From Terriglobia bacterium (lineage in GTDB: Bacteria > Acidobacteriota > Terriglobia > Bryobacterales > Bryobacteraceae): DNA of 64,000 nucleotides. The stretch covers positions 1 to 64,000 of the forward strand of contig JAIQFN010000024.1 in the NCBI GenBank assembly GCA_020073265.1. The letters run 5' to 3'. This document shows, piece after piece, positions 1-64,000 of this stretch. Every line of letters begins with the position of its first letter. Position 1 is the stretch's first letter. Under the pieces are notes generated by a model. It worked only from the letters and a program-made list of their open reading frames with translations, did no database searches and had not been told where the DNA came from. A program made the translations under genes and the position numbers.

Positions 1-76
1 TCAGCAGGACCAGCAGAACGTCGATCATCGGCGTGACGTTGATGATCGCCGCAACTTTGTGGGAACCGGCTGTCAT
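1..76 (-). CDS. ExbD/TolR-type biopolymer transport protein (N-terminal fragment)
   Basis: The gene runs off the left edge, so only the first 25 codons are visible. After the ATG at 76 the reading frame gives a short polar N-terminus and then the hallmark INVTPMIDVLLVLL. That is the start of the single transmembrane helix of ExbD/TolR proteins and includes the conserved Asp that carries protons in the ExbB-ExbD/TolQ-TolR motor. The partner motor protein and receptor would lie outside the window. The family call rests on this one motif; ExbD and TolR cannot be told apart here. Confidence 0.8.
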   Translation of the reverse strand, partial: MTAGSHKVAAIINVTPMIDVLLVLL

Positions 77-153
77 AGCCACGCCATGTTAGACACCGGA
101 AGACGCTTGGAGTTCCCGGCCGCGCACGCCCTGGAAGCAATCATAATGGCTGC

Positions 154-765
154 ATGTCGAAAGACGCGGCGTATCTGTTCATATTCGACGGCTTTGCGGA
201 TTGGGAGCCGGCGTTCGCGGTCGCGGAATTGCGGCGGAGCTTTGGATTCGCCACGCAGACGCTGGCTGCTACGAGAGAGCCGGTAGTCAGCATGGGCGGC
301 CTGCGGGTTGTCCCGGACGGCACGCTGAGCGAGCTCGACCCGGGCGCGGCGAGCATTCTGATTCTGCCCGGCGGCGATTCCTGGCTAAAGGGCGAACAGC
401 CCGCGGTGACGCCGGCGCTACGCTCGATGGCGGCGGCCCATCGGCCGGTCGCGGGCATCTGCGCGGCAACCCTGGCGCTCGCACACGCCGGTCTGCTGGA
501 CGACCGCTTGCACACCAGCAACGGGCGTGGCTTCATCGAAAGGCACGTGCCCGGCTATCGTGGCGCGAATTCCTATCGCGCCCTGCCGGCCATTTCCGAT
601 CGCGACGTCATCACGGCGAGCGGCCTCGCTCCGGTGGCTTTCGCGGTGGAGATCTTTCGCCGGTTGGCGCCGGCGAGCGCGCAGGACATCGCGGTTTATG
701 AGGCTCTGTACTCGCGCGGATTCGTGGCGGAGTTCCGGGAACTCGAGACGGCCTTCTCGCGCTAA
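154..765 (+). CDS. DJ-1/PfpI family protein (class I glutamine amidotransferase-like)
   Basis: A 203-residue soluble protein with the DJ-1/PfpI fold signature. An early acidic residue (Glu18 in DWEPA) sits where the family has its conserved Glu, and the nucleophile-elbow motif GICAAT has Cys at about residue 103. His and Gly residues follow in HTSNGRGF. Family members act as deglycases, chaperones or amidases, and the substrate cannot be read from sequence. It stands alone on the plus strand and converges on the next gene with a 4-nt overlap of the two stop ends. A CATAAT at 141-146 could be a -10 element, but no good -35 is present. Confidence 0.8.
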   Translation: MSKDAAYLFIFDGFADWEPAFAVAELRRSFGFATQTLAATREPVVSMGGLRVVPDGTLSELDPGAASILILPGGDSWLKGEQPAVTPALRSMAAAHRPVAGICAATLALAHAGLLDDRLHTSNGRGFIERHVPGYRGANSYRALPAISDRDVITASGLAPVAFAVEIFRRLAPASAQDIAVYEALYSRGFVAEFRELETAFSR

Positions 766-1166
766 GATCCCGCCTGATGGCTGACGCGCAGGCCCGACCA
801 CTCTTCGCACAGCAGGATGGAATTGGCCGGGTTCTGCGGCGAATACTTGAGCGACGCCGCTTGTCCGATCAGGCGCTCGGGGTCGGCGGGCAGGTAATCG
901 CGCAATTTCGAAATATCCTGCGACGCCGTGTAGGCGACTCCGCGGACCGAATAGGAGTAGAAGACCGTATCGGGGCTGAGGTCGGTGATGGTGGCGTCTC
1001 CCAGGCGGCCATGCAGATTTACGGTCAGCCGGCGGCGCTGCTCCTTGTCCTTGGGTTTGCGGCGCAGGCGAATGACGAGGTAGATGCCCGCTGCCAGGAG
1101 CACCAACGCCGCCGCGAGGATGGCGATCTGCTCAAGCCTCGGCAACGACCACATTTTCGAGAACAC
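762..1166 (-). CDS. Small membrane-anchored protein, DUF3592-like
   Basis: 134 residues: one N-terminal transmembrane helix (about residues 14-33), a basic [14 protein letters not shown] stretch, then a soluble domain containing [20 protein letters not shown]. That domain resembles the small DUF3592-type beta domains (conversion of Y-S-Y-x-V-x-G-x-x-Y). The start overlaps the end of the FAH hydrolase gene by 35 nt; a second ATG at 1154 would reduce this. It is the last gene of the hslV-hslU-lipoprotein-FAH run and is probably cotranscribed. No enzymatic role can be assigned. Confidence 0.6.
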
Positions 1167-1869
1167 CGATGCCCGCGATATCGATTTGAACTTTCGATCC
1201 CGGTTGAAGCGGACCGACTCCCGGCGGAGTCCCGGTGGCGATCAGGTCACCCGGCTCGAGCGTCATAAAGGCACTGATGTAAGCAATTATCGCATCCACG
1301 CCGAACAGCATTTCGGTGGCGGCGCCGTCCTGGCGGACTTCGCCGTCCACCAGCGTGCGGATGCGAAACTTCGCGAAGTCGGCTTCTTCGCGCGGGATCA
1401 GGCAGGGGCCGGCCGCGCAGAAAGTATCGAAGCCTTTTCCGCGCGTCCACTGTCCGTCCTTCTTCTGCAGGTCGCGCGCCGTGACGTCGTTCACGCAGGT
1501 GTAGCCCAGAATGTAACCGGACGCTTCCGCGGGCTGGACGTTGCGCGCGCGTTTGCCGATGACGACGCCGAGTTCGCCCTCGAAATCGACGCGTTGGGAG
1601 AGCTTCGGGTAGACGATCGCGTCGCCGGAAGCGATCAGCGAAGAGGGCGGCTTGAGAAAGATCAATGGCTCAGCGGGAACTTCGTTGCCAAGTTCCTTGG
1701 CGTGCTCGGCGTAGTTGCGGCCCACGCAGACGATCTTGGTGGGCGCACAGGGCGGCAGGAGCCTGGCGCCCGCCGGCAGGGCGTCCAGGTTGCCGCAACG
1801 CACGTCCGGATCGGAATCGCTCGCGGTGGGGCGTGTGTTCGGATTCAAGCTGTAGCGGATGATTTTCAT
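1132..1869 (-). CDS. Fumarylacetoacetate hydrolase family protein
   Basis: 245 residues of the FAH superfamily, whose members hydrolyse, decarboxylate or isomerise beta-diketo and hydroxymuconate-type acids with a divalent metal. Visible landmarks are [11 protein letters not shown], the metal-site region [11 protein letters not shown], the NDVTARDLQ segment and the C-terminal [11 protein letters not shown] loop, all in family order. The length is typical for the single-domain FAHD1/HpcE-like branch. The ATG at 1869 overlaps the upstream lipoprotein stop as ATGA, indicating translational coupling. Substrate candidates include oxaloacetate or acylpyruvates, and sequence alone does not decide between them. 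Confidence 0.85.
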
Positions 1870-2846
1870 GGCGCGATGGCCTCGACGGGATTGCATGGCT
1901 CGCTGGCGTTGCCGGACTGATCGACGGCCACGATGCGATACCGGTAGTGCTTGCCGGACTCCACGTTGCGGTCCGAATAACTGGGAGCTTCCAGGCCGGC
2001 GGCGATCTGAACAAATTGGCCCGCTTCTTCGGAACGCGAGATTCGATACTCCTTGAAATCCGGCTCGGTGTTCCGCTCCCAGGCCAGTTCGACGGAGCCG
2101 ATGCCGGCCGATGCGGTCAGCCCCGCGGGAACAGCGGGCGGGAAGATGTCCTTGGGCGTGATGGCGACGGGGCCGGCAACTTCGCTCACGGTTTTGCCGC
2201 GGACCGCTTCGACGTAATACTCGTAGGCCTTGCCATATTCGGTAGCGGCGTCCAGGTAGGTTGGCTGCTCGACGGTGGCGAGCAGGGACGGCTCCTTCTC
2301 GTCGCCGGTTTTGCGGTAGACGCGGAACTGATTTGTTCCCGCAGCGGTCCAGGCAACGGCGACGCCGCGCGGGACGGCTTCCGCTTTGACGTTGGCCGGT
2401 GTTGCGAGGGGCTGGTCGACGGTCAGCGGCACCAGGTTCGACCAACCCGAATACCGTCCCTTGGCGTTGGTGAGACGCACGGCGACGATCACATCCTGGC
2501 CGACGAACTGCTGCGCCGCCACCGGAACGCGCACCGGTCCCGTGCTCGGAGTGGGCGTGACGTCGGCGCGAGTGGCCGTGGAAGCCCAGCGGTCGATTTG
2601 GAACTCGGGGCCGGCGTTCGGGCCGACTCGCAACTCCACGCTGCCGACCGTTTTCAACACCAGACCCTCGGTGGTCGTGGCCGGGATGGTGAAGGTGACG
2701 TCGATCCGGTTGCCGCGCTCCACCGCTTTCAGGTCAGTGATCGCAGTCGGGATGTTGACCGCCGGATATAGCGGCTCGCCCACTGAGCCGCATCCGATGG
2801 TGAATGCGCACCCGAGCACGCACAGGATAATGACGGACGCGCGCAT
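1866..2846 (-). CDS. Lipoprotein with fibronectin type III domains
   Basis: 326 residues. The N-terminus [12 protein letters not shown] leads to a lipobox FTIGC with Cys19, so it is a predicted lipoprotein. After a beta-rich region there are two FN3-like modules, roughly residues 150-235 and 236-326. These contain the typical W-x-x-x and Y-x-Y-x-V-x-A repeats, for example YEYYVEAV and [11 protein letters not shown]3 modules normally mediate protein or glycan contacts at the cell surface. The gene lies directly between hslU (adjacent) and the FAH gene (4-nt overlap), an odd operon partner for a cytosolic protease. Confidence 0.8.
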
Positions 2847-4205
2847 CTAGAGGATGTACCGGCTCAGGTCCTGATCCTTGACGATATCGGCCAGTTGCTT
2901 GCGCACATAGGCGGCGTCGATCCGCATGTTTTTCTTCTTGAGGTCGGGCCCGGCAAAGGAGATTTCTTCGAGCAGCTTTTCCATGATGGTGTGCAGGCGG
3001 CGCGCGCCGATGTTCTCCGCGCCCTCGTTGACGCGCGCGGCGTAGCGCGAGATTTCCTCGATGGAATCGTCGGTGAAGGTGAGCTTGATGCCCTCGGTAT
3101 CCATCAGCGCGGTGTACTGTTTCACCAGCGCGTTCTTGGGTTCGCGCAGGATGCGGATGAAGTCGGCTTCCGACAGCGGCTTCAGCTCGACGCGGATGGG
3201 AAAGCGGCCCTGCAGCTCGGGGATCAGGTCGCTGGGCTTGGAGACGTGGAACGCCCCGGCGGCGACGAACAGGATGTGGTCGGTGCGCACGAAGCCATGC
3301 CGCGTGTTCACGGTGGTGCCTTCGACGATGGGGAGAATGTCGCGCTGCACGCCTTCGCGGCTGACATCGGGACCATGCCCGGATTCGCGGCCGGCGATCT
3401 TGTCGATCTCGTCCAGAAATATGATGCCGCTGCGCTCCACGCGTTCCAGCGCCACGCGGGTCACCTGGTCCATGTCGATCAGCTTCTGTTCTTCTTCCTG
3501 GACCAGGTATTCGGCGGCTTCGGCGACGCGCATCTTGCGTTTGCGCGTGCGCTGGCCGAACAGGCCGGGCAGGACGTCTTTCAGGTTGACGTCCATCTCC
3601 TCCAGGCCGGCGTTGGTGGAAATTTCAAACGTGGGTCCGCGCTCGCGCACGTCGATTTCGACGATGCGGTCGTCCAGTTTGCCGGCGCGCAGCTTCTCGC
3701 GCAGTTTCTCGCGGGTGCGCTCGGCGCTTTCGGACGCCTCGGGCTGCGGGGGCATCAGCAGATCGAGCAGGCGCTCCTCGGCGTTGCGCTCGGCGCGGTC
3801 GGCCACTTCTTCCAGGCGCTCCTCGCGCACCATGTCGATGGAGATGTCCACCAGGTCGCGAATCATGGCTTCCACGTCGCGCCCCACGTAGCCCACTTCG
3901 GTGAACTTGCTGGCTTCCACTTTGAGGAACGGCGAATTGGCCAGTTTGGCGAGGCGGCGCGCGATCTCGGTTTTGCCGACGCCGGTGGGACCGATCATGA
4001 GAATGTTCTTGGGCATGACCTCGTCGGCCATGTCGGGATCCAGCTTCTGGCGGCGAATGCGGTTGCGGAGCGCGATGGCGACGGCGCGCTTGGCGTCGGC
4101 CTGGCCGATGACGTACTTGTCGAGTTCCTGGACGATTTCGCGCGGCGTCAGCTCGTCGAGCAGCGGCGTTTCATCGAGCGCCTGGCCGGGCAGGAAAATT
4201 ACCAT
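2847..4205 (-). CDS. hslU: ATP-dependent protease ATPase subunit HslU (ClpY)
   Basis: 452-residue AAA+ unfoldase that feeds substrates to the HslV peptidase. Seen in order are [15 protein letters not shown], Walker [10 protein letters not shown] (Lys near residue 78), the pore loop GYVGRD, an acidic I-domain, Walker [10 protein letters not shown], the arginine/sensor region, and the C-terminal DLSRYIL tail that docks into HslV. Its length matches the family. The start is set by TGATG coupling to the hslV stop (1-nt overlap), so the two subunits are translated together. Confidence 0.97.
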
Positions 4206-4744
4206 CAGCCCAGCTCCTCGAAGCTGATGGTCTGATTCGTGTAGATGCAGATTTCTCCGGCGATCTTCATGGCTTTCTCGGCGATTTCTTTCGCTCCCAG
4301 TTTAGTATTTTCGAGCAGCGCCGTAGCCGCTGCCTTGGCGAAGGGGCCGCCGGAGCCGATGGAGGCCACCTCGTTGTCGGGCTCGATCACGTCGCCGTTG
4401 CCGCTGACGATATAGGTGTTCTGCAGATCGGCCACCAGCAGCAGGGCTTCCAGGTGGCGCAGCACGCGATCGGTGCGCCACTCCTTGGCCAGCTCGACGA
4501 CGGCGCGAGCCAGATTGCCGTTGTGCTGTTCGAGCTTGGACTCGAAGCGCGCGAAGAGCGCGAAGGCGTCGGCGGTGGATCCGGCGAAGCCCGCCACGAT
4601 CCGGTCGTTGTACAGGCGCCGCAGTTTCCTGGCGGACGATTTCAGCACTTCCTGGCCGAGCGTGACTTGCCCGTCGCCCGCCATGATGACTTTGCCGTTC
4701 CTGCGCACGCACAGGATGGTGGTGGAACGTACTCTTGGTTGCAT
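4205..4744 (-). CDS. hslV: ATP-dependent protease peptidase subunit HslV (ClpQ)
   Basis: 179-residue threonine peptidase of the proteasome-like HslUV complex. The catalytic N-terminal Thr is in [13 protein letters not shown], followed by [35 protein letters not shown] and IGSGGPFA, all conserved. The mature enzyme should begin at Thr8, so a 7-residue leader (MQPRVRS) must be removed; in E. coli only Met is removed. It is the first gene of a minus-strand operon continuing into hslU. About 90 nt separate it from the next upstream gene and probably hold the promoter. Confidence 0.96.
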
Positions 4745-4832
4745 CGAAGATCTCTCGGCTTTCGATTCAGCGTGGATAGCGCTGCGATTGCGGTGGAAAT
4801 CCTATTCTAGCGCAGCGAGCGCGATGCGCCGG

Positions 4833-5273
4833 TCATTGCCGCGGCGGAGGCGGGGGTCGCCGTATGATGTCGTCGACTGTAGCGATCAGCGCGTTCAGGC
4901 GTTCCTCGGTATGCTGTTGTGACTCGGCTAGGTGTCTGAGGGCTTCATCGGTGCGATCCTGTGACACTCTCTGCAACTGAGCGAGCTCAGCCAAGCTTTC
5001 AGACAAGTTTGCTTGCTTGTCGGCCAGCTCGCTGACGGCGTCTTGCGTTTCGATCTGCGCCTCCGCCAGTCGATTGACTTGGCCGGCAATAAGCCTCGTA
5101 ACGTCATTGAGGGTCTCAGTGTTTGCAGCCAAAGATGTAAGGCCAGTCGCCATTGCGGCGAGGCTTGCTGTAAGCGATGCGACGTCGGCTGTGAGCGACG
5201 TGACGTCGGTTGTCAGCGACGCCAGCGCATTTTCGATGCGATCGATTCTGCCGTTTCCGTTTGGCTCGGCCAT
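4833..5273 (-). CDS. Coiled-coil protein of unknown function
   Basis: 146 residues that are almost entirely helical coiled coil. Heptad-like repeats such as SLTADVASLTASL run from about residue 15 to 125, and the protein ends in IIRRPPPPPRQ. There is no signal peptide or transmembrane helix. Proteins of this style are usually annotated hypothetical, and it could be a structural or scaffolding protein. It is transcribed toward hslV and lies just downstream of the cation-exchanger-like gene on the same strand. Confidence 0.6.
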   Translation of the reverse strand: MAEPNGNGRIDRIENALASLTTDVTSLTADVASLTASLAAMATGLTSLAANTETLNDVTRLIAGQVNRLAEAQIETQDAVSELADKQANLSESLAELAQLQRVSQDRTDEALRHLAESQQHTEERLNALIATVDDIIRRPPPPPRQ

Positions 5274-5289
5274 CTACCGCAATTATCCC

Positions 5290-6525
5290 CTATCTCGCCG
5301 CCGCGACATGCGTGCGCCACAGCTTGGCGAATTCAGTGAAAGCCAGGGGTTTCCGCTGCCCGATGAGCAGCCGCAGCAGTTCCCAACCCGCCCAGACGAA
5401 ATACGCGACCGTGATCCAAAAGTGCACGTGCGTTGCGAGCTGGCCCCAAAATTTCACGCCCGGCGGAATGGCGGAGAATGCGAACTGAACGAACCAGAGC
5501 ACGAACAGCGCGCTTGCTTCCCACCACGCCAGCTCCATGTTGACCAGGAACAGCATTCCCACCAACTGCTGGCCCAGCGTCATGAGCACTTCCAGCTTCT
5601 GCTGATCGTCCAGATGCAGCGACGAGACGTGCCCGGCACCGAGCGAGAGGACCACCGGCAGCATCGCCGCCAGCAGCGTCCATTGGTTGATGTTGCTCGA
5701 CACCATGTTCATCAGCGCCATGGGCGCGCGATGGACGGTGCGCGCCCAGTAGAACGTGGACAGGAATTCAGGGAACTCCGAGACGAACGGCGCCACCCAC
5801 TGGATGAAAACAAAGCTGGGCACGCCCAGGCGGATGGAGATGGCGAACAGGCTGCCCACGAACGGGTCGGTCGAGAAATAGATCAGGACGCCGCCCAGCA
5901 GGAACAGGCCGCCGATCAGGGCGATGCGGCGGCGGCGCGGCGAGAGAACGATGGCGCGCGGAATGCGCTCCAGGTCCTCGATGCCTTCTTCTTCCTGCGG
6001 AGGCATCTTGCCGAGCAACATGAGATAGGCGGCATAGATGGCGACCAGGATCACCGCGTCGAACAAGCTTAGGGATCCCTTCAAAACCACGATGCCCACC
6101 CAGACCAGACCCGGCAACAAGCTGACGACTTGTACGCTGTGCTCGCCTTCGAGCACAACCCGGCGCAGCGGTTTGCCCTCGCGTCTGCGATGGACCACGG
6201 CGGCCGCGCAATAAATCATCGGCCAGCCGAGTCCGGTGAGCAGGCGCAGCGCACCGGTGAGGTTGGCGAACAAGTAGGGCAATTGCTGCCGCCACGCCAG
6301 CACGGCTTCCACTGCGAACTCGGGGAGCGTCTGCATCCAGGCCAGGATCGCGAGCGCGACGCCTTGCGCGATGAAAAATTGCGCCGATTCCGCCGCCCAC
6401 GCGATCACCATGGCGGCCAGCAGAATGCTTGGAGCGGCCCACAAGATGGTCTGCGGGCTTCTTTGCTGAATGGAAGGCTCGGCGGCCAGCAGCAAGAGCG
6501 GCGCGAGCCAGATCGCTTTCGCCAT
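5290..6525 (-). CDS. Sodium/calcium exchanger-like membrane protein (CaCA superfamily)
   Basis: 411 residues with about ten hydrophobic helices split by a charged central loop (around residues 170-200). Two alpha-repeat-like motifs are visible: TLPEFAVEAVLAW followed by ANLTGALRL in the first half, and SEFPEFLSTFYWA followed by NMVSSNINQ in the second. This inverted-repeat pattern with conserved Glu in an 'S/T-x-PE' motif is the ion-binding signature of Ca2+/cation antiporters. Which ions it exchanges is unknown. The stop of nadB lies one base upstream of its start, so the two are probably cotranscribed. Confidence 0.7.
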   Translation of the reverse strand: MAKAIWLAPLLLLAAEPSIQQRSPQTILWAAPSILLAAMVIAWAAESAQFFIAQGVALAILAWMQTLPEFAVEAVLAWRQQLPYLFANLTGALRLLTGLGWPMIYCAAAVVHRRREGKPLRRVVLEGEHSVQVVSLLPGLVWVGIVVLKGSLSLFDAVILVAIYAAYLMLLGKMPPQEEEGIEDLERIPRAIVLSPRRRRIALIGGLFLLGGVLIYFSTDPFVGSLFAISIRLGVPSFVFIQWVAPFVSEFPEFLSTFYWARTVHRAPMALMNMVSSNINQWTLLAAMLPVVLSLGAGHVSSLHLDDQQKLEVLMTLGQQLVGMLFLVNMELAWWEASALFVLWFVQFAFSAIPPGVKFWGQLATHVHFWITVAYFVWAGWELLRLLIGQRKPLAFTEFAKLWRTHVAAAR

Positions 6526-6526
6526 G

Positions 6527-8080
6527 CTATTCGAACCTCACGGCGCCGCCGCGCGAGACCACCGAATGCTTCGCGAAGGAGTCATCCTTTTGAGGATAGT
6601 CGAGCCGGTAATGCGCGCCCCGGCTTTCGCGCCGCGCGAGCGCGCTGGCAGCCATGAGACTCGCGACAGTATGCATGTTGCGGAGTTCGTAGTCGGCCAC
6701 GGTTGAACACGGCTGAGAGGGGATGTCCTGGCTGAGCTTTTGGATGGCGGCGGCGATCCCCTGGCCCGTGCGGACGATCCCGCAGTATTGCCAGGCGAGC
6801 GCGCGTAGCTCGGGCTCGGTGAGCTTGGGGCGCCTGGCAGGTTCGAGATCAACGGGCGTTGAGGACGCTTCCGCCGCATCGCGTATCGCGCGGCCGGCCC
6901 TCTCGCCGTACACCAGTCCTTCGAGCAGCGAATTGCTAGCCAGCCGGTTGGCGCCGTGGACTCCGGTGCAGGCTGCCTCGCCGGCGGCGTACAGTCGCGC
7001 GATGCTGGTTCGGCCGTCCAGATCGGTGCGGACGCCGCCCATGGCGTAATGCGCGGCAGGATGCACGGGCGCGGGCTGGCTCGCCAGATCGATGCCGTAG
7101 CGCAAACAGGTTTCGTAGATGCGCGGGAAGCGCGTGCGCAGATGCTCGCGTCCGAAATGCGTCAGGTCCAGAAAAACGTGCTGGCCGCCGGTGCGTTCGA
7201 TCTCGCTGACGATGGCGCGGGCTACGATATCGCGCGCCGCCAGCTCGCGCATGGGATGGTAGCGCTCCATGAAACGTTCTCCGGCGGCATTCCGCAGGAT
7301 CGCGCCTTCGCCGCGCAGGGCTTCCGAGAGCAGGAATCGCGGCGCTCCCGGAACGTATAGCGCCGTGGGATGGAACTGGACGAACTCCAGATCGCTGATT
7401 TCGGCCCCGGCGCGATAGGCCGCGGCAACTCCATCGCCGGTGGCCACGTCGGGGTTGGTGGTGTCGCGGAAGACGCGCCCCAGGCCGCCGGTCGCCAGCA
7501 GAACCGCACGGGCGCGAACCGCCAGCAATTCGCCGGACGCTTCATCCAGCACCAGTGCGCCGGCAATGCCGCCTTGCGAATCCGGCAACAGATCGGTCAT
7601 CGCGCCGAAGCTGCGGAACTCGACGTTGGGTAGCGACGCGGCCTTGCGGGCCAGCGTGCGCGCGATCTCCTGGCCGGTGGAATCGCCGTGGGCGTGCAAC
7701 ACCCGGCTGCGGCTGTGCGCTCCCTCGCGCGCGAAAAGCAGCTTGGAGCCCTCGCGATCGAACTCGGCGCCCCACGCGATCAACTCCTCGACGCGCGGCG
7801 GCCCTTCCTCCACCAGCACGCGCACCGCGCCCGGGTTCGAAAGCCCATCGCCGGCGCGAATGGTGTCTTGCTCATGCAGCGAGACCTCGTCATCCTCGGC
7901 CAAGGCCGCGGCAATCCCGCCTTGCGCGTACTCAGACGACGATTCGTGCAGGCTGTTCTTGGTGACCACCAGCACGCGCCCGCGCCCGGCCAGCTCGATA
8001 GCCGCGCGGAGGCCGGCGACACCAGCGCCGATCACCAGAAAATCGGGTTGGATCTGTTGGGGGAGGGACTGAATACCCAC
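6527..8080 (-). CDS. nadB: L-aspartate oxidase
   Basis: About 517 residues. It oxidises L-aspartate to iminoaspartate, the first step of de novo NAD synthesis (with NadA). It has the FAD dinucleotide motif VIGAGVAGLRAA, the SSEYAQGGIAAAL segment, the active-site region HGDSTGQEIA, and PAAHYAMGGVRTD, which together are typical of NadB rather than fumarate reductase. The C-terminal helical domain is complete. I favour the GTG at 8080; a TTG at 8089 is also in frame, and neither has a clear ribosome binding site. nadA and nadC are not in the window. Confidence 0.92.
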   Translation of the reverse strand: MGIQSLPQQIQPDFLVIGAGVAGLRAAIELAGRGRVLVVTKNSLHESSSEYAQGGIAAALAEDDEVSLHEQDTIRAGDGLSNPGAVRVLVEEGPPRVEELIAWGAEFDREGSKLLFAREGAHSRSRVLHAHGDSTGQEIARTLARKAASLPNVEFRSFGAMTDLLPDSQGGIAGALVLDEASGELLAVRARAVLLATGGLGRVFRDTTNPDVATGDGVAAAYRAGAEISDLEFVQFHPTALYVPGAPRFLLSEALRGEGAILRNAAGERFMERYHPMRELAARDIVARAIVSEIERTGGQHVFLDLTHFGREHLRTRFPRIYETCLRYGIDLASQPAPVHPAAHYAMGGVRTDLDGRTSIARLYAAGEAACTGVHGANRLASNSLLEGLVYGERAGRAIRDAAEASSTPVDLEPARRPKLTEPELRALAWQYCGIVRTGQGIAAAIQKLSQDIPSQPCSTVADYELRNMHTVASLMAASALARRESRGAHYRLDYPQKDDSFAKHSVVSRGGAVRFE

Positions 8081-8194
8081 ATGGTACAACGATACAGTGC
8101 TCGATCATCAACTAACGGCTTGCGCGGCTGAAAAGCTCCCAATCGAAACGAAGCCCCCACGCCTCTTTTACGGAAGCCGGCCGCGTTGCAGTCG

Positions 8195-8641
8195 TTAGTT
8201 GCGTCCAGCCATTTGCTTCTTGAAACGCCGCCGACTCAGAAACATGCCGATGAACGGCGTCTCATCAGGAAGCTTGGAAGTAAGCTGGCCCTGATCGAAC
8301 CCCGAGCTTTCCGCGTAATCCTCATGATGCGGGTAGGGATCCCCGGTTGGCGGCGCAACCACCACGGTCCGCGGAGCGTAGGGATCTGCCTCCTCCTGGG
8401 GAGCTCCACCGGCAGGATTCTTCGGGGTTGGAGCAAGCCTGTGCATTTCCAGAAAACTGAATAGGGTCATCCAGGCCCCAATCAAACAGCCAATCAAGAG
8501 CAACAGGCTCTGCCACCACGCGAGACCAGCTATTGCGCTGTAAGTCATGACGCCCGCGATGGCGACTGTCGAAATCACCACGTACAAAAAGGCGAACTTC
8601 GGCTGACTTGCAAGCGAACCATTCAACAAATGTTTAGGCAT
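8195..8641 (-). CDS. Hypothetical protein with two transmembrane helices
   Basis: 148 residues. Two hydrophobic helices (about 17-35 and 42-65) are followed by a proline-rich hydrophilic tail ending RRRFKKQMAGRN. The start is supported by an AGGGAGA ribosome binding site about 6 nt upstream. I do not recognise the family. It is upstream of nadB on the same strand, separated by about 115 nt, so cotranscription is uncertain. Confidence 0.55.
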   Translation of the reverse strand: MPKHLLNGSLASQPKFAFLYVVISTVAIAGVMTYSAIAGLAWWQSLLLLIGCLIGAWMTLFSFLEMHRLAPTPKNPAGGAPQEEADPYAPRTVVVAPPTGDPYPHHEDYAESSGFDQGQLTSKLPDETPFIGMFLSRRRFKKQMAGRN

Positions 8642-9016
8642 GATATTTCTCCCTCAACGTCGTGAAAACCTAAGCGCACCCATACCCGCGAACAAACCTG
8701 CACCTCGAGTACCGTTTCAAAAGAAGCAGTCCTTGGGGCATTCAGAGCAGGCATAATTGCGAGCGGGTGATCTTGCCGGTCTCGTTTCCCCGGGGCTATA
8801 TCGCCCAGACATGGTGCATTTTGCTCATCGATTTGGCGCAAGTGGCCGGGCGGCGATCTGTTCTCAATGGGACGGCAAAATGACGGCCCGCTAGGTCCGC
8901 GGTTTCAAGTGCGGCCTTGTGAGGTGCTGCGGAGTCTGGGCTTATTTCCCGTGATGCCGGAAATGTAAACTGATGATTCGGCGACGGTTAGAAGTACCTT
9001 ATGGTACAACGATTGT
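8642..9016. other. Intergenic region between divergent genes; no gene seen
   Basis: 375 nt between the divergently transcribed two-helix membrane protein and aroB. I see no credible coding frame, RNA gene or strong hairpin. It must contain both promoters. The 3' end carries ATGGTACAACGAT at 9001-9013, just before the aroB start. Confidence 0.5.
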
Positions 9017-10093
9017 ATGCCGTCCTTCGCGGTCGAAACGCCGGGGCGCCGCTATCCGATCCTGGTGGAGCGCGGTTCGCTGGCGAAACTGCGCGACTAC
9101 ATCCCGGCTCGGGCCGGCAAGGTTTTCGTTGTCACGACCGAGGATGTGTGGCGGCTGTATGGCGGTTTGTTGAAGAAGGAAATCGCGCAATCGCCGCATG
9201 AGATCCTGTTCTTTCCCGGCGGCGAGGCGCGCAAACGGCTGGCAGAGGTGGAGGCGCTAGCCGAGCAAATGATGGAGAAGGGCGGCGACCGCTCGAGCGT
9301 GGTGGTCGCGGTCGGCGGCGGCATCCTGACCGACGTGGCGGGATTTCTGGCGGCCATCTTCATGCGGGGAATTCCGGTGATCCAGATCCCGACCACGCTG
9401 CTGGCGCAGGTGGACGCGGCCATCGGCGGAAAGACCGGCGTGAACCTGGTGGCCGGCAAGAACCTGATCGGGAGTTTTCACCAGCCGCTGGCGGTGTTGA
9501 TCGATCCGGCGGTCCTCGATTCGCTGCCCGAGCGCGAATATCGGGCCGGGCTGTTCGAGATCATCAAGCATGGCGTGATCGCGGATCCCGACTTGTTCTG
9601 GCTGATGCGCCGCGAGCCGGGGCGCGTGCTGTCGCACTCTCCGGAAGTGGTGGACCGGATGATTTGCGATTCGGTGCGGCTGAAGGCCGACGTGGTCTCC
9701 GGCGATGAGAAGGAGGAGGATCGCCGGCGCATCCTGAATTTCGGCCACACCTTCGGTCATGCCTTGGAGGCCGAGACTGGCTACGCGCAATTCCTGCACG
9801 GCGAGGCGGTGGCGTGGGGGATGAAGGCGGCGGCGGCGCTGGGTGAGATGGAGCGGGTGCTGCCGCGCGAGGACCGCGAGGAGATCGTGGAGTGCGTCAA
9901 CTCCTATGGCCCGTTTCCCACGGTGTCGGGAATCGACCCGCGGCGGCTGGCCGCGCGTCTCAAGAGCGACAAGAAAACGCTCAAGGGGAGAATCCATTTC
10001 GTGCTGCCGGAGCGAATTGGCGCGGTGAGGATCACGGCGGACGTCGATGAGCGCTTCGTGCTCAAGGCGATCGAGGATGCGCTGGCTTGTTGA
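9017..10093 (+). CDS. aroB: 3-dehydroquinate synthase
   Basis: 358 residues. It converts DAHP to 3-dehydroquinate, the second step of the shikimate pathway, and needs NAD+ and a divalent metal. Visible are the NAD-binding AVGGGILTDVAGF, the conserved IPTTLLAQVDAAIGGKTG block, KNLIGSFHQP, the AGLFEIIKHG region and the metal-ligand motifs NFGHTFGHA and LHGEAVAWGM. The length is standard. It is followed 20 nt after the stop by two GC-rich hairpins that could end its transcript before ubiE/menG. Confidence 0.96.
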   Translation: MPSFAVETPGRRYPILVERGSLAKLRDYIPARAGKVFVVTTEDVWRLYGGLLKKEIAQSPHEILFFPGGEARKRLAEVEALAEQMMEKGGDRSSVVVAVGGGILTDVAGFLAAIFMRGIPVIQIPTTLLAQVDAAIGGKTGVNLVAGKNLIGSFHQPLAVLIDPAVLDSLPEREYRAGLFEIIKHGVIADPDLFWLMRREPGRVLSHSPEVVDRMICDSVRLKADVVSGDEKEEDRRRILNFGHTFGHALEAETGYAQFLHGEAVAWGMKAAAALGEMERVLPREDREEIVECVNSYGPFPTVSGIDPRRLAARLKSDKKTLKGRIHFVLPERIGAVRITADVDERFVLKAIEDALAC

Positions 10094-10112
10094 GATACGC
10101 TGCACTCGTCGT

Positions 10113-10153
10113 GCGTCCCCAGGAGTGGGGACGCGGCACGCACGAGTGCGTGC
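10113..10153. repeat. Tandem GC-rich palindromes (REP-like), possible terminator of aroB
   Basis: Two perfect hairpins lie back to back. The first is GCGTCCCC / GGGGACGC with a 6-nt loop (10113-10134). The second is GCACGCA / TGCGTGC with loop CGAG (10136-10153). The second is repeated at 40928-40945 with loop GGAG, so this is a dispersed element and not a one-off terminator. There is no T tract. Its position just after aroB suggests transcript termination or mRNA stabilisation, which is inference. Confidence 0.65.
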
Positions 10154-10172
10154 GCCACGCTTGGGGCGGCCG

Positions 10173-10937
10173 GTGGTAGAGCCCGCTCGAAGACCACACG
10201 CCGGCCAGGGGACCACTCCCGCCGGAATCGAAAACGAGCAGCAGGCCGCCACCTGGGTGCGCGGGATGTTCGGCGAGATCGCGCCGCGCTACGACCTGTT
10301 GAACCACCTGCTTTCGTTCAACATCGACCGGTATTGGCGCGCCCGCACGGTGAAGCACGTCGCGCACATTCTCGAAAACCCGGACGCTCGCGCGCTGGAT
10401 GTCGCCTGCGGCACGGGCGACCTGATGCTGGCGCTCGAAGCACGCGGACGCGCCAGCATCTACGGCGGCGATTTTTGCCATCCCATGCTGGTCGCGGCGC
10501 GGCGCAAAGTCGGCGAGCGGCGATCGCGCGCGGCATTGTTCGAGGCGGATGCGCTTTCGCTGCCGCTGGCCGACTCCTCGCTCGACCTTGTGACCATCGC
10601 GTTCGGCTTCCGCAATCTCGCAAATTACCGGCACGGCCTGCTCGAACTCCTGCGGGTTCTCAAACCGGGCGGATGCGTGGCTATCCTCGAATTTTCGACT
10701 CCTCCCAATCCCCTGCTCGCGCGGCTGTACGGCTACTACTCGCGCGCGATTCTGCCCACCATCGGCGGATGGATCTCGGGATCGAAGGAAGCTTACTCGT
10801 ACCTGCCCGAGTCGGTGCGAAAGTTTCCGGAGGCCACGGAGCTAGCGGACCAGATGCGCGACGCCGGGTTCTCGAAGGTGCGCTTTGAGCGTATGACCGC
10901 CGGAATTGTCGCGCTGCACCTGGGCCAGCGGCTTTGA
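10173..10937 (+). CDS. ubiE: Demethylmenaquinone/ubiquinone methyltransferase (UbiE/MenG)
   Basis: About 254 residues of SAM-dependent methyltransferase. It methylates the quinone ring at the last step of menaquinone (or ubiquinone) synthesis. Family motifs are GTTPAGIENEQ, MFGEIAPRYDLLNHLLS, the SAM-binding DVACGTGDL, FGFRNLANY and RVLKPGGCVAILEFS. The start is uncertain. GTG at 10173 gives a normal N-terminus just after the palindromes, whereas the ATG at 10047 would overlap aroB by 47 nt. The 3' end overlaps the opposite-strand transporter gene by 96 nt. Acidobacteria generally use menaquinone, so menG is the likelier name. Confidence 0.92.
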   Translation: MVEPARRPHAGQGTTPAGIENEQQAATWVRGMFGEIAPRYDLLNHLLSFNIDRYWRARTVKHVAHILENPDARALDVACGTGDLMLALEARGRASIYGGDFCHPMLVAARRKVGERRSRAALFEADALSLPLADSSLDLVTIAFGFRNLANYRHGLLELLRVLKPGGCVAILEFSTPPNPLLARLYGYYSRAILPTIGGWISGSKEAYSYLPESVRKFPEATELADQMRDAGFSKVRFERMTAGIVALHLGQRL

Positions 10938-12203
10938 AGGCGTCGGGGCCGGCGCGCGGGCCGACCGCACCATCTGCTGCACCGTGATGGATGCCAGAGC
11001 CAGCGTCAGACCGATCATGATGATCACGGCAACCCAGGCCACCGCGTTGTAGACCGGCGAGTTGGTCCACTCCTTCATCAGACTCTTCTTGTTGATGAGC
11101 ATCACCATGTAAATCAGCACCACCGGCAGGAGCACGCCGTTGATCACCTGCGAAAGCAGGATCATCTTGACTAGAGGGAAATTGGGCCACAGGATGATGC
11201 CGCCGCCCAGCACGATCAGCAGCGTGAAGAGCCAATAAAACACCGGCGCCTCGTGGAAGCGCTTGTCGACGCCGGACTCGAAGCCCAGGCCCTCGCACAC
11301 CGTGAAGACCGTGGACAGCGGTAGAATACAGGCCGCAAAGAACGACGCATTGAACAAGCCGGCGCTGAACAACAGGGAGGCGTACTTGCCGAAGGGCCTC
11401 AAAGCCACGGCAGCATCCGCGGCGTCCTCAATGTCCTTGGGGCCGTTCGCCCAGATTGCGCCCGCGCAGGACACGATGATGAAGAACGCCACCACAATCG
11501 CCATGACGCAGCCCACGATCACTTCGATCCTGGATTGCGTGTACTCTTTCGTGGTAACCCCTTTCTCGACGATCGCCGACTGCAAGTAGAACTGCATCCA
11601 CGGTGCAATCGAGGTCCCCACCATGGCGATCAGCATCGTAATGTATCCGGTATCGAACATCAGAATCGGCTTGACGGTGTAGATGGCCGCTTCACTCCAA
11701 TCGGGCTTCACCAGAACGGCCGAAATGATGTAGGTCACGTAGAGCGTACAGGCCACTAGAAACACTTTCTCGACCGTCCGGTAACTGCCGCGCACCACCA
11801 GTAACCACACCGCGACGGCGCAGATGGGAACCGAGATATAGCGGCTGATGTGGAACAGTTCGAGCGAGCTGGCGATGCCGGCAAATTCGGCGATGACGTT
11901 GGTGAAATTGGTGAGCACCAGCGCGATCATCATGAAGAACGTGGTGCGCAGTCCGAACTCCTCGCGAATCAGATCCGACAGGCCTTTGCCGGTGACGGCG
12001 CCCATGCGCGAGCACATCTCCTGGGTGACGATCAGCAGCAGCGTGATCGGGATCAGCGTCCAGAGCGGCAGGTAGCCGTACTTAGCGCCGGATTGCGAGT
12101 AAGTGAGGATCCCGCCCGAATCGTTATCGACATTGGCGGTAATGAGGCCGGGGCCGACGACGGACAGGAAGATCGCGATTTGGTAGCGAAATCGTTTGAG
12201 CAA
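10842..12203 (-). CDS. Nramp-family divalent metal transporter with non-canonical metal-site motifs
   Basis: 453 residues with eleven or so transmembrane helices in Nramp/SLC11 order. The metal-site motifs differ from classical MntH. TM1 reads GLITANVDNDSGG where DPGN is expected, and TM6 reads VGTSIAPWMQFYL where A-x-x-MPH is expected, so the soft-metal Met ligand is replaced by Ala. Loss of that Met is known from Nramp-related magnesium transporters, which suggests Mg2+ or another hard cation (inference). It sits 36 nt downstream of a MgtE-N/CBS protein gene. Its last 32 codons are antisense to the end of ubiE/menG. Confidence 0.85.
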   Translation of the reverse strand: MLKRFRYQIAIFLSVVGPGLITANVDNDSGGILTYSQSGAKYGYLPLWTLIPITLLLIVTQEMCSRMGAVTGKGLSDLIREEFGLRTTFFMMIALVLTNFTNVIAEFAGIASSLELFHISRYISVPICAVAVWLLVVRGSYRTVEKVFLVACTLYVTYIISAVLVKPDWSEAAIYTVKPILMFDTGYITMLIAMVGTSIAPWMQFYLQSAIVEKGVTTKEYTQSRIEVIVGCVMAIVVAFFIIVSCAGAIWANGPKDIEDAADAAVALRPFGKYASLLFSAGLFNASFFAACILPLSTVFTVCEGLGFESGVDKRFHEAPVFYWLFTLLIVLGGGIILWPNFPLVKMILLSQVINGVLLPVVLIYMVMLINKKSLMKEWTNSPVYNAVAWVAVIIMIGLTLALASITVQQMVRSARAPAPTPSKPLAQVQRDNSGGHTLKAHLREPGVAHLVR

Positions 12204-12239
12204 GATGTTCCTCGCCGCCTATAGGCGGGTCCGTATCGG

Positions 12240-13481
12240 TCATTTGTGCCTCAGCAAGGAGATGACTTCATCGGCCGTGATGGCGCCGGCCAGCTTGCCG
12301 GACTCGTCGACCACCGGAAGAGCGAGCAGATTGTACTTGTCGAAGATCTCGGTGATGCGATCGCGCTTCTCTTCGACGTCAACCTGGATCAGTGTTTCAG
12401 ACGCCAGATCCTTCAACGGAGTTGCGCCGGCGGCCGTAAACAACTTGGCCAACGGCACGGACGCCTTCAGATGCTCGTTCCCGTCCACCAGAAACAGCGT
12501 GTTCAGCGTCTCCAGGATCTCCTCGTGCGCCTTGAGCGAGTCGATGGCCTCGGCCACGGTGGCGTTTTCCGCGAGCGCGACGTATTCGGTGTTCATCAAG
12601 CCACCGGCCGAATCCTCGGAATATTCCAGCAGCTCCTGGACCTCGGTCTTGGGCTCCGGCTCCATTTCTTCGAGGATCTCTTCGGAGGTCTGCTCTTCGA
12701 GCTCGGCCAGCACGTCGGCGGCCTCGTGCGGCGCCATCTCCTCCACGATGTCGGCGGCCTTCTCGGTCTCGAGCGACTCCAGGATGCTGGCCTGAATGTC
12801 CGGCTCCACTTCGGAGAGCGCATCGGCGGCCACTTCGCTGTCGATGGTTTCGAAGATGGCTTCGCGGTCCTCGGGGCTCAGGTCTTCCACGATGTCGGCC
12901 AGGTCGGCCGGATGCATCCGCTCCAGGATTTCGTTGCTGACGTTGAGCCGGAGCCGGCGCTGCGGGTCCGCCTCCAGGATGCTGCACTGTTCCCAGCGGA
13001 TGGAATTCGGCGGAATCACCACTTGAATCCTGCGCACCAGGCGGCGCGGTATCACGCCTTGCGCCAGCCGCCGGAAAATGCTGCGGACTCCGATGTCGAC
13101 GTCGCTGATGGTCAGAACATCGCCGTCCGGGTCGTGCTGCAGCTTGAAGGTGACGTCGGTGACCCGGACGACTTTGCGGCCCTGGCCGTCGATGATCTGT
13201 TGATCGAGCAGGTCGCGCACCAGCCGCAGCATGTATTCATCGGAATGATACGGTGTGAGGAGTTCGTCCTTGAGGTAGATTCCGTCGAGCGAAACGGTGC
13301 GAACCTGGTCGTGCCGGACGGTGAGCCAGGCCCAGCCGCCGCCCACCAGGAAGCGGTCGACGCGGGAAGGATGGATGAGCGGGACGATCGCTGCGTCTTT
13401 GACGAAGCCGAGACGGCGGCCCTTCAGGTCATAGACCTTGAGGCCGAGCAGTTCGGTAAGGAAGAGGATTTCGTCCGCCAT
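12240..13481 (-). CDS. MgtE N-terminal domain and CBS-pair protein without membrane domain
   Basis: 413 residues. A PRC-barrel-like N-terminal region (about 1-170) begins LGLKVYDLKGRRLGFVKD. A MgtE-N superhelical domain (about 180-285) follows, with the repeats ERMHPADLADIVEDL, DALSEVEPDIQ and ADIVEEMAPHEAADVL. A CBS pair (about 290-413) starts GGLMNTEYVALAENATV. In MgtE these domains sense Mg2+ and gate a C-terminal five-helix pore, which is missing here. Its placement directly upstream of the Nramp-like transporter suggests it serves as that transporter's cytosolic regulatory subunit. The domain calls are solid; the partnership is inferred from context. Confidence 0.85.
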   Translation of the reverse strand: MADEILFLTELLGLKVYDLKGRRLGFVKDAAIVPLIHPSRVDRFLVGGGWAWLTVRHDQVRTVSLDGIYLKDELLTPYHSDEYMLRLVRDLLDQQIIDGQGRKVVRVTDVTFKLQHDPDGDVLTISDVDIGVRSIFRRLAQGVIPRRLVRRIQVVIPPNSIRWEQCSILEADPQRRLRLNVSNEILERMHPADLADIVEDLSPEDREAIFETIDSEVAADALSEVEPDIQASILESLETEKAADIVEEMAPHEAADVLAELEEQTSEEILEEMEPEPKTEVQELLEYSEDSAGGLMNTEYVALAENATVAEAIDSLKAHEEILETLNTLFLVDGNEHLKASVPLAKLFTAAGATPLKDLASETLIQVDVEEKRDRITEIFDKYNLLALPVVDESGKLAGAITADEVISLLRHK

Positions 13482-13639
13482 CGAGAATCGCCCGAGCTCA
13501 TTGATTTATAGGTAGAGCGATCGTCACGATTCGCGCGTGAAGCGGTCCGGTTTCGAGTGCGCCCTACATGTTCGTGCTGCTGCTCTTCTACTATGCCGCA
13601 AAGCTACGGGAGGCCGCAACAAAAAAGTAGAATGGTGGT

Positions 13640-13846
13640 ATGACCGCTGTCGACAGGATAAGGCTGGACCGCTCGGCCTTCGAGATCGCTTCGCTCGACC
13701 AGGAACCCAATGATCGAGAGTTCTGGCGCGCCAAGTCTCCGCGAGAACGTATGGAAGCCCTTGAGCTGATGCGTCAGATAATCTATGGCTATGATCCAGC
13801 TACCACCCGACTTCAAAGAGTTCTTGAGGTTGCTGAACTCGAATGA
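13640..13846 (+). CDS. Small protein paired with nucleotidyltransferase genes (possible antitoxin-like)
   Basis: 68 residues containing RIRLDRSAFEIASLDQEP and ERMEALELMRQIIYGYDP. I know this small-protein type from bacterial genomes where it overlaps a downstream minimal nucleotidyltransferase, an arrangement that resembles toxin-antitoxin modules; its function is not established. Here the partner begins inside it at 13791 and is truncated after 33 codons. TAGAAT at 13627-13632 lies a few bases ahead of the ATG, and the ribosome binding site is weak. Confidence 0.6.
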   Translation: MTAVDRIRLDRSAFEIASLDQEPNDREFWRAKSPRERMEALELMRQIIYGYDPATTRLQRVLEVAELE

Positions 13847-13892
13847 AGTCGAGTATCTGATCATTGGCGGATACGCGGTCAACTGCGTTTGA
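13791..13892 (+). pseudogene. Truncated nucleotidyltransferase (5' remnant)
   Basis: From ATG 13791 the frame reads MIQLPPDFKEFLRLLNS, then VEYLIIGGYAVN, and stops at 13890-13892 after 33 codons. The I-x-GGYAVN segment is the start of the minimal nucleotidyltransferase fold, in which the family normally continues for well over 100 residues with a G-S/T-x-D-x-D catalytic motif. Nothing of the catalytic part remains before the stop of the copper ATPase at 13905. It overlaps the small upstream gene by 56 nt, the normal geometry for the intact pair, so this is a broken two-gene module. Confidence 0.7.
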
Positions 13893-13904
13893 TCAAGCGG
13901 CCGA

Positions 13905-16151
13905 TCACAGCGCCAGCTTGCGGAGCCGGAGCGCGTTGCTGATCACCGAGACCGAGCTGAAGGTCATGGCGGCGCTCGCGATCATCGGACTCAGCAGAAT
14001 GCCTAAAAAGGGATACAGTACGCCGGCGGCCACGGGCACGCCAATGGTGTTGTAGACGAACGCGAAGAACAGGTTCTGACGGATGTTGCGCATGGTGGCT
14101 TTGCTCAGCGCGCGGGCGCGCACGATGCCGTGCAGGTCGCCCTTCACCAGCGTGATGGCGGCGCTTTCGATGGCCACGTCGGTTCCGGTGCCCATGGCGA
14201 TGCCCACATGCGCCCGAGCCAAGGCGGGAGCGTCGTTGATCCCGTCGCCGGCCATCGCCACCACGCGGCCTTCGGCCTGAAGCTCGGCCACGGCGTTGGC
14301 CTTGGCATCCGGCAGCACTTCCGCGCGCACGTCGTCGATCCCTAATTTGCGCGCCACGGTTTCGGCGGTGATGCGGTTGTCGCCGGTCAGCATGACAATG
14401 CGGACGCCATCGCGGTGCAGGCGCTCGATCGCCTCGCGGGCCGACGGCTTGATCGGATCGGTGATGCCGAGCAGCCCCGATGGACGGCCATCGACAGACA
14501 CGTAAACCACGGTCTGGCCGTCCTGGAGCAGCGGCTCGGCGCGCTCGCGCAGCTCGGGCGCGGCGAGGTTGCTAACGGTGACGCGGCGGCCGTCCACCAT
14601 CGCGCTGACGCCCTGGCCGGTGATGGAACGAAAATCGCGCGCTTCCGGGAGCGTCAGGTTGCGGTCCAGGGCGCCGGCGACGATGGCCGCGGCGAGCGGG
14701 TGCTCGCTCAATTTTTCCACGCTCGCGGCGAGCCGCAGCAATTCCGGATCGTCTGTGGTGACCAGCTTCGGCTTGCCTTCGGTCAGCGTGCCGGTCTTGT
14801 CGATGACCAGCGTGTCCACCTCGGCGAACTTTTCGAGCGCTTCGGCGTTGCGGATCAGGACGCCGGCCGCGGCGCCGCGCCCGGTCCCGACCATCACCGA
14901 CATGGGCGTCGCCAGTCCCAGCGCGCACGGGCAGGCGATGATGAGCACCGCGATCGCGTTCACCAGGGCATAGGCCAGCCGGGGCTCGGGTCCCACCAGG
15001 CTCCATACGATGAACGTGACCGCGGCGGCAGCGATCACCGCCGGCACGAACCAGGAAGCTACTACATCAGCCACGCGCTGTATTGGCGCGCGCGAGCGTT
15101 GCGCGTCGTTGACCATCTTGACGATGCGCGCCAGCATCGTGTCGGCGCCCACACGCTCGGCCTGCATCACGAAGGCGCCGGTTCCGTTGACCGTGCCGCC
15201 GGTGACGCGGCTGCCGGCGGTCTTCTCCACCGGAATCGGCTCGCCGGTGATCATCGATTCATCCACGGAACTGGAACCCTCCACCACCAAGCCGTCCACG
15301 GGGACTCGTTCGCCCGGCCGGACGCGCAGCTTGTCGCCAGGGTGCACGTGCTCGATCGGCACATCTTCTTCGGCTCCGTTTCTCGCGATTCGCCGCGCGG
15401 TCTTGGGCGCCAGGCGCAGCAGCGATCGGATGGCGCTGCTGGTCTGGCTGCGGGCGCGCAACTCCAGCACTTGCCCCAGCAGCACCAACGCTACAATCAC
15501 GGCCGCCGCCTCGAAGTACACCGGCGGGTTCCCGCCGTGCTCGCGCAGAGATTCAGGGAAAATTCCCGGCGCGATAGTGGCCACGGCGCTGTACACGTAA
15601 GCGGTCCCGGTGCCGATGGCGATCAGCGTGAACATGTTCAGGCTGCGGTTGACTAGCGAAGCCCAGCCGCGCTCGAATAGCGGCCAGCCGGCCCACAGCA
15701 CCACGGGAGTCGCCAGCGCGAGGTCAAGCCACGGCCAGTGCAGGCCGAAGTACATCAACGCCAGCAGTGCCGCGGCCGGCGGAAGGCTGAGCCAAAACCT
15801 GCGGCGCATGGCGGCGTACTCAGGATTCTTCTCTTCTGTGACGAGACTGAAGGCGACCGGCTCGAGTGCCATCCCGCATTTTGGGCAAACGCCCGGCCCG
15901 ATCTGCCGGACTTCGGGGTGCATTGGGCAGGTGTATTCGGCGGCGCTGTCAGCAGCCGGCATCGGTTCCGGTTTGGCCGCCGGGTGCAGATACTTTTCCG
16001 GATCGGCTTCGAACTTCGCGACGCAGCCCTTCGAGCAGAAGTGGTACGTCTTGCCCTGGTAGACCGACGATCCCGCCGCGTGCTGCGGGTCCACCGTCAT
16101 GCCGCACACCGGGTCGATGGCGCCAGCGGGCTTTTGGATGATTGGGAACAT
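13905..16151 (-). CDS. copA: Copper-translocating P1B-type ATPase with YHS and metal-binding N-terminus
   Basis: 748 residues. Residues about 10-60 form a YHS domain ([19 protein letters not shown]). Residues about 75-98 form a small heavy-metal-binding domain ([19 protein letters not shown]). The P-type ATPase core follows, with TGE-type actuator [10 protein letters not shown], the ion-path CPC motif [13 protein letters not shown], the phosphorylation motif DKTGTLTEG, the nucleotide site SEHPLAAAI and hinge [11 protein letters not shown]. The CPC motif and overall form fit Cu+ (or Ag+) export. There is no classical N-terminal HMA domain; the YHS/HMBD pair replaces it. A cognate regulator is not adjacent. 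Confidence 0.92.
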
Positions 16152-16184
16152 GCCGCCCTAACTCTCAGGGTACCCCGGCGCTTT

Positions 16185-16961
16185 TCAAACTGATTCTATG
16201 GTCAGAGGCTTGGGACGGCGGCCGTCCACGTCGGCGACGCCGAACTCTTCGGCAACGGCCGCCGCGACGAGAACTTTGCCGGTGCGCTCGATCAACGCCG
16301 GATCGCGCGCCAGCGCCGCGATCACCCGGCCGATGAACTCCGGGCTCTCGCTGTTCGACAAATCAAACCCGGCGCTCCCGGCGGCCTGCATCACCAGCTC
16401 GGTCCGGACCAGGCCCGGATACAGAGACACGACCGCAACGCCGTGCGGCTTGAGCTCGTGCGCCATGTCGGCGGTCAGCTTGTCCACCGCCGCCTTCGAG
16501 ACACCGTAGATGGCGTTGCCGATGTACTTCTGCGCGGCCCAAAAGCTGATGTTGACGATCAGGCCGCGGCGCGCCGCCGTCATCATACGCGCGGCATGCG
16601 CTGAAGCGACAAAAGCCGCGCGAACGCCGGCGTCCATCATGCTGGTCCAACGGTGAAGCGGCTGCTGCCAGAAGGGAAGCATCCAGGTGAACTTGCCGTC
16701 CTCGACCATTCGTTCGTAGCCGCCCCAAGCCGAGTTGACCAGAACGTCCAGGCCGCCGGCGTCGGAGGCCACACGCTCGAAGGCCGCGGCGGTGTCCTGG
16801 TCGCGCAAGTGGTCGCAGCGGATTCGGACTACAGCCTCGGGCAGGTCCGCTCGATCGATGCTGCGGCCGGTGGCGAAGACTTTGAATCCTGCCCCGGCCA
16901 GACCGATGGCGGCGCCCCGGCCAACTCCGCGGCTTGCTCCGGTAACCAGCGCGGTCGGCAT
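16185..16961 (-). CDS. Short-chain dehydrogenase/reductase (SDR family)
   Basis: 258 residues. Rossmann motif TGASRGVGRGAAIG at the N-terminus, NSAWGG in place of the NNAG motif, and the active site with Ser in VNISFWAA and YGVSK (YxxxK). It is a classical SDR oxidoreductase, probably NADP(H)-dependent because of the Arg near the first strand (ATGRSID); the substrate is unknown. The chosen ATG at 16961 overlaps the M56 peptidase stop as TGATG. A start further upstream would only add residues inside that gene. It is the third gene of the BlaI-M56-SDR operon. Confidence 0.87.
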   Translation of the reverse strand: MPTALVTGASRGVGRGAAIGLAGAGFKVFATGRSIDRADLPEAVVRIRCDHLRDQDTAAAFERVASDAGGLDVLVNSAWGGYERMVEDGKFTWMLPFWQQPLHRWTSMMDAGVRAAFVASAHAARMMTAARRGLIVNISFWAAQKYIGNAIYGVSKAAVDKLTADMAHELKPHGVAVVSLYPGLVRTELVMQAAGSAGFDLSNSESPEFIGRVIAALARDPALIERTGKVLVAAAVAEEFGVADVDGRRPKPLTIESV

Positions 16962-17929
16962 CAGTGGATCAGGTCTTCGAGGAATCGGTAGGCGATGCGC
17001 AGCGTCCACGGTTGCGCCACGATCGCAACGAGCATGGCAGTCGCCCCGAACGCCGCCGCTGCAATCCTGCGCGTGGAAACGCCGGCAGGCGGAACCGGGT
17101 GCAGCAGACGCTCCACGCGGGCCTTCAGCTCACTGCCGTCCGCGAGCAGGGGAGCGAGCAGCGGCGATCTCTGCGCCGCCGAACCGACGCCCGCAACCCG
17201 CACCAGCGCGTCGGCGAGCAGCACCGAACGCATCGGATCGCCCAGCACGGCGGCTTCATCGGCGGCCCATTCTGTGAACCTCGCCCAGCTTTTCTCGATC
17301 AAATCGAAACCGCGGAAAAAGGGCCAAACGCCGGGCGCGAGCGCGATGACCAGGCGTTTCAAGTTGTCGCCCGATGCGCGATGCGCCGCTTCGTGCCGCA
17401 GGGCGACGGACAGTTGCGGCGAAGACAGCCGGTTCAGCGCGCCGCGCGAAATCAGCAGGCGCGGACGAAGGATTCCAGCCAGTGCCAGAAAAGGAGCGCT
17501 GCCTTCCATCACCCAAACGGGCTCGGATTGTCCCTCGAGACTGGTCTTCGTTGCGACGCGCCAGCAGCGCCGCGTGTAACGCCAGGAACGCAGCGTGGCA
17601 TGCACAGCGCGGCCGATCGAGGTCGCCAAAGTAGCGACGCCTAGCAGCGCCGCGATCAGGCACATCCAGCCCACCTGCTCGCGAGTCGCCGCCGGCTCGA
17701 ACCACAGATAACTGGGTAGACAAAGGCCGGCCACGGCTGCGATCGAACACGCCAGCGGAAGCAGTCGGAGCGTCAGCATCAGGCGGGCAGCCGCGCGCGG
17801 CCTCAATCGCCCGGCTATCCGAACCGCGCGCTGAGCCAGCAGGCTGATTGCTACACCGGCCATCGAATGGACCAGAAAGAAGCACGCCAGACCAAGCCAT
17901 GCCAGCCTCCACCAGTAGGAAGCAGTCAT
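16961..17929 (-). CDS. M56 family (BlaR1/MecR1-like) membrane metallopeptidase
   Basis: 322 residues. N-terminal hydrophobic helices are followed by a cytosolic zinc peptidase segment with RHEAAHRASGD (HExxH type), an upstream SAPFLALAGILRPRLLIS block and a downstream EWAADEAAVL acidic motif, the M56 pattern. There is no C-terminal penicillin-binding sensor domain as in BlaR1, so the stimulus is unknown. It overlaps the BlaI-type repressor gene by ATGA, the usual sensor/repressor pairing: on activation the peptidase would lead to cleavage of the repressor. Confidence 0.85.
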   Translation of the reverse strand: MTASYWWRLAWLGLACFFLVHSMAGVAISLLAQRAVRIAGRLRPRAAARLMLTLRLLPLACSIAAVAGLCLPSYLWFEPAATREQVGWMCLIAALLGVATLATSIGRAVHATLRSWRYTRRCWRVATKTSLEGQSEPVWVMEGSAPFLALAGILRPRLLISRGALNRLSSPQLSVALRHEAAHRASGDNLKRLVIALAPGVWPFFRGFDLIEKSWARFTEWAADEAAVLGDPMRSVLLADALVRVAGVGSAAQRSPLLAPLLADGSELKARVERLLHPVPPAGVSTRRIAAAAFGATAMLVAIVAQPWTLRIAYRFLEDLIH

Positions 17930-18345
17930 GCCTTCCCCCGTTTCTGGAGCTCTCTGCGTTTTTTTCGAATGGACTTTTCCAGCTCGTCGAGAAGCGCCTT
18001 ATCGTGATCGCCGGCGGCGTCCACCAGGCACGAGATCAACAGTTCGCCGGATGGCTTTCCTCCAGCTAGAAACTCAGCAACGACTTCGCCGGCTTGCTTT
18101 TCTTCCCACTCGCGGCGCGACAGCCTCGGGGAATAAGCGAACGCGCGTTCCGATTTGCGCCTGTCCAGCAGGCCTTTCTTGAACAAACGGTCCAGCGTCG
18201 TCATGACGGTGGTGTAGGCGAGCGGACGGGTCAGCTTCGCGGCCACATCGTTGACCGTGCTCTCGCCGTTGCGCCAGAGAATCTCCATCACCTTGGCTTC
18301 CAGGTGGCCCAAGCCGGCGGCGCGATTCTTCCACAAGCGGATCAT
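17926..18345 (-). CDS. BlaI/MecI/CopY family transcriptional repressor
   Basis: 139 residues with a winged helix at the N-terminus: GHLEAKVMEILWRNGESTVNDV, then YTTVMTTLDRLFKKGLLDR and the wing ERAFAYSP. The C-terminal helices after EEKQAGEVVAEFLAGG form the dimerisation part, where family members are cleaved. It is the first gene of the operon with the M56 peptidase and the SDR. Only about 30 nt separate it from hypF on the same strand. Target genes are unknown, and no beta-lactamase is seen nearby. Confidence 0.9.
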   Translation of the reverse strand: MIRLWKNRAAGLGHLEAKVMEILWRNGESTVNDVAAKLTRPLAYTTVMTTLDRLFKKGLLDRRKSERAFAYSPRLSRREWEEKQAGEVVAEFLAGGKPSGELLISCLVDAAGDHDKALLDELEKSIRKKRRELQKRGKA

Positions 18346-18376
18346 CCAGCCTGAATTCTAGCAGGCCGCGAAAGCG

Positions 18377-20683
18377 TCAGCTCTTGCTCAGCGCCCGGTT
18401 CGCGATGACGGCCTGTCCCAGCGAAATCCCACCGTCGTTGGGCGGAACCTTGGCATGCAGGAACACTTCGAAACCGTTCGCGCGCAGACCGGACAGCGCG
18501 CGCTCCAGCAGGTAGACATTCTGAAACGTGCCGCCGCTCAGGCATACGCGGCCGATTCCTTCGGCGGCCCGCAGCCGGCGGCAGACTTCGACAACGATGC
18601 ACGCGACGGTGTTGTGGAAAGCGGCCGAAATCCATCCAATCGCCTGGCGGGCCAGCACGTCGCGCACGATCGCCTCAATGGCCGGACGGACGTCGATCTG
18701 CCACGGCTCGCCGTCGGAGATCTCGAACGGGTAGCTCGCATCCACGCCCGCGAGCGCGCTCATTTCCAATTCAATCGCTGCCTGCGCCTCGAAGTTCACC
18801 TCGTCGCGCAGCCCGGCGATCGAGGCCACCGCGTCGAACAAGCGCCCGCAGGCGGAAGTTTCCACCGTGTTGATACCGCGCTCGATCATCGCCCGCACCG
18901 CGGCCAGCTTCTTGGCTGGGACACGCTGCAACATTGGGAAGTCGAGTCCGTCCACTCGCGCGCCGAAGGTATCGAGCAAGTAGCTCAAGCCCAGCCGCCA
19001 GGGCTCGCGCACCGCGGTGTCGCCGCCGGCCAAGGGAATATAGCGAAGATGAGCGCGCCGCTCAAAGCCTGAAAAATCCGCCACCAGAAATTCCCCGCCC
19101 CAGATCTTGCCGTCGGCGCCGAAGCCGGTTCCGTCGAATGCCACGCCGATCACTTTGCTGGTGATTCCGTTTTCGGCCATGCAGCTTGCGACGTGCGCGT
19201 GATGATGCTGCACGCCGATTCTTTCGACGTCCGTCATCTCAAGCGCCAGCTTGGTGCTGAGGTACATGGGATGCAGGTCGTAGGCGACCGCGACCGGCGC
19301 GATCCGGAACAGCTCCCGCATGCGTTCCAGAGTCTCCTGGAAGAACACCAGCGTTTCGTAATTTTCCAGGTCGCCGATGTGCTGGCTCAGAAACGCGTGG
19401 CGTTCCTTGGTTAGACAGAACGTATTCTTCAATTCACCACCACAGGCCAGAATTTCGGCCACCGGAAAACTCAAGCTGACCGGGTACGGCGCATAGCCGC
19501 GCGAACGTCGCAGCACGCGTTCGCGGTCTTCGAAAATCCGCACCACGGAGTCGTCCACGCGGGTGTGGATGTCGCGATTGTGGAACAGGAACGCGTCGGC
19601 GATGCTGTGGAGTCGCCGGGCGGCCTCGCGATTACCGGTGACGATGGGCTCTTCGCTCAGGTTGCCGCTGGTCATCACCAGCGCGGAGAATTCAGCGGGC
19701 GTATCGAGAGAATCGCCGAACAGGAGATAGTGCAGCGGCGTGTACGGCAGCATGACGCCCAGCGTATTGTTGCCAGGCGCGAGCGCGGAAGAAAGTTCCG
19801 AGTCCGCGCGGCGGGGCAAAATCACGATGGGCCGGCGCGCGCTCTCGAGCGACTGACGCGCAGCTTCGGATACGACGCAGAACCGATCGGCCGCGGCGAC
19901 GTCGGGAACCATCAGCGCGAAAGGCTTGTCGCTGCGCTTCTTGCGCTCGCGCAGCAATCGCACGGCCGCGTCGTTCGCGGGATCGCAGGCCAGGTGAAAA
20001 CCTCCCAGGCCTTTGATCGCCAGAATCCGGCCCTCGCGCAGCAGCCGCCGCACTTCCGCGATCAGCGGCAGACTGCTCCGGCCGCGCTCGAACTCGCTCG
20101 CATCCAGCTCGAGCGACGGGCCGCATTCCGGGCAAGCGTTGGGCTGCGCGTGGAAGCGCCGGTCGGTTGGATCTTCGTACTCCCGGAGGCAGCGCGGGCA
20201 CATCGCGAAGCAGGCCATGGTGGTGAGCGGCCGGTCATACGGAATCTTCCGCGTGATGGTGTAGCGCGGGCCGCAGTTGGTGCAATTGGTGAAGGGATAG
20301 CCGTGGCGGCGATTCCCCGGCGTGCGGAAATCGCGCATGCAGTCGCCGCAGGTGGCCACGTCCGGCGAAACCGGCACCAGCTTTCCGGGCTCGTCGACGC
20401 TCTCGCGAATGACGAAGCTCGCGTAGCCGGCCGGCTCGAGCGTTGCGACGGCTACATCCTCGATGTTGGCGAGCGGCGGCGCTTCCTGGCTGAGCGAGCG
20501 CACGAAATCGTCGAGTTCGGCGTCGCCACCCTCCACTTCGATCACGACGCCGGCGGAGGAATTCAGAACGTAGCCGGTCAGTTGAAGCCGTTGCGCGAGA
20601 TTATAGACGAACGGCCGGAAGCCGACGCCTTGCACGATCCCGCGTATGTGGATCTGCCGTCTCGCGATGTGATTGCCCGCCAC
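18377..20683 (-). CDS. hypF: Carbamoyltransferase HypF (hydrogenase maturation)
   Basis: 768 residues. HypF makes the thiocarbamoylated HypE tail that becomes the CN ligands of [NiFe]-hydrogenase. The order is full: acylphosphatase domain (IVQGVGFRPFVYNLA, residues 13-95), two zinc fingers (CGDC at 112-115, CTNCGP, CPRC, CPECGP), the YrdC-like domain (KGLGGFHLACDP), and the Kae1-like domain (QHHHAHVASCM, CLSGGTFQN, PNDGGISLGQ). The start is GTG. No hydrogenase structural genes or other hyp genes are in the window, so its partners lie elsewhere. Confidence 0.96.
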   Translation of the reverse strand: MAGNHIARRQIHIRGIVQGVGFRPFVYNLAQRLQLTGYVLNSSAGVVIEVEGGDAELDDFVRSLSQEAPPLANIEDVAVATLEPAGYASFVIRESVDEPGKLVPVSPDVATCGDCMRDFRTPGNRRHGYPFTNCTNCGPRYTITRKIPYDRPLTTMACFAMCPRCLREYEDPTDRRFHAQPNACPECGPSLELDASEFERGRSSLPLIAEVRRLLREGRILAIKGLGGFHLACDPANDAAVRLLRERKKRSDKPFALMVPDVAAADRFCVVSEAARQSLESARRPIVILPRRADSELSSALAPGNNTLGVMLPYTPLHYLLFGDSLDTPAEFSALVMTSGNLSEEPIVTGNREAARRLHSIADAFLFHNRDIHTRVDDSVVRIFEDRERVLRRSRGYAPYPVSLSFPVAEILACGGELKNTFCLTKERHAFLSQHIGDLENYETLVFFQETLERMRELFRIAPVAVAYDLHPMYLSTKLALEMTDVERIGVQHHHAHVASCMAENGITSKVIGVAFDGTGFGADGKIWGGEFLVADFSGFERRAHLRYIPLAGGDTAVREPWRLGLSYLLDTFGARVDGLDFPMLQRVPAKKLAAVRAMIERGINTVETSACGRLFDAVASIAGLRDEVNFEAQAAIELEMSALAGVDASYPFEISDGEPWQIDVRPAIEAIVRDVLARQAIGWISAAFHNTVACIVVEVCRRLRAAEGIGRVCLSGGTFQNVYLLERALSGLRANGFEVFLHAKVPPNDGGISLGQAVIANRALSKS

Positions 20684-20791
20684 GTTGGACGCTTCCAGGA
20701 GCTTGCGGAAAGACCCTTAAGACCGCTTGCTGACGCGCGCGGCTCGGCTTTCTCCGCAAGCTTCCAGTCCAACGTAGCAGGCTCGCTGCGG

Positions 20792-22768
20792 CTATTGCAC
20801 CGCGGCGGTCAACTGCTTGTCGGAAGCGGCGTACGAAAGCGCCATGGTGGCCCAGGCAGTGGCCGCAGCGGAAATCCATTGGTCGTGATCGTGCGGAAAG
20901 CCGCTCTGGAAATATGGCTGGAACTTCGGCGCGCGGCTGGGGACGTGCCAGGAACCGTCGGCCAGTTGCGTCTTCAGCAGGTACGCGATTCCGCGGCGAT
21001 AGGCTGCGTCGCTCGCCGGAGTGCCCAATTCATGCAGCGTGTAGAGCGTGGTGGCCGTTCCGTAGGCGTCGCTGGCCAGGCCCGGAGTCTGAGCCCAGCC
21101 CCCGTCCTGGCGCTGCAGCGAGAGCAGTTGCTTGATGCGCCCATCCAGCGAAGCGCGGTCACTTCCGGCCCACTTGAGTCCCAGCAACTGCATGTTGCGA
21201 TCCTCGGTGGTACGCGGGTTGGCCGACTTGAGCCAGGCGGCCGCGCGCGCGATGCGCTGGTCGAATTCCGCCTTGCGTCCCGCCGGCGCATAGGCCACGA
21301 ATGCGCGAATACAGATGGCCGTGCGCGAGAAGTCGGCATCTTCCATGGGAGGCCGCGCGATCCCGCCAAAGTGCCAATTCCCTTCCTTGCGCTGGTTCCA
21401 GGCGACATTGTGGATCATCGCGTCAATGCCGCGGTCCGCGGGCGCGCCTTCGTTGGCCAGTTGCAGCAGCGAGTACATCACGGTATCCATCGCGCCGGGC
21501 ACATTCATGCCCTGGATCAGAATCTGGTCGGCGGAGGCCCATTGCAGCTTCACGGCCTTCAAGTCCTCGGCCGCCGCCCGTTCATCCACCGCCAGACCAT
21601 TGGCTCGCGCAATACCGATGGCCATGCCGGTCAGGTTCTGCGCATGGCAGGACACGCATCCGCCCGAGGTGAAGAAGCTGTTGCTGGTGCGTTGCAACAG
21701 AGCCAGGCTCTTCTGGGCGGCTTGCTTGGGAGCAGGCAGCTTGGCTTCGGCAGCCGGCTGGAGAACCGTGGCAGCAGCCTGCACTCCCTTCACCCCGAGA
21801 ATCCGCATAACCTCTGGATTGCCCATCTTCTTGGCCCAGTCCAAGGCATTCTCACCGGCCTTGGACTGGATGGCCGGATCAGCGCCCTTGTCGCGCAACA
21901 TCTTCACTATGCGCGGATCCGCGCGATCGGTGCCGATGGCCAGCATCAGCGGAGTCATGCCGCGAACGTCCAACGCGTTCACTTTCGCGCCGGCATCCAG
22001 GAGCAGTTTCACGGCATCCGGGTTGGTGACGGCAGCCAGGTGGAGCGGCGTGAGCAAACCCAGCGCGATTGGTCCGTTCTTGACTTGCCCGCCCTCGAGT
22101 GCGCTGACTGCATTGACATTTGCGCCCTTGGCCAGCAGCAGTCTGATCACTTCCGCATTTCCCTGGCCGGCCGCATTCATCAAGGGTGTCTGGCCGCCAG
22201 CGCCGGTGCCGTTGCCGGCCTGATCGCTTACGTTGACGTCAGCGCCTTTCGCGAGCAATAGCTTGATGGTGGCTGTATCGTTCGCGTCGGTCGCCGCTAT
22301 CAGAGCCGTGTCACCGGAGCCGTCGCGAGCCGCTACATCCGCGCCTTTTTCGAGCAGAAACTTCACGATCTCGGAGCCGCCGTCGTAGCCTGACGCAATG
22401 AGCAACGCCGTGCGGCCGGGCTTCGATTGGGCATTGACGTTAGCGCCTTTCTCCACCAGGAAGCGCACCTTGGAGAAATCCGTCGCGCAAACCAGCAGCG
22501 CGGTGGAATCGAACGCGTTCTTGGCGTTGACGTCCGCTCCGGCGGCAACCAGCGACTTCATGGCGTCCAGGCTGCCAAAGGCCGCCGCGTACATGAGCGG
22601 GGTCCCGCCGCGTTCGTCCTTGGTGTTGACGTCTGAGGATTTGATGAGACTGCCCAGCGTGGAAAGATCGTTGTTGCGAATGGCCTGATAATAGCGGTCG
22701 CTGGGCGACTGCGCCAGGCACACGCTCATGGTCGCCAGAACTGCACTGAATGCCCCGATTTTATTCAT
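20792..22768 (-). CDS. Secreted ankyrin-repeat protein with CxxCH heme motif and cyclase-like toroid
   Basis: 658 residues. A signal peptide (to about residue 20) is followed by eight or so ankyrin repeats (about 25-330; TPLMYAAAFGS, LVAAGADVNAK and so on). A linker leads to CVSCH at 371-375, a c-type heme-attachment motif. The C-terminal alpha-toroid (about 380-650) resembles squalene/terpene-cyclase-fold repeats, with QDGGWAQTP, LADGSWHVP and EGNWHFGG. No catalytic DxDD acid motif is visible, so cyclase activity is doubtful. RBS GGAGGAG lies about 12 nt before the ATG. The likely location is the periplasm or outer surface; the role is unknown. Confidence 0.8.
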   Translation of the reverse strand: MNKIGAFSAVLATMSVCLAQSPSDRYYQAIRNNDLSTLGSLIKSSDVNTKDERGGTPLMYAAAFGSLDAMKSLVAAGADVNAKNAFDSTALLVCATDFSKVRFLVEKGANVNAQSKPGRTALLIASGYDGGSEIVKFLLEKGADVAARDGSGDTALIAATDANDTATIKLLLAKGADVNVSDQAGNGTGAGGQTPLMNAAGQGNAEVIRLLLAKGANVNAVSALEGGQVKNGPIALGLLTPLHLAAVTNPDAVKLLLDAGAKVNALDVRGMTPLMLAIGTDRADPRIVKMLRDKGADPAIQSKAGENALDWAKKMGNPEVMRILGVKGVQAAATVLQPAAEAKLPAPKQAAQKSLALLQRTSNSFFTSGGCVSCHAQNLTGMAIGIARANGLAVDERAAAEDLKAVKLQWASADQILIQGMNVPGAMDTVMYSLLQLANEGAPADRGIDAMIHNVAWNQRKEGNWHFGGIARPPMEDADFSRTAICIRAFVAYAPAGRKAEFDQRIARAAAWLKSANPRTTEDRNMQLLGLKWAGSDRASLDGRIKQLLSLQRQDGGWAQTPGLASDAYGTATTLYTLHELGTPASDAAYRRGIAYLLKTQLADGSWHVPSRAPKFQPYFQSGFPHDHDQWISAAATAWATMALSYAASDKQLTAAVQ

Positions 22769-22965
22769 ATCCGTTACGCTCCTCCTAGGTTTTGCAATAT
22801 CTTCATTCCTAGCTCAATTGCATGCCAGATGCAAGCTGGGCTTGGCTTTGGCGAGCGGCCTACGTAACGCCTTAGCAAGTAGTACGTAAAGCACTCTCAG
22901 GCTGTTACCCGATTGTCTGGAGTTCCATGTCGCTCTATTCTGGAGCTCCCGGAGAGAGGCGATTC

Positions 22966-25308
22966 GTGAAAATCCTGGTTCCACTCGCGGCCCTGATGGC
23001 GATGGCCGCGCTCGCACAAGCGCAGGCGCCCACGGCCGGCAGTTGCACCGTTTTTCCGGCGGACAACATCTGGAATACGCGGATCGACCAGTTGCCGGCG
23101 CATCCGAGCTCTTCTACGTGGGTGACCACCATCGGCGCCTCCAAGCCGCTGCACCCGGATTTCGGCTCGGGCACGTATGACGGCGGCCCGATCGGCATCC
23201 CCTTCGTTCTCGTTCCAGGAACACAGACCAAGTATCCGGCCAGCTTCCAGTATCAGGACGAGAGCGACACCGGCCCGTACGCGATTCCGCTCAGCGCACC
23301 CATCGAAGGCGGCAGCGCCTCGACCGGCGACCGGCACGCCATCGCGGTTGATGTCGACCACTGCGTTCTGTACGAAATCTACGACGCGCATTCGCAGACC
23401 GCGAGCTGGCAGGGCGGCTCGGGCGCGATCTTCAACCTGCTGTCGGACGCGCCGCTGCGCCCGGCCACCTGGACATCCGCCGACGCCGCGGGCCTTCCGA
23501 TATTCCCGGGATTGGTACGCTACGACGAAATCGTAGCGGGCGAGATCCGCCACGCCATCCGCTTCACGGTTCCTCAAACGCAGAAAGCCTACGTGTGGCC
23601 GGCGCGGCACTATGCGTCGTCGCAGACCAGCGCGCAGTATCCGCCCATGGGCGCGCGCTTCCGGCTGAAGGCGAGTTTCGACATCTCGCATTTCTCGGCC
23701 ACCAATCAGATCATTTTGACCGCGATGAAGCGCTACGGCATGATGCTGGCCGATAACGGTTCGTCCTGGTACATCTCCGGGGCGCCGGACGATCGCTGGA
23801 ACAACGACGACTTGCACGCGCTGACGACGATCTTGGGTTCCAATTTCGAAGCGGTGGACGTGTCGCCGTTGATGGTGGATCCCAATTCCGGCCAGGCGGG
23901 GCAGACGTCCGTGTCCGTGGCGGTGACTCCGTCTGCGGCGAGCGTGCAAGTGAACGCGCAGCGGCAATTCACGGCTACCGTGACAGGCAACAGCAACCAG
24001 GCGGTCACCTGGGATGTGAACGGAAGTATCGGCGGAAACAGCGCGGTTGGTTTCATCGATTCGATCAGCGGTTTCTACACTGCGCCGTCGGTGGCGCCCG
24101 CGCCGGCGACGGTCACGGTGCACGCCACCAGCAAGGCGATGCCGTCGGCGGTAGGGAGCGCTTCGGTCACCGTCACGAATCCTACACCGCCGGTCAGCGT
24201 CTCGGTGTCGCCCGCGAGCGCGAGCGTCCAGGTCGGCCACGGTATGCAGTTCGCGGCCACGGTGCAGAACGCCACCGTCACCACGGTCGCGTGGATGGTG
24301 AACGGGATCGCGGGAGGCAATAGCGGCGTCGGCACGATCAGTACCAGCGGTTTCTACACGGCGCCCAGCGCGATGCCATCGCCCGCGAACGTCCTGGTGC
24401 AAGCCTCCAGCACGGCAGCGCCATCCGCGGTTGGCAGCGCTTCGGTAACGGTCACCAGTCCCCCGCCGCCGGTCAGCGTCGCCGTTTCGCCCTCCGGCAC
24501 CAGCGTCCAGGTCGGCCACGGCATGCAATTCACGGCCACAGTGCAGAACAGCGCCGTCACCACGGTCACGTGGATGGTGAACGGCGTCACGGGAGGCAAC
24601 AGCGCGGTGGGCACGATCAGTTCCAGCGGCTTCTACACGGCGCCCAGCGCGATGCCCTCGCCCGCGAACGTCCTGGTGCAAGCCTCCAGCACGGTGGCGC
24701 CATCCGCGGTTGGCAGCGCTTCGGTAAACATCACGAGTCCTCCGCCGCCTGTCAGCGTCTCGGTGTCGCCCGTGAGCGCCAGCGTCCAGGTCGGCCACGG
24801 CATGCAATTCGCGGCGACTGTGCAGAACGCCACCGTCACCACGGTCACGTGGATGGTGAACGGAATCCCAGGAGGCAACAGCGCGGTGGGCACGATCAGT
24901 GCCAGCGGGTTCTTCACGGCGCCCAGTGCGACGCCATCGCCCGCGGCCGTCACCGTACAAGCCTCCAGCACAGTGGCGCCATCCGCGGTTGGCAGCGCTT
25001 CGGTAACCATCACCAGTCCTCCGCCGGTCAGCGTTACGATTTCGCCCTCGAGCGCCAGCGTTCGAATCGGCCACACTCACCAGTTCACAGCCAGCGTGCA
25101 GAACGCGGCCGTGACCACGGTCTTTTGGAAGGTGAACGGCATCGCCGGCGGCAACAGCACAGTGGGCACGATCAGTTCCAACGGCCTCTACACGGCACCC
25201 AACACCAAGCCTTCGCCATCGCAAGTGACGGTAAGCGCCGTCAGCGCCGCGGACCCGACCAAGTCGGCCAGCGCCAGCGTAAGCATCACCAGCAACCTGC
25301 GGAGATAG
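22966..25308 (+). CDS. Large secreted protein with five Ig-like (Big_2-type) tandem repeats
   Basis: About 780 residues. The GTG at 22966 has a GGAGAG ribosome binding site and gives a clean signal peptide (VKILVPLAALMAMAALAQAQ); an ATG at 22927 is the alternative. Residues about 25-310 are a globular N-terminal domain (FPADNIWNTRID, YVWPARHYAS, MGARFRLKASFD) that I do not assign. The rest is five tandem beta-sandwich repeats of 92-94 residues, each with VQVGHGMQF-like, WMVNGI, GGNSAVGTIS, GFYTAPS and SAVGSASV motifs. Such repeats form extended surface stalks. It is followed by a quinoprotein remnant. Confidence 0.8.
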   Translation: MKILVPLAALMAMAALAQAQAPTAGSCTVFPADNIWNTRIDQLPAHPSSSTWVTTIGASKPLHPDFGSGTYDGGPIGIPFVLVPGTQTKYPASFQYQDESDTGPYAIPLSAPIEGGSASTGDRHAIAVDVDHCVLYEIYDAHSQTASWQGGSGAIFNLLSDAPLRPATWTSADAAGLPIFPGLVRYDEIVAGEIRHAIRFTVPQTQKAYVWPARHYASSQTSAQYPPMGARFRLKASFDISHFSATNQIILTAMKRYGMMLADNGSSWYISGAPDDRWNNDDLHALTTILGSNFEAVDVSPLMVDPNSGQAGQTSVSVAVTPSAASVQVNAQRQFTATVTGNSNQAVTWDVNGSIGGNSAVGFIDSISGFYTAPSVAPAPATVTVHATSKAMPSAVGSASVTVTNPTPPVSVSVSPASASVQVGHGMQFAATVQNATVTTVAWMVNGIAGGNSGVGTISTSGFYTAPSAMPSPANVLVQASSTAAPSAVGSASVTVTSPPPPVSVAVSPSGTSVQVGHGMQFTATVQNSAVTTVTWMVNGVTGGNSAVGTISSSGFYTAPSAMPSPANVLVQASSTVAPSAVGSASVNITSPPPPVSVSVSPVSASVQVGHGMQFAATVQNATVTTVTWMVNGIPGGNSAVGTISASGFFTAPSATPSPAAVTVQASSTVAPSAVGSASVTITSPPPVSVTISPSSASVRIGHTHQFTASVQNAAVTTVFWKVNGIAGGNSTVGTISSNGLYTAPNTKPSPSQVTVSAVSAADPTKSASASVSITSNLRR
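23908..25302 (+). repeat. Five tandem 279-bp coding repeats
   Basis: Units begin near 23908, 24190, 24469, 24748 and 25024. The middle spacings are exactly 279 bp and the fourth unit is 276 bp because one proline codon is missing. Units two to four are nearly identical at DNA level across long stretches, for example GGCTTCTACACGGCGCCCAG. Units one and five are more diverged. This points to recent duplication or gene conversion inside the array and a risk of assembly collapse. Confidence 0.85.
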
Positions 25309-25506
25309 AATTCGTCGAGGTCTGTGCGTGTCTTCAGCGGGACCACCGAGGGAAGTTTCTTCGCGCTGGACGCCAAGACCGGTAAGCCGCTGTAAGATCT
25401 CCAGACCGGCGGCGGCATCGGTGCGAATCCCATCTCGTTTGCGATCGAAGGACAACAGCACATCGCCATCGCCGCCGATCGCGTGCTGTACGTCTTCGGT
25501 TTGTAA
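25309..25506 (+). pseudogene. C-terminal remnant of a PQQ-dependent (quinoprotein) dehydrogenase
   Basis: Immediately after the stop of the repeat protein, the same frame reads RVFSGTTEGSFFALDAKTG, then KPL, an in-frame TAA at 25393-25395, DLQTGGGIGANPISFAI, GQQHIAIAADRVLYVFGL and a stop at 25504-25506. This is the last blade and C-terminus of membrane/periplasmic PQQ alcohol dehydrogenases, where the TAA replaces the expected Trp codon in 'KPLW-x-x-QTGG'. Only 65 codons remain and there is no start or upstream part, so it is a dead fragment fused behind the surface-protein gene. Confidence 0.8.
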
Positions 25507-25545
25507 GTCTTCAGTCGCCGGCCTGCTCGGCCAGACAGGCTGGTG

Positions 25546-25567
25546 TATACTTTCCCCAATGGGAGGT
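25546..25567 (+). promoter_or_regulatory. Candidate -10 element and ribosome binding site for the TIGR03437-like gene
   Basis: TATACT at 25546-25551 is a good -10 hexamer. GGGAGGT at 25561-25567 is a strong Shine-Dalgarno 7 nt before the GTG at 25575. No convincing -35 is seen at the right distance, so the promoter call is tentative while the ribosome binding site is firm. Confidence 0.45.
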
Positions 25568-25574
25568 GCCCCCC

Positions 25575-27253
25575 GTGGCTCTGTCTCGCAGTCACGTGTT
25601 GTCCGGCGCCGCGCTCTTGGTCCTGGCCGGGGTGAGCCAGGCTCAACCGGTTATCTACCCGAATAACATCTACAACGCCGGCAGCTACACGCGGCCCAAC
25701 CTGCCGGGCGGATCGATCGCGCGCGGTTCTGTGTTCGCAATTTTCGGCAAGGGGATCGGCCCCGCGAACGGCGTCCTGGTGTCCGCCTTCCCGCTGCAAC
25801 CGAGCCTGGCCGGCGTTGGATCACGCAAGGCACCAACTCGATAGACGCCATCCCGGTCTATGTCGCCGCCACCCAGGTGAACGCAGTCATGCCATCCAAC
25901 GCGCCCTTGGGTCTGGTATCGCTCCAGCTCGCCTTCAATGGCCAGAAGAGCAACCCTTCACCGGTGCGCATCGTGAATTCGAGCTTTGGGACGCTCGGCG
26001 CAAACAGCGCGGGCTTCGGTCCATCAGTGGTGCTGAACTTTGTCGCGCAAGACCAGCAACCGGTCAATTCTCTGACTGTCAGCGCCAGCCCCGGACAAGT
26101 GGTGACGTTGTACGGCACTGGGCTCGGCCCCGGGCTGAATCCGGATAACGTCGCTCCGCTGGCCGGCAATCTTTTGACGCCGGTGGAGATCTGGGTGGGA
26201 GGGCAAGCCGTGGCTCCCTCCGACATCCTGTATTCAGGCCGCAGCCCGTGTTGCTCGGGACTGGACCAGTTGGTGTTCCGCATTCCACCCAAAGCTCCGT
26301 TGGGATGTTACGTCCCGGTGCTGATTCGCACCGACAAGGCCGTGTTGAGCAACGCAACCACGGTGGCCATTCAAGCGCCGGGCGTCAACACTTGCGCTGA
26401 TTCCCAGAATCCGTTTACGTCCCTATATCAGAGCGCGGGCAAGGTGGGAGCGATCCTGCTTTCGCGCTTGCAGTTTTTGGCCCAGGTGGACCTGGACCAA
26501 CCATTGTCGTTCAGCGTGGATTATGGGTTCGCGAGCTTCTCGGAGGAGAACGGATCGCAGTTCTCCTACAATTCGCGGCTGGCTTTCCCGCCTCCCGGAT
26601 CCTGCACGGTCTACACCGGCGCCCAGGATATGTTGGCGGATGCGACTCTGCCCGGCACCTTGCCGAGCGTGCGATTCCTGGATGCCGGCGCGACATTGAA
26701 CACTTCCGGGACCGGCGGGTCGAGGTCGATCTTGCGGTACGGAAATCCGGGAGACTACGGCGGCCTGTTCGGCACCGACCTCGCGGGCCTCTCGCTGCCC
26801 AGTCTGTTTCTGAATCCGGGGAGCTTTCAGATCAGCGGCACGGGCGGCGCCGACGTGGGCAGCCTGCAAGCAACCGTCAATGTAGCGCCGATCTTGAAGT
26901 TCGCCGGCCTGGCTGGGATCGCCGCCGTAAACCGGAGCCAGGACCTGACGCTGACCTGGGAAGCTCCGGACGCGAGCGCTCAACTGATCCTGATCGCGGG
27001 TTCAAACTATGACGTGCCCACCGACTCGTCGTCGGCGTTCTTTTGCACGGCCTTGCCGTCGGATCGAAGCCTGACCGTTCCCTCCTGGATCCTCTCGGCT
27101 CTTCCCGCTTCCAGAACGAAGCGGCATCAATCGCACGGCAGACTGCTGATGGGCACGGCCTCGTTCGGCCCAGCGGTAACCAATGTCACGGGAGTGAAGG
27201 CGGTGCAGACGATTTCGATCAGCGCCAAAGGCCAGTCCGTGCTGTTCCGCTAA
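25575..27253 (+). pseudogene. TIGR03437-type secreted protein, frameshifted
   Basis: The GTG at 25575, with its strong RBS, opens a signal peptide (SGAALLVLAGVSQA) and the family start INAGSY-like YNAGSYTRPNLPG, SVFAIFGKGIGPANG, FPLQPSLAGV. The frame then stops after SRKAPTR at about 25844. The continuation lies in another frame from about 25815: ITQGTNSIDAIPVYVAATQVNA and onward to the stop at 27253, with LYGTGLGPG and a C-terminal beta-rich region. The family normally joins these parts, so a small indel near 25812-25822 splits the gene. A translation beginning at ATG 25877 would lack signal peptide and N-domain. A sequencing error is possible. Confidence 0.7.
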
Positions 27254-27261
27254 CACCAGCC

Positions 27262-28368
27262 ATGAACCGATCCCTCTTATTCCGGCGACTCTTCACCTCT
27301 CTGGCAGTGACGTTGTTCATCGCGCTATTCAGCTTTCTTTTCGCGGGCTGCAATGGTGGCCAGCACCCCGTTGGGGACGCAGCCGATGGCGACAACGCAG
27401 AGGGTGAACTCGAAGAAGGTCTGCAGGGCGGGGCGCACGGTGAAGGATTTGACCCGTATGGATATCCCAGGAACGCCCGCCGCGAGACGCCCGAGGACAC
27501 CGATGCGGTGGACGCCGACAACAACGGTGATGATCCGAGTCAGGACCAGCGCGAGCCGGAGCCCACGCCGCAAGCCGCGCATGCCGCGCCCTCTGCTCCG
27601 CGGGTCTATTTCGCGAATCTGAACGGCAACGCGGTGGACGTTCTGGATACTGGCACTTATTCGTTCATCGCGCACGTCGGGGTCGGACAAAAACCCCGAG
27701 GTGTCGCGCTCACGCCGGACCGCCGGCTGCTGTTCGTATCCAACTCGGCGTCGGCCTCGATGACCGTCGTGGATGCCGCTAGTCTGCAAGTGACGGCGAC
27801 CATCGCTCTGCCGGCGGGAAGCTCGCCCTATGGCATCGCCTTCACTCCGGACGGGGCGTCGGCGTATGTGGCGAACTTCATCACGGCGGGGTCGGTGTTC
27901 GTGATCGACGTGGCGACCAAAACCATCAAGGCGAATATTCCCGCCAGCGGCTCCACCATTCATGTCGCCGTAAGCCCGGACGGTACGCGCGCGTTCGCAA
28001 CCAACATCGCCGGGAATTCTCTGATGGTGATCGATACCTTGACCAATACCGTGATAGCTACGGTGCCACTGACCAACGCCGACGCAGTCGCTACGTCCAC
28101 CAACGGGCGCTGGATCTACGTGACCACCGACGTTCTGGCGGACACCGGCAAGCTCACCATTCTGGACGGAGTGACTTACGCCGTGGTGCAAACCGTGCCG
28201 GTGGGAAACCTGCCAGTCGCGCTGGCGGCTTCCCGGGATGGACGTTTTCTGTTCGTGGCCAACGCCGGCTCGACCTTTGTGTCGCAGTTCTCCACGCGAA
28301 CCAATACGCTCATTCGCACCGTTCCCTCCGCGCAGGGAATTCAGGCTCTGACGTACGTGCAGCGTTGA
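27262..28368 (+). CDS. YVTN-type beta-propeller lipoprotein
   Basis: 368 residues. The ATG at 27262 gives a hydrophobic signal ending in lipobox LFAGC (Cys about 30). An acidic, low-complexity linker follows (about 40-110; DAADGDNAEGELEEG). The rest is a seven-blade-type propeller of 40-residue units with VALTPDRRLLFVSNS, VIDVATKTIKANIPA and VAVSPDGTRAFATN, the YVTN/NHL surface-protein pattern. It is exported and lipid-anchored, and its ligand is unknown. It is 8 nt downstream of the frameshifted gene and 6 nt upstream of the Lgt-like gene, which may suit a lipid-anchored protein (inference). Confidence 0.82.
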   Translation: MNRSLLFRRLFTSLAVTLFIALFSFLFAGCNGGQHPVGDAADGDNAEGELEEGLQGGAHGEGFDPYGYPRNARRETPEDTDAVDADNNGDDPSQDQREPEPTPQAAHAAPSAPRVYFANLNGNAVDVLDTGTYSFIAHVGVGQKPRGVALTPDRRLLFVSNSASASMTVVDAASLQVTATIALPAGSSPYGIAFTPDGASAYVANFITAGSVFVIDVATKTIKANIPASGSTIHVAVSPDGTRAFATNIAGNSLMVIDTLTNTVIATVPLTNADAVATSTNGRWIYVTTDVLADTGKLTILDGVTYAVVQTVPVGNLPVALAASRDGRFLFVANAGSTFVSQFSTRTNTLIRTVPSAQGIQALTYVQR

Positions 28369-28374
28369 ACTCCG

Positions 28375-29139
28375 GTGTTTCCTTACATTGCCCAACCGGT
28401 TCTCGAGATCGCGGGGCAGCGCTTCTATGCTTTTGGCGCACTGGTCGCGCTGGCGCTGCTGGTGGGCTGCTGGTTTTTCATGCGCCGCGCACGGCGCGAG
28501 CATCTGGACCAACGCTTCGCCCGGATCTTCATCGTGTCGGTGGCAGCAGTGGCTTTCTTCGTTTCCCACGCGCTGAAGGTTGTGATCTATGCGCCCATGC
28601 TGCTGCGCGAGAAACCGTGGAGCGTGTTGGATGCTTCACAGGACATGTATTCCTTTGGCGGCCTGGTGGGTGGCGTGCTCACGGCGGCGTGGCTGATGCA
28701 CCGCTATCGCGTGTCGCCTCGAGATCGCTGGCGTTACCTGGACAACCTGGCTTTTGCGTTCACCGTGGGCTGGATCTTCGGCCGCGCGGGTTGCAGTCTT
28801 TCGCACGACCACATCGGTGTTCCGTCAAACTCGTTGCTGGCGGTACGGTTTCCAGGCGGCTCGAGATACGACTTGGGATTGCTGGAGCTGATCTTTACCG
28901 GCCTGCTCGCCGCGGTCTTCTTCCGTTTGGATCGACGGCCGCGCCCGCCCGGCCTTTTCCTGGGACTGTTTTTTCTGACCTACGGCATCTTTCGCGTGTG
29001 GCGCGACCAGCTCGAAGTGGACGTGCACCGGTTCCTGGGATCGTCGCCGGATCAACTGTTCGCTGTGGTGTCGGTCGCCGCTGGAGCGTTGATACTGGTC
29101 AAGCTCGCTCGCGAACGCCAAGTCCGGGCCGTGGCCTGA
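28375..29139 (+). CDS. Prolipoprotein diacylglyceryl transferase-like membrane protein (Lgt family)
   Basis: 254 residues with about seven transmembrane helices. Lgt features are the N-terminal IRFYAFG-like QRFYAFGALVA, the GLVGGVL segment and the signature GRAGCSLSHDHIG where classical Lgt has GRxGNFINGE. It is therefore a diverged paralogue type: the Arg of the signature is kept but the Asn-Glu part is replaced. Lgt transfers diacylglycerol to the lipobox Cys of prolipoproteins. Whether this copy is the housekeeping enzyme is unclear. It uses a GTG start, directly after the propeller lipoprotein gene. Confidence 0.75.
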   Translation: MFPYIAQPVLEIAGQRFYAFGALVALALLVGCWFFMRRARREHLDQRFARIFIVSVAAVAFFVSHALKVVIYAPMLLREKPWSVLDASQDMYSFGGLVGGVLTAAWLMHRYRVSPRDRWRYLDNLAFAFTVGWIFGRAGCSLSHDHIGVPSNSLLAVRFPGGSRYDLGLLELIFTGLLAAVFFRLDRRPRPPGLFLGLFFLTYGIFRVWRDQLEVDVHRFLGSSPDQLFAVVSVAAGALILVKLARERQVRAVA

Positions 29140-29146
29140 ACCTCGT

Positions 29147-29629
29147 CTAGCTGCAGAGGTCCTTCGGCAGTCTCACGCCGCAGAGTTCGCCCAGCCTCGC
29201 CTCGGTGGCCTGCACGCGGCCGGCGGCCAGAGACAGCGCGCGGCGGAACACTGCGAGGGCGAGTTCCGGATCGGTCTTAAAAGCAGCCGCGAGGTCGTCC
29301 CTATCGATGCACAGCGCGCGGCTATGCTCGCGAGCGCGAACCCGAAAAAGCGTGTCGTGACGGTCCAGCAGCGCGGACCAGCCGAACGCATCACCTGGTC
29401 CAAGCGCTTGGATAGAAACCAGATAGGACGGTGCGCTGACCTCCACGCACACGTTGCCTGAAAGCATCAGGTAGAAGTTCCTGGACTGCTCCCCGGCCGA
29501 TAGGATCGACTCGTTCTCTTCGAAAGTTACCTCGTGGGACAGGGCCATCAACTTGGCGACCTGCAGATCGTTCATTCCGGCTAAGAAACTGTGTTCTTTC
29601 GCTGCGTTGGTCAGCGTCATATCACTCAT
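29147..29629 (-). CDS. Cyclic nucleotide-binding domain protein
   Basis: 160 residues with a Crp/Fnr-type cNMP-binding beta-roll: ESILSAGEQSRNFYLMLSGNVCVEV, then ALGPGDAFGWSALL and ARALCIDRDDLAAAF-like text. There is no helix-turn-helix behind the roll; the C-terminal helices end in KDLCS, so it is a stand-alone sensor domain. The phosphate-binding cassette is atypical: GDAFGWSAL in place of GE(I/L)(A/G)LL-x-x-x-RxA. It may bind another ligand. ATG 29629 is preferred over the upstream TTG at 29650. It converges with the Lgt-like gene, and an adenylate cyclase lies at 60.5-62.1 kb. Confidence 0.75.
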   Translation of the reverse strand: MSDMTLTNAAKEHSFLAGMNDLQVAKLMALSHEVTFEENESILSAGEQSRNFYLMLSGNVCVEVSAPSYLVSIQALGPGDAFGWSALLDRHDTLFRVRAREHSRALCIDRDDLAAAFKTDPELALAVFRRALSLAAGRVQATEARLGELCGVRLPKDLCS

Positions 29630-29792
29630 TCCGAGCCACCGGCTCCTCAAAATAATCGTCAGGCGCGACTTAGACGTCGTTCGCGGCTAGGTAATGCAAA
29701 TCAGTAGCCAGTTTTTCCACGAGAGGAAAGCGCCTATTCACCCACTTTGATGAAGTCCAAAGATGATGTCCGGCTTCCGCCAGGAGAAAACG

Positions 29793-31649
29793 ATGCCCCA
29801 AGCCGCTAAACACAAGATCGTGATCGTCGAAGACGAAGGCCTGATTGCCGCCGATCTGGAATCCAGGCTGAAAAAAGCCGGTTACTCCGTACCAGGTACC
29901 GCGGACTCGGCGCAGAAGGCGCTTGAAGTGATCGAGAAGACCTCGCCTGACCTGGTCCTGATGGACATCCGGCTGAAGGGCAAGGAAGACGGAATCCAGG
30001 TTGCCGACCTGGTGCGCGAAAAACTCGACATCCCGGTGGTCTATCTGACCGCCTACGAGGATCATGGCACGCTGGAACGCGCCGGGCGCACCCAGGCCTT
30101 CGGCTACATCAAGAAACCGATCGCGACCGCCAGCCTGAAGGGCGCCATCGAGATCGCCCTGTCCAAGTATCGCTTCGAACGGGACCTGCGCGAGGAGCGC
30201 GACTGGGCGATCGCCAGTTTCGCGGCCGTGCCGTATGCGGTCCTGGTCACCGATGGATTCGGCCGAGTCACCTACATCAACTCTCAGGCCGAGGAACTGG
30301 CCGGCTGGAGCGTGGACAAGGCCCTGGGCCGCCCCGTCGCGGAAGTCTTGCGGCTCTGCTCTCGCGAGACTGGAACGCCGGTTGAGGACCTGGTGCCGCT
30401 GGCGATGCTCCACGGACAGACCGTTCCATTGCCGGACAACATTTACCTGAAGGGCAGCCAGGAGCGCGTCTACGCGATCGAGGGCAACATAGCGCCGCGC
30501 TGGCGCAACGGGCGGCTGGAAGGCACCGTCATCGCGCTCACGGATGTGACGCTCCAACGGTTCGAAGCTGGACAATTGCGTCAGGAAAACAAACAGGACG
30601 CGCTGGCTCGCATGGCCGACGGCGTGGTGCGCCACATGCCCGACTTGGGCGAGGTGGCCGAAGAGAGCTCGCGGCTGATCGAGAGTCTGCCCCAAGACAG
30701 CCCGCTGCGGGGGAGCGTGGAACGAATCGAGAAGGCCGCCATGGACGCCTTCGCCACCACCTGTCACCTGCGGGCCTTCCTGGAGCCGCCCGATTTCGAT
30801 CTCGAGCGCGTCATGTTGAACGAAGTACTGGCGCGATTCGAAGAGGCTTTCCAAACCATCGAGCCGGGTTTCACCCTGCTGGTGGAGCCGGAGCAGATGC
30901 CAGTTCAGGCCGACGGGTGGCAATTGATGCGCGCGCTGTTGAACACCGTCCTGCATGCTCGCAGCCGGATGCAGCCCGGGACCGGCCTGGTGATGGACGC
31001 AGCCGGCGCGGAACCCGACCAGTTGGGTCAGTGGGTTCGCATCCGCCTCACGTATGCCACGGCGGATGAAGACGCGGCATCGCTCGAGCGCGTCTTCGAA
31101 CCGTCCTGGTCGGGTCCCACCGAGGATCTTCACATCACGCATTCGCTGGTGAAGCGAATGGGAGGGCTGGCGAGCGCGAGGCTGGAGCATGGCAACCTGG
31201 TGCGGTTCGAGATCTTCCTTCCGCGCGTGGAGGTGGCGTCCGCCGGCGCATCCCCTCCCAGGCTGGACGAACCCGCCGTGCTGCTCATCGAGCCCAACCA
31301 GGAGATGCGGCGCGTTTTGCATGTTCATTTCGAGGAGCACGGCTTCAATCTGCTGGAAGCGGCGTGTTGCGAGGAAGCGCTGGTATTGGCGGAACTCTAC
31401 GAAGGGCCGATTCCGCTGGTCATCGCGAATCCCGCGGGCGGCGACCATGCTTCCGCCGGACTGGCGGACCGATTCGCCGCCATCGATCCGGCCATCCGCG
31501 TCCGCCTGATGGACGGCTATGTCGAATCCTGTGATCGAGCGCGCGGAGTTGGCGAATCACCGGCGGTCCGGCATTTGACCAAGTGGGACTTGCTGGCCTG
31601 GGTACGGCAAGCGCTCGGTCAGTCAAGGCCTGCTGTATGCGGGGCTTAG
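29793..31649 (+). CDS. REC-PAS-pseudokinase-pseudoreceiver protein (paralogue 1)
   Basis: 618 residues; ATG 29793 follows an AGGAGA ribosome binding site. Residues about 8-125 are an intact receiver (VEDE acidic pair, VLMDIR phospho-Asp, YLTAYED Thr, YIKKP Lys). A PAS domain (about 140-260, AVPYAVLVTDGFGRVTYIN) follows. The next region aligns by pattern with hybrid-kinase HisKA/HATPase domains (QDSPLRGSVERIEKAA, FEPSW, LVKRMGG). However, the HDFNN box reads RHMPD, the N-box Asn is His (LHARSRM) and the glycine boxes are gone. The terminal receiver-like domain has LVIAN where the phospho-Asp should be. It is predicted to be catalytically dead but phosphorylatable at the first receiver. A paralogue lies next door. 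Confidence 0.85.
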   Translation: MPQAAKHKIVIVEDEGLIAADLESRLKKAGYSVPGTADSAQKALEVIEKTSPDLVLMDIRLKGKEDGIQVADLVREKLDIPVVYLTAYEDHGTLERAGRTQAFGYIKKPIATASLKGAIEIALSKYRFERDLREERDWAIASFAAVPYAVLVTDGFGRVTYINSQAEELAGWSVDKALGRPVAEVLRLCSRETGTPVEDLVPLAMLHGQTVPLPDNIYLKGSQERVYAIEGNIAPRWRNGRLEGTVIALTDVTLQRFEAGQLRQENKQDALARMADGVVRHMPDLGEVAEESSRLIESLPQDSPLRGSVERIEKAAMDAFATTCHLRAFLEPPDFDLERVMLNEVLARFEEAFQTIEPGFTLLVEPEQMPVQADGWQLMRALLNTVLHARSRMQPGTGLVMDAAGAEPDQLGQWVRIRLTYATADEDAASLERVFEPSWSGPTEDLHITHSLVKRMGGLASARLEHGNLVRFEIFLPRVEVASAGASPPRLDEPAVLLIEPNQEMRRVLHVHFEEHGFNLLEAACCEEALVLAELYEGPIPLVIANPAGGDHASAGLADRFAAIDPAIRVRLMDGYVESCDRARGVGESPAVRHLTKWDLLAWVRQALGQSRPAVCGA

Positions 31650-31815
31650 AGTGTTGCCAGGGAACGCCCGCGCGGTCGCGGTTGAATCGGGAGGCCGCGC
31701 GCCGGGCACTGGCTTGGCCGCTGCATTGCTAAACTCAAATCGACTCCGACAACCCTGCCAGGCGTGACGGACTTCAACGGGTCGCGTTGCCGACCTCTCA
31801 ATCGAGGAGGCTCGA

Positions 31816-33687
31816 GTGGCAGAGGGTGGCAAACACAAGATCGTCATCGTAGAGGACGAAGGCCTGATCGCCGCCGATTTGGAGGCGCGCCTTAAGAATG
31901 CGGGATATTCCGTGCCTGGCATGGCGGACTCGTCCGAACGGGCCCTCGAAGTAATCCGCAAAACTTCGCCCGACCTGGTCCTCATGGACATCCGCATCAA
32001 AGGGGACGTCGACGGGATCGAAACCGCCGATCAAGTGCGCGAGCAACTCGACATCCCGGTGGTCTATCTGACTGCGTATGAAGACCAGGGGACCTTGGAG
32101 CGCGCCGGCCGGACACAAGCCTTCGGCTATATTAAGAAGCCCATCGCGTCGGCCAGCCTGCGCGGCTCCATCGAGATGGCCATCTCCAAGCACCGTCACG
32201 AACGCATTCTCCGGGCGCAGCGGGACTGGGCCGCCGCCAGCTTCCGGGCGGTGCCCTACGCCGTTCTGGTTACCGACGGGCAGGGCCGGGTCGCCTACCT
32301 GAATTCCCAAGCCGAAGAGCTCACCGGCTGGACCGTCGACCAGGCCCTGGGCCACCCCTGTTCGGAACTGCTGCGTCTCTACGATCGCGAGACTGGAGCG
32401 CCCATGCAGGATTTCGTGCCGGTGGCCATGCTCCAGGGCGAGACGGTGTCTCTGCCCGCGGGGATTTGCCTGAAGCGCGACGAAGCGCATAGCTGCGCGA
32501 TCGAAGGCAGCGTCGCTCCCCGCTGGCGCGAAGGACGCGTCGAAGGTACGGTGATCGCTCTGCGAGACGTGACGCGATCGGGATTCGACCGCGCGCAGGC
32601 CGGGCAGGAAGAGAAGCAGGCAGCGCTGCTGCGCCTGGCCGAGGGGATTTTCCAGCAACTTCCCGACTTGAGCCAAGTGGCGGAAGACAGCCCGCGGCTG
32701 CTGGAGGCTCTGCCTCCGGACAGCCCGATGCGCGAGGAAGTGGAAACCATCGAGCGAGCCGCCATCGACGCGTTTCGCGCCACTAGCCGGCTGCGCGCCT
32801 TTCTGGAACCGCCGGAAGTCCACCCGGAGCGCGTCGGCATCGACGAGGTGCTGCGGCGGCTGGAGTCCGCTTGGAAGATGATCGAGCCCCGGCTCAGCCT
32901 GATGCTCGGTCCCGGGCCGTTGCTGGTTCAGGCGGATCCCTGGCAGCTCAGCCGGGCGCTGGTCAGTATCCTGCTGCACGCCCGCGGCAAGATGCGAGCC
33001 GACGGCATGCTTGCCATCGAGTTGACCGCCGCTGAACACGAGCCCGTGCTCCAGTCGGTTCGCATCCGCGTCAGCTATGCAACCGACGATGAAGACGCAG
33101 CCTCGATGGCGCGGATATTCGAGCCGTCCTGGTCCGGCGCCTCACAAGATCTGCACATCGCCTACCGGCTGGTGAAGAAAATGGGCGGGCTGGTGGCGGC
33201 CCGGGTGGAGCGCGGAGACAACGCCGTCTTCGACGTCTATCTCCCGCTGGTGAAAGCGGCTGCGGCCGCGGCCCCGCTGCCTGAATCGACCCAGCCGGCG
33301 ATCCTGCTGGTGGACGCCAACGCGGAGGTCCGGCGCGTGCTGCACACCCATTTCGAGCGGCACGGCTTCAGGCTGCTGGCTACGGCGGGTTGGGAAGAAG
33401 CCTGGCTGGTGGCCGAGCTGTACCAGGGCACCATCCCGCTGGTGATCGCGAATCTCGCGAGCGGCGACGAAAAGCGCGACTGGCTGGCCGAGAAACTGGG
33501 CGCCCTTCGGCCGGGAATCCAGGTGCGCTTGCTGAGCGGATATTCCGAGCCATGCCGGGCGGCCGCGGGCCGGGCGCTCGAGCCGGCGGCCGAGCGCCAT
33601 CTGACCAAATGGGATCTGCTCGAGTGGGCCAAAGATGCCCTCCCCGGCGGCGCCGAAAGAGGAGCGCACGATGACCGACGCCATTGA
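31816..33687 (+). CDS. REC-PAS-pseudokinase-pseudoreceiver protein (paralogue 2)
   Basis: 623 residues, a tandem duplicate of the previous gene, with most residues identical by eye across REC and PAS. GTG 31816 is preceded by GAGGAGG. The N-terminal receiver keeps VEDE, VLMDIR, YLTAYED and YIKKP. The kinase-like region has FQQLPD where HDFNN is expected, LLHARGKM for the N-box and no glycine-rich ATP lid (SQDLHIAYRLVKKMGG). The last domain has LVDANAEVRRVL and LVIANLAS, again without phospho-Asp. Both copies lost the same residues, so the loss predates duplication. It overlaps the next receiver gene by 17 nt, so the two are coupled. Confidence 0.85.
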   Translation: MAEGGKHKIVIVEDEGLIAADLEARLKNAGYSVPGMADSSERALEVIRKTSPDLVLMDIRIKGDVDGIETADQVREQLDIPVVYLTAYEDQGTLERAGRTQAFGYIKKPIASASLRGSIEMAISKHRHERILRAQRDWAAASFRAVPYAVLVTDGQGRVAYLNSQAEELTGWTVDQALGHPCSELLRLYDRETGAPMQDFVPVAMLQGETVSLPAGICLKRDEAHSCAIEGSVAPRWREGRVEGTVIALRDVTRSGFDRAQAGQEEKQAALLRLAEGIFQQLPDLSQVAEDSPRLLEALPPDSPMREEVETIERAAIDAFRATSRLRAFLEPPEVHPERVGIDEVLRRLESAWKMIEPRLSLMLGPGPLLVQADPWQLSRALVSILLHARGKMRADGMLAIELTAAEHEPVLQSVRIRVSYATDDEDAASMARIFEPSWSGASQDLHIAYRLVKKMGGLVAARVERGDNAVFDVYLPLVKAAAAAAPLPESTQPAILLVDANAEVRRVLHTHFERHGFRLLATAGWEEAWLVAELYQGTIPLVIANLASGDEKRDWLAEKLGALRPGIQVRLLSGYSEPCRAAAGRALEPAAERHLTKWDLLEWAKDALPGGAERGAHDDRRH

Positions 33688-34132
33688 GCTGCTATTGGTC
33701 GAGGACAATCCCAGCGACGCAGAGTTGACGCTGCACGTTTTGAAGAAGCATAAACTCGCCAATCGCATCAAGCTGGTTCGCGACGGAGCCGAAGCGCTGG
33801 AGTTTCTGTTCGGCGACGAGTCCGGCCAATCAGGGAGTGCCGGAAACGTGCCGAAAGTGATTCTGCTCGATTTGAAATTGCCCAAGGTGAACGGCCTGGA
33901 GGTGCTGGGAAGAGTCAAAGCCGATCCACGCACCAAGAATATCCCGGTGGTGGTGCTAACGTCGTCGCGCGAAGACCGGGATCTTTTCGTCTGTTACGAG
34001 CTGGGCGTCAACAGCTATATCGTCAAGCCGGTCGACTTCGCGCAGTTCACCGAAGCGGTGCACCAGCTCGGGCTGTATTGGCTTTTGTTCAACGAGAGGC
34101 CGCGCCTTCAGGTCGAGCGGGCGGCGACCTGA
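33671..34132 (+). CDS. Rcp1-type single-domain response regulator
   Basis: 153 residues. ATG 33671 follows GAGGAG. A stand-alone receiver of the CheY/Rcp1 class that usually partners phytochrome-like kinases: LLVEDNPSDAELTLHVL, phospho-Asp in VILLDLKLPKVNGLEVL, the PRTKNIPVVVLTSS switch and NSYIVKPVDF. There is no output domain. It is encoded between the pseudokinase pair and a multi-PAS histidine kinase, overlapping the former by 17 nt, and is probably phosphorylated by that kinase (inference). Confidence 0.92.
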   Translation: MTDAIELLLVEDNPSDAELTLHVLKKHKLANRIKLVRDGAEALEFLFGDESGQSGSAGNVPKVILLDLKLPKVNGLEVLGRVKADPRTKNIPVVVLTSSREDRDLFVCYELGVNSYIVKPVDFAQFTEAVHQLGLYWLLFNERPRLQVERAAT

Positions 34133-34155
34133 GGGCTGGCTCGGGAGAGCGGACC

Positions 34156-36813
34156 ATGGGACAACCTTTTAACATCCTCCAAGCACTTCGCAAGAGCGAC
34201 GACGGGCGGCTTGGAATCCGATCGCTGGCGGCCCGCTGTCTGGTGGCGATTGCGCTCGCGGGCGCGGCCCAGGTCGTCCGGATCCCGTTCCATTCGCCGA
34301 CCACCAGGCCGTTCATCACCTATGCGCCTTTCGTGGTGATGGGCGCGCTGCTGGGCGGTTTCGGCCCTGGTCTTCTAACCACAGTTTTGTGCACGCTCGA
34401 AACGATCTATTTCTCCGTGGAGCCGGTCGGTTCCTTTGCCGTGCAGGATCCAACGCAATGGGACGGGATCGGAGCTCTCCTGTTAACCGGTGTGGTCGCG
34501 AGCATTCTGGTCGAGCGTCTGAAACGGTCCGACGCGCGGCTGGTGGACGCTCACGGCAAGACCGGCGCCATCCTGGAGGGCATCTCCGACGGCTTCAACA
34601 CCTTCGACCGTGAGTGGCGCTACACCTACGTCAACGCGGCGGCGGCGAGGATGCTGGGCAAGGCGCCGGAAGAATTGCTGGGCAGGACCCTGTGGGAGTT
34701 ATGGCCGCAGGCTGAGGAATCGCCCTTCGGCGCCGCCTACCGCCGTGCGGTCGCCGCGAACGTACCGATGCAGGTGGAGTCCTATTACCCCGAACCGCTC
34801 AACGCCTGGTTCGAAGTCCGCTGCTACCCATCGCGCGACGGACTGTCGCTGTTCTTTACCAACACCACCGAGCGCAGGCGCGCCGAGGAGCGTCTGCGGC
34901 TGATGGAATCCGCCATCCTGCAGACCCGCGATGCGGTCTTGATCCTCAAGGTCGCGGGAGGGGATTCTTGCCGCCCCGAGCCGGTGTTTGTGAATTCTGC
35001 TTTCGAGCAGATGACTGGCTTCAGTCTGGAGGACCTGCAGGCGGGATCCCTTACGCTGCTGTACGGTTCTCGCCTGGACCCGCACTCGATCGAGCGCCCG
35101 CGCGCCGGCTGTCCGGTAGGGTGTCCCGACAATATGGAACAGCGCGTCAGCCGCAAGGACGGATCCGAGTTTTGGGCGGAATTCGATTTCCGTCCGCTGG
35201 CCGACGCCCGCGGCGACTACACCCATTGCGTGTGGACTTGCCGCGACATCACCGAACGCAAGCAAGCCGCCGAGTCCGCGCGGTTGCTGAGTTCCATCGT
35301 GGAGTGTTCCGACGACGCCATCGTCAGCAAGAACCTGGACGGGATCGTCCTGACTTGGAACCAGGGCGCGGAGCGAATCTACGGCTACTCTTCCGCGGAG
35401 ATGGTGGGCCGTTCCATGTCCTTGCTGGTCCCGCCCGATCGGCCTGACGAGTTTCCGGAAATCATGCAGTACCTCAGGCTGGGCCAGAGAATCGAGCATC
35501 TGGAAACCGAGCGGATGAAGAAAAACGGCCAGCGCATTTTCGTGTCGCTCACTATCTCGCCCCTGCGGGATGCGTCCGGCATAGTAGTGGGCGCGTCGGC
35601 CATCGCCCGCGACATCACCGGGCGCAAGCAAGCCGAAAAAGCGCTGGAACTGAGCGAAGAACGTTACCGCTCGCTCGCGCTCGCCACGGCTCAGGTGGTG
35701 TGGTCCACCAATCCCCAGGGAGCGGTGGTGGAGGACATCGCCTCCTGGCGCGATTTCACCGGCCAGAGTCCGGACGAACTCCGAGGCTGGGGTTGGATCA
35801 ACGCCATTCACCCCGACGATCGCGAGCGGGCCGTGGAGATTTGCTCGAAAGCGGTGAAAAACCGCAATTCCTACACCACCGAATACCGCGTCCGCCGCCA
35901 CGACGGCGAATATCGCTGGATGTCCGTGGGCGGCGTCCCGGTACTCGAAAAGGAGCAGACCATCCGCGAGTGGGTGGGAACCTGGGCCGATATCACCGAC
36001 CGCGTGCGAGCCGAGGAAGAAGTGCGCAAGCTCAATGAGACCCTCGAGAAACGCGTGGTCGAGCGCACCGCCGAACTCGCCGCCGCCAACCAGGAGCTGG
36101 AGGCCTTCGCTTATTCGGTCTCCCACGATCTGCGCGCGCCCCTCCGAGCCGTCGACGGCTTTTCGCGCATTCTGCTGGAAGAGCACGGGCCCGCACTTCC
36201 GGCCGAGGCCCAACATTACCTGGGCGTCGTGCGCAAGAACGCCGTCCAGATGGGGAATCTGATCGACGATCTGCTGGCATTCTCGCGCTTGAACCGCCAG
36301 CCGTTGAGCAAGCGGCCGGTCGATCTGGCCGGCATCGCGCGGCAGGTGATCGAGGACCTCGATCCGGAACGGCAAGGGCGACGGATCGAAATTCAGTTGG
36401 AAGACTTACCGCACTGCGAGGCAGATCCAGCGTTGCTCCGCCAGGTTCTCGCCAATCTGCTCTCCAACGCGGTCAAGTATACGCGCTGCCGCGATCGAGC
36501 CAGGATCGAAATCGGAGCTTCCGGACCTCCGCGCGGCGGCGCCGTCTACTTCGTTCGAGACAACGGAGCGGGTTTCGATATGCGCTATGCCGACAAGCTG
36601 TTCGGCGTTTTTCAGCGCCTGCATTCCGCCGAGGAGTATGAGGGCACCGGAGTCGGATTGGCGATCGTGCACCGGATTGTCACGCGTCACGGCGGGCGTG
36701 TCTGGGCTGAAGCGGCGCCGGACAAGGGAGCGACGTTCTATTTCACTTTGCCGGTTGAAGGCCGCCTCACTCAACCAGACGCCGGCACTCAGGACCGCTT
36801 AGTTCATCAATGA
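34156..36813 (+). CDS. DUF4118 and multi-PAS sensor histidine kinase
   Basis: 885 residues; ATG 34156 with GGGAGAG upstream. A KdpD-like DUF4118 membrane region (about 25-125, several helices) is followed by four PAS domains: ILEGISDGFNTFDREW, DAVLILK, VECSDDAIVSKNLDG and VWSTNPQGAVV. A coiled coil then leads to HisKA with phospho-His in YSVSHDLRAPLRAVDGFSR. The ATPase domain has NLLSNAVKYT, VRDNGAGFD and EGTGVGLAIV. All kinase boxes are intact, unlike its upstream neighbours. This is the phytochrome-like kinase architecture that normally phosphorylates an Rcp1-type regulator such as the one just upstream. No sensed signal is evident. Confidence 0.9.
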   Translation: MGQPFNILQALRKSDDGRLGIRSLAARCLVAIALAGAAQVVRIPFHSPTTRPFITYAPFVVMGALLGGFGPGLLTTVLCTLETIYFSVEPVGSFAVQDPTQWDGIGALLLTGVVASILVERLKRSDARLVDAHGKTGAILEGISDGFNTFDREWRYTYVNAAAARMLGKAPEELLGRTLWELWPQAEESPFGAAYRRAVAANVPMQVESYYPEPLNAWFEVRCYPSRDGLSLFFTNTTERRRAEERLRLMESAILQTRDAVLILKVAGGDSCRPEPVFVNSAFEQMTGFSLEDLQAGSLTLLYGSRLDPHSIERPRAGCPVGCPDNMEQRVSRKDGSEFWAEFDFRPLADARGDYTHCVWTCRDITERKQAAESARLLSSIVECSDDAIVSKNLDGIVLTWNQGAERIYGYSSAEMVGRSMSLLVPPDRPDEFPEIMQYLRLGQRIEHLETERMKKNGQRIFVSLTISPLRDASGIVVGASAIARDITGRKQAEKALELSEERYRSLALATAQVVWSTNPQGAVVEDIASWRDFTGQSPDELRGWGWINAIHPDDRERAVEICSKAVKNRNSYTTEYRVRRHDGEYRWMSVGGVPVLEKEQTIREWVGTWADITDRVRAEEEVRKLNETLEKRVVERTAELAAANQELEAFAYSVSHDLRAPLRAVDGFSRILLEEHGPALPAEAQHYLGVVRKNAVQMGNLIDDLLAFSRLNRQPLSKRPVDLAGIARQVIEDLDPERQGRRIEIQLEDLPHCEADPALLRQVLANLLSNAVKYTRCRDRARIEIGASGPPRGGAVYFVRDNGAGFDMRYADKLFGVFQRLHSAEEYEGTGVGLAIVHRIVTRHGGRVWAEAAPDKGATFYFTLPVEGRLTQPDAGTQDRLVHQ

Positions 36814-36832
36814 TTCCCGAAGGAGGCCTGCC

Positions 36833-38329
36833 ATGTCGACCAGCATCCGCGTTCTGATTCTGGAGGACCGTTCCGAAGACGCCGAGCTGATGGTCCATGA
36901 GCTGCGGCGCAATCATTTCGAGCCGGATTGGCGGCGCGTCGACACCGAATCGGAATACAACGCCCACCTGGGATGGCGGCCCGATGTCATCCTGTCCGAC
37001 TACAACATGCCTCTGCTCGACGCGGCTCGCGCCTTGGATCTGTTGCGCGAACTCGATCTGGACATTCCCTTCATCGTCGTGTCCGGGGCCATCGGCGAAG
37101 ACGCGGCCGTGGCGATGATGCGCCGGGGCGCCGCCGACTACCTGTTGAAGGACCGCCTGGCGCGGCTCGGCCCCGCCGTCCGGCGCGCGCTCGACGAAAC
37201 CAAACTGCGCGACGAGACTCGCCGGGCCGAGGTCGCCCTGCGCGCCAGCGAGGTCCGCTTCTATTCCTTCATGAATCACAGCCCGGCGCTGGCCTTCATC
37301 AAGGACGCCGAAGGCCGCGTCCTGTACATCAACAACACCTGCGAGCAGATCTGGGGCATGACGCTGGCGGATTGCTTTGGCAAGACCAACTACCAGCTCT
37401 GGCCGGCCGAAGTTGCTGCACGGCTGCACGCCAATGACGCCACGGTCTTCGAGGGCGGCCAAGCATCGCAAATGCTGGAACAGTTCTCACCCCCAGGCGG
37501 CCGCACGCGGCAGATGCTCACCTTCCGCTTTCCCTTCACCGACGCGGACGGCCGCCGGCTGCTGGGCGGGGTCTCCATCGACATCAGCGAACAGGTGCGA
37601 TCCGAGAAGGCCCTGTCGTCCGCGCTGGTCACCAAGGAGCTGCTGCTCAAGGAAGTGCACCACCGGGTGAAGAACAACCTGCAGATCATCTCCAGTCTGC
37701 TTACCATGCAGGCCGAAGCGCTCCAGGATCCGGCCGCCGCCCGCGCGCTCCAGGACAGCCAGGAACGCGTGCAGTGCATGGCTCTCATCCACGAGCGCTT
37801 GAACCGGGACGATGAGCCGGACCGCCTGGATTTTCACGAGTACGTGGAAACGCTGGCCCGCGACCTGTTCTACTCCTACGGAGTCGATACCGAGCGGATC
37901 CGGTTGAGCTTCGAGCTCCAGCCGGTCCTGCTGGGGCTGAACCAAGCCATCCCCTGCGGGTTGATCCTGAACGAGCTGCTGACCAATTCCTTGAAGTACG
38001 CCTTCCCCAACGATCGCGCCGGCCAGATCCTGGTGACGCTGAGTTGCGGCGGCGACGAGCTGGTAAAACTGACCGTCGCCGACGATGGCGTGGGGCTTCC
38101 CGCGGAATTCGACTGGCAGGAGTCCCCCTCGCTCGGACTCAGGATCATGAACATTCTGGGACGCCAGTTGGACGGGACGGTGCAGCGCGAGGCTGGCGCC
38201 GGCGCTGTTTTCTCACTGACATTTCCTAGAACAGCGCTTCCCGAAACCGGCGCGACGCCTATCGAGGCCCAGACCGCCGCCAAGAAGGCGGGCACTTCCC
38301 GCATCAGCAAATTGGGACAAACGGCTTAA
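36833..38329 (+). CDS. Receiver-PAS-HisKA_2 (HWE-like) histidine kinase
   Basis: 498 residues. The N-terminal receiver (about 5-125: ILEDRSEDAELMV, LSDYNMP, VVSGAIGED, DYLLKD) is intact. A PAS domain (about 140-265, ALAFIKDAEGRVLYIN) is followed by a HisKA_2-type dimerisation domain with phospho-His in LLKEVHHRVKNNLQIISSLL. The compact ATPase domain has LILNELLTNSLKYAF, VADDGVGLP and LGLRIMNIL. It can therefore both receive phosphate and act as a kinase. Last gene of the plus-strand signalling run, 19 nt after the previous stop. Confidence 0.9.
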   Translation: MSTSIRVLILEDRSEDAELMVHELRRNHFEPDWRRVDTESEYNAHLGWRPDVILSDYNMPLLDAARALDLLRELDLDIPFIVVSGAIGEDAAVAMMRRGAADYLLKDRLARLGPAVRRALDETKLRDETRRAEVALRASEVRFYSFMNHSPALAFIKDAEGRVLYINNTCEQIWGMTLADCFGKTNYQLWPAEVAARLHANDATVFEGGQASQMLEQFSPPGGRTRQMLTFRFPFTDADGRRLLGGVSIDISEQVRSEKALSSALVTKELLLKEVHHRVKNNLQIISSLLTMQAEALQDPAAARALQDSQERVQCMALIHERLNRDDEPDRLDFHEYVETLARDLFYSYGVDTERIRLSFELQPVLLGLNQAIPCGLILNELLTNSLKYAFPNDRAGQILVTLSCGGDELVKLTVADDGVGLPAEFDWQESPSLGLRIMNILGRQLDGTVQREAGAGAVFSLTFPRTALPETGATPIEAQTAAKKAGTSRISKLGQTA

Positions 38330-38388
38330 CGGCTGCGGCGTCCGCTTGCAATCACCGCCTACGAAAATCTTTATCAACCTTCCCCATT

Positions 38389-38408
38389 CGTGATTTACAG
38401 GAATCACG
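38389..38408. terminator. Hairpin after the signalling cluster
   Basis: CGTGATT / AATCACG, a perfect 7-bp stem with a TACAGG loop, 60 nt downstream of the last kinase stop. There is no T tract, so it is at best a weak or Rho-assisted terminator; it could also be an operator for the next gene. Confidence 0.35.
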
Positions 38409-38541
38409 CAGTCCGGTTCATCAGCACGCGCCGTAACCTTCCCTTAGAAGCTTGCTGAGCGCCGATTCTGAGCCGCGACCGTAAGGGAGTGGTTGCGCGC
38501 ATCTTTCAGCAGGTTCTTAGAGGATCGAAGAGGACCGAAAC

Positions 38542-40926
<2,385 letters not shown>

Positions 40927-40927
40927 C

Positions 40928-40945
40928 GCACGCACTCCTGCGTGC
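40928..40945. terminator. Palindrome between convergent genes (likely bidirectional terminator)
   Basis: GCACGCA / TGCGTGC stem with a 4-nt loop. The palindrome fills almost the whole 24-nt gap between the msrB stop and the stop of the convergent ABC ATPase. The same palindrome with one loop change is at 10136-10153 behind aroB. Confidence 0.6.
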
Positions 40946-40950
40946 CGCGC

Positions 40951-41703
40951 TCACACCAGCTCCACCCGGTCCATCGCCAGAAACTCCTTGATGTGCGGAT
41001 GCTCGGCCTTCTCCAGATCCTTCACCGCGCCGAAGTAAATCGCCCTCCCCTCGTACAGAAACACCACCCGATCGGCGACGTTCCGCATCAGCTCCAGATC
41101 ATGCGTCACCACCACCGCCGTCAGCTTCAACTGGTTCTTCAGCTTGAGCATCAGGTTGGTTAGGATCCCCGACATGATCGGATCCACCATGGTGGTGGGT
41201 TCGTCGTAGAGAATGCATTCCGGCTGCGACGCGATGGCTCGCGCGATGGCGACCGCGCGCTTATATCCGGTCGAGAGATCCGCCGGGTAGGCATCGCGAA
41301 AGTGCAGCAGGTCCACCATGGAGAGCAGCCCATCCACCACGTCTTCCTTGTTCTTCTCGTCGTAGTCGTCGCGCAGCTCCAGCGAGAACAGGATGTTCTC
41401 GGCCACGGTGAGCGAATCGAACAGCGCGCCCGACTGAAACACCATGGTCACTTTCTTGCGAATCTCGCGCAGTTGCGGCTCCAGGAAGTCCGTGATGTCC
41501 TGATAAGACACGAACACCCGCCCCTGGTCGGGCTTCAGGAAACCCATGATGTGGCCCAAGCTCACGGACTTGCCCACGCCGCTGCGGCCGATGACGGCCA
41601 GCGTTTCACCCGCGTCCAGTTCAAAGCTGACATCGACCAAAACAGGATGATCGAACGTCTTATAAACGTGGCGGAACTCGATGTAGTGCAGTTTTTCAGT
41701 CAT
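40951..41703 (-). CDS. ABC transporter ATP-binding protein, MlaF-like
   Basis: 250 residues. Walker A GRSGVGKS, Q-loop MVFQSGALFDSLTV, signature DLSTGYKRAVAIARAI, Walker B ECILYDEPTTMVDP and the H-loop VVVTHDLE. The FQSGALFDSLTV and EPTTMVDP wording is typical of MlaF/Mkl lipid-transport ATPases. The LSGG signature is changed to LSTGYKRR-like STGYKR. No MlaE permease or MlaD is nearby, so it is an orphan. ATG 41703 overlaps the mobA stop by 4 nt. Confidence 0.88.
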   Translation of the reverse strand: MTEKLHYIEFRHVYKTFDHPVLVDVSFELDAGETLAVIGRSGVGKSVSLGHIMGFLKPDQGRVFVSYQDITDFLEPQLREIRKKVTMVFQSGALFDSLTVAENILFSLELRDDYDEKNKEDVVDGLLSMVDLLHFRDAYPADLSTGYKRAVAIARAIASQPECILYDEPTTMVDPIMSGILTNLMLKLKNQLKLTAVVVTHDLELMRNVADRVVFLYEGRAIYFGAVKDLEKAEHPHIKEFLAMDRVELV

Positions 41704-42272
41704 CCCGGCTGTCCTTGGACTTCGCTCCATTCGGCTGGCGTGTTGACGTTGGCGAGCACATCGGAGGGAAGGGCTACCAGCTCGGCCCCGAGCTCCGGCA
41801 CTAAGTCTTTCATTTTAAATCGGTTGTCTCGAATCGCCCGATCCAGCACCGGCAGGCACAGCCGATGGTAGACGCCGCAAAGCGGCTCCGGCTCCCCGCT
41901 CGATCCGGTGGCCAGCACGCAGTTGGCCCGCGATCGGCTGGCCTGCTCGAGCAGAGCGCGCAAACTGGCTGCCGACAGATTCGGCATGTCGCAGGCCACC
42001 ACCAGGTTCCAGTCCGTCGCGCTGAGGTTCAGTGCGGTATAGACGCCGCCCAGCGGTCCGCAGCTTGCAACCTGATCCGGATGAACGGGATAGCCCGCGT
42101 TGCCGTAGCGCGCGGGATCGCCCACAATGGCCACCGCGCCGGGCGTCACGGCTTCCTCCACGATATGCGCGACGTGTTCGAGCAGAGTGGCGCCCCGATA
42201 AGGCAGCAAAGCTTTGTCCCGGCCCATCCGAACGCTCCTACCCCCCGCCAGCACAAACCCGGAGGCCTCCAT
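41700..42272 (-). CDS. mobA: Molybdenum cofactor guanylyltransferase
   Basis: 190 residues. Attaches GMP to molybdopterin to make the bis-MGD cofactor. The nucleotide-binding start VLAGGRSVRMGRDKALLPYRG, the metal-site CDMPNLS and the C-terminal DVLANVNTPAEW (N-x-N-TP) are diagnostic. It fits with fdhD at 55.5 kb, since formate dehydrogenase uses bis-MGD. The ATG at 42272 precedes a natural GFVLAGG N-terminus. Divergent from the lytic transglycosylase gene, with about 140 nt between them. Confidence 0.92.
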   Translation of the reverse strand: MEASGFVLAGGRSVRMGRDKALLPYRGATLLEHVAHIVEEAVTPGAVAIVGDPARYGNAGYPVHPDQVASCGPLGGVYTALNLSATDWNLVVACDMPNLSAASLRALLEQASRSRANCVLATGSSGEPEPLCGVYHRLCLPVLDRAIRDNRFKMKDLVPELGAELVALPSDVLANVNTPAEWSEVQGQPG

Positions 42273-42367
42273 GAGAGAATGGTAGCATTGGCTTTTCGGG
42301 TTGCTTTCTCGAAGCCTTCCAGGGAGGTTCTCCACACGCTCCGCGTTGCGCTAGCCGGGAACAAAGA

Positions 42368-42396
42368 TTTGCAGATTGGAGAATTCCGGGTATAAT
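42368..42396 (+). promoter_or_regulatory. Sigma-70-type promoter of the lytic transglycosylase gene
   Basis: Perfect TATAAT at 42391-42396 with TTTGCA at 42368-42373 (17-nt spacer, 4 of 6 matches to TTGACA). The predicted start of transcription near 42403 leaves only about 10 nt of leader before the ATG at 42413. Confidence 0.6.
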
Positions 42397-42412
42397 CGGA
42401 TAAAACAAGAGG

Positions 42413-43144
42413 ATGCACTTTTGTTCGGAAACTGTTCTGCGGACGGCGCTTTTGACTAGCATGATCGCAACCGGCCTAGGGGCGGAAAACAGCGCATCGG
42501 ACACGCTTAGTGTACCTGCTCCAGCGCCCCGAGCCGTCTCGGTGGTGCGGGCGGACGCGCGCACTGGCCGGCTGGTGCGGCGGATCGTCGTATCGCCGAA
42601 ACCGGGCGATCCGGCCGTCAGAAAACTCGATCCGGCTGTCACCGCCGCCATCGAAGAGACCGCTAAAGGATTCGACGTGAGCCCGGAGCTGATCCATTCG
42701 ATGATCCAGGTGGAGAGCAACTACGACCCGTTCGCGGTTTCCCCGAAAGGCGCGCAGGGTCTCATGCAATTGATGCCGGCCACCGCCCGGCGGTTCGGAG
42801 TGACCAACACCTTCGATGCCCGCCAGAATATCGAAGCCGGCGTGCGATACCTCAAGCTCCTCCAGGACACCTTCAAGGACGATCGCCTCGCGATCGCGGC
42901 TTACAACGCGGGCGAGAAGGCGGTTGCGAAATACGGAGATGTTCCGCCTTATCCCGAAACGGTGAACTACGTCGCCAAGGTCGGCAAGAAATACGGCCAG
43001 GCCAAGCGGGCGGCGGAAAAGAGCAAAATAGAAGCTAAGGCTATGGAGCAGCCGAAGCCGGTCCAGCAACCGACTGAAGACCAACCCCGGCACATCCAGG
43101 GGTACCTGGACGCGGAGGGCCGGCTGCACCTCGCAACGCGATAG
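42413..43144 (+). CDS. Lytic transglycosylase (SLT domain)
   Basis: 243 residues. A short N-terminal hydrophobic segment (export signal, about 8-24) leads to a Pro-rich linker, then the SLT fold. The catalytic Glu is in QVESNYDPFAVS, followed by GAQGLMQLMPATARRFG, NIEAGVRYL and AIAAYNAGE. It cleaves peptidoglycan glycan strands to give 1,6-anhydro ends in the periplasm. A Lys/Glu-rich tail ends in a short beta-like DAEGRLHLATR. It is followed 9 nt later by an amidase gene, so the two form a cell-wall remodelling pair. Confidence 0.92.
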   Translation: MHFCSETVLRTALLTSMIATGLGAENSASDTLSVPAPAPRAVSVVRADARTGRLVRRIVVSPKPGDPAVRKLDPAVTAAIEETAKGFDVSPELIHSMIQVESNYDPFAVSPKGAQGLMQLMPATARRFGVTNTFDARQNIEAGVRYLKLLQDTFKDDRLAIAAYNAGEKAVAKYGDVPPYPETVNYVAKVGKKYGQAKRAAEKSKIEAKAMEQPKPVQQPTEDQPRHIQGYLDAEGRLHLATR

Positions 43145-43153
43145 GAAGACGAT

Positions 43154-44782
43154 ATGCTGCACCTCCCCCGAGGGCATTCTCATTCCGAGCCGGCGTGCGG
43201 CGGCAGGGCGCCGCGGCTGGTAGTGCGCCCGATCTCGCTGGCGGTCCTGCTGGCCGCAGGGCTGCTGGCCGCCGAATCCGGCGGACCCAACCATGTCACG
43301 GCCGTGCGCTATTGGTCGCTTGGCGATGTCACGCGCATCGCTGTCGAGACGGACGGCGAATTCCAGCTTCGTTCCGACCATCTGAGCAATCCCGACCGGA
43401 TTTTCTTCGACCTGACGGGCACGCGGCCGGCGCTCGGACGGAAGTCCATGACGGTGATTCCGGTCGCGGACAAGTTCGTGCAGCAAATACGCGTCGGTGA
43501 GCAGCAAGGCAACATCACTCGAGTCGTCTTGGATCTGTCGGGTGCGGCGGACGCATCCACCTCGCGCCTGGAAAATCCCAACCGTTTGATCATCGAGCTG
43601 CGCCGCCCGGGCGAGGCCGCCAGGCTGGAGGCGTCAGGACAAAAGACCCGCGAGCCGGCAATTTCAAGCCGCAGATCTGAAGACGCGGAGTCGGGCGAGG
43701 CAGAAGCAGCGAGCCGGAAGATCAGGGAGACGGAAGCACCGATTCGAAAGCCCGTCGAGCTCCGGCCATTCCGGTTGCCGCCGCCCAACACCGCCGAGCG
43801 GCATTCCAGGCACCCGCAGGAAGCAGTGCTGGTGCCGCCTCCTGGCGCGGAGTGGTTCCCGTCGCCGTCAGGGCCGTCCGTCAGCGCTAAGCTCTCATCC
43901 GCTATGCTCCGGGCCGACCCCGCGCCGCTGCTTACCAAACCGAGCCTTCCGCCGCCGGCCGTGCCAACGCCGCCGCCCGCGCCAGTCGCCCCGGCAGCAG
44001 CCACGACCGTCCCGCCGCCTGAAGTCGCTCTGCCCGCCAAGGTCAACTCCTTGGGCGACCGGTCGATGATCCGCGTGCTCGGCTTGAAGGTCGGGCGCAT
44101 CGTGCTGGATCCAGGACACGGCGGCCACGATACCGGAACCATCGGTCCGAAAGGTCTGCGCGAAAAGGACCTGGTGCTGGACGTCGCCAAGAAGCTGGGT
44201 GCGCTGATTGAAGACCGCCTGGGAAGCGAGGTGGTTTACACCCGCTCCGACGATACTTTCATCCCGCTGGAACGCCGAACGGAAATCGCGAACGAGGCCA
44301 AGGCGGATCTGTTCCTGTCCATCCACGCCAACTCCTCGCCCGTCCGTTCAGCCGCGGGCGTCGAGACCTACTATCTGAGCCTGACCACGTCCCGGACCGC
44401 GCTGGATGTAGCGGCGCGCGAGAATTCCGGATCGCAGCAGACGGTTTGGGAGTTGCAGGACCTGCTGCAGAAGATCGCGCTCAAGGACAAGGTGGAAGAG
44501 TCGCGCGAGTTTGCCTCTCGCATCCAGAGTTCGCTGTTTGTGTTGTCATCCAAGACCGACGCCCGCGCCAAGGATCGCGGCGTCAAGAAGGCGCCCTTCG
44601 TGGTGCTGATCGGCGCGTCCATGCCCTCGGTGCTGGCTGAGATCGGATTCATCAGCAACCTGCACGATGAGACCGTCATGAAGCGGCAGGATTACCGCGA
44701 CCGCGTGGCCGAATCGCTGTACAAGGGCGTGGCGAGCTACGCCAATACCTTGAGCCACTTCCAGGTCGCCCAGCGGCACTAA
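43154..44782 (+). CDS. N-acetylmuramoyl-L-alanine amidase with AMIN domain (AmiC-like)
   Basis: 542 residues. Signal peptide near residues 20-40, AMIN domain (about 45-150, VTAVRYWSLGDVTRIAVE, RIFFDLTGT) for peptidoglycan or pole targeting, a Pro/Ala-rich linker (about 160-300), and an Amidase_3 catalytic domain (about 315-535). The zinc-site landmarks are VLDPGHGGHDTG, a Glu after GLREKDL, LFLSIHANS and the catalytic Glu in LAEIGFISN. It cleaves stem peptides from glycan during cell division. Coupled to the upstream lytic transglycosylase. Confidence 0.93.
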   Translation: MLHLPRGHSHSEPACGGRAPRLVVRPISLAVLLAAGLLAAESGGPNHVTAVRYWSLGDVTRIAVETDGEFQLRSDHLSNPDRIFFDLTGTRPALGRKSMTVIPVADKFVQQIRVGEQQGNITRVVLDLSGAADASTSRLENPNRLIIELRRPGEAARLEASGQKTREPAISSRRSEDAESGEAEAASRKIRETEAPIRKPVELRPFRLPPPNTAERHSRHPQEAVLVPPPGAEWFPSPSGPSVSAKLSSAMLRADPAPLLTKPSLPPPAVPTPPPAPVAPAAATTVPPPEVALPAKVNSLGDRSMIRVLGLKVGRIVLDPGHGGHDTGTIGPKGLREKDLVLDVAKKLGALIEDRLGSEVVYTRSDDTFIPLERRTEIANEAKADLFLSIHANSSPVRSAAGVETYYLSLTTSRTALDVAARENSGSQQTVWELQDLLQKIALKDKVEESREFASRIQSSLFVLSSKTDARAKDRGVKKAPFVVLIGASMPSVLAEIGFISNLHDETVMKRQDYRDRVAESLYKGVASYANTLSHFQVAQRH

Positions 44783-44794
44783 CAACGTCTGGTT

Positions 44795-45964
44795 CTATTT
44801 CAGAAACATCGCCAGGCGAGCCATGGCTTCCTGGACGATGGGGCGCTCGGCCGCGTAGCAGATTCGCACCGAGCCTTCGCCGCCTGCTCCGAACGCGACG
44901 CCGGGCGCGAGTCCCACTTTGGTGTCCATGAGAAGTCGCTTGCAGAAGTCGAACGAATCGGTGACGCCCGCGATTTTCGGGAACAGATAGAAGGCGCCGT
45001 CGGGTTTGGGCACCGTGACGCCGGGCATCTTGGCGAGCGCGTCGAGACAGAAGTCGCGGTTTTCCTTGAGCCGGATCAGCATTTCGCAGAGCGCGGTCTC
45101 TCCCCAAAGCAGCGCTGTCTCACCGGCGCGCTGCGCGAAGCTGGGGGCGTGCGAGACCACGAACTCGTTGAGCTGCGTGGCTCGCGCGGCCAGGTCCTGC
45201 CGAGCCACCAGCCAACCCAGCCGCCAGCCAGTCATGCAGTAGGCTTTCGAGAAGGACTGGATCACGATCACGGCGTCGTCGCGCGTCGCGAGTTTCAGAA
45301 TGCTCGGCGCGGGCGTGGTGGGCTTCGCACCAGTGTAGTTGAGGCGCTCGTAGACTTCGTCGGCGATCAGCCAGAGCTTGTGGCGCCGCGCGAAATCGAG
45401 CAGTTGGCGCTGTTCGTCGACGGTCGCCACCCAGCCCAGCGGGTTGGACGGCGAGGTGTACAGCAGCATGCGGGTTCGCGGCGTGACGGCGGCCTCGAGC
45501 GCGGCGAAGTCGATCTGATAACGGTCGCCCACCAGCGGATGCGCGATCTGGATGGGCACGGCGTTCGCCATGGCGACGTTGGCGCTGCCGTTCGGCCAAG
45601 CGGGCGTGAGCACCAGCGCCTGGTCGTCCGGATCGAGCACGCAGCGGATCGCGAGGTTGAGCGCCTGCACGCCCGAAGCGGTGATGACGAATTCGCCGGC
45701 CGCGTCGAGTTCCACGCCGTGCAGCTCCTGGTAGTAGCGCGCCAGCGCTTTGCGGAGCGACGGCAGGCCGGCGTTTTCGGTGTAGAAGGTGAAGCCGTCG
45801 GCCATGGCCTTCTGCGCGGCGCGTTTGATGTACTCGGGCGTCGGAATGTTCGATTCGCCGAAGTACAGCTTCAGCACGCCATCCATGGACATGGCGATTT
45901 CGGCCAGCTCGCGAATGCGTGAGTGAGGGACGCGCAGCGCCGAGGCTGCCAGGCTGGGAGTCAT
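44795..45964 (-). CDS. Class I/II pyridoxal-phosphate aminotransferase
   Basis: 389 residues of fold-type I aminotransferase related to aspartate aminotransferase. GVQALNLAI, SPSNPLGWV, IADEVYERLNY, the PLP Lys in SFSKAYCMTGWRLGW, and the C-terminal GGEGSVRICYA (substrate Arg). Substrate specificity is not clear. The gene is convergent with the amidase gene, with a 12-nt gap, and lies downstream of the Uma2 gene on the same strand. Confidence 0.9.
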   Translation of the reverse strand: MTPSLAASALRVPHSRIRELAEIAMSMDGVLKLYFGESNIPTPEYIKRAAQKAMADGFTFYTENAGLPSLRKALARYYQELHGVELDAAGEFVITASGVQALNLAIRCVLDPDDQALVLTPAWPNGSANVAMANAVPIQIAHPLVGDRYQIDFAALEAAVTPRTRMLLYTSPSNPLGWVATVDEQRQLLDFARRHKLWLIADEVYERLNYTGAKPTTPAPSILKLATRDDAVIVIQSFSKAYCMTGWRLGWLVARQDLAARATQLNEFVVSHAPSFAQRAGETALLWGETALCEMLIRLKENRDFCLDALAKMPGVTVPKPDGAFYLFPKIAGVTDSFDFCKRLLMDTKVGLAPGVAFGAGGEGSVRICYAAERPIVQEAMARLAMFLK

Positions 45965-45976
45965 GCTGTTCTTAGT

Positions 45977-46519
45977 TTAAATGCCTTCGAAGATGGCGGA
46001 GACGGGGATGTTGAACCCGGGGAGGACGGTGGGATCTTCGAGCGTTTGATCCCGCTCGAATTTTCTTGCTTTGCCGGAACTATCATAAATCCAGACCACT
46101 TGGTGCACGGGATACACGACCCAAACTGACTTGCCTCCGTGGCGGAGATAGAGTTCGATCTTGGCTTCGAGATGAGCGGCCTTTTCTGAAGAAACGACTT
46201 CAATGGCCACATCAGGAGCACCTTTGAACCAGCCGCTCATGTCCGATGGTTTGCGGCTGCGCGACAACAAGGATACGTCTGGAATGGGTGAATTGTGGTC
46301 GTCGAGGAGAAAAGTCGCTTCGCTGAGCAACTTCAAGGCTGGATTGTCCTTAACCCAAGCCGCCAATAACAATATTAGATTCGCCTTCACCCATTCGTGC
46401 CCCGCTCCGCCTCTGCCCATGGTGACGACTTCGCCTCCAATAAGCTCCATGCGCTGTCCCTCGATCTCGGGAAGCGCAAGAAACTCCTGGACGGTCACCA
46501 GCGTCGTGGTCGTGCCCAT
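45977..46519 (-). CDS. Uma2 family (DUF820) putative endonuclease
   Basis: 180 residues with the PD-(D/E)xK-like core of Uma2 proteins: RMELIGGEVV, PIPDVSLLSR, APDVAIEVVSSEKA, then ELYLRHGGKSVWVVYP. The family is very abundant in Acidobacteria and Cyanobacteria, and its biological role is not established. It sits between the aminotransferase and purF with short gaps on the same strand. It may be part of a longer transcript or an independent insertion. Confidence 0.85.
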   Translation of the reverse strand: MGTTTTLVTVQEFLALPEIEGQRMELIGGEVVTMGRGGAGHEWVKANLILLLAAWVKDNPALKLLSEATFLLDDHNSPIPDVSLLSRSRKPSDMSGWFKGAPDVAIEVVSSEKAAHLEAKIELYLRHGGKSVWVVYPVHQVVWIYDSSGKARKFERDQTLEDPTVLPGFNIPVSAIFEGI

Positions 46520-46539
46520 GTCTTGATTTTACTATTGCT

Positions 46540-47993
46540 CTAGCGGCGGCGGCCCTTGGCGGCCACCAGCTCTTCCAGGTGAACCAGGTCCGTGGGATAG
46601 TCGCGCGTGTAGCAGGCGTAGCAGTATTGGCCGCGGTCGTCGGCGACGGCGTGGCGCAGAGCTTCGATCGAAAGATAGGCCAGCGAATCGGCTTCGAGGA
46701 ACTCGCGGATCTGCTCCACCGAATGATTGGACGCGATCAGCTCGGCCTCGCGCGGGGTGTCCACGCCATAGAAACACGGCGACACGGTGGGCGGGCAGGA
46801 GATGCGAACGTGCACTTCGCGCGCACCGGCGTTGCGCACCATACGGACGATCTTGCGGCTGGTGGTTCCGCGCACGATGGAATCGTCCACCAGAACCACG
46901 CGCTTGCCTTCCAGCAGATGGCGCACCGGGTTGAGCTTCAGCTTGACGCCGAAATCGCGGATGGCCTGCGACGGCTCGATGAACGTCCGGCCCACATAGT
47001 GATTGCGGATCAGCGCCTGGCGGAACGGGATGCCGGATTCAGCGGCGTATCCGATGGCGGCCGCGACGCCCGAGTCGGGAACCGGCACTACGACGTCGGC
47101 TTCCACGGCCGATTCACGCGCCAGCAGCCGGCCCAGATTTTCGCGCGATTCCTGGACGGCGCGGCCGAACACGATCGAATCGGGCCGCGAGAAGTATACG
47201 TGCTCGAACACACACTGGGCGTGCGGGACTTCGGGAGCGTAGCGCTCGCGCTGCAAGCCGTCCGGGCCGACGGAGACCATTTCGCCGGGCTGGACGTCGC
47301 CGACGTAGTCGGCATTGATCAGATCGAAGGCGCAGGTTTCCGAAGCGAAGACGTAAGCGGTGCCGCCCTCGCCGGACGGCATCCTTCCGAACGCCAGCGG
47401 ACGAAAACCACGAGGATCGCGCGCCACGATGACGCAGTCGCGCGCCAGCAGCACCAGCGAAAAGGCGCCTTCCAACTGCAGCATGGCTTCGCGCAGCGCG
47501 CCTGCCAGCGTGCGTTCGCGCGACCGCGCAATCAAATGCAGAATGACTTCGGTGTCGCTGGAGGCCTGGAAGATGGAGCCTTCGCGCTCCAGCTCGCGCC
47601 GCAGCTCGCCGGCATTGGTGATGTTGCCGTTGTGCGCCACCGCGATTTGTCCCTTGTTGCAAGCCACCGAAAACGGCTGCGCGTTCATCAGCACCGTGTC
47701 GCCGGCGGTGGAATAGCGCGTATGCCCGATGGCCAGATCGCCCGGCAGGCTCGCGATGCGCTCGGGCGTGAAGATGTCGGCCACATGTCCCATGGACTTG
47801 AAGCAGCGGATCTCGCGGCTGTCGCTGGTGGCGATGCCGGCGCTCTCCTGGCCGCGATGCTGCAGCGCGTACAGTCCGAGATAGGTCAGGTTGGTTGCTT
47901 CCGAATGACCGTAGATGGCGAACACGCCACACTCCTCGTGGAATTTGTCGAGGGGGAGGTCGAGCGAGAGGTCGATACTGCGCGCGGGATCGC

Positions 47994-47997
<4 letters not shown>
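46540..47997 (-). CDS. purF: Amidophosphoribosyltransferase
   Basis: 485 residues. First committed step of purine synthesis: PRPP plus glutamine to phosphoribosylamine. The propeptide ends before the catalytic Cys in [12 protein letters not shown]. The glutaminase part shows GHTRYSTAG and VAHNGNITN, and the PRPP loop reads [13 protein letters not shown]. Cysteines in [26 protein letters not shown] and [12 protein letters not shown] fit the 4Fe-4S, processed (B. subtilis-like) class. ATG 47997 overlaps the purL stop (ATGA), which favours it over a start 36 nt upstream. Confidence 0.96.
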
Positions 47998-50207
<2,210 letters not shown>

Positions 50208-50210
50208 TCG

Positions 50211-50948
50211 CTAGCGTCCCGACAACACAGGCACGGCGACTTGTGCGACGGCGGAAACCATGGAGCGGAAGATCACCAGGCCGTCGGTGGATCCCATCAG
50301 CGGATCGGTGGCGCGTTCGGGATGCGGCATCAGGCCCATGACGTTGCGGCCTTCGCTGAGGATGCCGGCGATGTCGCGCATCGAGCCGTTGGGGTTGTCC
50401 AGGTAGCGCAGCACCACGCGGTCCTCGGCCTCGAGCTGATCGAGCGTGCGATCGTCGGCGATGTAGCAGCCTTCCCCGTGCGCGATGGGAAACGTCAGGC
50501 GCTGGCCTTTGACAGCTTCGGCGGTGAAAGGCGAATGCGTAGTCTCGACGCGCAAGGGAACCGGCTTGCAGATGAACTTCAGGCCGCGATTGCGCACCAG
50601 CGCGCCGGGGAGCAGTCCGCTTTCCACCAGGATCTGGAAGCCGTTGCAGATGCCCAGCACCAGGCCGCCCGAGGCGGCGAACTTCCGGACGCTCTGCATG
50701 ACGGGAGAGAATTTCGCGATGGCGCCGCAGCGCAGGTAGTCGCCATAAGCGAAGCCGCCAGGCAGGATCACCGCATCGACGTCGCCGAGGCTGGTGGCGT
50801 CATGCCAGATGAATTCCGCTTTTTGCCCGAGGTTGTTTGAGACCGCGAACCACGCGTCGTGATCGCAGTTAGAGCCAGGGAAGACGACGACACCGAATTT
50901 GATCGGCAAGTTCGATTGTAGCAAAACACCGGGTTCTTGCACGTCCAT
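50211..50948 (-). CDS. purQ: Phosphoribosylformylglycinamidine synthase glutaminase subunit PurQ
   Basis: About 245 residues. Supplies ammonia to Pur[33 protein letters not shown], the nucleophile GICNGFQIL and the His-Glu pair MPHPERA. ATG 50948 gives a 16-residue N-terminal extension; a TTG at 50909 would start closer to the usual site. PurS, normally encoded directly before purQ, is not visible in any frame of the 275 nt upstream; that stretch holds no other recognisable feature. Confidence 0.95.
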
Positions 50949-51223
50949 CGTGTCGCGCACCGCTTCCAGGTGCAGCTCGCGTTTCCGTCCCGATAAGCTG
51001 TGCCCCTTCGGGGAGATCGTCCAGGATCTCAATGGAAAGTTCTGAGAGGAGCACGTTGAAGCACGGCGGGAGCCGCGCTGGATGGGTAAACGCTGCGCGA
51101 CTGATGGGGCGGAATCGGCCGATGCGGATATTGAGATGACCAGGCGCAAAGCATTTCCGGCCATTCTACAACTACGGGACCGTAGCTACAGAAAACTGAT
51201 TGAGTAAATGCAGTGGAAGGCCC

Positions 51224-51739
51224 TTAGGGCTTTGCGGACAGCGGCTGCCACAGCTCAATCTTATTCCCATCCAGGTCATAGATCCAGGCAAAGCGACCGT
51301 AGGATTCATCCATTCGTTTGGGGTCAATCTTTACGCCCTCTTGTTTTAAGCGGTCGAGCAAAGCATCCAGATCGTCCACGATGTAGTTGATCATGAACGG
51401 TGCGGGGCTGGGATCGAGATAGTTAGTGGAGGCGGGAAAAATAGTCCAAACCGTAACGTGTTCCTTTTGCGGGTCGTCGTGTTCGCGCCACGGAAGCATC
51501 GCGCCTCCGCCTTTGTCAGCGAGTCCAAGATGCTTCGAATACCATTCGCGCATCTGATCACGATTAGCGGATTTGAAGAAGACACCGCCAATTCCAAGGA
51601 TGCGCCCGCGCTGCTCCATTTTGACGGGCGGCTTCGACTTTTCAGGTTGCGGAGATTGCACTTCCTGTCCTCCTTTTAAGCAGGCCGAGATGAGCAACAG
51701 CGAGCCGAGCACAATTGTGCTCCAGGGTATTCCTTGCAT
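51224..51739 (-). CDS. VOC-family (glyoxalase-like) lipoprotein
   Basis: 171 residues. ATG 51739 opens a lipoprotein signal (IVLGSLLLISAC, lipobox S-A-C). A linker leads to a single vicinal-oxygen-chelate domain: ILGIGGVFFKSANRD, WYSKHLGL, and GRFAWIYDLDGNKIELWQP with the C-terminal metal Glu. VOC proteins include glyoxalases and resistance proteins; export as a lipoprotein is unusual for the family, which is normally cytosolic. A strong inverted repeat lies 26 nt upstream of the start. Confidence 0.8.
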   Translation of the reverse strand: MQGIPWSTIVLGSLLLISACLKGGQEVQSPQPEKSKPPVKMEQRGRILGIGGVFFKSANRDQMREWYSKHLGLADKGGGAMLPWREHDDPQKEHVTVWTIFPASTNYLDPSPAPFMINYIVDDLDALLDRLKQEGVKIDPKRMDESYGRFAWIYDLDGNKIELWQPLSAKP

Positions 51740-51765
51740 CTGTGGATTATATACAAATTTCGGCA

Positions 51766-51799
51766 GTGGGTCTATTTGAATTTTTTCAAATGGACCCAC
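51766..51799. promoter_or_regulatory. Near-perfect 15-bp inverted repeat in a divergent promoter region
   Basis: GTGGGTCTATTTGAA (51766-51780), loop TTTT, then TTCAAATGGACCCAC (51785-51799). 14 of 15 positions pair, and the other is a possible G-U. It is AT-rich in a GC-rich region and sits just upstream of the VOC lipoprotein and before the plus-strand gene at 51992. It could be an operator or an RNA hairpin. Confidence 0.5.
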
Positions 51800-51991
51800 T
51801 ACCCAAATTTCGATTCGAATGGAGAAAACGGTTCGCTCAAGGTTCGCCGCCGATTTCGGCGCGGACGCTGTAGCGCATCCCTTGCCGGCCCTAACCGCCT
51901 TCAACCCAGCGCCGCGATATACTGAATTCTTCGCCGGGACTGCTGTTCGCGATCGCGAGGCAAACAAGTTTCGGATGAATTGGAGATCAGA

Positions 51992-52543
51992 ATGAAACCT
52001 ACCCTACCGATCGTTCTTAGCATATTGGCGGTTTCGGCCAGCGCGTTCGCGCAAGCGCCGGAGGAAACCATTCAGAAGGCCCTGCTGGCCGCACCGCGCC
52101 AGATGAAAGACGGCGCTACGGTGATCAAGTGGAAGGCCGACTTCACGTACGACACGTTGAAGAAGGGCAGCAACCGCCTGGTCTGCTACGACCGGTCCGG
52201 GCAGCCGGGGCAACGGCAGCCATTCTCGGTGGAGTGCACCAGCATTGCCAACCTCGCACGGGTCGCGCAGAACCTGAAGTTCGAGGCGATCAGCGACAAG
52301 CAGGCGAGCCAGGCCGCATTCGATGCCGCCGAGAAGGACGGAACCCGGGTGAAGCCCGAGTTCGGATCGGTGTGGATCCACCTGAGCGGCCCCGATCCGG
52401 AGCACGCTCGAACGCATACCACCATCGCCGTGCCGGGCGCCACTACGCAATCGCTCGGACTGCCTGACAATCCCGGGCAGGGCGGAGTGTGGATCATGAA
52501 TGCGGGTACCACCACTGCCCACCTGATGACGCCGGGCAGCTAG
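51992..52543 (+). CDS. Secreted hypothetical protein
   Basis: 183 residues. A signal peptide (TLPIVLSILAVSASAFA) ends near residue 19. The mature part contains ETIQKALLAAPRQMKDGATVIKW-like text, LVCYDRSGQ and HLSGPDPEHARTHTTIAVPG, with a C-terminal GGVWIMNAGTTTAHL. ATG 51992 has GGAG 7 nt upstream. I do not recognise a named family. It is upstream of a decayed gene of another small secreted family on the same strand. Confidence 0.65.
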   Translation: MKPTLPIVLSILAVSASAFAQAPEETIQKALLAAPRQMKDGATVIKWKADFTYDTLKKGSNRLVCYDRSGQPGQRQPFSVECTSIANLARVAQNLKFEAISDKQASQAAFDAAEKDGTRVKPEFGSVWIHLSGPDPEHARTHTTIAVPGATTQSLGLPDNPGQGGVWIMNAGTTTAHLMTPGS

Positions 52544-52571
52544 GCGGCGGGAAGCGACGATAGGAGCAGCC

Positions 52572-52909
52572 ATAAAACCTCTGGTCTTCAGCCTTCTCAT
52601 GCTTGCGGCGCTGGCTGCGGCGTAAGGGAAGCCTACTTTCACCGGCACCATTACGGACAGCATGTGCGCCACCGCCGATCATTCGCGAATGCGGATGGGA
52701 CCGACCGATGCCGAGTGCACCCTGGCCTGCATCGACGCGCACGACGCCGCGTACGTCCTACGTACGTCCTATATGACGGCAAGGAAGTCTACACGCTGAG
52801 CGATCAGCGAACGCCGGAGAGGTTCGCCGGGAAAAGGGTGACGGTCACCGGTACCCTGGATGCCAGGACCAAGACGATTCAGGTGGACTCGATAGCGGCG
52901 GCGAAATAA
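52572..52909 (+). pseudogene. Decayed small secreted protein gene with three lesions
   Basis: In the frame beginning ATA 52572 (behind TAGGAG) one reads KPLVFSLLMLAALAAA, then a TAA at 52623-52625, then GKPTFTGTITDSMC, MGPTDAECTLACIDAHDAAYVL. An 11-bp tandem duplication of TACGTCCTACG (52752-52773) then shifts the frame, after which YDGKEVYTLSDQRTPERF, VTVTGTLDARTKTIQVDS runs to the stop at 52907-52909. Related intact proteins of this small acidobacterial secreted type are continuous. The start codon (ATG to ATA), an early nonsense codon and the frameshift each inactivate it. Confidence 0.8.
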
Positions 52910-52924
52910 GCTGCTCCGCCTGGG

Positions 52925-54760
52925 TTGCCAGGTAGCAGGCCAGGGCGCCGCGGACGGGCCGCGAATCCCGCCAAGCCACTGTACTCTAAAGCCTTTCCCC
53001 TAGATGCCGATATAACACCTAGGTTGCAGTTAACGGAAATAGCCCCGGAACTAGCCGACGCCGCGGACGTTCTAAGCGATCAGCTTCGCGTTCATTTGCA
53101 GCGGCTGGCGGTGTTTCTTCTGCCTCACGCGGAGACGCTGGATCGAAAATTCCTCGCCAAGCTCAAGGATCGGCACCTGGAGCCGCGGGAGTACGAACCC
53201 AAGATTCGCCAGGCGCTGGCCGCGCTAACTCCCGGAGCCGCCGCGCGCATTCTGGCCAGCGGGCATCCGCCGCTGAAGTTCATCGAGCAGGTGGAATACA
53301 ACGGACGGCGGCTGGCTAAGTTGAATCTTCCTCCCAGCGTGGTGGTGGAGGCGCTGCAGCAGTACGACGCGCTGCTGACGCCGCTGCTGCGCGAGCTGCG
53401 TCCCAATGAATACGCCAACCTGCAATGGGTGCGTGAGCAGCTTCACTTTTGCGTCACCCTGACACTCAACAACGCGTACTACCAGGTTCGGGAGGCCGAA
53501 ACCCAGGCGTTTTACGAGCTGTTCCGCATCGAGCTGGAATCGCGCAACCTGGACGAACTGCTGCGCCGGTTCCTGGAGGCTCTGGTGCAGGTCTGTCATG
53601 CCGACGCGGGTCATCTTTACCTGCTAAATGACAGGCGCAGCGCTTGGGTGTTGCGCGCCAAGGCCGAACCGGGCGAGGACGGCCGCGCAACGCTGGCGGA
53701 CGTTCCGAACGGGCCGGCCAAGCTCAAGATGCTGTCGCAGTCGCGGCAAATCAGCCTGCCGGAGGGGAGCGGGCGTCTGCTGCTGGACCCGGGCTGGAAG
53801 GACAAGTTCAAGGTCTGCTGGTCGATCCCGCTGGCCGCGCGAGGCCGGACCGCCGGGGTGATGCAGTTTGGGTTCTCGAAGTCCTATGAATGGCTCCCGC
53901 GCGAGCAGGAGCTGCTGGCTGCCGCCGCCGAGCGCTGCCTGATGGCGGCCGAGAAAGCGCGCCTGATGGAGAACCTGGCGGCCAGCGAAGAACAGATCCG
54001 GCAGCTCGCCGAACACATGCTGCATGTGGAGGAGATGGAGCGGCGGCGCATCAGCCGTGAACTGCACGACGAAGCCGGGCAATCGCTGCTGTGCATCCGC
54101 TTACAGATGGAATTGCTGGAGCAGGCCCTGCCGGCCGAGCATGCCGAGTGGATCGGCAAGCTGCGGGAGGCGCGGGATCTCACCGAGCGGACGATTCTGG
54201 AAATGCGGCGGCTGATCGCGGCCCTGAGTCCGGCGGTGCTGGAGCAGCTCGGTTTGGGCGCGGCGCTGCGCCAGTTGGTGAACCGCTTCCGCAGGCTGCA
54301 ACCCATCCGCGTGCGCCTGCTGCTGGGCCGCCTCCGAAGGCTGCCGCAACATACTGAAATCATTGTGTATAGGCTGGTTCAGGAATGCTGCAATAACATC
54401 GCCAAGCACGCCGGCGCCACCAGCGTAAACATTTCCGTACGATCCGCCGATGGATGGGTGAGACTGGCCGTTGAGGACAACGGAGTCGGCTTCAAGGTAG
54501 AAGAAGCGCTGGCCCGGAAAGATGCATTTGGGTTGTCCGGCATGAGAGAGCGCGTTGCCCTGCTAGGCGGCAGGTTTGAAATTCGAAGCCATCCCAGGAA
54601 TGGGAACGCAAGGCTGGACCGCAGAAATCCAGGACGCGGTACCAAGATATTGATCAGCCTTCCGGTGGCGAAGGAGCCGCCAGCATTGAACCTGATGGAA
54701 CCGATCGCTGCCAAACCGATCGGTAAGCTGCCGCGGAGGGTAAGAGCGGTGCCAGCATAG
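52925..54760 (+). CDS. NarL-type (HisKA_3) sensor histidine kinase with helical N-domain and GAF
   Basis: 611 residues from the TTG at 52925; a later TTG at 53024 is also plausible, and no ATG or clear ribosome binding site is seen. The N-terminal all-helical region (about 35-200) contains FLAKLKDRHLEP and KLNLPPSVVVEALQQYD, which resembles the helical sensor domains of soluble kinases (globin-like), but I cannot assign a ligand. GAF follows (about 210-350). HisKA_3 has phospho-His in ISRELHDEAGQSLL, and HATPase has VQECCNNIAKHAGA, VEDNGVGF and FGLSGMRERV. No membrane helices are present. It pairs with the response regulator 73 nt downstream. Confidence 0.85.
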   Translation: MPGSRPGRRGRAANPAKPLYSKAFPLDADITPRLQLTEIAPELADAADVLSDQLRVHLQRLAVFLLPHAETLDRKFLAKLKDRHLEPREYEPKIRQALAALTPGAAARILASGHPPLKFIEQVEYNGRRLAKLNLPPSVVVEALQQYDALLTPLLRELRPNEYANLQWVREQLHFCVTLTLNNAYYQVREAETQAFYELFRIELESRNLDELLRRFLEALVQVCHADAGHLYLLNDRRSAWVLRAKAEPGEDGRATLADVPNGPAKLKMLSQSRQISLPEGSGRLLLDPGWKDKFKVCWSIPLAARGRTAGVMQFGFSKSYEWLPREQELLAAAAERCLMAAEKARLMENLAASEEQIRQLAEHMLHVEEMERRRISRELHDEAGQSLLCIRLQMELLEQALPAEHAEWIGKLREARDLTERTILEMRRLIAALSPAVLEQLGLGAALRQLVNRFRRLQPIRVRLLLGRLRRLPQHTEIIVYRLVQECCNNIAKHAGATSVNISVRSADGWVRLAVEDNGVGFKVEEALARKDAFGLSGMRERVALLGGRFEIRSHPRNGNARLDRRNPGRGTKILISLPVAKEPPALNLMEPIAAKPIGKLPRRVRAVPA

Positions 54761-54833
54761 CCTGGCGCGGCTGCCCGCAAGCGGTGGCCGAAGACTAGGA
54801 AAGGGATTTTAGAAAACAGATCGGGCAAACGAT

Positions 54834-55499
54834 ATGGCAAAGACTCGCATCATGTTGGCGGACGACCACACACTCTTTCGCCAGGGCATCAGAACGCTGA
54901 TTTCAGCCGAGGCGGACATGGAAGTGGTCGCCGAAGCTTCCAACGGTGGCGACGCGGTCGAAAAGGCCGCCGAAGTACGGCCGGACGTAGTGCTGATGGA
55001 CATCGGCATGCCCGGCTTGAGCAGCTTTGAAGCTACGCGGCAAATCAAGAAGAACCGGCCGGAAACCAAAGTTTTGTTCCTCACGATGTATGACGACGAA
55101 GACTACCTGGTGGAAGGAATGGAAGTCGGCGCCAGCGGTTATGTCCTGAAAGACAGCCCTTCGGCGCAACTGGTGGCCGCGGTGCGCGACATCTGCCGGG
55201 GCGGAAGCTATCTGAGCCCGCGCATGCTCTCACAGTTGGTGGATGATTTCCGGTCGCGGATCAAGTCGGCCAACCGGCTGCCGCGCTTTGCAACGCTCAC
55301 CACGCGCGAGCGCGAAGTGCTGAAGATGCTCGCGGAAGGTAATTCTGTCAAAGAAATCGCCTGCGACCTCAACCTGAGCGTCAAGACCGTGGAAGCGCAC
55401 AAGTTCAACCTGATGCGCAAGCTCGACATCCACAACAAGGCGCAACTGGTCCAGTACGCGATCCAGAAGAAGATCATCAAGATTCCGAATCTGGCTTAA
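54834..55499 (+). CDS. NarL/FixJ-family response regulator
   Basis: 221 residues. Receiver with LADDHTLFRQG, phospho-Asp in VVLMDIGMPG, FLTMYDDEDY and GYVLKDSP, then a LuxR-type HTH: TTREREVLKMLAEGNSVKEIACDL and SVKTVEAHKFNLMRKLDI. It is the cognate regulator of the upstream HisKA_3 kinase by position and class. Targets are unknown; fdhD follows 37 nt downstream. Confidence 0.95.
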   Translation: MAKTRIMLADDHTLFRQGIRTLISAEADMEVVAEASNGGDAVEKAAEVRPDVVLMDIGMPGLSSFEATRQIKKNRPETKVLFLTMYDDEDYLVEGMEVGASGYVLKDSPSAQLVAAVRDICRGGSYLSPRMLSQLVDDFRSRIKSANRLPRFATLTTREREVLKMLAEGNSVKEIACDLNLSVKTVEAHKFNLMRKLDIHNKAQLVQYAIQKKIIKIPNLA

Positions 55500-55536
55500 C
55501 CGGCGCTGACCCCAGAGAACCCGCTATGCTGTCGGT

Positions 55537-56328
55537 GTGAGCCGCAGCATTCTGACTGTTCCCATCCAGAAGGTCGAGGGCGCATCGTCGTCCACCCTGC
55601 AGGACCTGCTGCCCGTTGAAGAACCGCTCGAAATCCGGCTCTGCGACAGGACTGTCTCCATTACCATGCGGACGCCCGGCCAGGACCTCGAGCTGGCCGC
55701 GGGGTTTCTGTTTACCGAAGGCATAGTCGAGGGCGCGCACCAGATCCTGGACATTCAATCGTCGAAGAATACCGTTACAGTGGCACTGAAGGCGGACGTC
55801 GAGATCGATTTCGAACGGCTGGAGCGGCACTTCTACACGACATCCAGTTGCGGGGTTTGCGGGAAAACCTCGATCGAAGCTCTGCAGATGCAGGGCTGTC
55901 CGACATTGCCTGGCAACGTGCCGGCCGTGCCTTCCCGAGTGATCCATGATCTGCCGGCGGCGCTGCGGCAGGATCAAGCGATCTTCGAACGGACCGGCGG
56001 ACTGCATGGCGCCGCGCTTTTCGACCCAGCTGGCAAGCTGCTCCTGGTGCGCGAGGACGTGGGGCGGCACAACGCGGTGGACAAAGTGGTCGGCGGGGAA
56101 ATGCTGGCCGGACGTACCCCGCTCGCCGGCAAGCTGCTGCTGGTGAGCGGACGCGCGAGCTTCGAGTTGACGCAGAAGGCGCTCATGGCGGGCATCCCCA
56201 TCCTGGCTGCGGTGGGTGCTCCCTCCAGCCTGGCGGTGGAGACCGCGCGAAGATTCAACATGACGCTGCTGGGCTTCGTCCGCGAAGGACGTTTTAACAT
56301 TTATTCAGGAGCTTCGAGAATTCAGTGA
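55537..56328 (+). CDS. fdhD: Formate dehydrogenase accessory sulfurtransferase FdhD
   Basis: 263 residues with a GTG start. FdhD transfers sulfur from IscS to the bis-MGD cofactor of formate dehydrogenase. LEIRLCDRTVSITMRTPGQD, the CGVCG catalytic Cys pair (SSCGVCGKTS), TGGLHGAALF and EDVGRHNAVDKVVG are diagnostic. No formate dehydrogenase is in the window. MobA at 41.7 kb supports molybdoenzyme use. The stop overlaps the next start. Confidence 0.95.
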   Translation: MSRSILTVPIQKVEGASSSTLQDLLPVEEPLEIRLCDRTVSITMRTPGQDLELAAGFLFTEGIVEGAHQILDIQSSKNTVTVALKADVEIDFERLERHFYTTSSCGVCGKTSIEALQMQGCPTLPGNVPAVPSRVIHDLPAALRQDQAIFERTGGLHGAALFDPAGKLLLVREDVGRHNAVDKVVGGEMLAGRTPLAGKLLLVSGRASFELTQKALMAGIPILAAVGAPSSLAVETARRFNMTLLGFVREGRFNIYSGASRIQ

Positions 56329-56711
56329 AACTTCGAATTCATGCCAACGCTCTGCGGCTGCGGTTGAATCAAGCCGAGGTGGCGCAGTTCAGCAAGACCG
56401 GCTGGCTGGAGGAATCTGTCGAGTTTGCCCGCGGAACCAGCCTGACCTACGGACTGGAGTCTTTGTCAAGCCTGGCGGCTCCGCGCGCGGTTTATCAGAA
56501 CGGCACGCTGCGGATTCAAGTGCCGAGCAGCGCCGCCAACGAATGGATCACCACCGAACGCGTGGGCATCTCCTGTGAACAACCGCTGAGCGACGGGAAG
56601 CAACTTTCGATTCTGATCGAAAAAGATTTCAAGTGCCTGCACAGCCCGAATCCGGATCCGGAGGCTTATCCCAATCCGCTGGCCGCTGCGCGCGCTCCAA
56701 AAATGGAATAG
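56325..56711 (+). CDS. Small protein coupled to fdhD (DUF7009-like)
   Basis: 128 residues with a GTG start overlapping the fdhD stop (GTGA). MKLRIHANALRLRLNQAEVAQF, then ESVEFARGT and ISCEQPLSDGKQLSILIEKDF; the C-terminus has CLHSPNPDPEAYPNP. I recognise this as a small uncharacterised family, often seen near fdhD, with a Cys that could bind metal. The location suggests a role in molybdoenzyme maturation (inference). A hairpin begins at its stop codon. Confidence 0.7.
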   Translation: MKLRIHANALRLRLNQAEVAQFSKTGWLEESVEFARGTSLTYGLESLSSLAAPRAVYQNGTLRIQVPSSAANEWITTERVGISCEQPLSDGKQLSILIEKDFKCLHSPNPDPEAYPNPLAAARAPKME

Positions 56712-56733
56712 GGCGCCGGAAACCAGCGCCCTA
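56709..56733. terminator. Hairpin between convergent genes
   Basis: TAGGGCGC / GCGCCCTA, an 8-bp perfect stem with a 9-nt loop, starting at the stop of the fdhD-coupled gene. There is no T tract. It lies in the 109-nt gap facing the P5C dehydrogenase stop, so it may serve both genes. Confidence 0.5.
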
Positions 56734-56820
56734 CGCCGCGTCGATCAGATTCGACCCTGGAGTTGTAACGTCTTGGTCCCCTTCTGGTCGGGGCTCCCGA
56801 GTCCGATCAGATCGATCTTA

Positions 56821-58401
56821 TCACGAGATCTTCTCGCCAATCGACTTGGCTTGCAGGAACTGCAGCAAGTAATCCGGGCCGCCGGCCTTGGAATCCGTCC
56901 CGGACATATTGAATCCGCCGAAAGGATGCGCGCCGACCATCGCGCCCGTGCACTTGCGATTGATGTAGAGATTGCCGACGAAAAACTGGTCGCGCGCCTT
57001 GCGGATCTTCTCGGGGTTCTTGGTGAACACCGCGCCGGTGAGCCCGTATTCGGAATCGTTGGCGAGTTCCAGCGCGTGGTCGAAGTCGCGCGCCTTGGCG
57101 ACCGCGAGCACCGGGCCGAAGATCTCTTCCTGAAAGACGCGCGCTTTGGAATCCACGTCGGCGATGACGGTGGGCTGGATGAAGTAGCCGTCGCCGGACG
57201 TCGAGGAACCTCCGGCAATCAGCCGGCCCTCTTGCTTGCCCATTTCCACGTAGTCCAGAATCGTCCGCTTTGCGCCCGCGTTGATCACCGGACCCATGTA
57301 GTTGTCCGGCTCATCCGACGGCCCCACTTTCAGGCCGGCAACCTCGGCCTTGAGCTTCTCCAGGAACCGATCGTATACCGCCTGATCCACGATGGCGCGC
57401 GAGCAGGCCGAGCATTTCTGTCCCTGGTAGCCGAACGCCGACCAGAGAACGCCCTTGACGGCGCTGTCGAGATCGGCCTCGCGGTCCACGATGATAGCGT
57501 CCTTACCGCCCATCTCGGCGATCACGCGCTTGATCCAGATCTGCCCCTTGCGCGGCTTGGCGGCCAGTTCATTGATGCGCAGACCGACGTCGCGCGATCC
57601 GGTGAACGCGACGAAGCGCGTCAGAGGATGCTCCACCAGCAGGTCGCCGATCACCGCGCCGCTGCCGACCAGCAGCGAAAACGACTTCGCCGGGAAGCCG
57701 GCCTCGAGCAGCACTTCTGCAAACTTGGCCGCGATGGTGGGCGTGTCGCTGGAAGGCTTGATAACCGCGGTGTTGCCCGCCACCAGCGCAGCCGTGGTCA
57801 TCCCCACCATGATGGCCAGCGGAAAATTCCAAGGCGGAACGATGAGGCCGGCGCCCAGCGGTAGATACAGCATCTCGTCCTTCTCGCCCGGCAGTTGCAA
57901 CAGAGGATCGGGCTTGGCGAGGCGCAGCATCTGGCGCGCGTAGTAATCGCAGAAATCGATCGCTTCGGAAACGTCCGCGTCCGCCTCCGGCCAGGTCTTG
58001 CCTGCCTCGTAAACCAGCCAGGCGTCGAACTCGAACTTGCGCTTGCGGATCAGCGCGGCCGCCCGCAGCAGCATGTCGACGCGGGTCTCGGCCGGAGTCG
58101 CGCGCCACTGCGGGAAAAACGCATGCGCGGATTCCACGGCTTCCTTGGCCAGCGCCGCCGTGGCCTTGCTGTGGATGCCGACGATCTCAGCCGGCCGCGA
58201 CGGGTTGAGCGAATGAAGTTTATCCGGTGTCTTCTCACGGCGGCCTGCAATCAGCAGGTCGTACTCGCGTCCGAACTGGGCACGCACCTCGCGCAGGGCT
58301 TTCTCCATGGCCTCCCGGTTGGCAGGTTTGGAGAAATCGGCCACTGGCTCGTTGGAAAACGCCGGAAGCGATCGCACCGGCTCGAGAATGGTGGTACTCA
58401 T
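56821..58401 (-). CDS. 1-pyrroline-5-carboxylate dehydrogenase (proline/glutamate catabolism)
   Basis: 526 residues of the aldehyde dehydrogenase fold. It oxidises glutamate semialdehyde (from proline or arginine) to glutamate. The long N-terminal arm (to about residue 40) and motifs VIAEMGGKDAIIVD (catalytic Glu), YQGQKCSACSRAI (catalytic Cys), PPWNFPLAIM, and FGGFNMSGTDSKAGG are typical of the RocA/PutA-type P5CDH. No proline dehydrogenase is adjacent. It is upstream of nothing coupled; the YtxH gene lies just before it on the same strand. Confidence 0.92.
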   Translation of the reverse strand: MSTTILEPVRSLPAFSNEPVADFSKPANREAMEKALREVRAQFGREYDLLIAGRREKTPDKLHSLNPSRPAEIVGIHSKATAALAKEAVESAHAFFPQWRATPAETRVDMLLRAAALIRKRKFEFDAWLVYEAGKTWPEADADVSEAIDFCDYYARQMLRLAKPDPLLQLPGEKDEMLYLPLGAGLIVPPWNFPLAIMVGMTTAALVAGNTAVIKPSSDTPTIAAKFAEVLLEAGFPAKSFSLLVGSGAVIGDLLVEHPLTRFVAFTGSRDVGLRINELAAKPRKGQIWIKRVIAEMGGKDAIIVDREADLDSAVKGVLWSAFGYQGQKCSACSRAIVDQAVYDRFLEKLKAEVAGLKVGPSDEPDNYMGPVINAGAKRTILDYVEMGKQEGRLIAGGSSTSGDGYFIQPTVIADVDSKARVFQEEIFGPVLAVAKARDFDHALELANDSEYGLTGAVFTKNPEKIRKARDQFFVGNLYINRKCTGAMVGAHPFGGFNMSGTDSKAGGPDYLLQFLQAKSIGEKIS

Positions 58402-58411
58402 CTGGGAATCG

Positions 58412-58699
58412 TCACCCCTTCAAATTGGACGCGGTGCTTTCGACGATCTTGCGCCCGCGTTCGAACATGTCGGCCGCGTCGTCCGCCAGTTTGCGGCCGC
58501 GGTCGTACATCTCCTTGCCGCGATCCAGCATGTCCCGGCCCGATTCGGCCAGCGCGTCGCGTCCCTTTTGAGTCTGTTTCGCGATTCTCCGCCGCGTGGC
58601 CTCGCCCGAAGCTGGGGCGTAGAGCAACGCGATGGTCGCGCCGATCGCGATGCCCGCCGCGAACCAAACTACCTTGCCGCCATAATCTTCATCCGCCAT
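58412..58699 (-). CDS. YtxH-domain small membrane protein
   Basis: 95 residues. ATG 58699 follows GGTGGAGG. One transmembrane helix (about 9-28, VVWFAAGIAIGATIALLYAP) runs into the YtxH signature APASGEATRRRI, then a long amphipathic helix with KGRDALAESGRDMLDRG. YtxH proteins are general-stress proteins of unclear function. It is 10 nt upstream of the P5C dehydrogenase gene. Confidence 0.85.
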   Translation of the reverse strand: MADEDYGGKVVWFAAGIAIGATIALLYAPASGEATRRRIAKQTQKGRDALAESGRDMLDRGKEMYDRGRKLADDAADMFERGRKIVESTASNLKG

Positions 58700-58749
58700 A
58701 AAACCTCCACCGACCATTCTACCGCCGCGACTGCTGGTATCCTCAGACT

Positions 58750-59223
58750 ATGAGCGCTCCTGCGGATCTCGTCACTGTGTATCGCTCCATGGACGCGACC
58801 GCCAAGGAAGACTGCCAGACGCTGGTGGAGCTTCTGACATCGCGGGGCATCGCCGCGGCAATGCAAGATGACTCCGCGCCCGGCGTGCCGGAGGGAACCT
58901 TCCAGGTCTCTGTTCCGTCAGCCGACGCAGCGACGGCCGAGAAGCTGATCGCAGAGAATTCGCAGCCGGGCGAGGCGGAAGAAGTCGACAACTCCGAGCA
59001 TCTGAACCTGGAGACGATTTTTCACTCCGAGGGCAGCGGCAACCTGGCGGAATTCGAGGCTATGGGGATCAAAAGCCTTCTGGAAGCAAACGGGATCGCG
59101 GCCGTGCTGGTAGGTGATTCCGTTCTGCCGAACCTGCCGTTTGAGGTGCGGGTGGCGCGCGACCAGGCCCAGCAAGCCCGCGAGCTGATCGCGGAAGCGC
59201 AAAACACGGAGCCGGCCGAATAG
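58750..59223 (+). CDS. DUF2007-like putative signal-transducing protein
   Basis: 157 residues. Two similar alpha-beta halves. One has LVELLTSRGIAAAMQDD and the other IKSLLEANGIAAVLVGDSVLPNLPFEVRV, followed by QQARELIAEAQ. The latter is the DUF2007 pattern (a PII-like small fold). The linker is acidic. There is no signal peptide. Divergent from the YtxH gene, with about 50 nt between starts. Confidence 0.65.
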   Translation: MSAPADLVTVYRSMDATAKEDCQTLVELLTSRGIAAAMQDDSAPGVPEGTFQVSVPSADAATAEKLIAENSQPGEAEEVDNSEHLNLETIFHSEGSGNLAEFEAMGIKSLLEANGIAAVLVGDSVLPNLPFEVRVARDQAQQARELIAEAQNTEPAE

Positions 59224-59241
59224 TCCGTCTGTTAAAAAGAG

Positions 59242-59544
59242 ATGGCCTTGCGATTACTCGGGATGTTGCTCGCGCTGGCGGCGCTGGCCGTCGCCGAAAC
59301 ACCGCTGGCCAACTTCGACGGCGCCGTTCACGGCGTATCCAAGAAGCAGATTACGATAGAAAACCCCGAAGGCAACCTGGTGGATTTCGAGATCAACCGG
59401 AAGACGCGGTTGATGCGGGGCAAGAAACAGATCTCAGTGGAAGACCTCAAGACCGGCGACGCGGTTACGATCGAAGCCCGGCAGGAAGTGGAACGATACC
59501 TGATCGCGGTCACGATCACGGTGCACGAAAAACCTAAGGACTGA
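59242..59544 (+). CDS. Small secreted protein with OB/DUF5666-like beta domain
   Basis: 100 residues. Signal peptide (LLGMLLALAALAVA) to about residue 18, then a compact beta domain: VHGVSKKQITIENPEG, INRKTRLMRG and DLKTGDAVTIEARQEV. This resembles small exported DUF5666-type proteins. It is 18 nt downstream of the DUF2007-like gene and probably in the same transcript. Confidence 0.7.
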   Translation: MALRLLGMLLALAALAVAETPLANFDGAVHGVSKKQITIENPEGNLVDFEINRKTRLMRGKKQISVEDLKTGDAVTIEARQEVERYLIAVTITVHEKPKD

Positions 59545-59554
59545 CTGAAGCAGC

Positions 59555-59914
59555 CTAGGCCTCGTATTTTTCAAACTCCAACTGATCCCCGCGCACCGTT
59601 CCAGTAGCCGCCGCGGTGCCGCTGGGAAGTTCCAGCACCGAATGCGCGAACAGACTGCCGGACATGCGCCAGCGCGGCATGTCGCTCCTGACTTTGAGCA
59701 CGCGCCGCTTGCGGTCGAGAAACAATACGTCGATCGGAAACTTCATCCCGATGGTGTGGACCGCTTCGCAGGGCGTGATCCAGAGTCCCTCACCGGGCTC
59801 CAGACCGCTGTGCTTCAACAGCCCGATCTTGCGCTTGATGCTGGTGTCGGCGATGTCCGCGCGATCCGCCAGCACCGCATTCCTGGATGGATTCCGTACG
59901 CGAAGTTTTTGCAA
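59555..59914 (-). CDS. DUF192 family protein
   Basis: 119 residues. DUF192 landmarks are IADTSIKRKIGLL, GEGLWITPCEAVHTIGMKFPIDVLFL, and VLELPSGTA. The family contains a small beta barrel of unknown function, often exported. This copy lacks an N-terminal signal, beginning MQKLRVRNPSRN. It is divergent from tag, with 38 nt between starts, so promoters overlap. Confidence 0.88.
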   Translation of the reverse strand: MQKLRVRNPSRNAVLADRADIADTSIKRKIGLLKHSGLEPGEGLWITPCEAVHTIGMKFPIDVLFLDRKRRVLKVRSDMPRWRMSGSLFAHSVLELPSGTAAATGTVRGDQLEFEKYEA

Positions 59915-59952
59915 TTTTCCGGGAGCCTCGCTCAGGATCTATTATTGCGTGT

Positions 59953-60510
59953 ATGCAACGTTGCCATTGGGCCGCCAACGAACTCTCCATCGCTTATCAC
60001 GACCAGGAATGGGGCGTGCCGCTGCACGACGACCGGAGGCTTTTCGAGTTTCTGATTCTGGAAGGAGCGCAGGCGGGTCTGAGTTGGGACACCATCCTGG
60101 CGAAGCGTGAGAACTATCGCAAGGCCTTTGATCGCTTCGATGCGGCGAAAGTGGCGCGCTATGACTCGACGAAAATCCGCCAGCTGCTGGCCGATCCCGG
60201 CATCGTGCGCAATCGGTTGAAGATCGCCTCGGCGGTTCAGAACGCGAAGGCGTTCCTGGAGGTTCAAAACGAGTTCGGCGGTTTCGATCCTTACATCTGG
60301 CGTTTCGTGGACGGCAGGCCGAAGAAGAACCGCTGGAAGAATCACAAAGATGTGCCGTCTCAGACCGCTGAATCCACGGCGATGAGCAAGGATCTCGGAC
60401 AGCGCGGGTTCAAGTTCGTCGGCTCGACCATCTGCTATGCCTTCATGCAAGCGGTCGGCATGGTGAACGATCACACCGTGGGCTGTTTTCGCTGGAAGCA
60501 AGTTGGGTAG
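59953..60510 (+). CDS. tag: DNA-3-methyladenine glycosylase I
   Basis: 185 residues. Removes 3-methyladenine from alkylated DNA. ATG 59953 gives MQRCHWA with the first zinc Cys. AYHDQEWGVPLHDDRRLFE, AGLSWDTILAKRENYR, GFKFVGSTICYAFMQA and the C-terminal VNDHTVGC supply the rest of the zinc snap. It is the full length of the family. It converges with the adenylate cyclase gene, 7 nt apart. Confidence 0.95.
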   Translation: MQRCHWAANELSIAYHDQEWGVPLHDDRRLFEFLILEGAQAGLSWDTILAKRENYRKAFDRFDAAKVARYDSTKIRQLLADPGIVRNRLKIASAVQNAKAFLEVQNEFGGFDPYIWRFVDGRPKKNRWKNHKDVPSQTAESTAMSKDLGQRGFKFVGSTICYAFMQAVGMVNDHTVGCFRWKQVG

Positions 60511-60517
60511 GTGCCGC

Positions 60518-62092
60518 TCACACCAACGGAAGGACCTCGGATGCATCAACGCTCTCGATCAGCGGCACAAGAAAGACAGGGAACGCGGGCGGGTCCTTCT
60601 GGAAATAGACGTTGTATCGCCGCAGGAACGCCGGCGGTGGAATCGTCGCGCAACCGTTCAGCAAGCCGGGCAGGATGCCGTTGGCGAAATACATGTCCAG
60701 CTCGCGTTTTTCCTTGGTAAGCACTTTTCCGCGATGCTCGCACGCGAAAAAGTCCTTCACCCGCGAGTAGGTCCGCTCCGATAGATTGATGCGATTGGCT
60801 TCGCCGCTCGATTCCATCCGCGAGCTGTAGTTCACTGTATCGCCCCAGATATCGAATGCGAACTTGTTGATGCCGACCACGCCCGCGATCACCGGCCCCG
60901 TGTGGATGCCGATCCGCACTTTCCACTGCACCGGACGGTCAGGCCGGCCGCGCTCCTCGACAGCGTGCAGCATTTCGAAGGCAGCCATGACGGTGTCCAC
61001 CGGATGCGCCGGATTGCGCGCGGGAAGCCCGCTGATGCACATGTAGCTGTCGCCGATGGTCTTCATTTTCTCGAGACGATAGCGCGCCACGATCTGGTCG
61101 AAAGCCGTGAAGTAATCGTGCAGCAGCTCCACCAGCTCTTCGGCCGCGAGCTTCTCGGTGGAGACCGTAAAGCCGACAAAATCGGTGAACAGGATGGTGA
61201 CGTCCTCGAAGTATTTCGGCGAAACCATGCCCTTGGCGCGCAGCTCGTCGGCCACCTCGCCCGGCAGGATGTTGAGCAGCAGCGATTCCGAAACTTTCTT
61301 CTGCTGCTCCACTTGCTGATGCCGTTGTTCGAGCTGTTGATTGGCGAGCAAGAGCTTCTCGCCGGCCCGCACGCGCTCCAGCACCACCGACAACAGGCTG
61401 GCGATGGACTTCAAAACGGTTTCCGACAGCGCCGCGCCGCAAATCCCAAAACTCCCGACCAGTTCGTCGCCCACCTGCACCGCCGTCATCGACACGGCCT
61501 TGGCCGGATCGATCCAGGTTGTGCGCCCGGTAGCAGCGGCGCGAAGAGCTTCGTCGGAAATCGAGCTGCTCTCGCCGGCGCGGTGGAATTCGCCGCTCGC
61601 GTGGAGATAAAACGCTGCGCCGGAGCCGCCGAAGATGCGGATGACCTGGTTGGTGGCGATCCACACGGTGGTCTGCAGGCTTTCGCTGGCCAGCATGGCC
61701 TGGCCTAATTCATACAGCCGCTCGGTTTCGCGTTTTCGCTCCAGGGCTTCGGCGGCGCGCCTTCTGGCCGTGAGTGCCGTCTGGCTGACCACGATCGCCG
61801 TGATCAGGAAGGCGGCCACCTCGACGTAGGATTGCGGATCATCGACCTTGAAGGACCCCGCGGGAGGTTGGAAGTAATACAGGAAGCCGAGCGCGGCAAC
61901 AAACGAAGCGATGATTGTCTCCAGCCGGTCCCATCGAACCGCGAAGAACAAGATCGCCAAAAGCAACGAATAGTCGACGGTGCTGCTTTCCAGCCCGCGA
62001 AAATGAAACTCGATTGCCAGGATGGCGCACACGATCGCCACCGACGCAACTACGCGCAGAGCCGTGCGCAGCCATGGCTTCATCGGAAACAT
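60518..62092 (-). CDS. Membrane adenylate cyclase (DUF4118-GAF-class III)
   Basis: 524 residues. KdpD-like DUF4118 membrane region with helices at about 10-30 and 40-115, a coiled coil, a GAF domain (about 125-250), then a second coiled coil and a class III cyclase domain (about 290-480). Metal Asps are in TILFTDFVGFT and KTIGDSYMC. The specificity pair is Lys (LEKMKTIGD) and Asp (FDIWGDTVNYSSR), which predicts cAMP and not cGMP. A 45-residue tail follows. The cNMP-binding protein at 29.1 kb is a possible effector. Confidence 0.9.
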   Translation of the reverse strand: MFPMKPWLRTALRVVASVAIVCAILAIEFHFRGLESSTVDYSLLLAILFFAVRWDRLETIIASFVAALGFLYYFQPPAGSFKVDDPQSYVEVAAFLITAIVVSQTALTARRRAAEALERKRETERLYELGQAMLASESLQTTVWIATNQVIRIFGGSGAAFYLHASGEFHRAGESSSISDEALRAAATGRTTWIDPAKAVSMTAVQVGDELVGSFGICGAALSETVLKSIASLLSVVLERVRAGEKLLLANQQLEQRHQQVEQQKKVSESLLLNILPGEVADELRAKGMVSPKYFEDVTILFTDFVGFTVSTEKLAAEELVELLHDYFTAFDQIVARYRLEKMKTIGDSYMCISGLPARNPAHPVDTVMAAFEMLHAVEERGRPDRPVQWKVRIGIHTGPVIAGVVGINKFAFDIWGDTVNYSSRMESSGEANRINLSERTYSRVKDFFACEHRGKVLTKEKRELDMYFANGILPGLLNGCATIPPPAFLRRYNVYFQKDPPAFPVFLVPLIESVDASEVLPLV

Positions 62093-62235
62093 CTTGATAA
62101 GAGGCTATCGGCGGCTGGACCGTGATGCGTTAGGCGTGCGCCACGCAGGCGATAGGCCGCTCAGGCGCGAGGTACTGCCTGCACCGACGGCGGCTGCAAC
62201 TGGAACATTCGCTCGGTATCCCGATTTAAGAGCAC

Positions 62236-62571
62236 CTAGAGACCGTAAATCCCCAGCGCGGTGCCGAAGGGAACGCTGAACAGCTCTAAGACCGAGAGAA
62301 CGATCACCAGGATGCGGGCCCAGGGTTTGAATTGAAGCAGCCCAAACCCGCCGACGACGCCCGGAAGCGATAGCACCAGCAGCAGGATGAATATGAACCC
62401 GCCGATCACGCCCAGGATCGGAACGGCGGCGGCGCTGTCAGGCGAATGATCGGTCACGCCGACCAAGCCTGCGATCCCGCCCATCACCACCATCACGATG
62501 AGCCCCGTCAGCATCACAATCCCCGCGTAAGCGATGTGTAAAATACCCAAGACCTTGACATGTTGTGCCAT
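62236..62571 (-). CDS. Small membrane protein
   Basis: 111 residues, almost entirely membrane: about three helices with HVKVLGILHIAYAGIVML and a C-terminal WARILVIVLSVLELFSVPFGTALGIYGL-type helix pair. Such small multi-pass proteins are common in Acidobacteria and are uncharacterised. The 143-nt gap to the cyclase gene (62093-62235) holds GCGTGCGCCACGCA at 62134-62147, a partial copy of the palindrome family. Confidence 0.6.
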   Translation of the reverse strand: MAQHVKVLGILHIAYAGIVMLTGLIVMVVMGGIAGLVGVTDHSPDSAAAVPILGVIGGFIFILLLVLSLPGVVGGFGLLQFKPWARILVIVLSVLELFSVPFGTALGIYGL

Positions 62572-62639
62572 GGCGACCCCTCCCAGAAATACTATACGAA
62601 AACTGACCCGTCAGGTTCCCTGCCGGTTGCGGCTGGGCG

Positions 62640-63419
62640 CTACTTTTCGAAAGTAATCTTGGAGTCGGCGCCGAATTTGCGGTAATCGGTGTAACGGATG
62701 GTCAGCCGAATCCGCTGCGGCCCGGTGCGGAAGGGCAGTGTGTCGTCGGCGTACGTCATCACGGGAAACCAGAAGCCGCCATCCACCTTTTGGCGCAGCG
62801 TGGTGAAGTGCGGGAAGAGGTTCTCGGTTTTGGTGTTCAGGATCTGCGGAACCGCCTGGCCTTCGCTGCGGACGATCGAATAGTCCTGCTTGGCCACCCA
62901 CAGCATTCCGTCGAACAGGCGCTGGCCGTCGAGGATCTGCCGGGGGCGAATCTGGAGGACGAAGCAATCCACGCCGTCCATGGTCTCCTCGCCGCGGTAA
63001 GTGGTTTCGTAGAGGAAGATTTGATCCGTGGTTAGAAGAAACGGCTGGATCTCGCGTATGTCCCGAAAGTCCTCATCCGTCAATTTCAGCCGGCTCAGCG
63101 TGGAGGCGGGTTTGCCCACCATCTGTTCGGTGCGCTCCTGGGTGGGGGAAAAGATGATGTCTCGGAGTTCGCGGTACTGGCCCAGCTTGGCGCCGCGATC
63201 GCTCAGCTCGTCGATGTCGACGCTCTGCCGGTAGGTGTAGTTGCTTTGAGCTTGTGCGGTCTCGGTCTCGCGCGCAGCCACTCGACGCACCAAGTCTCGC
63301 GGCGGATCGGCGGCCCGCGAGGAAGCCGCGCAAACCAGCGATGCTAAGATGAAGCGGATGCGCCAGTTCCTGACGACGCTGGCCGTGGTTTGGACGGCGG
63401 CTTCGATCGCTGCGTACAT
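62640..63419 (-). CDS. LolA-like outer-membrane lipoprotein-sorting-type protein
   Basis: 259 residues from ATG 63419. The exported part has signal FILASLVCAASSRA before DPPRDLVRRV, so the true start may lie later, but no ATG/GTG occurs there. The beta-rich body has NYTYRQSVDIDEL, LYETTYRGEETMDGVDCFVLQI, GMLWVAKQDYSIVRSEG and VDGGFWFPVMTYAD, the concave-sheet pattern of LolA/LolB-like and DUF1571-type periplasmic proteins. It may carry lipid or lipoprotein; the role is not certain. The start overlaps the divergent neighbour. Confidence 0.7.
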   Translation of the reverse strand: MYAAIEAAVQTTASVVRNWRIRFILASLVCAASSRAADPPRDLVRRVAARETETAQAQSNYTYRQSVDIDELSDRGAKLGQYRELRDIIFSPTQERTEQMVGKPASTLSRLKLTDEDFRDIREIQPFLLTTDQIFLYETTYRGEETMDGVDCFVLQIRPRQILDGQRLFDGMLWVAKQDYSIVRSEGQAVPQILNTKTENLFPHFTTLRQKVDGGFWFPVMTYADDTLPFRTGPQRIRLTIRYTDYRKFGADSKITFEK

Positions 63420-64000
63420 TTACTCCCAACAACAGAATATCCCGTCCTGGATCGTGTTGGCGGTGACGCCCGCATTTCTGGTGGAGCTGGCCTTCTACCT
63501 TGCGCCCGGATTCGCGGCAGTTCGAACAGCATTCGACCAGGTGGGATCGAAGGCGCAGCGGGCCGCTCTGCTGGCTCTGAGCGCGGTGATTCCTTACCTG
63601 ATCGAGACGCCGCTCACCGGTGCGTTCCATTGGAACAATTTTCTGATACTGCTGGCGCTGGTTCTACCCGCGGCGTTCTGGTACGTCTGGATTCGCGCCA
63701 GCGTTGCGGCCGACCTTGTGTTTCTCGGCTTCATGGCCGCGGTGTACTTGAGTAAGCTCCTGGATCGGAGCTACGGACATCCGGCGCCGCACGCATCGCT
63801 GGCGGTTCTCGGGCAATTGATGTGGGTCCGGCTGGGCCTAATGGCCGTGCTGTCGCTGCGCTCGATGGAAGAAGCACGCTTCGGTTTCGTGCCTTTGCGG
63901 GGCGAGTGGCGAATCGGCGTGCAACTTTACGCCTGCTTCCTGCCGGTGGGAGTCGCCATCAGCTACCTGCTCCACTTTGCGCACTTTCATCCGCAGCCGC
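63349..64000 (+). CDS. Multi-pass membrane protein, probably CPBP-type intramembrane protease (partial)
   Basis: The gene runs off the right edge; 217 codons are visible. There are about seven transmembrane helices with EARFGFVPLRGEWRIG before the last ones. That loop resembles the N-terminal region of acidobacterial CPBP (Abi/CAAX-like) proteins, but the catalytic EExxxR and HxxxB motifs would be downstream. ATG 63349 or 63358; either overlaps the divergent LolA-like start by 60-70 nt. Confidence 0.55.
   Translation, partial: MKRMRQFLTTLAVVWTAASIAAYIYSQQQNIPSWIVLAVTPAFLVELAFYLAPGFAAVRTAFDQVGSKAQRAALLALSAVIPYLIETPLTGAFHWNNFLILLALVLPAAFWYVWIRASVAADLVFLGFMAAVYLSKLLDRSYGHPAPHASLAVLGQLMWVRLGLMAVLSLRSMEEARFGFVPLRGEWRIGVQLYACFLPVGVAISYLLHFAHFHPQP

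Follow-up and report, generated by a model that had tools for sequence, protein, structure and literature searches.

Tandem REC-PAS proteins with dead kinase and receiver domains as candidate response-regulator-like pseudo-histidine kinases in Acidobacteriota

Two adjacent genes in the 64,000-nucleotide stretch of Terriglobia bacterium contig JAIQFN010000024.1 analyzed here (hereafter the window) encode paralogous proteins, P1 and P2, in which an intact N-terminal receiver (REC1) and a PAS domain precede a transmitter (DHp and CA) and a last receiver (REC2) that have lost their catalytic residues. The favored reading, given slightly better than an even chance, casts P1 and P2 as response-regulator-like pseudo-histidine kinases, in which a HisKA_2 kinase would phosphorylate REC1 and the dead transmitter would act by conformation or docking. 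This reading builds on the observed residue losses, the intact REC1, the predicted fold, purifying selection, recurrence among relatives, and linkage to HisKA_2 genes.

P1 (618 aa; 29793..31649, + strand) has the architecture REC-PAS-pseudoDHp-pseudoCA-pseudoREC according to its ORF, Pfam matches, and alignments. REC1 (residues 9-119; 29817..30149) and the PAS domain (30219..30557) matched PF00072 (E 3.1e-23) and PF08448 (E 5.8e-9), respectively, and are followed by the dead transmitter (residues 262-480; 30576..31232) and the pseudoreceiver (31275..31622). P2 (623 aa; 31816..33687, + strand) shows the same architecture, with REC1 at 31840..32172 (PF00072, E 1.5e-23), the PAS domain at 32242..32577 (PF08448, E 1.2e-9), the dead transmitter at 32599..33255, and the pseudoreceiver at 33298..33645. 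The two proteins are 62% identical across 607 residues, and neither gene contains an internal stop codon. Upstream of them, the only shared sequence was a match of 23 bases where the genes begin, together with shorter matches that resemble chance. Pfam HisKA had no match in P1 or P2, and HATPase_c matched only P2, under the cut-off (E 0.076). The tandem REC-PAS-pseudokinase-pseudoreceiver pair that the first-pass annotation had proposed at 29793-33687 was borne out by these ORFs and by the residue losses seen in the alignments.

Compared with intact homologues, REC1 of both proteins retains all five active-site residues of a functional receiver (E13, D14, D58, T86, and K108); the first-pass annotation had spoken of four. 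The H-box HDFNN of intact homologues is replaced by RHMPD in P1 (residues 280-284; 30630..30644) and QQLPD in P2, so that the phospho-His is lost as described earlier. The G1-box Asp became Tyr (Tyr421 in P1; 31053..31055) with loss of the glycines, and the ATP lid, whose loss had also been noted, is shorter by about six residues and lacks the GxGLGL motif. In the last receiver, the phospho-Asp became Asn in both proteins (Asn546 in P1, LVIAN) and the K column Arg; the second acidic residue became Pro in P1 and Ala in P2, and the T position of P1 became Asp. The first-pass annotation had also listed the N-box Asn as lost, which held only in part: the second Asn is His in both proteins (His388 in P1; 30954..30956), but the first is kept in P1 (residue 384) and is Ser in P2. 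HisKA_3 kinases normally have His at this second position too, and therefore the change alone does not demonstrate lost ATP binding. It was found in 22 of the 25 dead proteins described below and was rejected as proof of death; the case for a lost ATP site, as read from the alignments, rests on the G1 and lid losses. Misalignment as the source of apparent death was also rejected, since P1 and P2 read as dead in four separate alignments. The losses are not universal among homologues, a point that the earlier annotation had wished to see checked: 16 relatives of the same architecture retain the His, the ATP site, and the last-receiver Asp.

By sequence and predicted fold, P1 and P2 have homology to the kinase core and lack phospho-His and ATP-site residues, as expected of pseudo-histidine kinases, and their last receivers are pseudoreceivers as defined in PMC12632262 (any of the five conserved residues missing). 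With REC N-terminal to DHp-CA, they share the layout of Rec-controlled histidine kinases (LvrB class), but they are not placed in that class because the catalytic His and ATP site are missing. The active core and C-terminal receiver Asp of hybrid histidine kinases are likewise dead by sequence, although kinship with hybrid histidine kinases is supported by the trees of the aligned sequences.

Since the AlphaFold model of whole P1 was poor (pLDDT 59, pTM 0.33), the DHp-CA segment was folded separately (pLDDT 73, pTM 0.62); the models were built on three sequences. The segment model matched the VanSC CA domain (VIA, Z 18.6, 1.8 A over 133 residues), RetS (Z 18.6, 5.4 A over 197 residues), DivL (Z 18.3, 6.4 A over 200 residues), and a chain of the RetS-GacS complex (Z 16.9). 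The dead segment is thus predicted to retain the kinase-core fold. Besides RetS and the RetS-GacS chain, the model matches many kinase cores. LvrB was the top Foldseek match of the low-confidence whole-P1 model. Searched against PDB sequences, the P1 kinase segment alone gave weak matches (best ZraS, E 0.034), and a family profile, which benefited from including live members, matched CckA and others.

A dead kinase core was found in 25 proteins from five genera of one acidobacterial family, and the possibility that the feature is private to the window was rejected on the basis of these relatives in other genomes. REC1 is complete in 24 of them, and L105, whose contig ends within the gene, shows three of three visible residues. 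The last receiver, present in 22 dead-core proteins, retains the phospho-Asp in 10 and lacks at least one of the five conserved residues in 21; the exception, L110, retains the acidic pair, Asp, Ser, and Lys. L159 was classed as partial, and no match at 1e-60 was found in the g25 genomes G028 and G228. Among the live relatives, L112 of G102 is an intact REC-PAS-HisKA(HDFNN)-HATPase-REC hybrid with 33-34% identity to P1 and P2; unlike them, such hybrids retain the His, both N-box Asn residues, the G1 Asp, the lid glycines, and the REC2 Asp. The L112 locus holds the same four gene kinds as the window, with the order of kinase and lone receiver swapped.

On the full-length tree, the dead proteins of g1 and g25 joined (99/96), for which shared decayed columns may be responsible. 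The REC-PAS-only tree separated g1 from g25, and a single g1+g25 clade was not rejected (p-AU 0.109); a single dead clade including L110 was rejected by the topology test on REC-PAS. A later REC-PAS tree needed four changes to death. Kinase death may therefore have occurred about four times, which is the count of the best tree and is not proven, with at least two events forced by its starred (strong) branches. Because their N-terminus is missing, L105 and L106 in its trimmed form did not enter the REC-PAS trees, but the later tree included L106 at full length.

Three genes follow P2 on the + strand. P0003 (33671..34132; PF00072, E 7.6e-18), which overlaps the P2 stop, encodes a single-domain receiver with counterparts in G001 and G002. 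P0004 (34156..36813) is a DUF4118-PAS-HisKA-HATPase kinase by ORF and Pfam, whose motifs read as intact (H-box SHDLRAPL, DNGAGF, and GTGVGL); its core matched the NCBIfam LvrA model at 245.5 of 1200 bits, far below the cut-off. P0005 (36833..38329) is a REC-PAS-HisKA_2-HATPase kinase with an intact H-box (EVHHRVKNN), and its ORF, Pfam matches, and context make it the proposed phosphodonor of P1 and P2. It matched the NCBIfam PhyK and LvrB models partially (125.5 of 750 and 95.3 of 500 bits, respectively), far below their cut-offs, and by architecture fits the LvrB class with an added PAS domain.

Neighborhoods were read for 43 proteins, covering 17 of the 19 matching g25 genomes (all but G210 and G218). 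A HisKA_2 gene with an intact H-box lies on the same strand 0-116 bp from 20 of the 25 dead proteins, small distances being approximate owing to the trimmed starts of L103 and L106, as are distances measured on stop-to-stop frames. Intactness here refers to the H-box only; stricter patterns failed for the N-box at L110, L145, and L146 and for the G-box at L108 and L154. At four more (P1, P2, G001a, and G002a), a HisKA_2 gene belongs to the same cassette, 3.1-5.2 kb away, and L105 has no flank from which linkage could be read. Live relatives are beside HisKA_2 genes equally often (13 of 18 live or partial ones, at 6 bp or less), indicating a partnership of the REC-PAS-kinase family rather than one special to its dead members. 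The window's genome has only four HisKA_2 matches in 6.4 Mb. One belongs to this cassette. A second is followed, after about 20 bp, by the gene of a REC-PAS-AAA+ regulator that shares 37% identity with P1 in the REC-PAS part; the other two have no such neighbor. The partnership with two downstream kinases named in the first-pass annotation is half supported: the HisKA_2 kinase P0005 is the conserved neighbor and, at g25 loci, the sole counterpart of the cassette's other genes. For P0004, G001 and G002 are the only genomes with a counterpart next to dead genes, and G004 has none at that place; next to live relatives there is a counterpart in G102 (41%) and a weaker one in G203 (36%).

In the mechanism that we propose, co-encoded P0005, perhaps itself driven by P0004 via its own receiver, would phosphorylate Asp58 of REC1. 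REC1 and PAS would then act on a helical stalk, presumably dimeric, in the way that phosphorylation of the receiver acts in LvrB, and the folded but catalytically dead DHp-CA-pseudoREC body would change shape or expose a docking surface. The partner, which might be P0005, some other kinase, or a response regulator, would be regulated without phosphate chemistry, as with DivL. The scaffold or allosteric-partner role suggested by the first-pass annotation is what we infer here, and control through REC1 phosphorylation appears plausible from its conserved residues.

Known systems resemble P1 and P2 in part. Caulobacter DivL, which is without autokinase or phosphatase activity, binds DivK~P within a two-component network, and with Tyr at the His site it retains weak TNP-ATP binding (57 uM) (PMC4211667). 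P1 and P2 resemble DivL in having a transmitter predicted to be dead, with a similar modeled fold in the case of P1, but they differ in their intact N-terminal receiver input, dead C-terminal receiver, and loss of the G1 Asp and lid motif. DivL responds in trans to a regulator that is phosphorylated, whereas the phosphorylatable receiver of P1 and P2 would be in cis. LvrB, like P1 and P2, has REC N-terminal to its DHp-CA core and is co-encoded with another kinase (PMC5863495, PMC13269768): LvrA phosphorylates the LvrB receiver (PMC5863495), and this phosphorylation frees the LvrB CA domains (PMC13269768). Unlike LvrB, which autophosphorylates on His161, P1 and P2 are, by sequence, incapable of autophosphorylation, and they have a PAS domain and a further, dead receiver. 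In CikA, ShkA, and PleD, a receiver without active-site residues is also joined to a transmitter or other module, and the ShkA pseudoreceiver binds the ShkA HisKA domain (PMC12632262); these proteins have a catalytic transmitter or output enzyme, whereas the kinase core of P1 and P2 appears dead too.

An unlikely alternative is a heterodimer modulator, in which the DHp helices of P1 and P2 would bind each other or those of a live kinase and alter its activity as in RetS-GacS, REC1 phosphorylation setting the pairing; this overlaps the reading that we favor, and the two probabilities are not exclusive. RetS is a membrane protein with receivers at its C-terminus. It is a kinase-fold regulator that heterodimerizes with GacS, described as siphoning phosphate from it and dephosphorylating it (PMC12189002). 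P1 would be similar in its modeled fold, which matches RetS and the RetS-GacS chain as well as many kinase cores, and paralogues occur in tandem in G000 and as a dead and half-dead pair in G001 and G002. However, the g25 relatives examined have a single dead gene adjoining a HisKA_2 kinase of a different DHp class.

The dead domains are under purifying selection, with omega of 0.07-0.50 overall. Between P1 and P2, omega for DHp, CA, and REC2 was 0.48, 0.36, and 0.34 (upper bounds 0.83, 0.54, and 0.55), roughly four- to sixfold the REC1 value, which was the lowest, indicating looser constraint in the window's lineage. Six g25 pairs gave 0.07-0.27, 0.09-0.25, and 0.09-0.37, respectively, with every upper bound at or below 0.70. 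REC1 and PAS are constrained. The G001a-G002a values were uninformative for CA and REC2 (intervals up to 0.99 and 1.34), and no usable omega came from the linker or the frameshifted REC2 tail of L021. The upper bounds below 1 for P1-P2 and for the six g25 pairs, with a dead core in five genera, uphold the earlier claim of selection for a non-catalytic role. They also bear on a phosphate sink or decoy, in which REC1 would drain the HisKA_2 kinase's phosphate with the remainder as inert ballast. The low omega of REC1, its integrity in every dead copy where it is readable, and the capacity that tandem copies would add are consistent with a sink; nevertheless it is decidedly improbable, because a sink would not need the dead transmitter of about 350 residues, which is constrained, kept near full length in most dead proteins aligned, and in several g25 pairs as constrained as REC1.

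Slow pseudogenization of jobless kinases is very improbable. It would agree with the looser omega in the window's lineage, with the further erosion of L153 and L154, and with the failure to find any dead copy in G003, a genome from the same genus. The pseudoreceiver was truncated by a frameshift and deletion in G004 and is absent from G128 and G181, so either it is dispensable or these copies are decaying. However, P1 and P2 have no internal stop, REC1 and PAS are constrained, omega is well below 1 in the six g25 pairs, and the dead core recurs in five genera. Least probable of all is cryptic catalysis or ligand sensing by an altered pocket that binds another ligand or metal or uses an unusual residue, because, although the second N-box His recurs even in tree-separate L110 and the G1 Asp became Tyr in 15 and His in 6 dead proteins, the phospho-His has no common replacement, the lid motif is lost, and the N-box His is absent in G128, G181, and G217.

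Losses of the same kind in relatives, kept by selection near an intact-looking kinase gene, suggest that the dead half works as a switch or docking element and not through catalysis. More broadly, and at somewhat less than an even chance, HisKA_2 kinases of Bryobacterales-type Acidobacteriota pair with REC-PAS-kinase-REC proteins whose kinase half died on about four occasions and was afterward retained under selection. This would give a convergent class of response regulators with a dead-transmitter effector and usually a dead receiver, in which a kinase would phosphorylate a pseudokinase and the output would be purely conformational. Pseudo-histidine kinases and pseudoreceivers are already known; the REC-gated, kinase-paired, and recurrent form is new. 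Within the collection searched, neither this family nor any pseudo-histidine kinase of Acidobacteria appeared in a report. A 2025 review describes the way pseudoreceivers work as a mystery and counts 722 of 76,471 HisKA domains (0.9%) as lacking the His (PMC12632262); P1 and P2, having no Pfam HisKA match, would be missed by counts that start from HisKA matches. Because homologues sharing one architecture range from live through half-dead to dead, with several losses that appear separate and the same candidate kinase partner throughout, the role of a transmitter after loss of catalysis becomes addressable by comparison and simple biochemistry. Scans of further contigs added one named relative among genome contigs (L021) and four weak relatives among viral contigs.

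P1 (29793-31649, 618 aa) and P2 (31816-33687, 623 aa), which share 62% identity, are followed on the same strand by the genes for a lone receiver (P0003, 33671-34132), a DUF4118-PAS-HisKA kinase (P0004, 34156-36813), and a REC-PAS-HisKA_2 kinase (P0005, 36833-38329). These five genes form a tightly spaced cassette, in which P2 overlaps the lone receiver gene and the sole larger gap is the 166 bp between P1 and P2; the source assembly comprises 6.41 Mb in 131 contigs. A small cyclic-nucleotide-binding-domain protein (29147-29650, minus strand; PF00027, E 2e-14) is encoded divergently from P1. Pfam matched REC and PAS in both P1 and P2 and HisKA in neither; HATPase_c was matched only in P2, with an E value of 0.076 at best. 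In the alignment with intact relatives, the active site of the N-terminal receiver (REC1) was complete, RHMPD (P1) or QQLPD (P2) stood at the HDFNN position, Tyr replaced the G1 Asp, the ATP lid had lost its glycine motif and was about 6 residues shorter, and the last receiver (REC2) had Asn in place of Asp. The intact N-terminal receiver and the loss of the phospho-His, lid, and REC2 Asp claimed in the first-pass annotation were thus all seen. Its further claim of identical losses in both copies holds for the His, G1 Asp, lid, and REC2 Asp; the first N-box Asn is present in P1 and lost only in P2.

The AlphaFold model of whole P1 was poor (pLDDT 59). For the structure prediction and superposition proposed earlier, the DHp-CA segment was therefore modelled alone (pLDDT 73, pTM 0.62; input alignment of three sequences); it matched the CA domain of VanSC (Z 18.6, 1.8 Å, 133 residues), RetS (Z 18.6, 5.4 Å, 197 residues), and DivL (Z 18.3, 6.4 Å, 200 residues); Foldseek also found resemblance to kinase cores. 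Since active kinases matched as well as DivL and RetS, these matches bear on fold and not on function, and since AlphaFold may recall kinases, the model supports, rather than proves, retention of the kinase-core fold.

Profile matches at E 1e-60 were found in 51 of 257 genomes in the order-wide search. A draw across the class gave matches in 227 of 399 genomes, from which 30 loci were read. Kinase cores were called dead from motif checks of the read loci. The resulting 25 dead proteins comprised five in the window's genus (g1) and others in g25 (17 of 19 matching genomes read), G256 (g87), G128 (g56), and G181 (g72); the g25 genomes G028 and G228 gave no match in the class-wide search. The expectation that the lost residues are always absent held for the G1 Asp (25/25), but the His was absent in 24/25, L105 being the exception, and the second N-box Asn had become His in 22/25. 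The last receiver was missing in G128 and G181 and carried Asn at the phospho-Asp in the four g1 proteins that have one. Outside g1 (n = 18), the phospho-Asp was retained in 10 proteins and the Lys was lost in all except L110, whose last receiver was nearly whole by residues. Intact homologues of the same architecture do exist, yet P1 and P2 are still dead in the alignments: 16 relatives retain the His, both N-box Asn, the G1 Asp, and the REC2 phospho-Asp, with L156 gapped at one lid glycine and L152 lacking one REC2 acidic residue. Two relatives were partial: L150 (G082) keeps the His and G1 Asp with Asp and His in the N-box, and L159 (G204) has Asn at both the His and the G1 Asp and keeps the lid.

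Within g1, G004 has a single dead copy, whose last receiver was truncated through a frameshift and deletion and whose gene is directly followed by a HisKA_2 kinase gene. No P1/P2-type gene was seen in G003, its two profile matches being other kinases. In G001 and G002, the dead orthologue is followed by a second gene (L041:6870-8450, plus strand; L042:6695-8275, minus strand) encoding a half-dead paralogue of 526 aa that lost the His (RDFSR) and kept the ATP boxes, without a last receiver. This paralogue is possibly an intermediate or a heterodimer partner.

In the full-length tree, the dead g1 and g25 proteins were joined and L110 was placed among live proteins. We also built a tree from the REC-PAS part alone, to keep decayed columns from attracting one another; here g1 stood beside live L111 (90/80; L111 is on a long branch) and beside the half-dead pair, away from g25. 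On REC-PAS, a single g1+g25 clade was not rejected (p-AU 0.109), and a single clade of g1, g25, and L110 was rejected (p 1e-66). The best topology of a 43-row tree had four changes to dead (g1; g25; G128+G181; L110), two changes being forced by starred branches. Repeated kinase death is therefore well supported, and the number of four less well. In the full-length tree, P1 and the G004 copy were sisters, and P2 branched outside them (99/97 and 100/98). The P1-P2 duplication therefore seems to predate the split from G004, in which P2 was apparently lost.

At 20 of the 25 dead genes, a HisKA_2 gene whose EVHHRVKNN-type box is intact lay 0-116 bp away on the same strand; for P1, P2, and the dead orthologues of G001 and G002, it lay 3.1-5.2 kb downstream inside the cassette, and L105 had no flank. 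Of the 18 relatives that are live or partial, 13 had such a gene no more than 6 bp away on the same strand, L112 and L152 had it 2.4-2.9 kb off on the same strand, and L114 had it 27 bp off on the opposite strand; none was in reach of L147 or L113, the latter near a contig end. The partner of L096, a REC-HisKA_2 kinase without PAS, has the layout of LvrB. The wider flanks of seven g25 loci were common to L096 and L098, partly common to L095 and L103, and otherwise different, and those of the window and L042 differ too. The window's genome has only four HisKA_2 matches: one in the cassette, one (L163:3543-6443, contig C131) upstream of the gene for a REC-PAS-AAA+ regulator, at a distance of about 20 bp, and two for which no REC-PAS-type neighbour was seen. 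The REC-PAS of this regulator was the best own-genome match to P1 after P2. In the simplest reading, this REC-PAS front end is commonly targeted by HisKA_2 kinases, and the output is an AAA+ domain or a live or dead hybrid kinase.

For the cassette, P0005 would phosphorylate REC1 of P1 and P2, and the signal would pass through the PAS domain and helical stalk of a putative dimer; P0004 may feed P0005, in the style of LvrA and LvrB (LvrA feeds LvrB; PMC5863495). A model for this signal path is LvrB, whose CA domains are set free when its REC is phosphorylated (PMC13269768). The dead DHp-CA-pseudoreceiver body would act by binding a presumed partner, in a presumed direction, as DivL does (PMC4211667). 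Rival explanations are heterodimer control, cryptic ligand binding, a phosphate sink, and decay.

Omega was estimated by a counting method. Between P1 and P2, it was 0.09 for REC1, 0.22 for PAS, 0.48 (0.25-0.83) for DHp, 0.36 (0.22-0.54) for CA, and 0.34 (0.17-0.55) for REC2; five pairs of neighbouring kinases gave 0.12-0.21. Divergence between the dead orthologues of G001 and G002 was too small to judge CA and REC2. Six g25 pairs (L095 and L103 each used twice) gave 0.07-0.27 for DHp, 0.09-0.25 for CA, and 0.09-0.37 for REC2, with every upper bound at most 0.70; for the DHp of L108-L109, where synonymous change was saturated, the bootstrap range (0.05-0.17) was taken. These values indicate that selection maintains the dead parts; this is clear in g25, and the constraint is looser in the lineage of the window. 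Neither a phosphate sink nor decay agrees well with selection acting on the dead half.

The concept of pseudo-histidine kinases and of pseudoreceivers is already accepted (PMC12632262). The literature searched showed no description of a REC-gated form with both the kinase core and last receiver dead, nor of its HisKA_2 pairing or recurrence.

Other unusual hybrid kinases were met. In L009 (own genome, C10:120703-121758) and L094 (G003, C250), the H-box (MAHDLNNML) and the Asp of the last receiver are retained but the N- and G-boxes are degenerate; both are possibly phosphotransfer-only proteins, similar to ChpT and Spo0B. L032, L033, L038, L136, L137, L139, and L142 (from G005, G034, G018, G253, G005, G161, and G026, respectively) have GDFNN for HDFNN (His to Gly) with apparently intact ATP boxes and last-receiver Asp, and are possibly ATP-binding, His-less hybrids.
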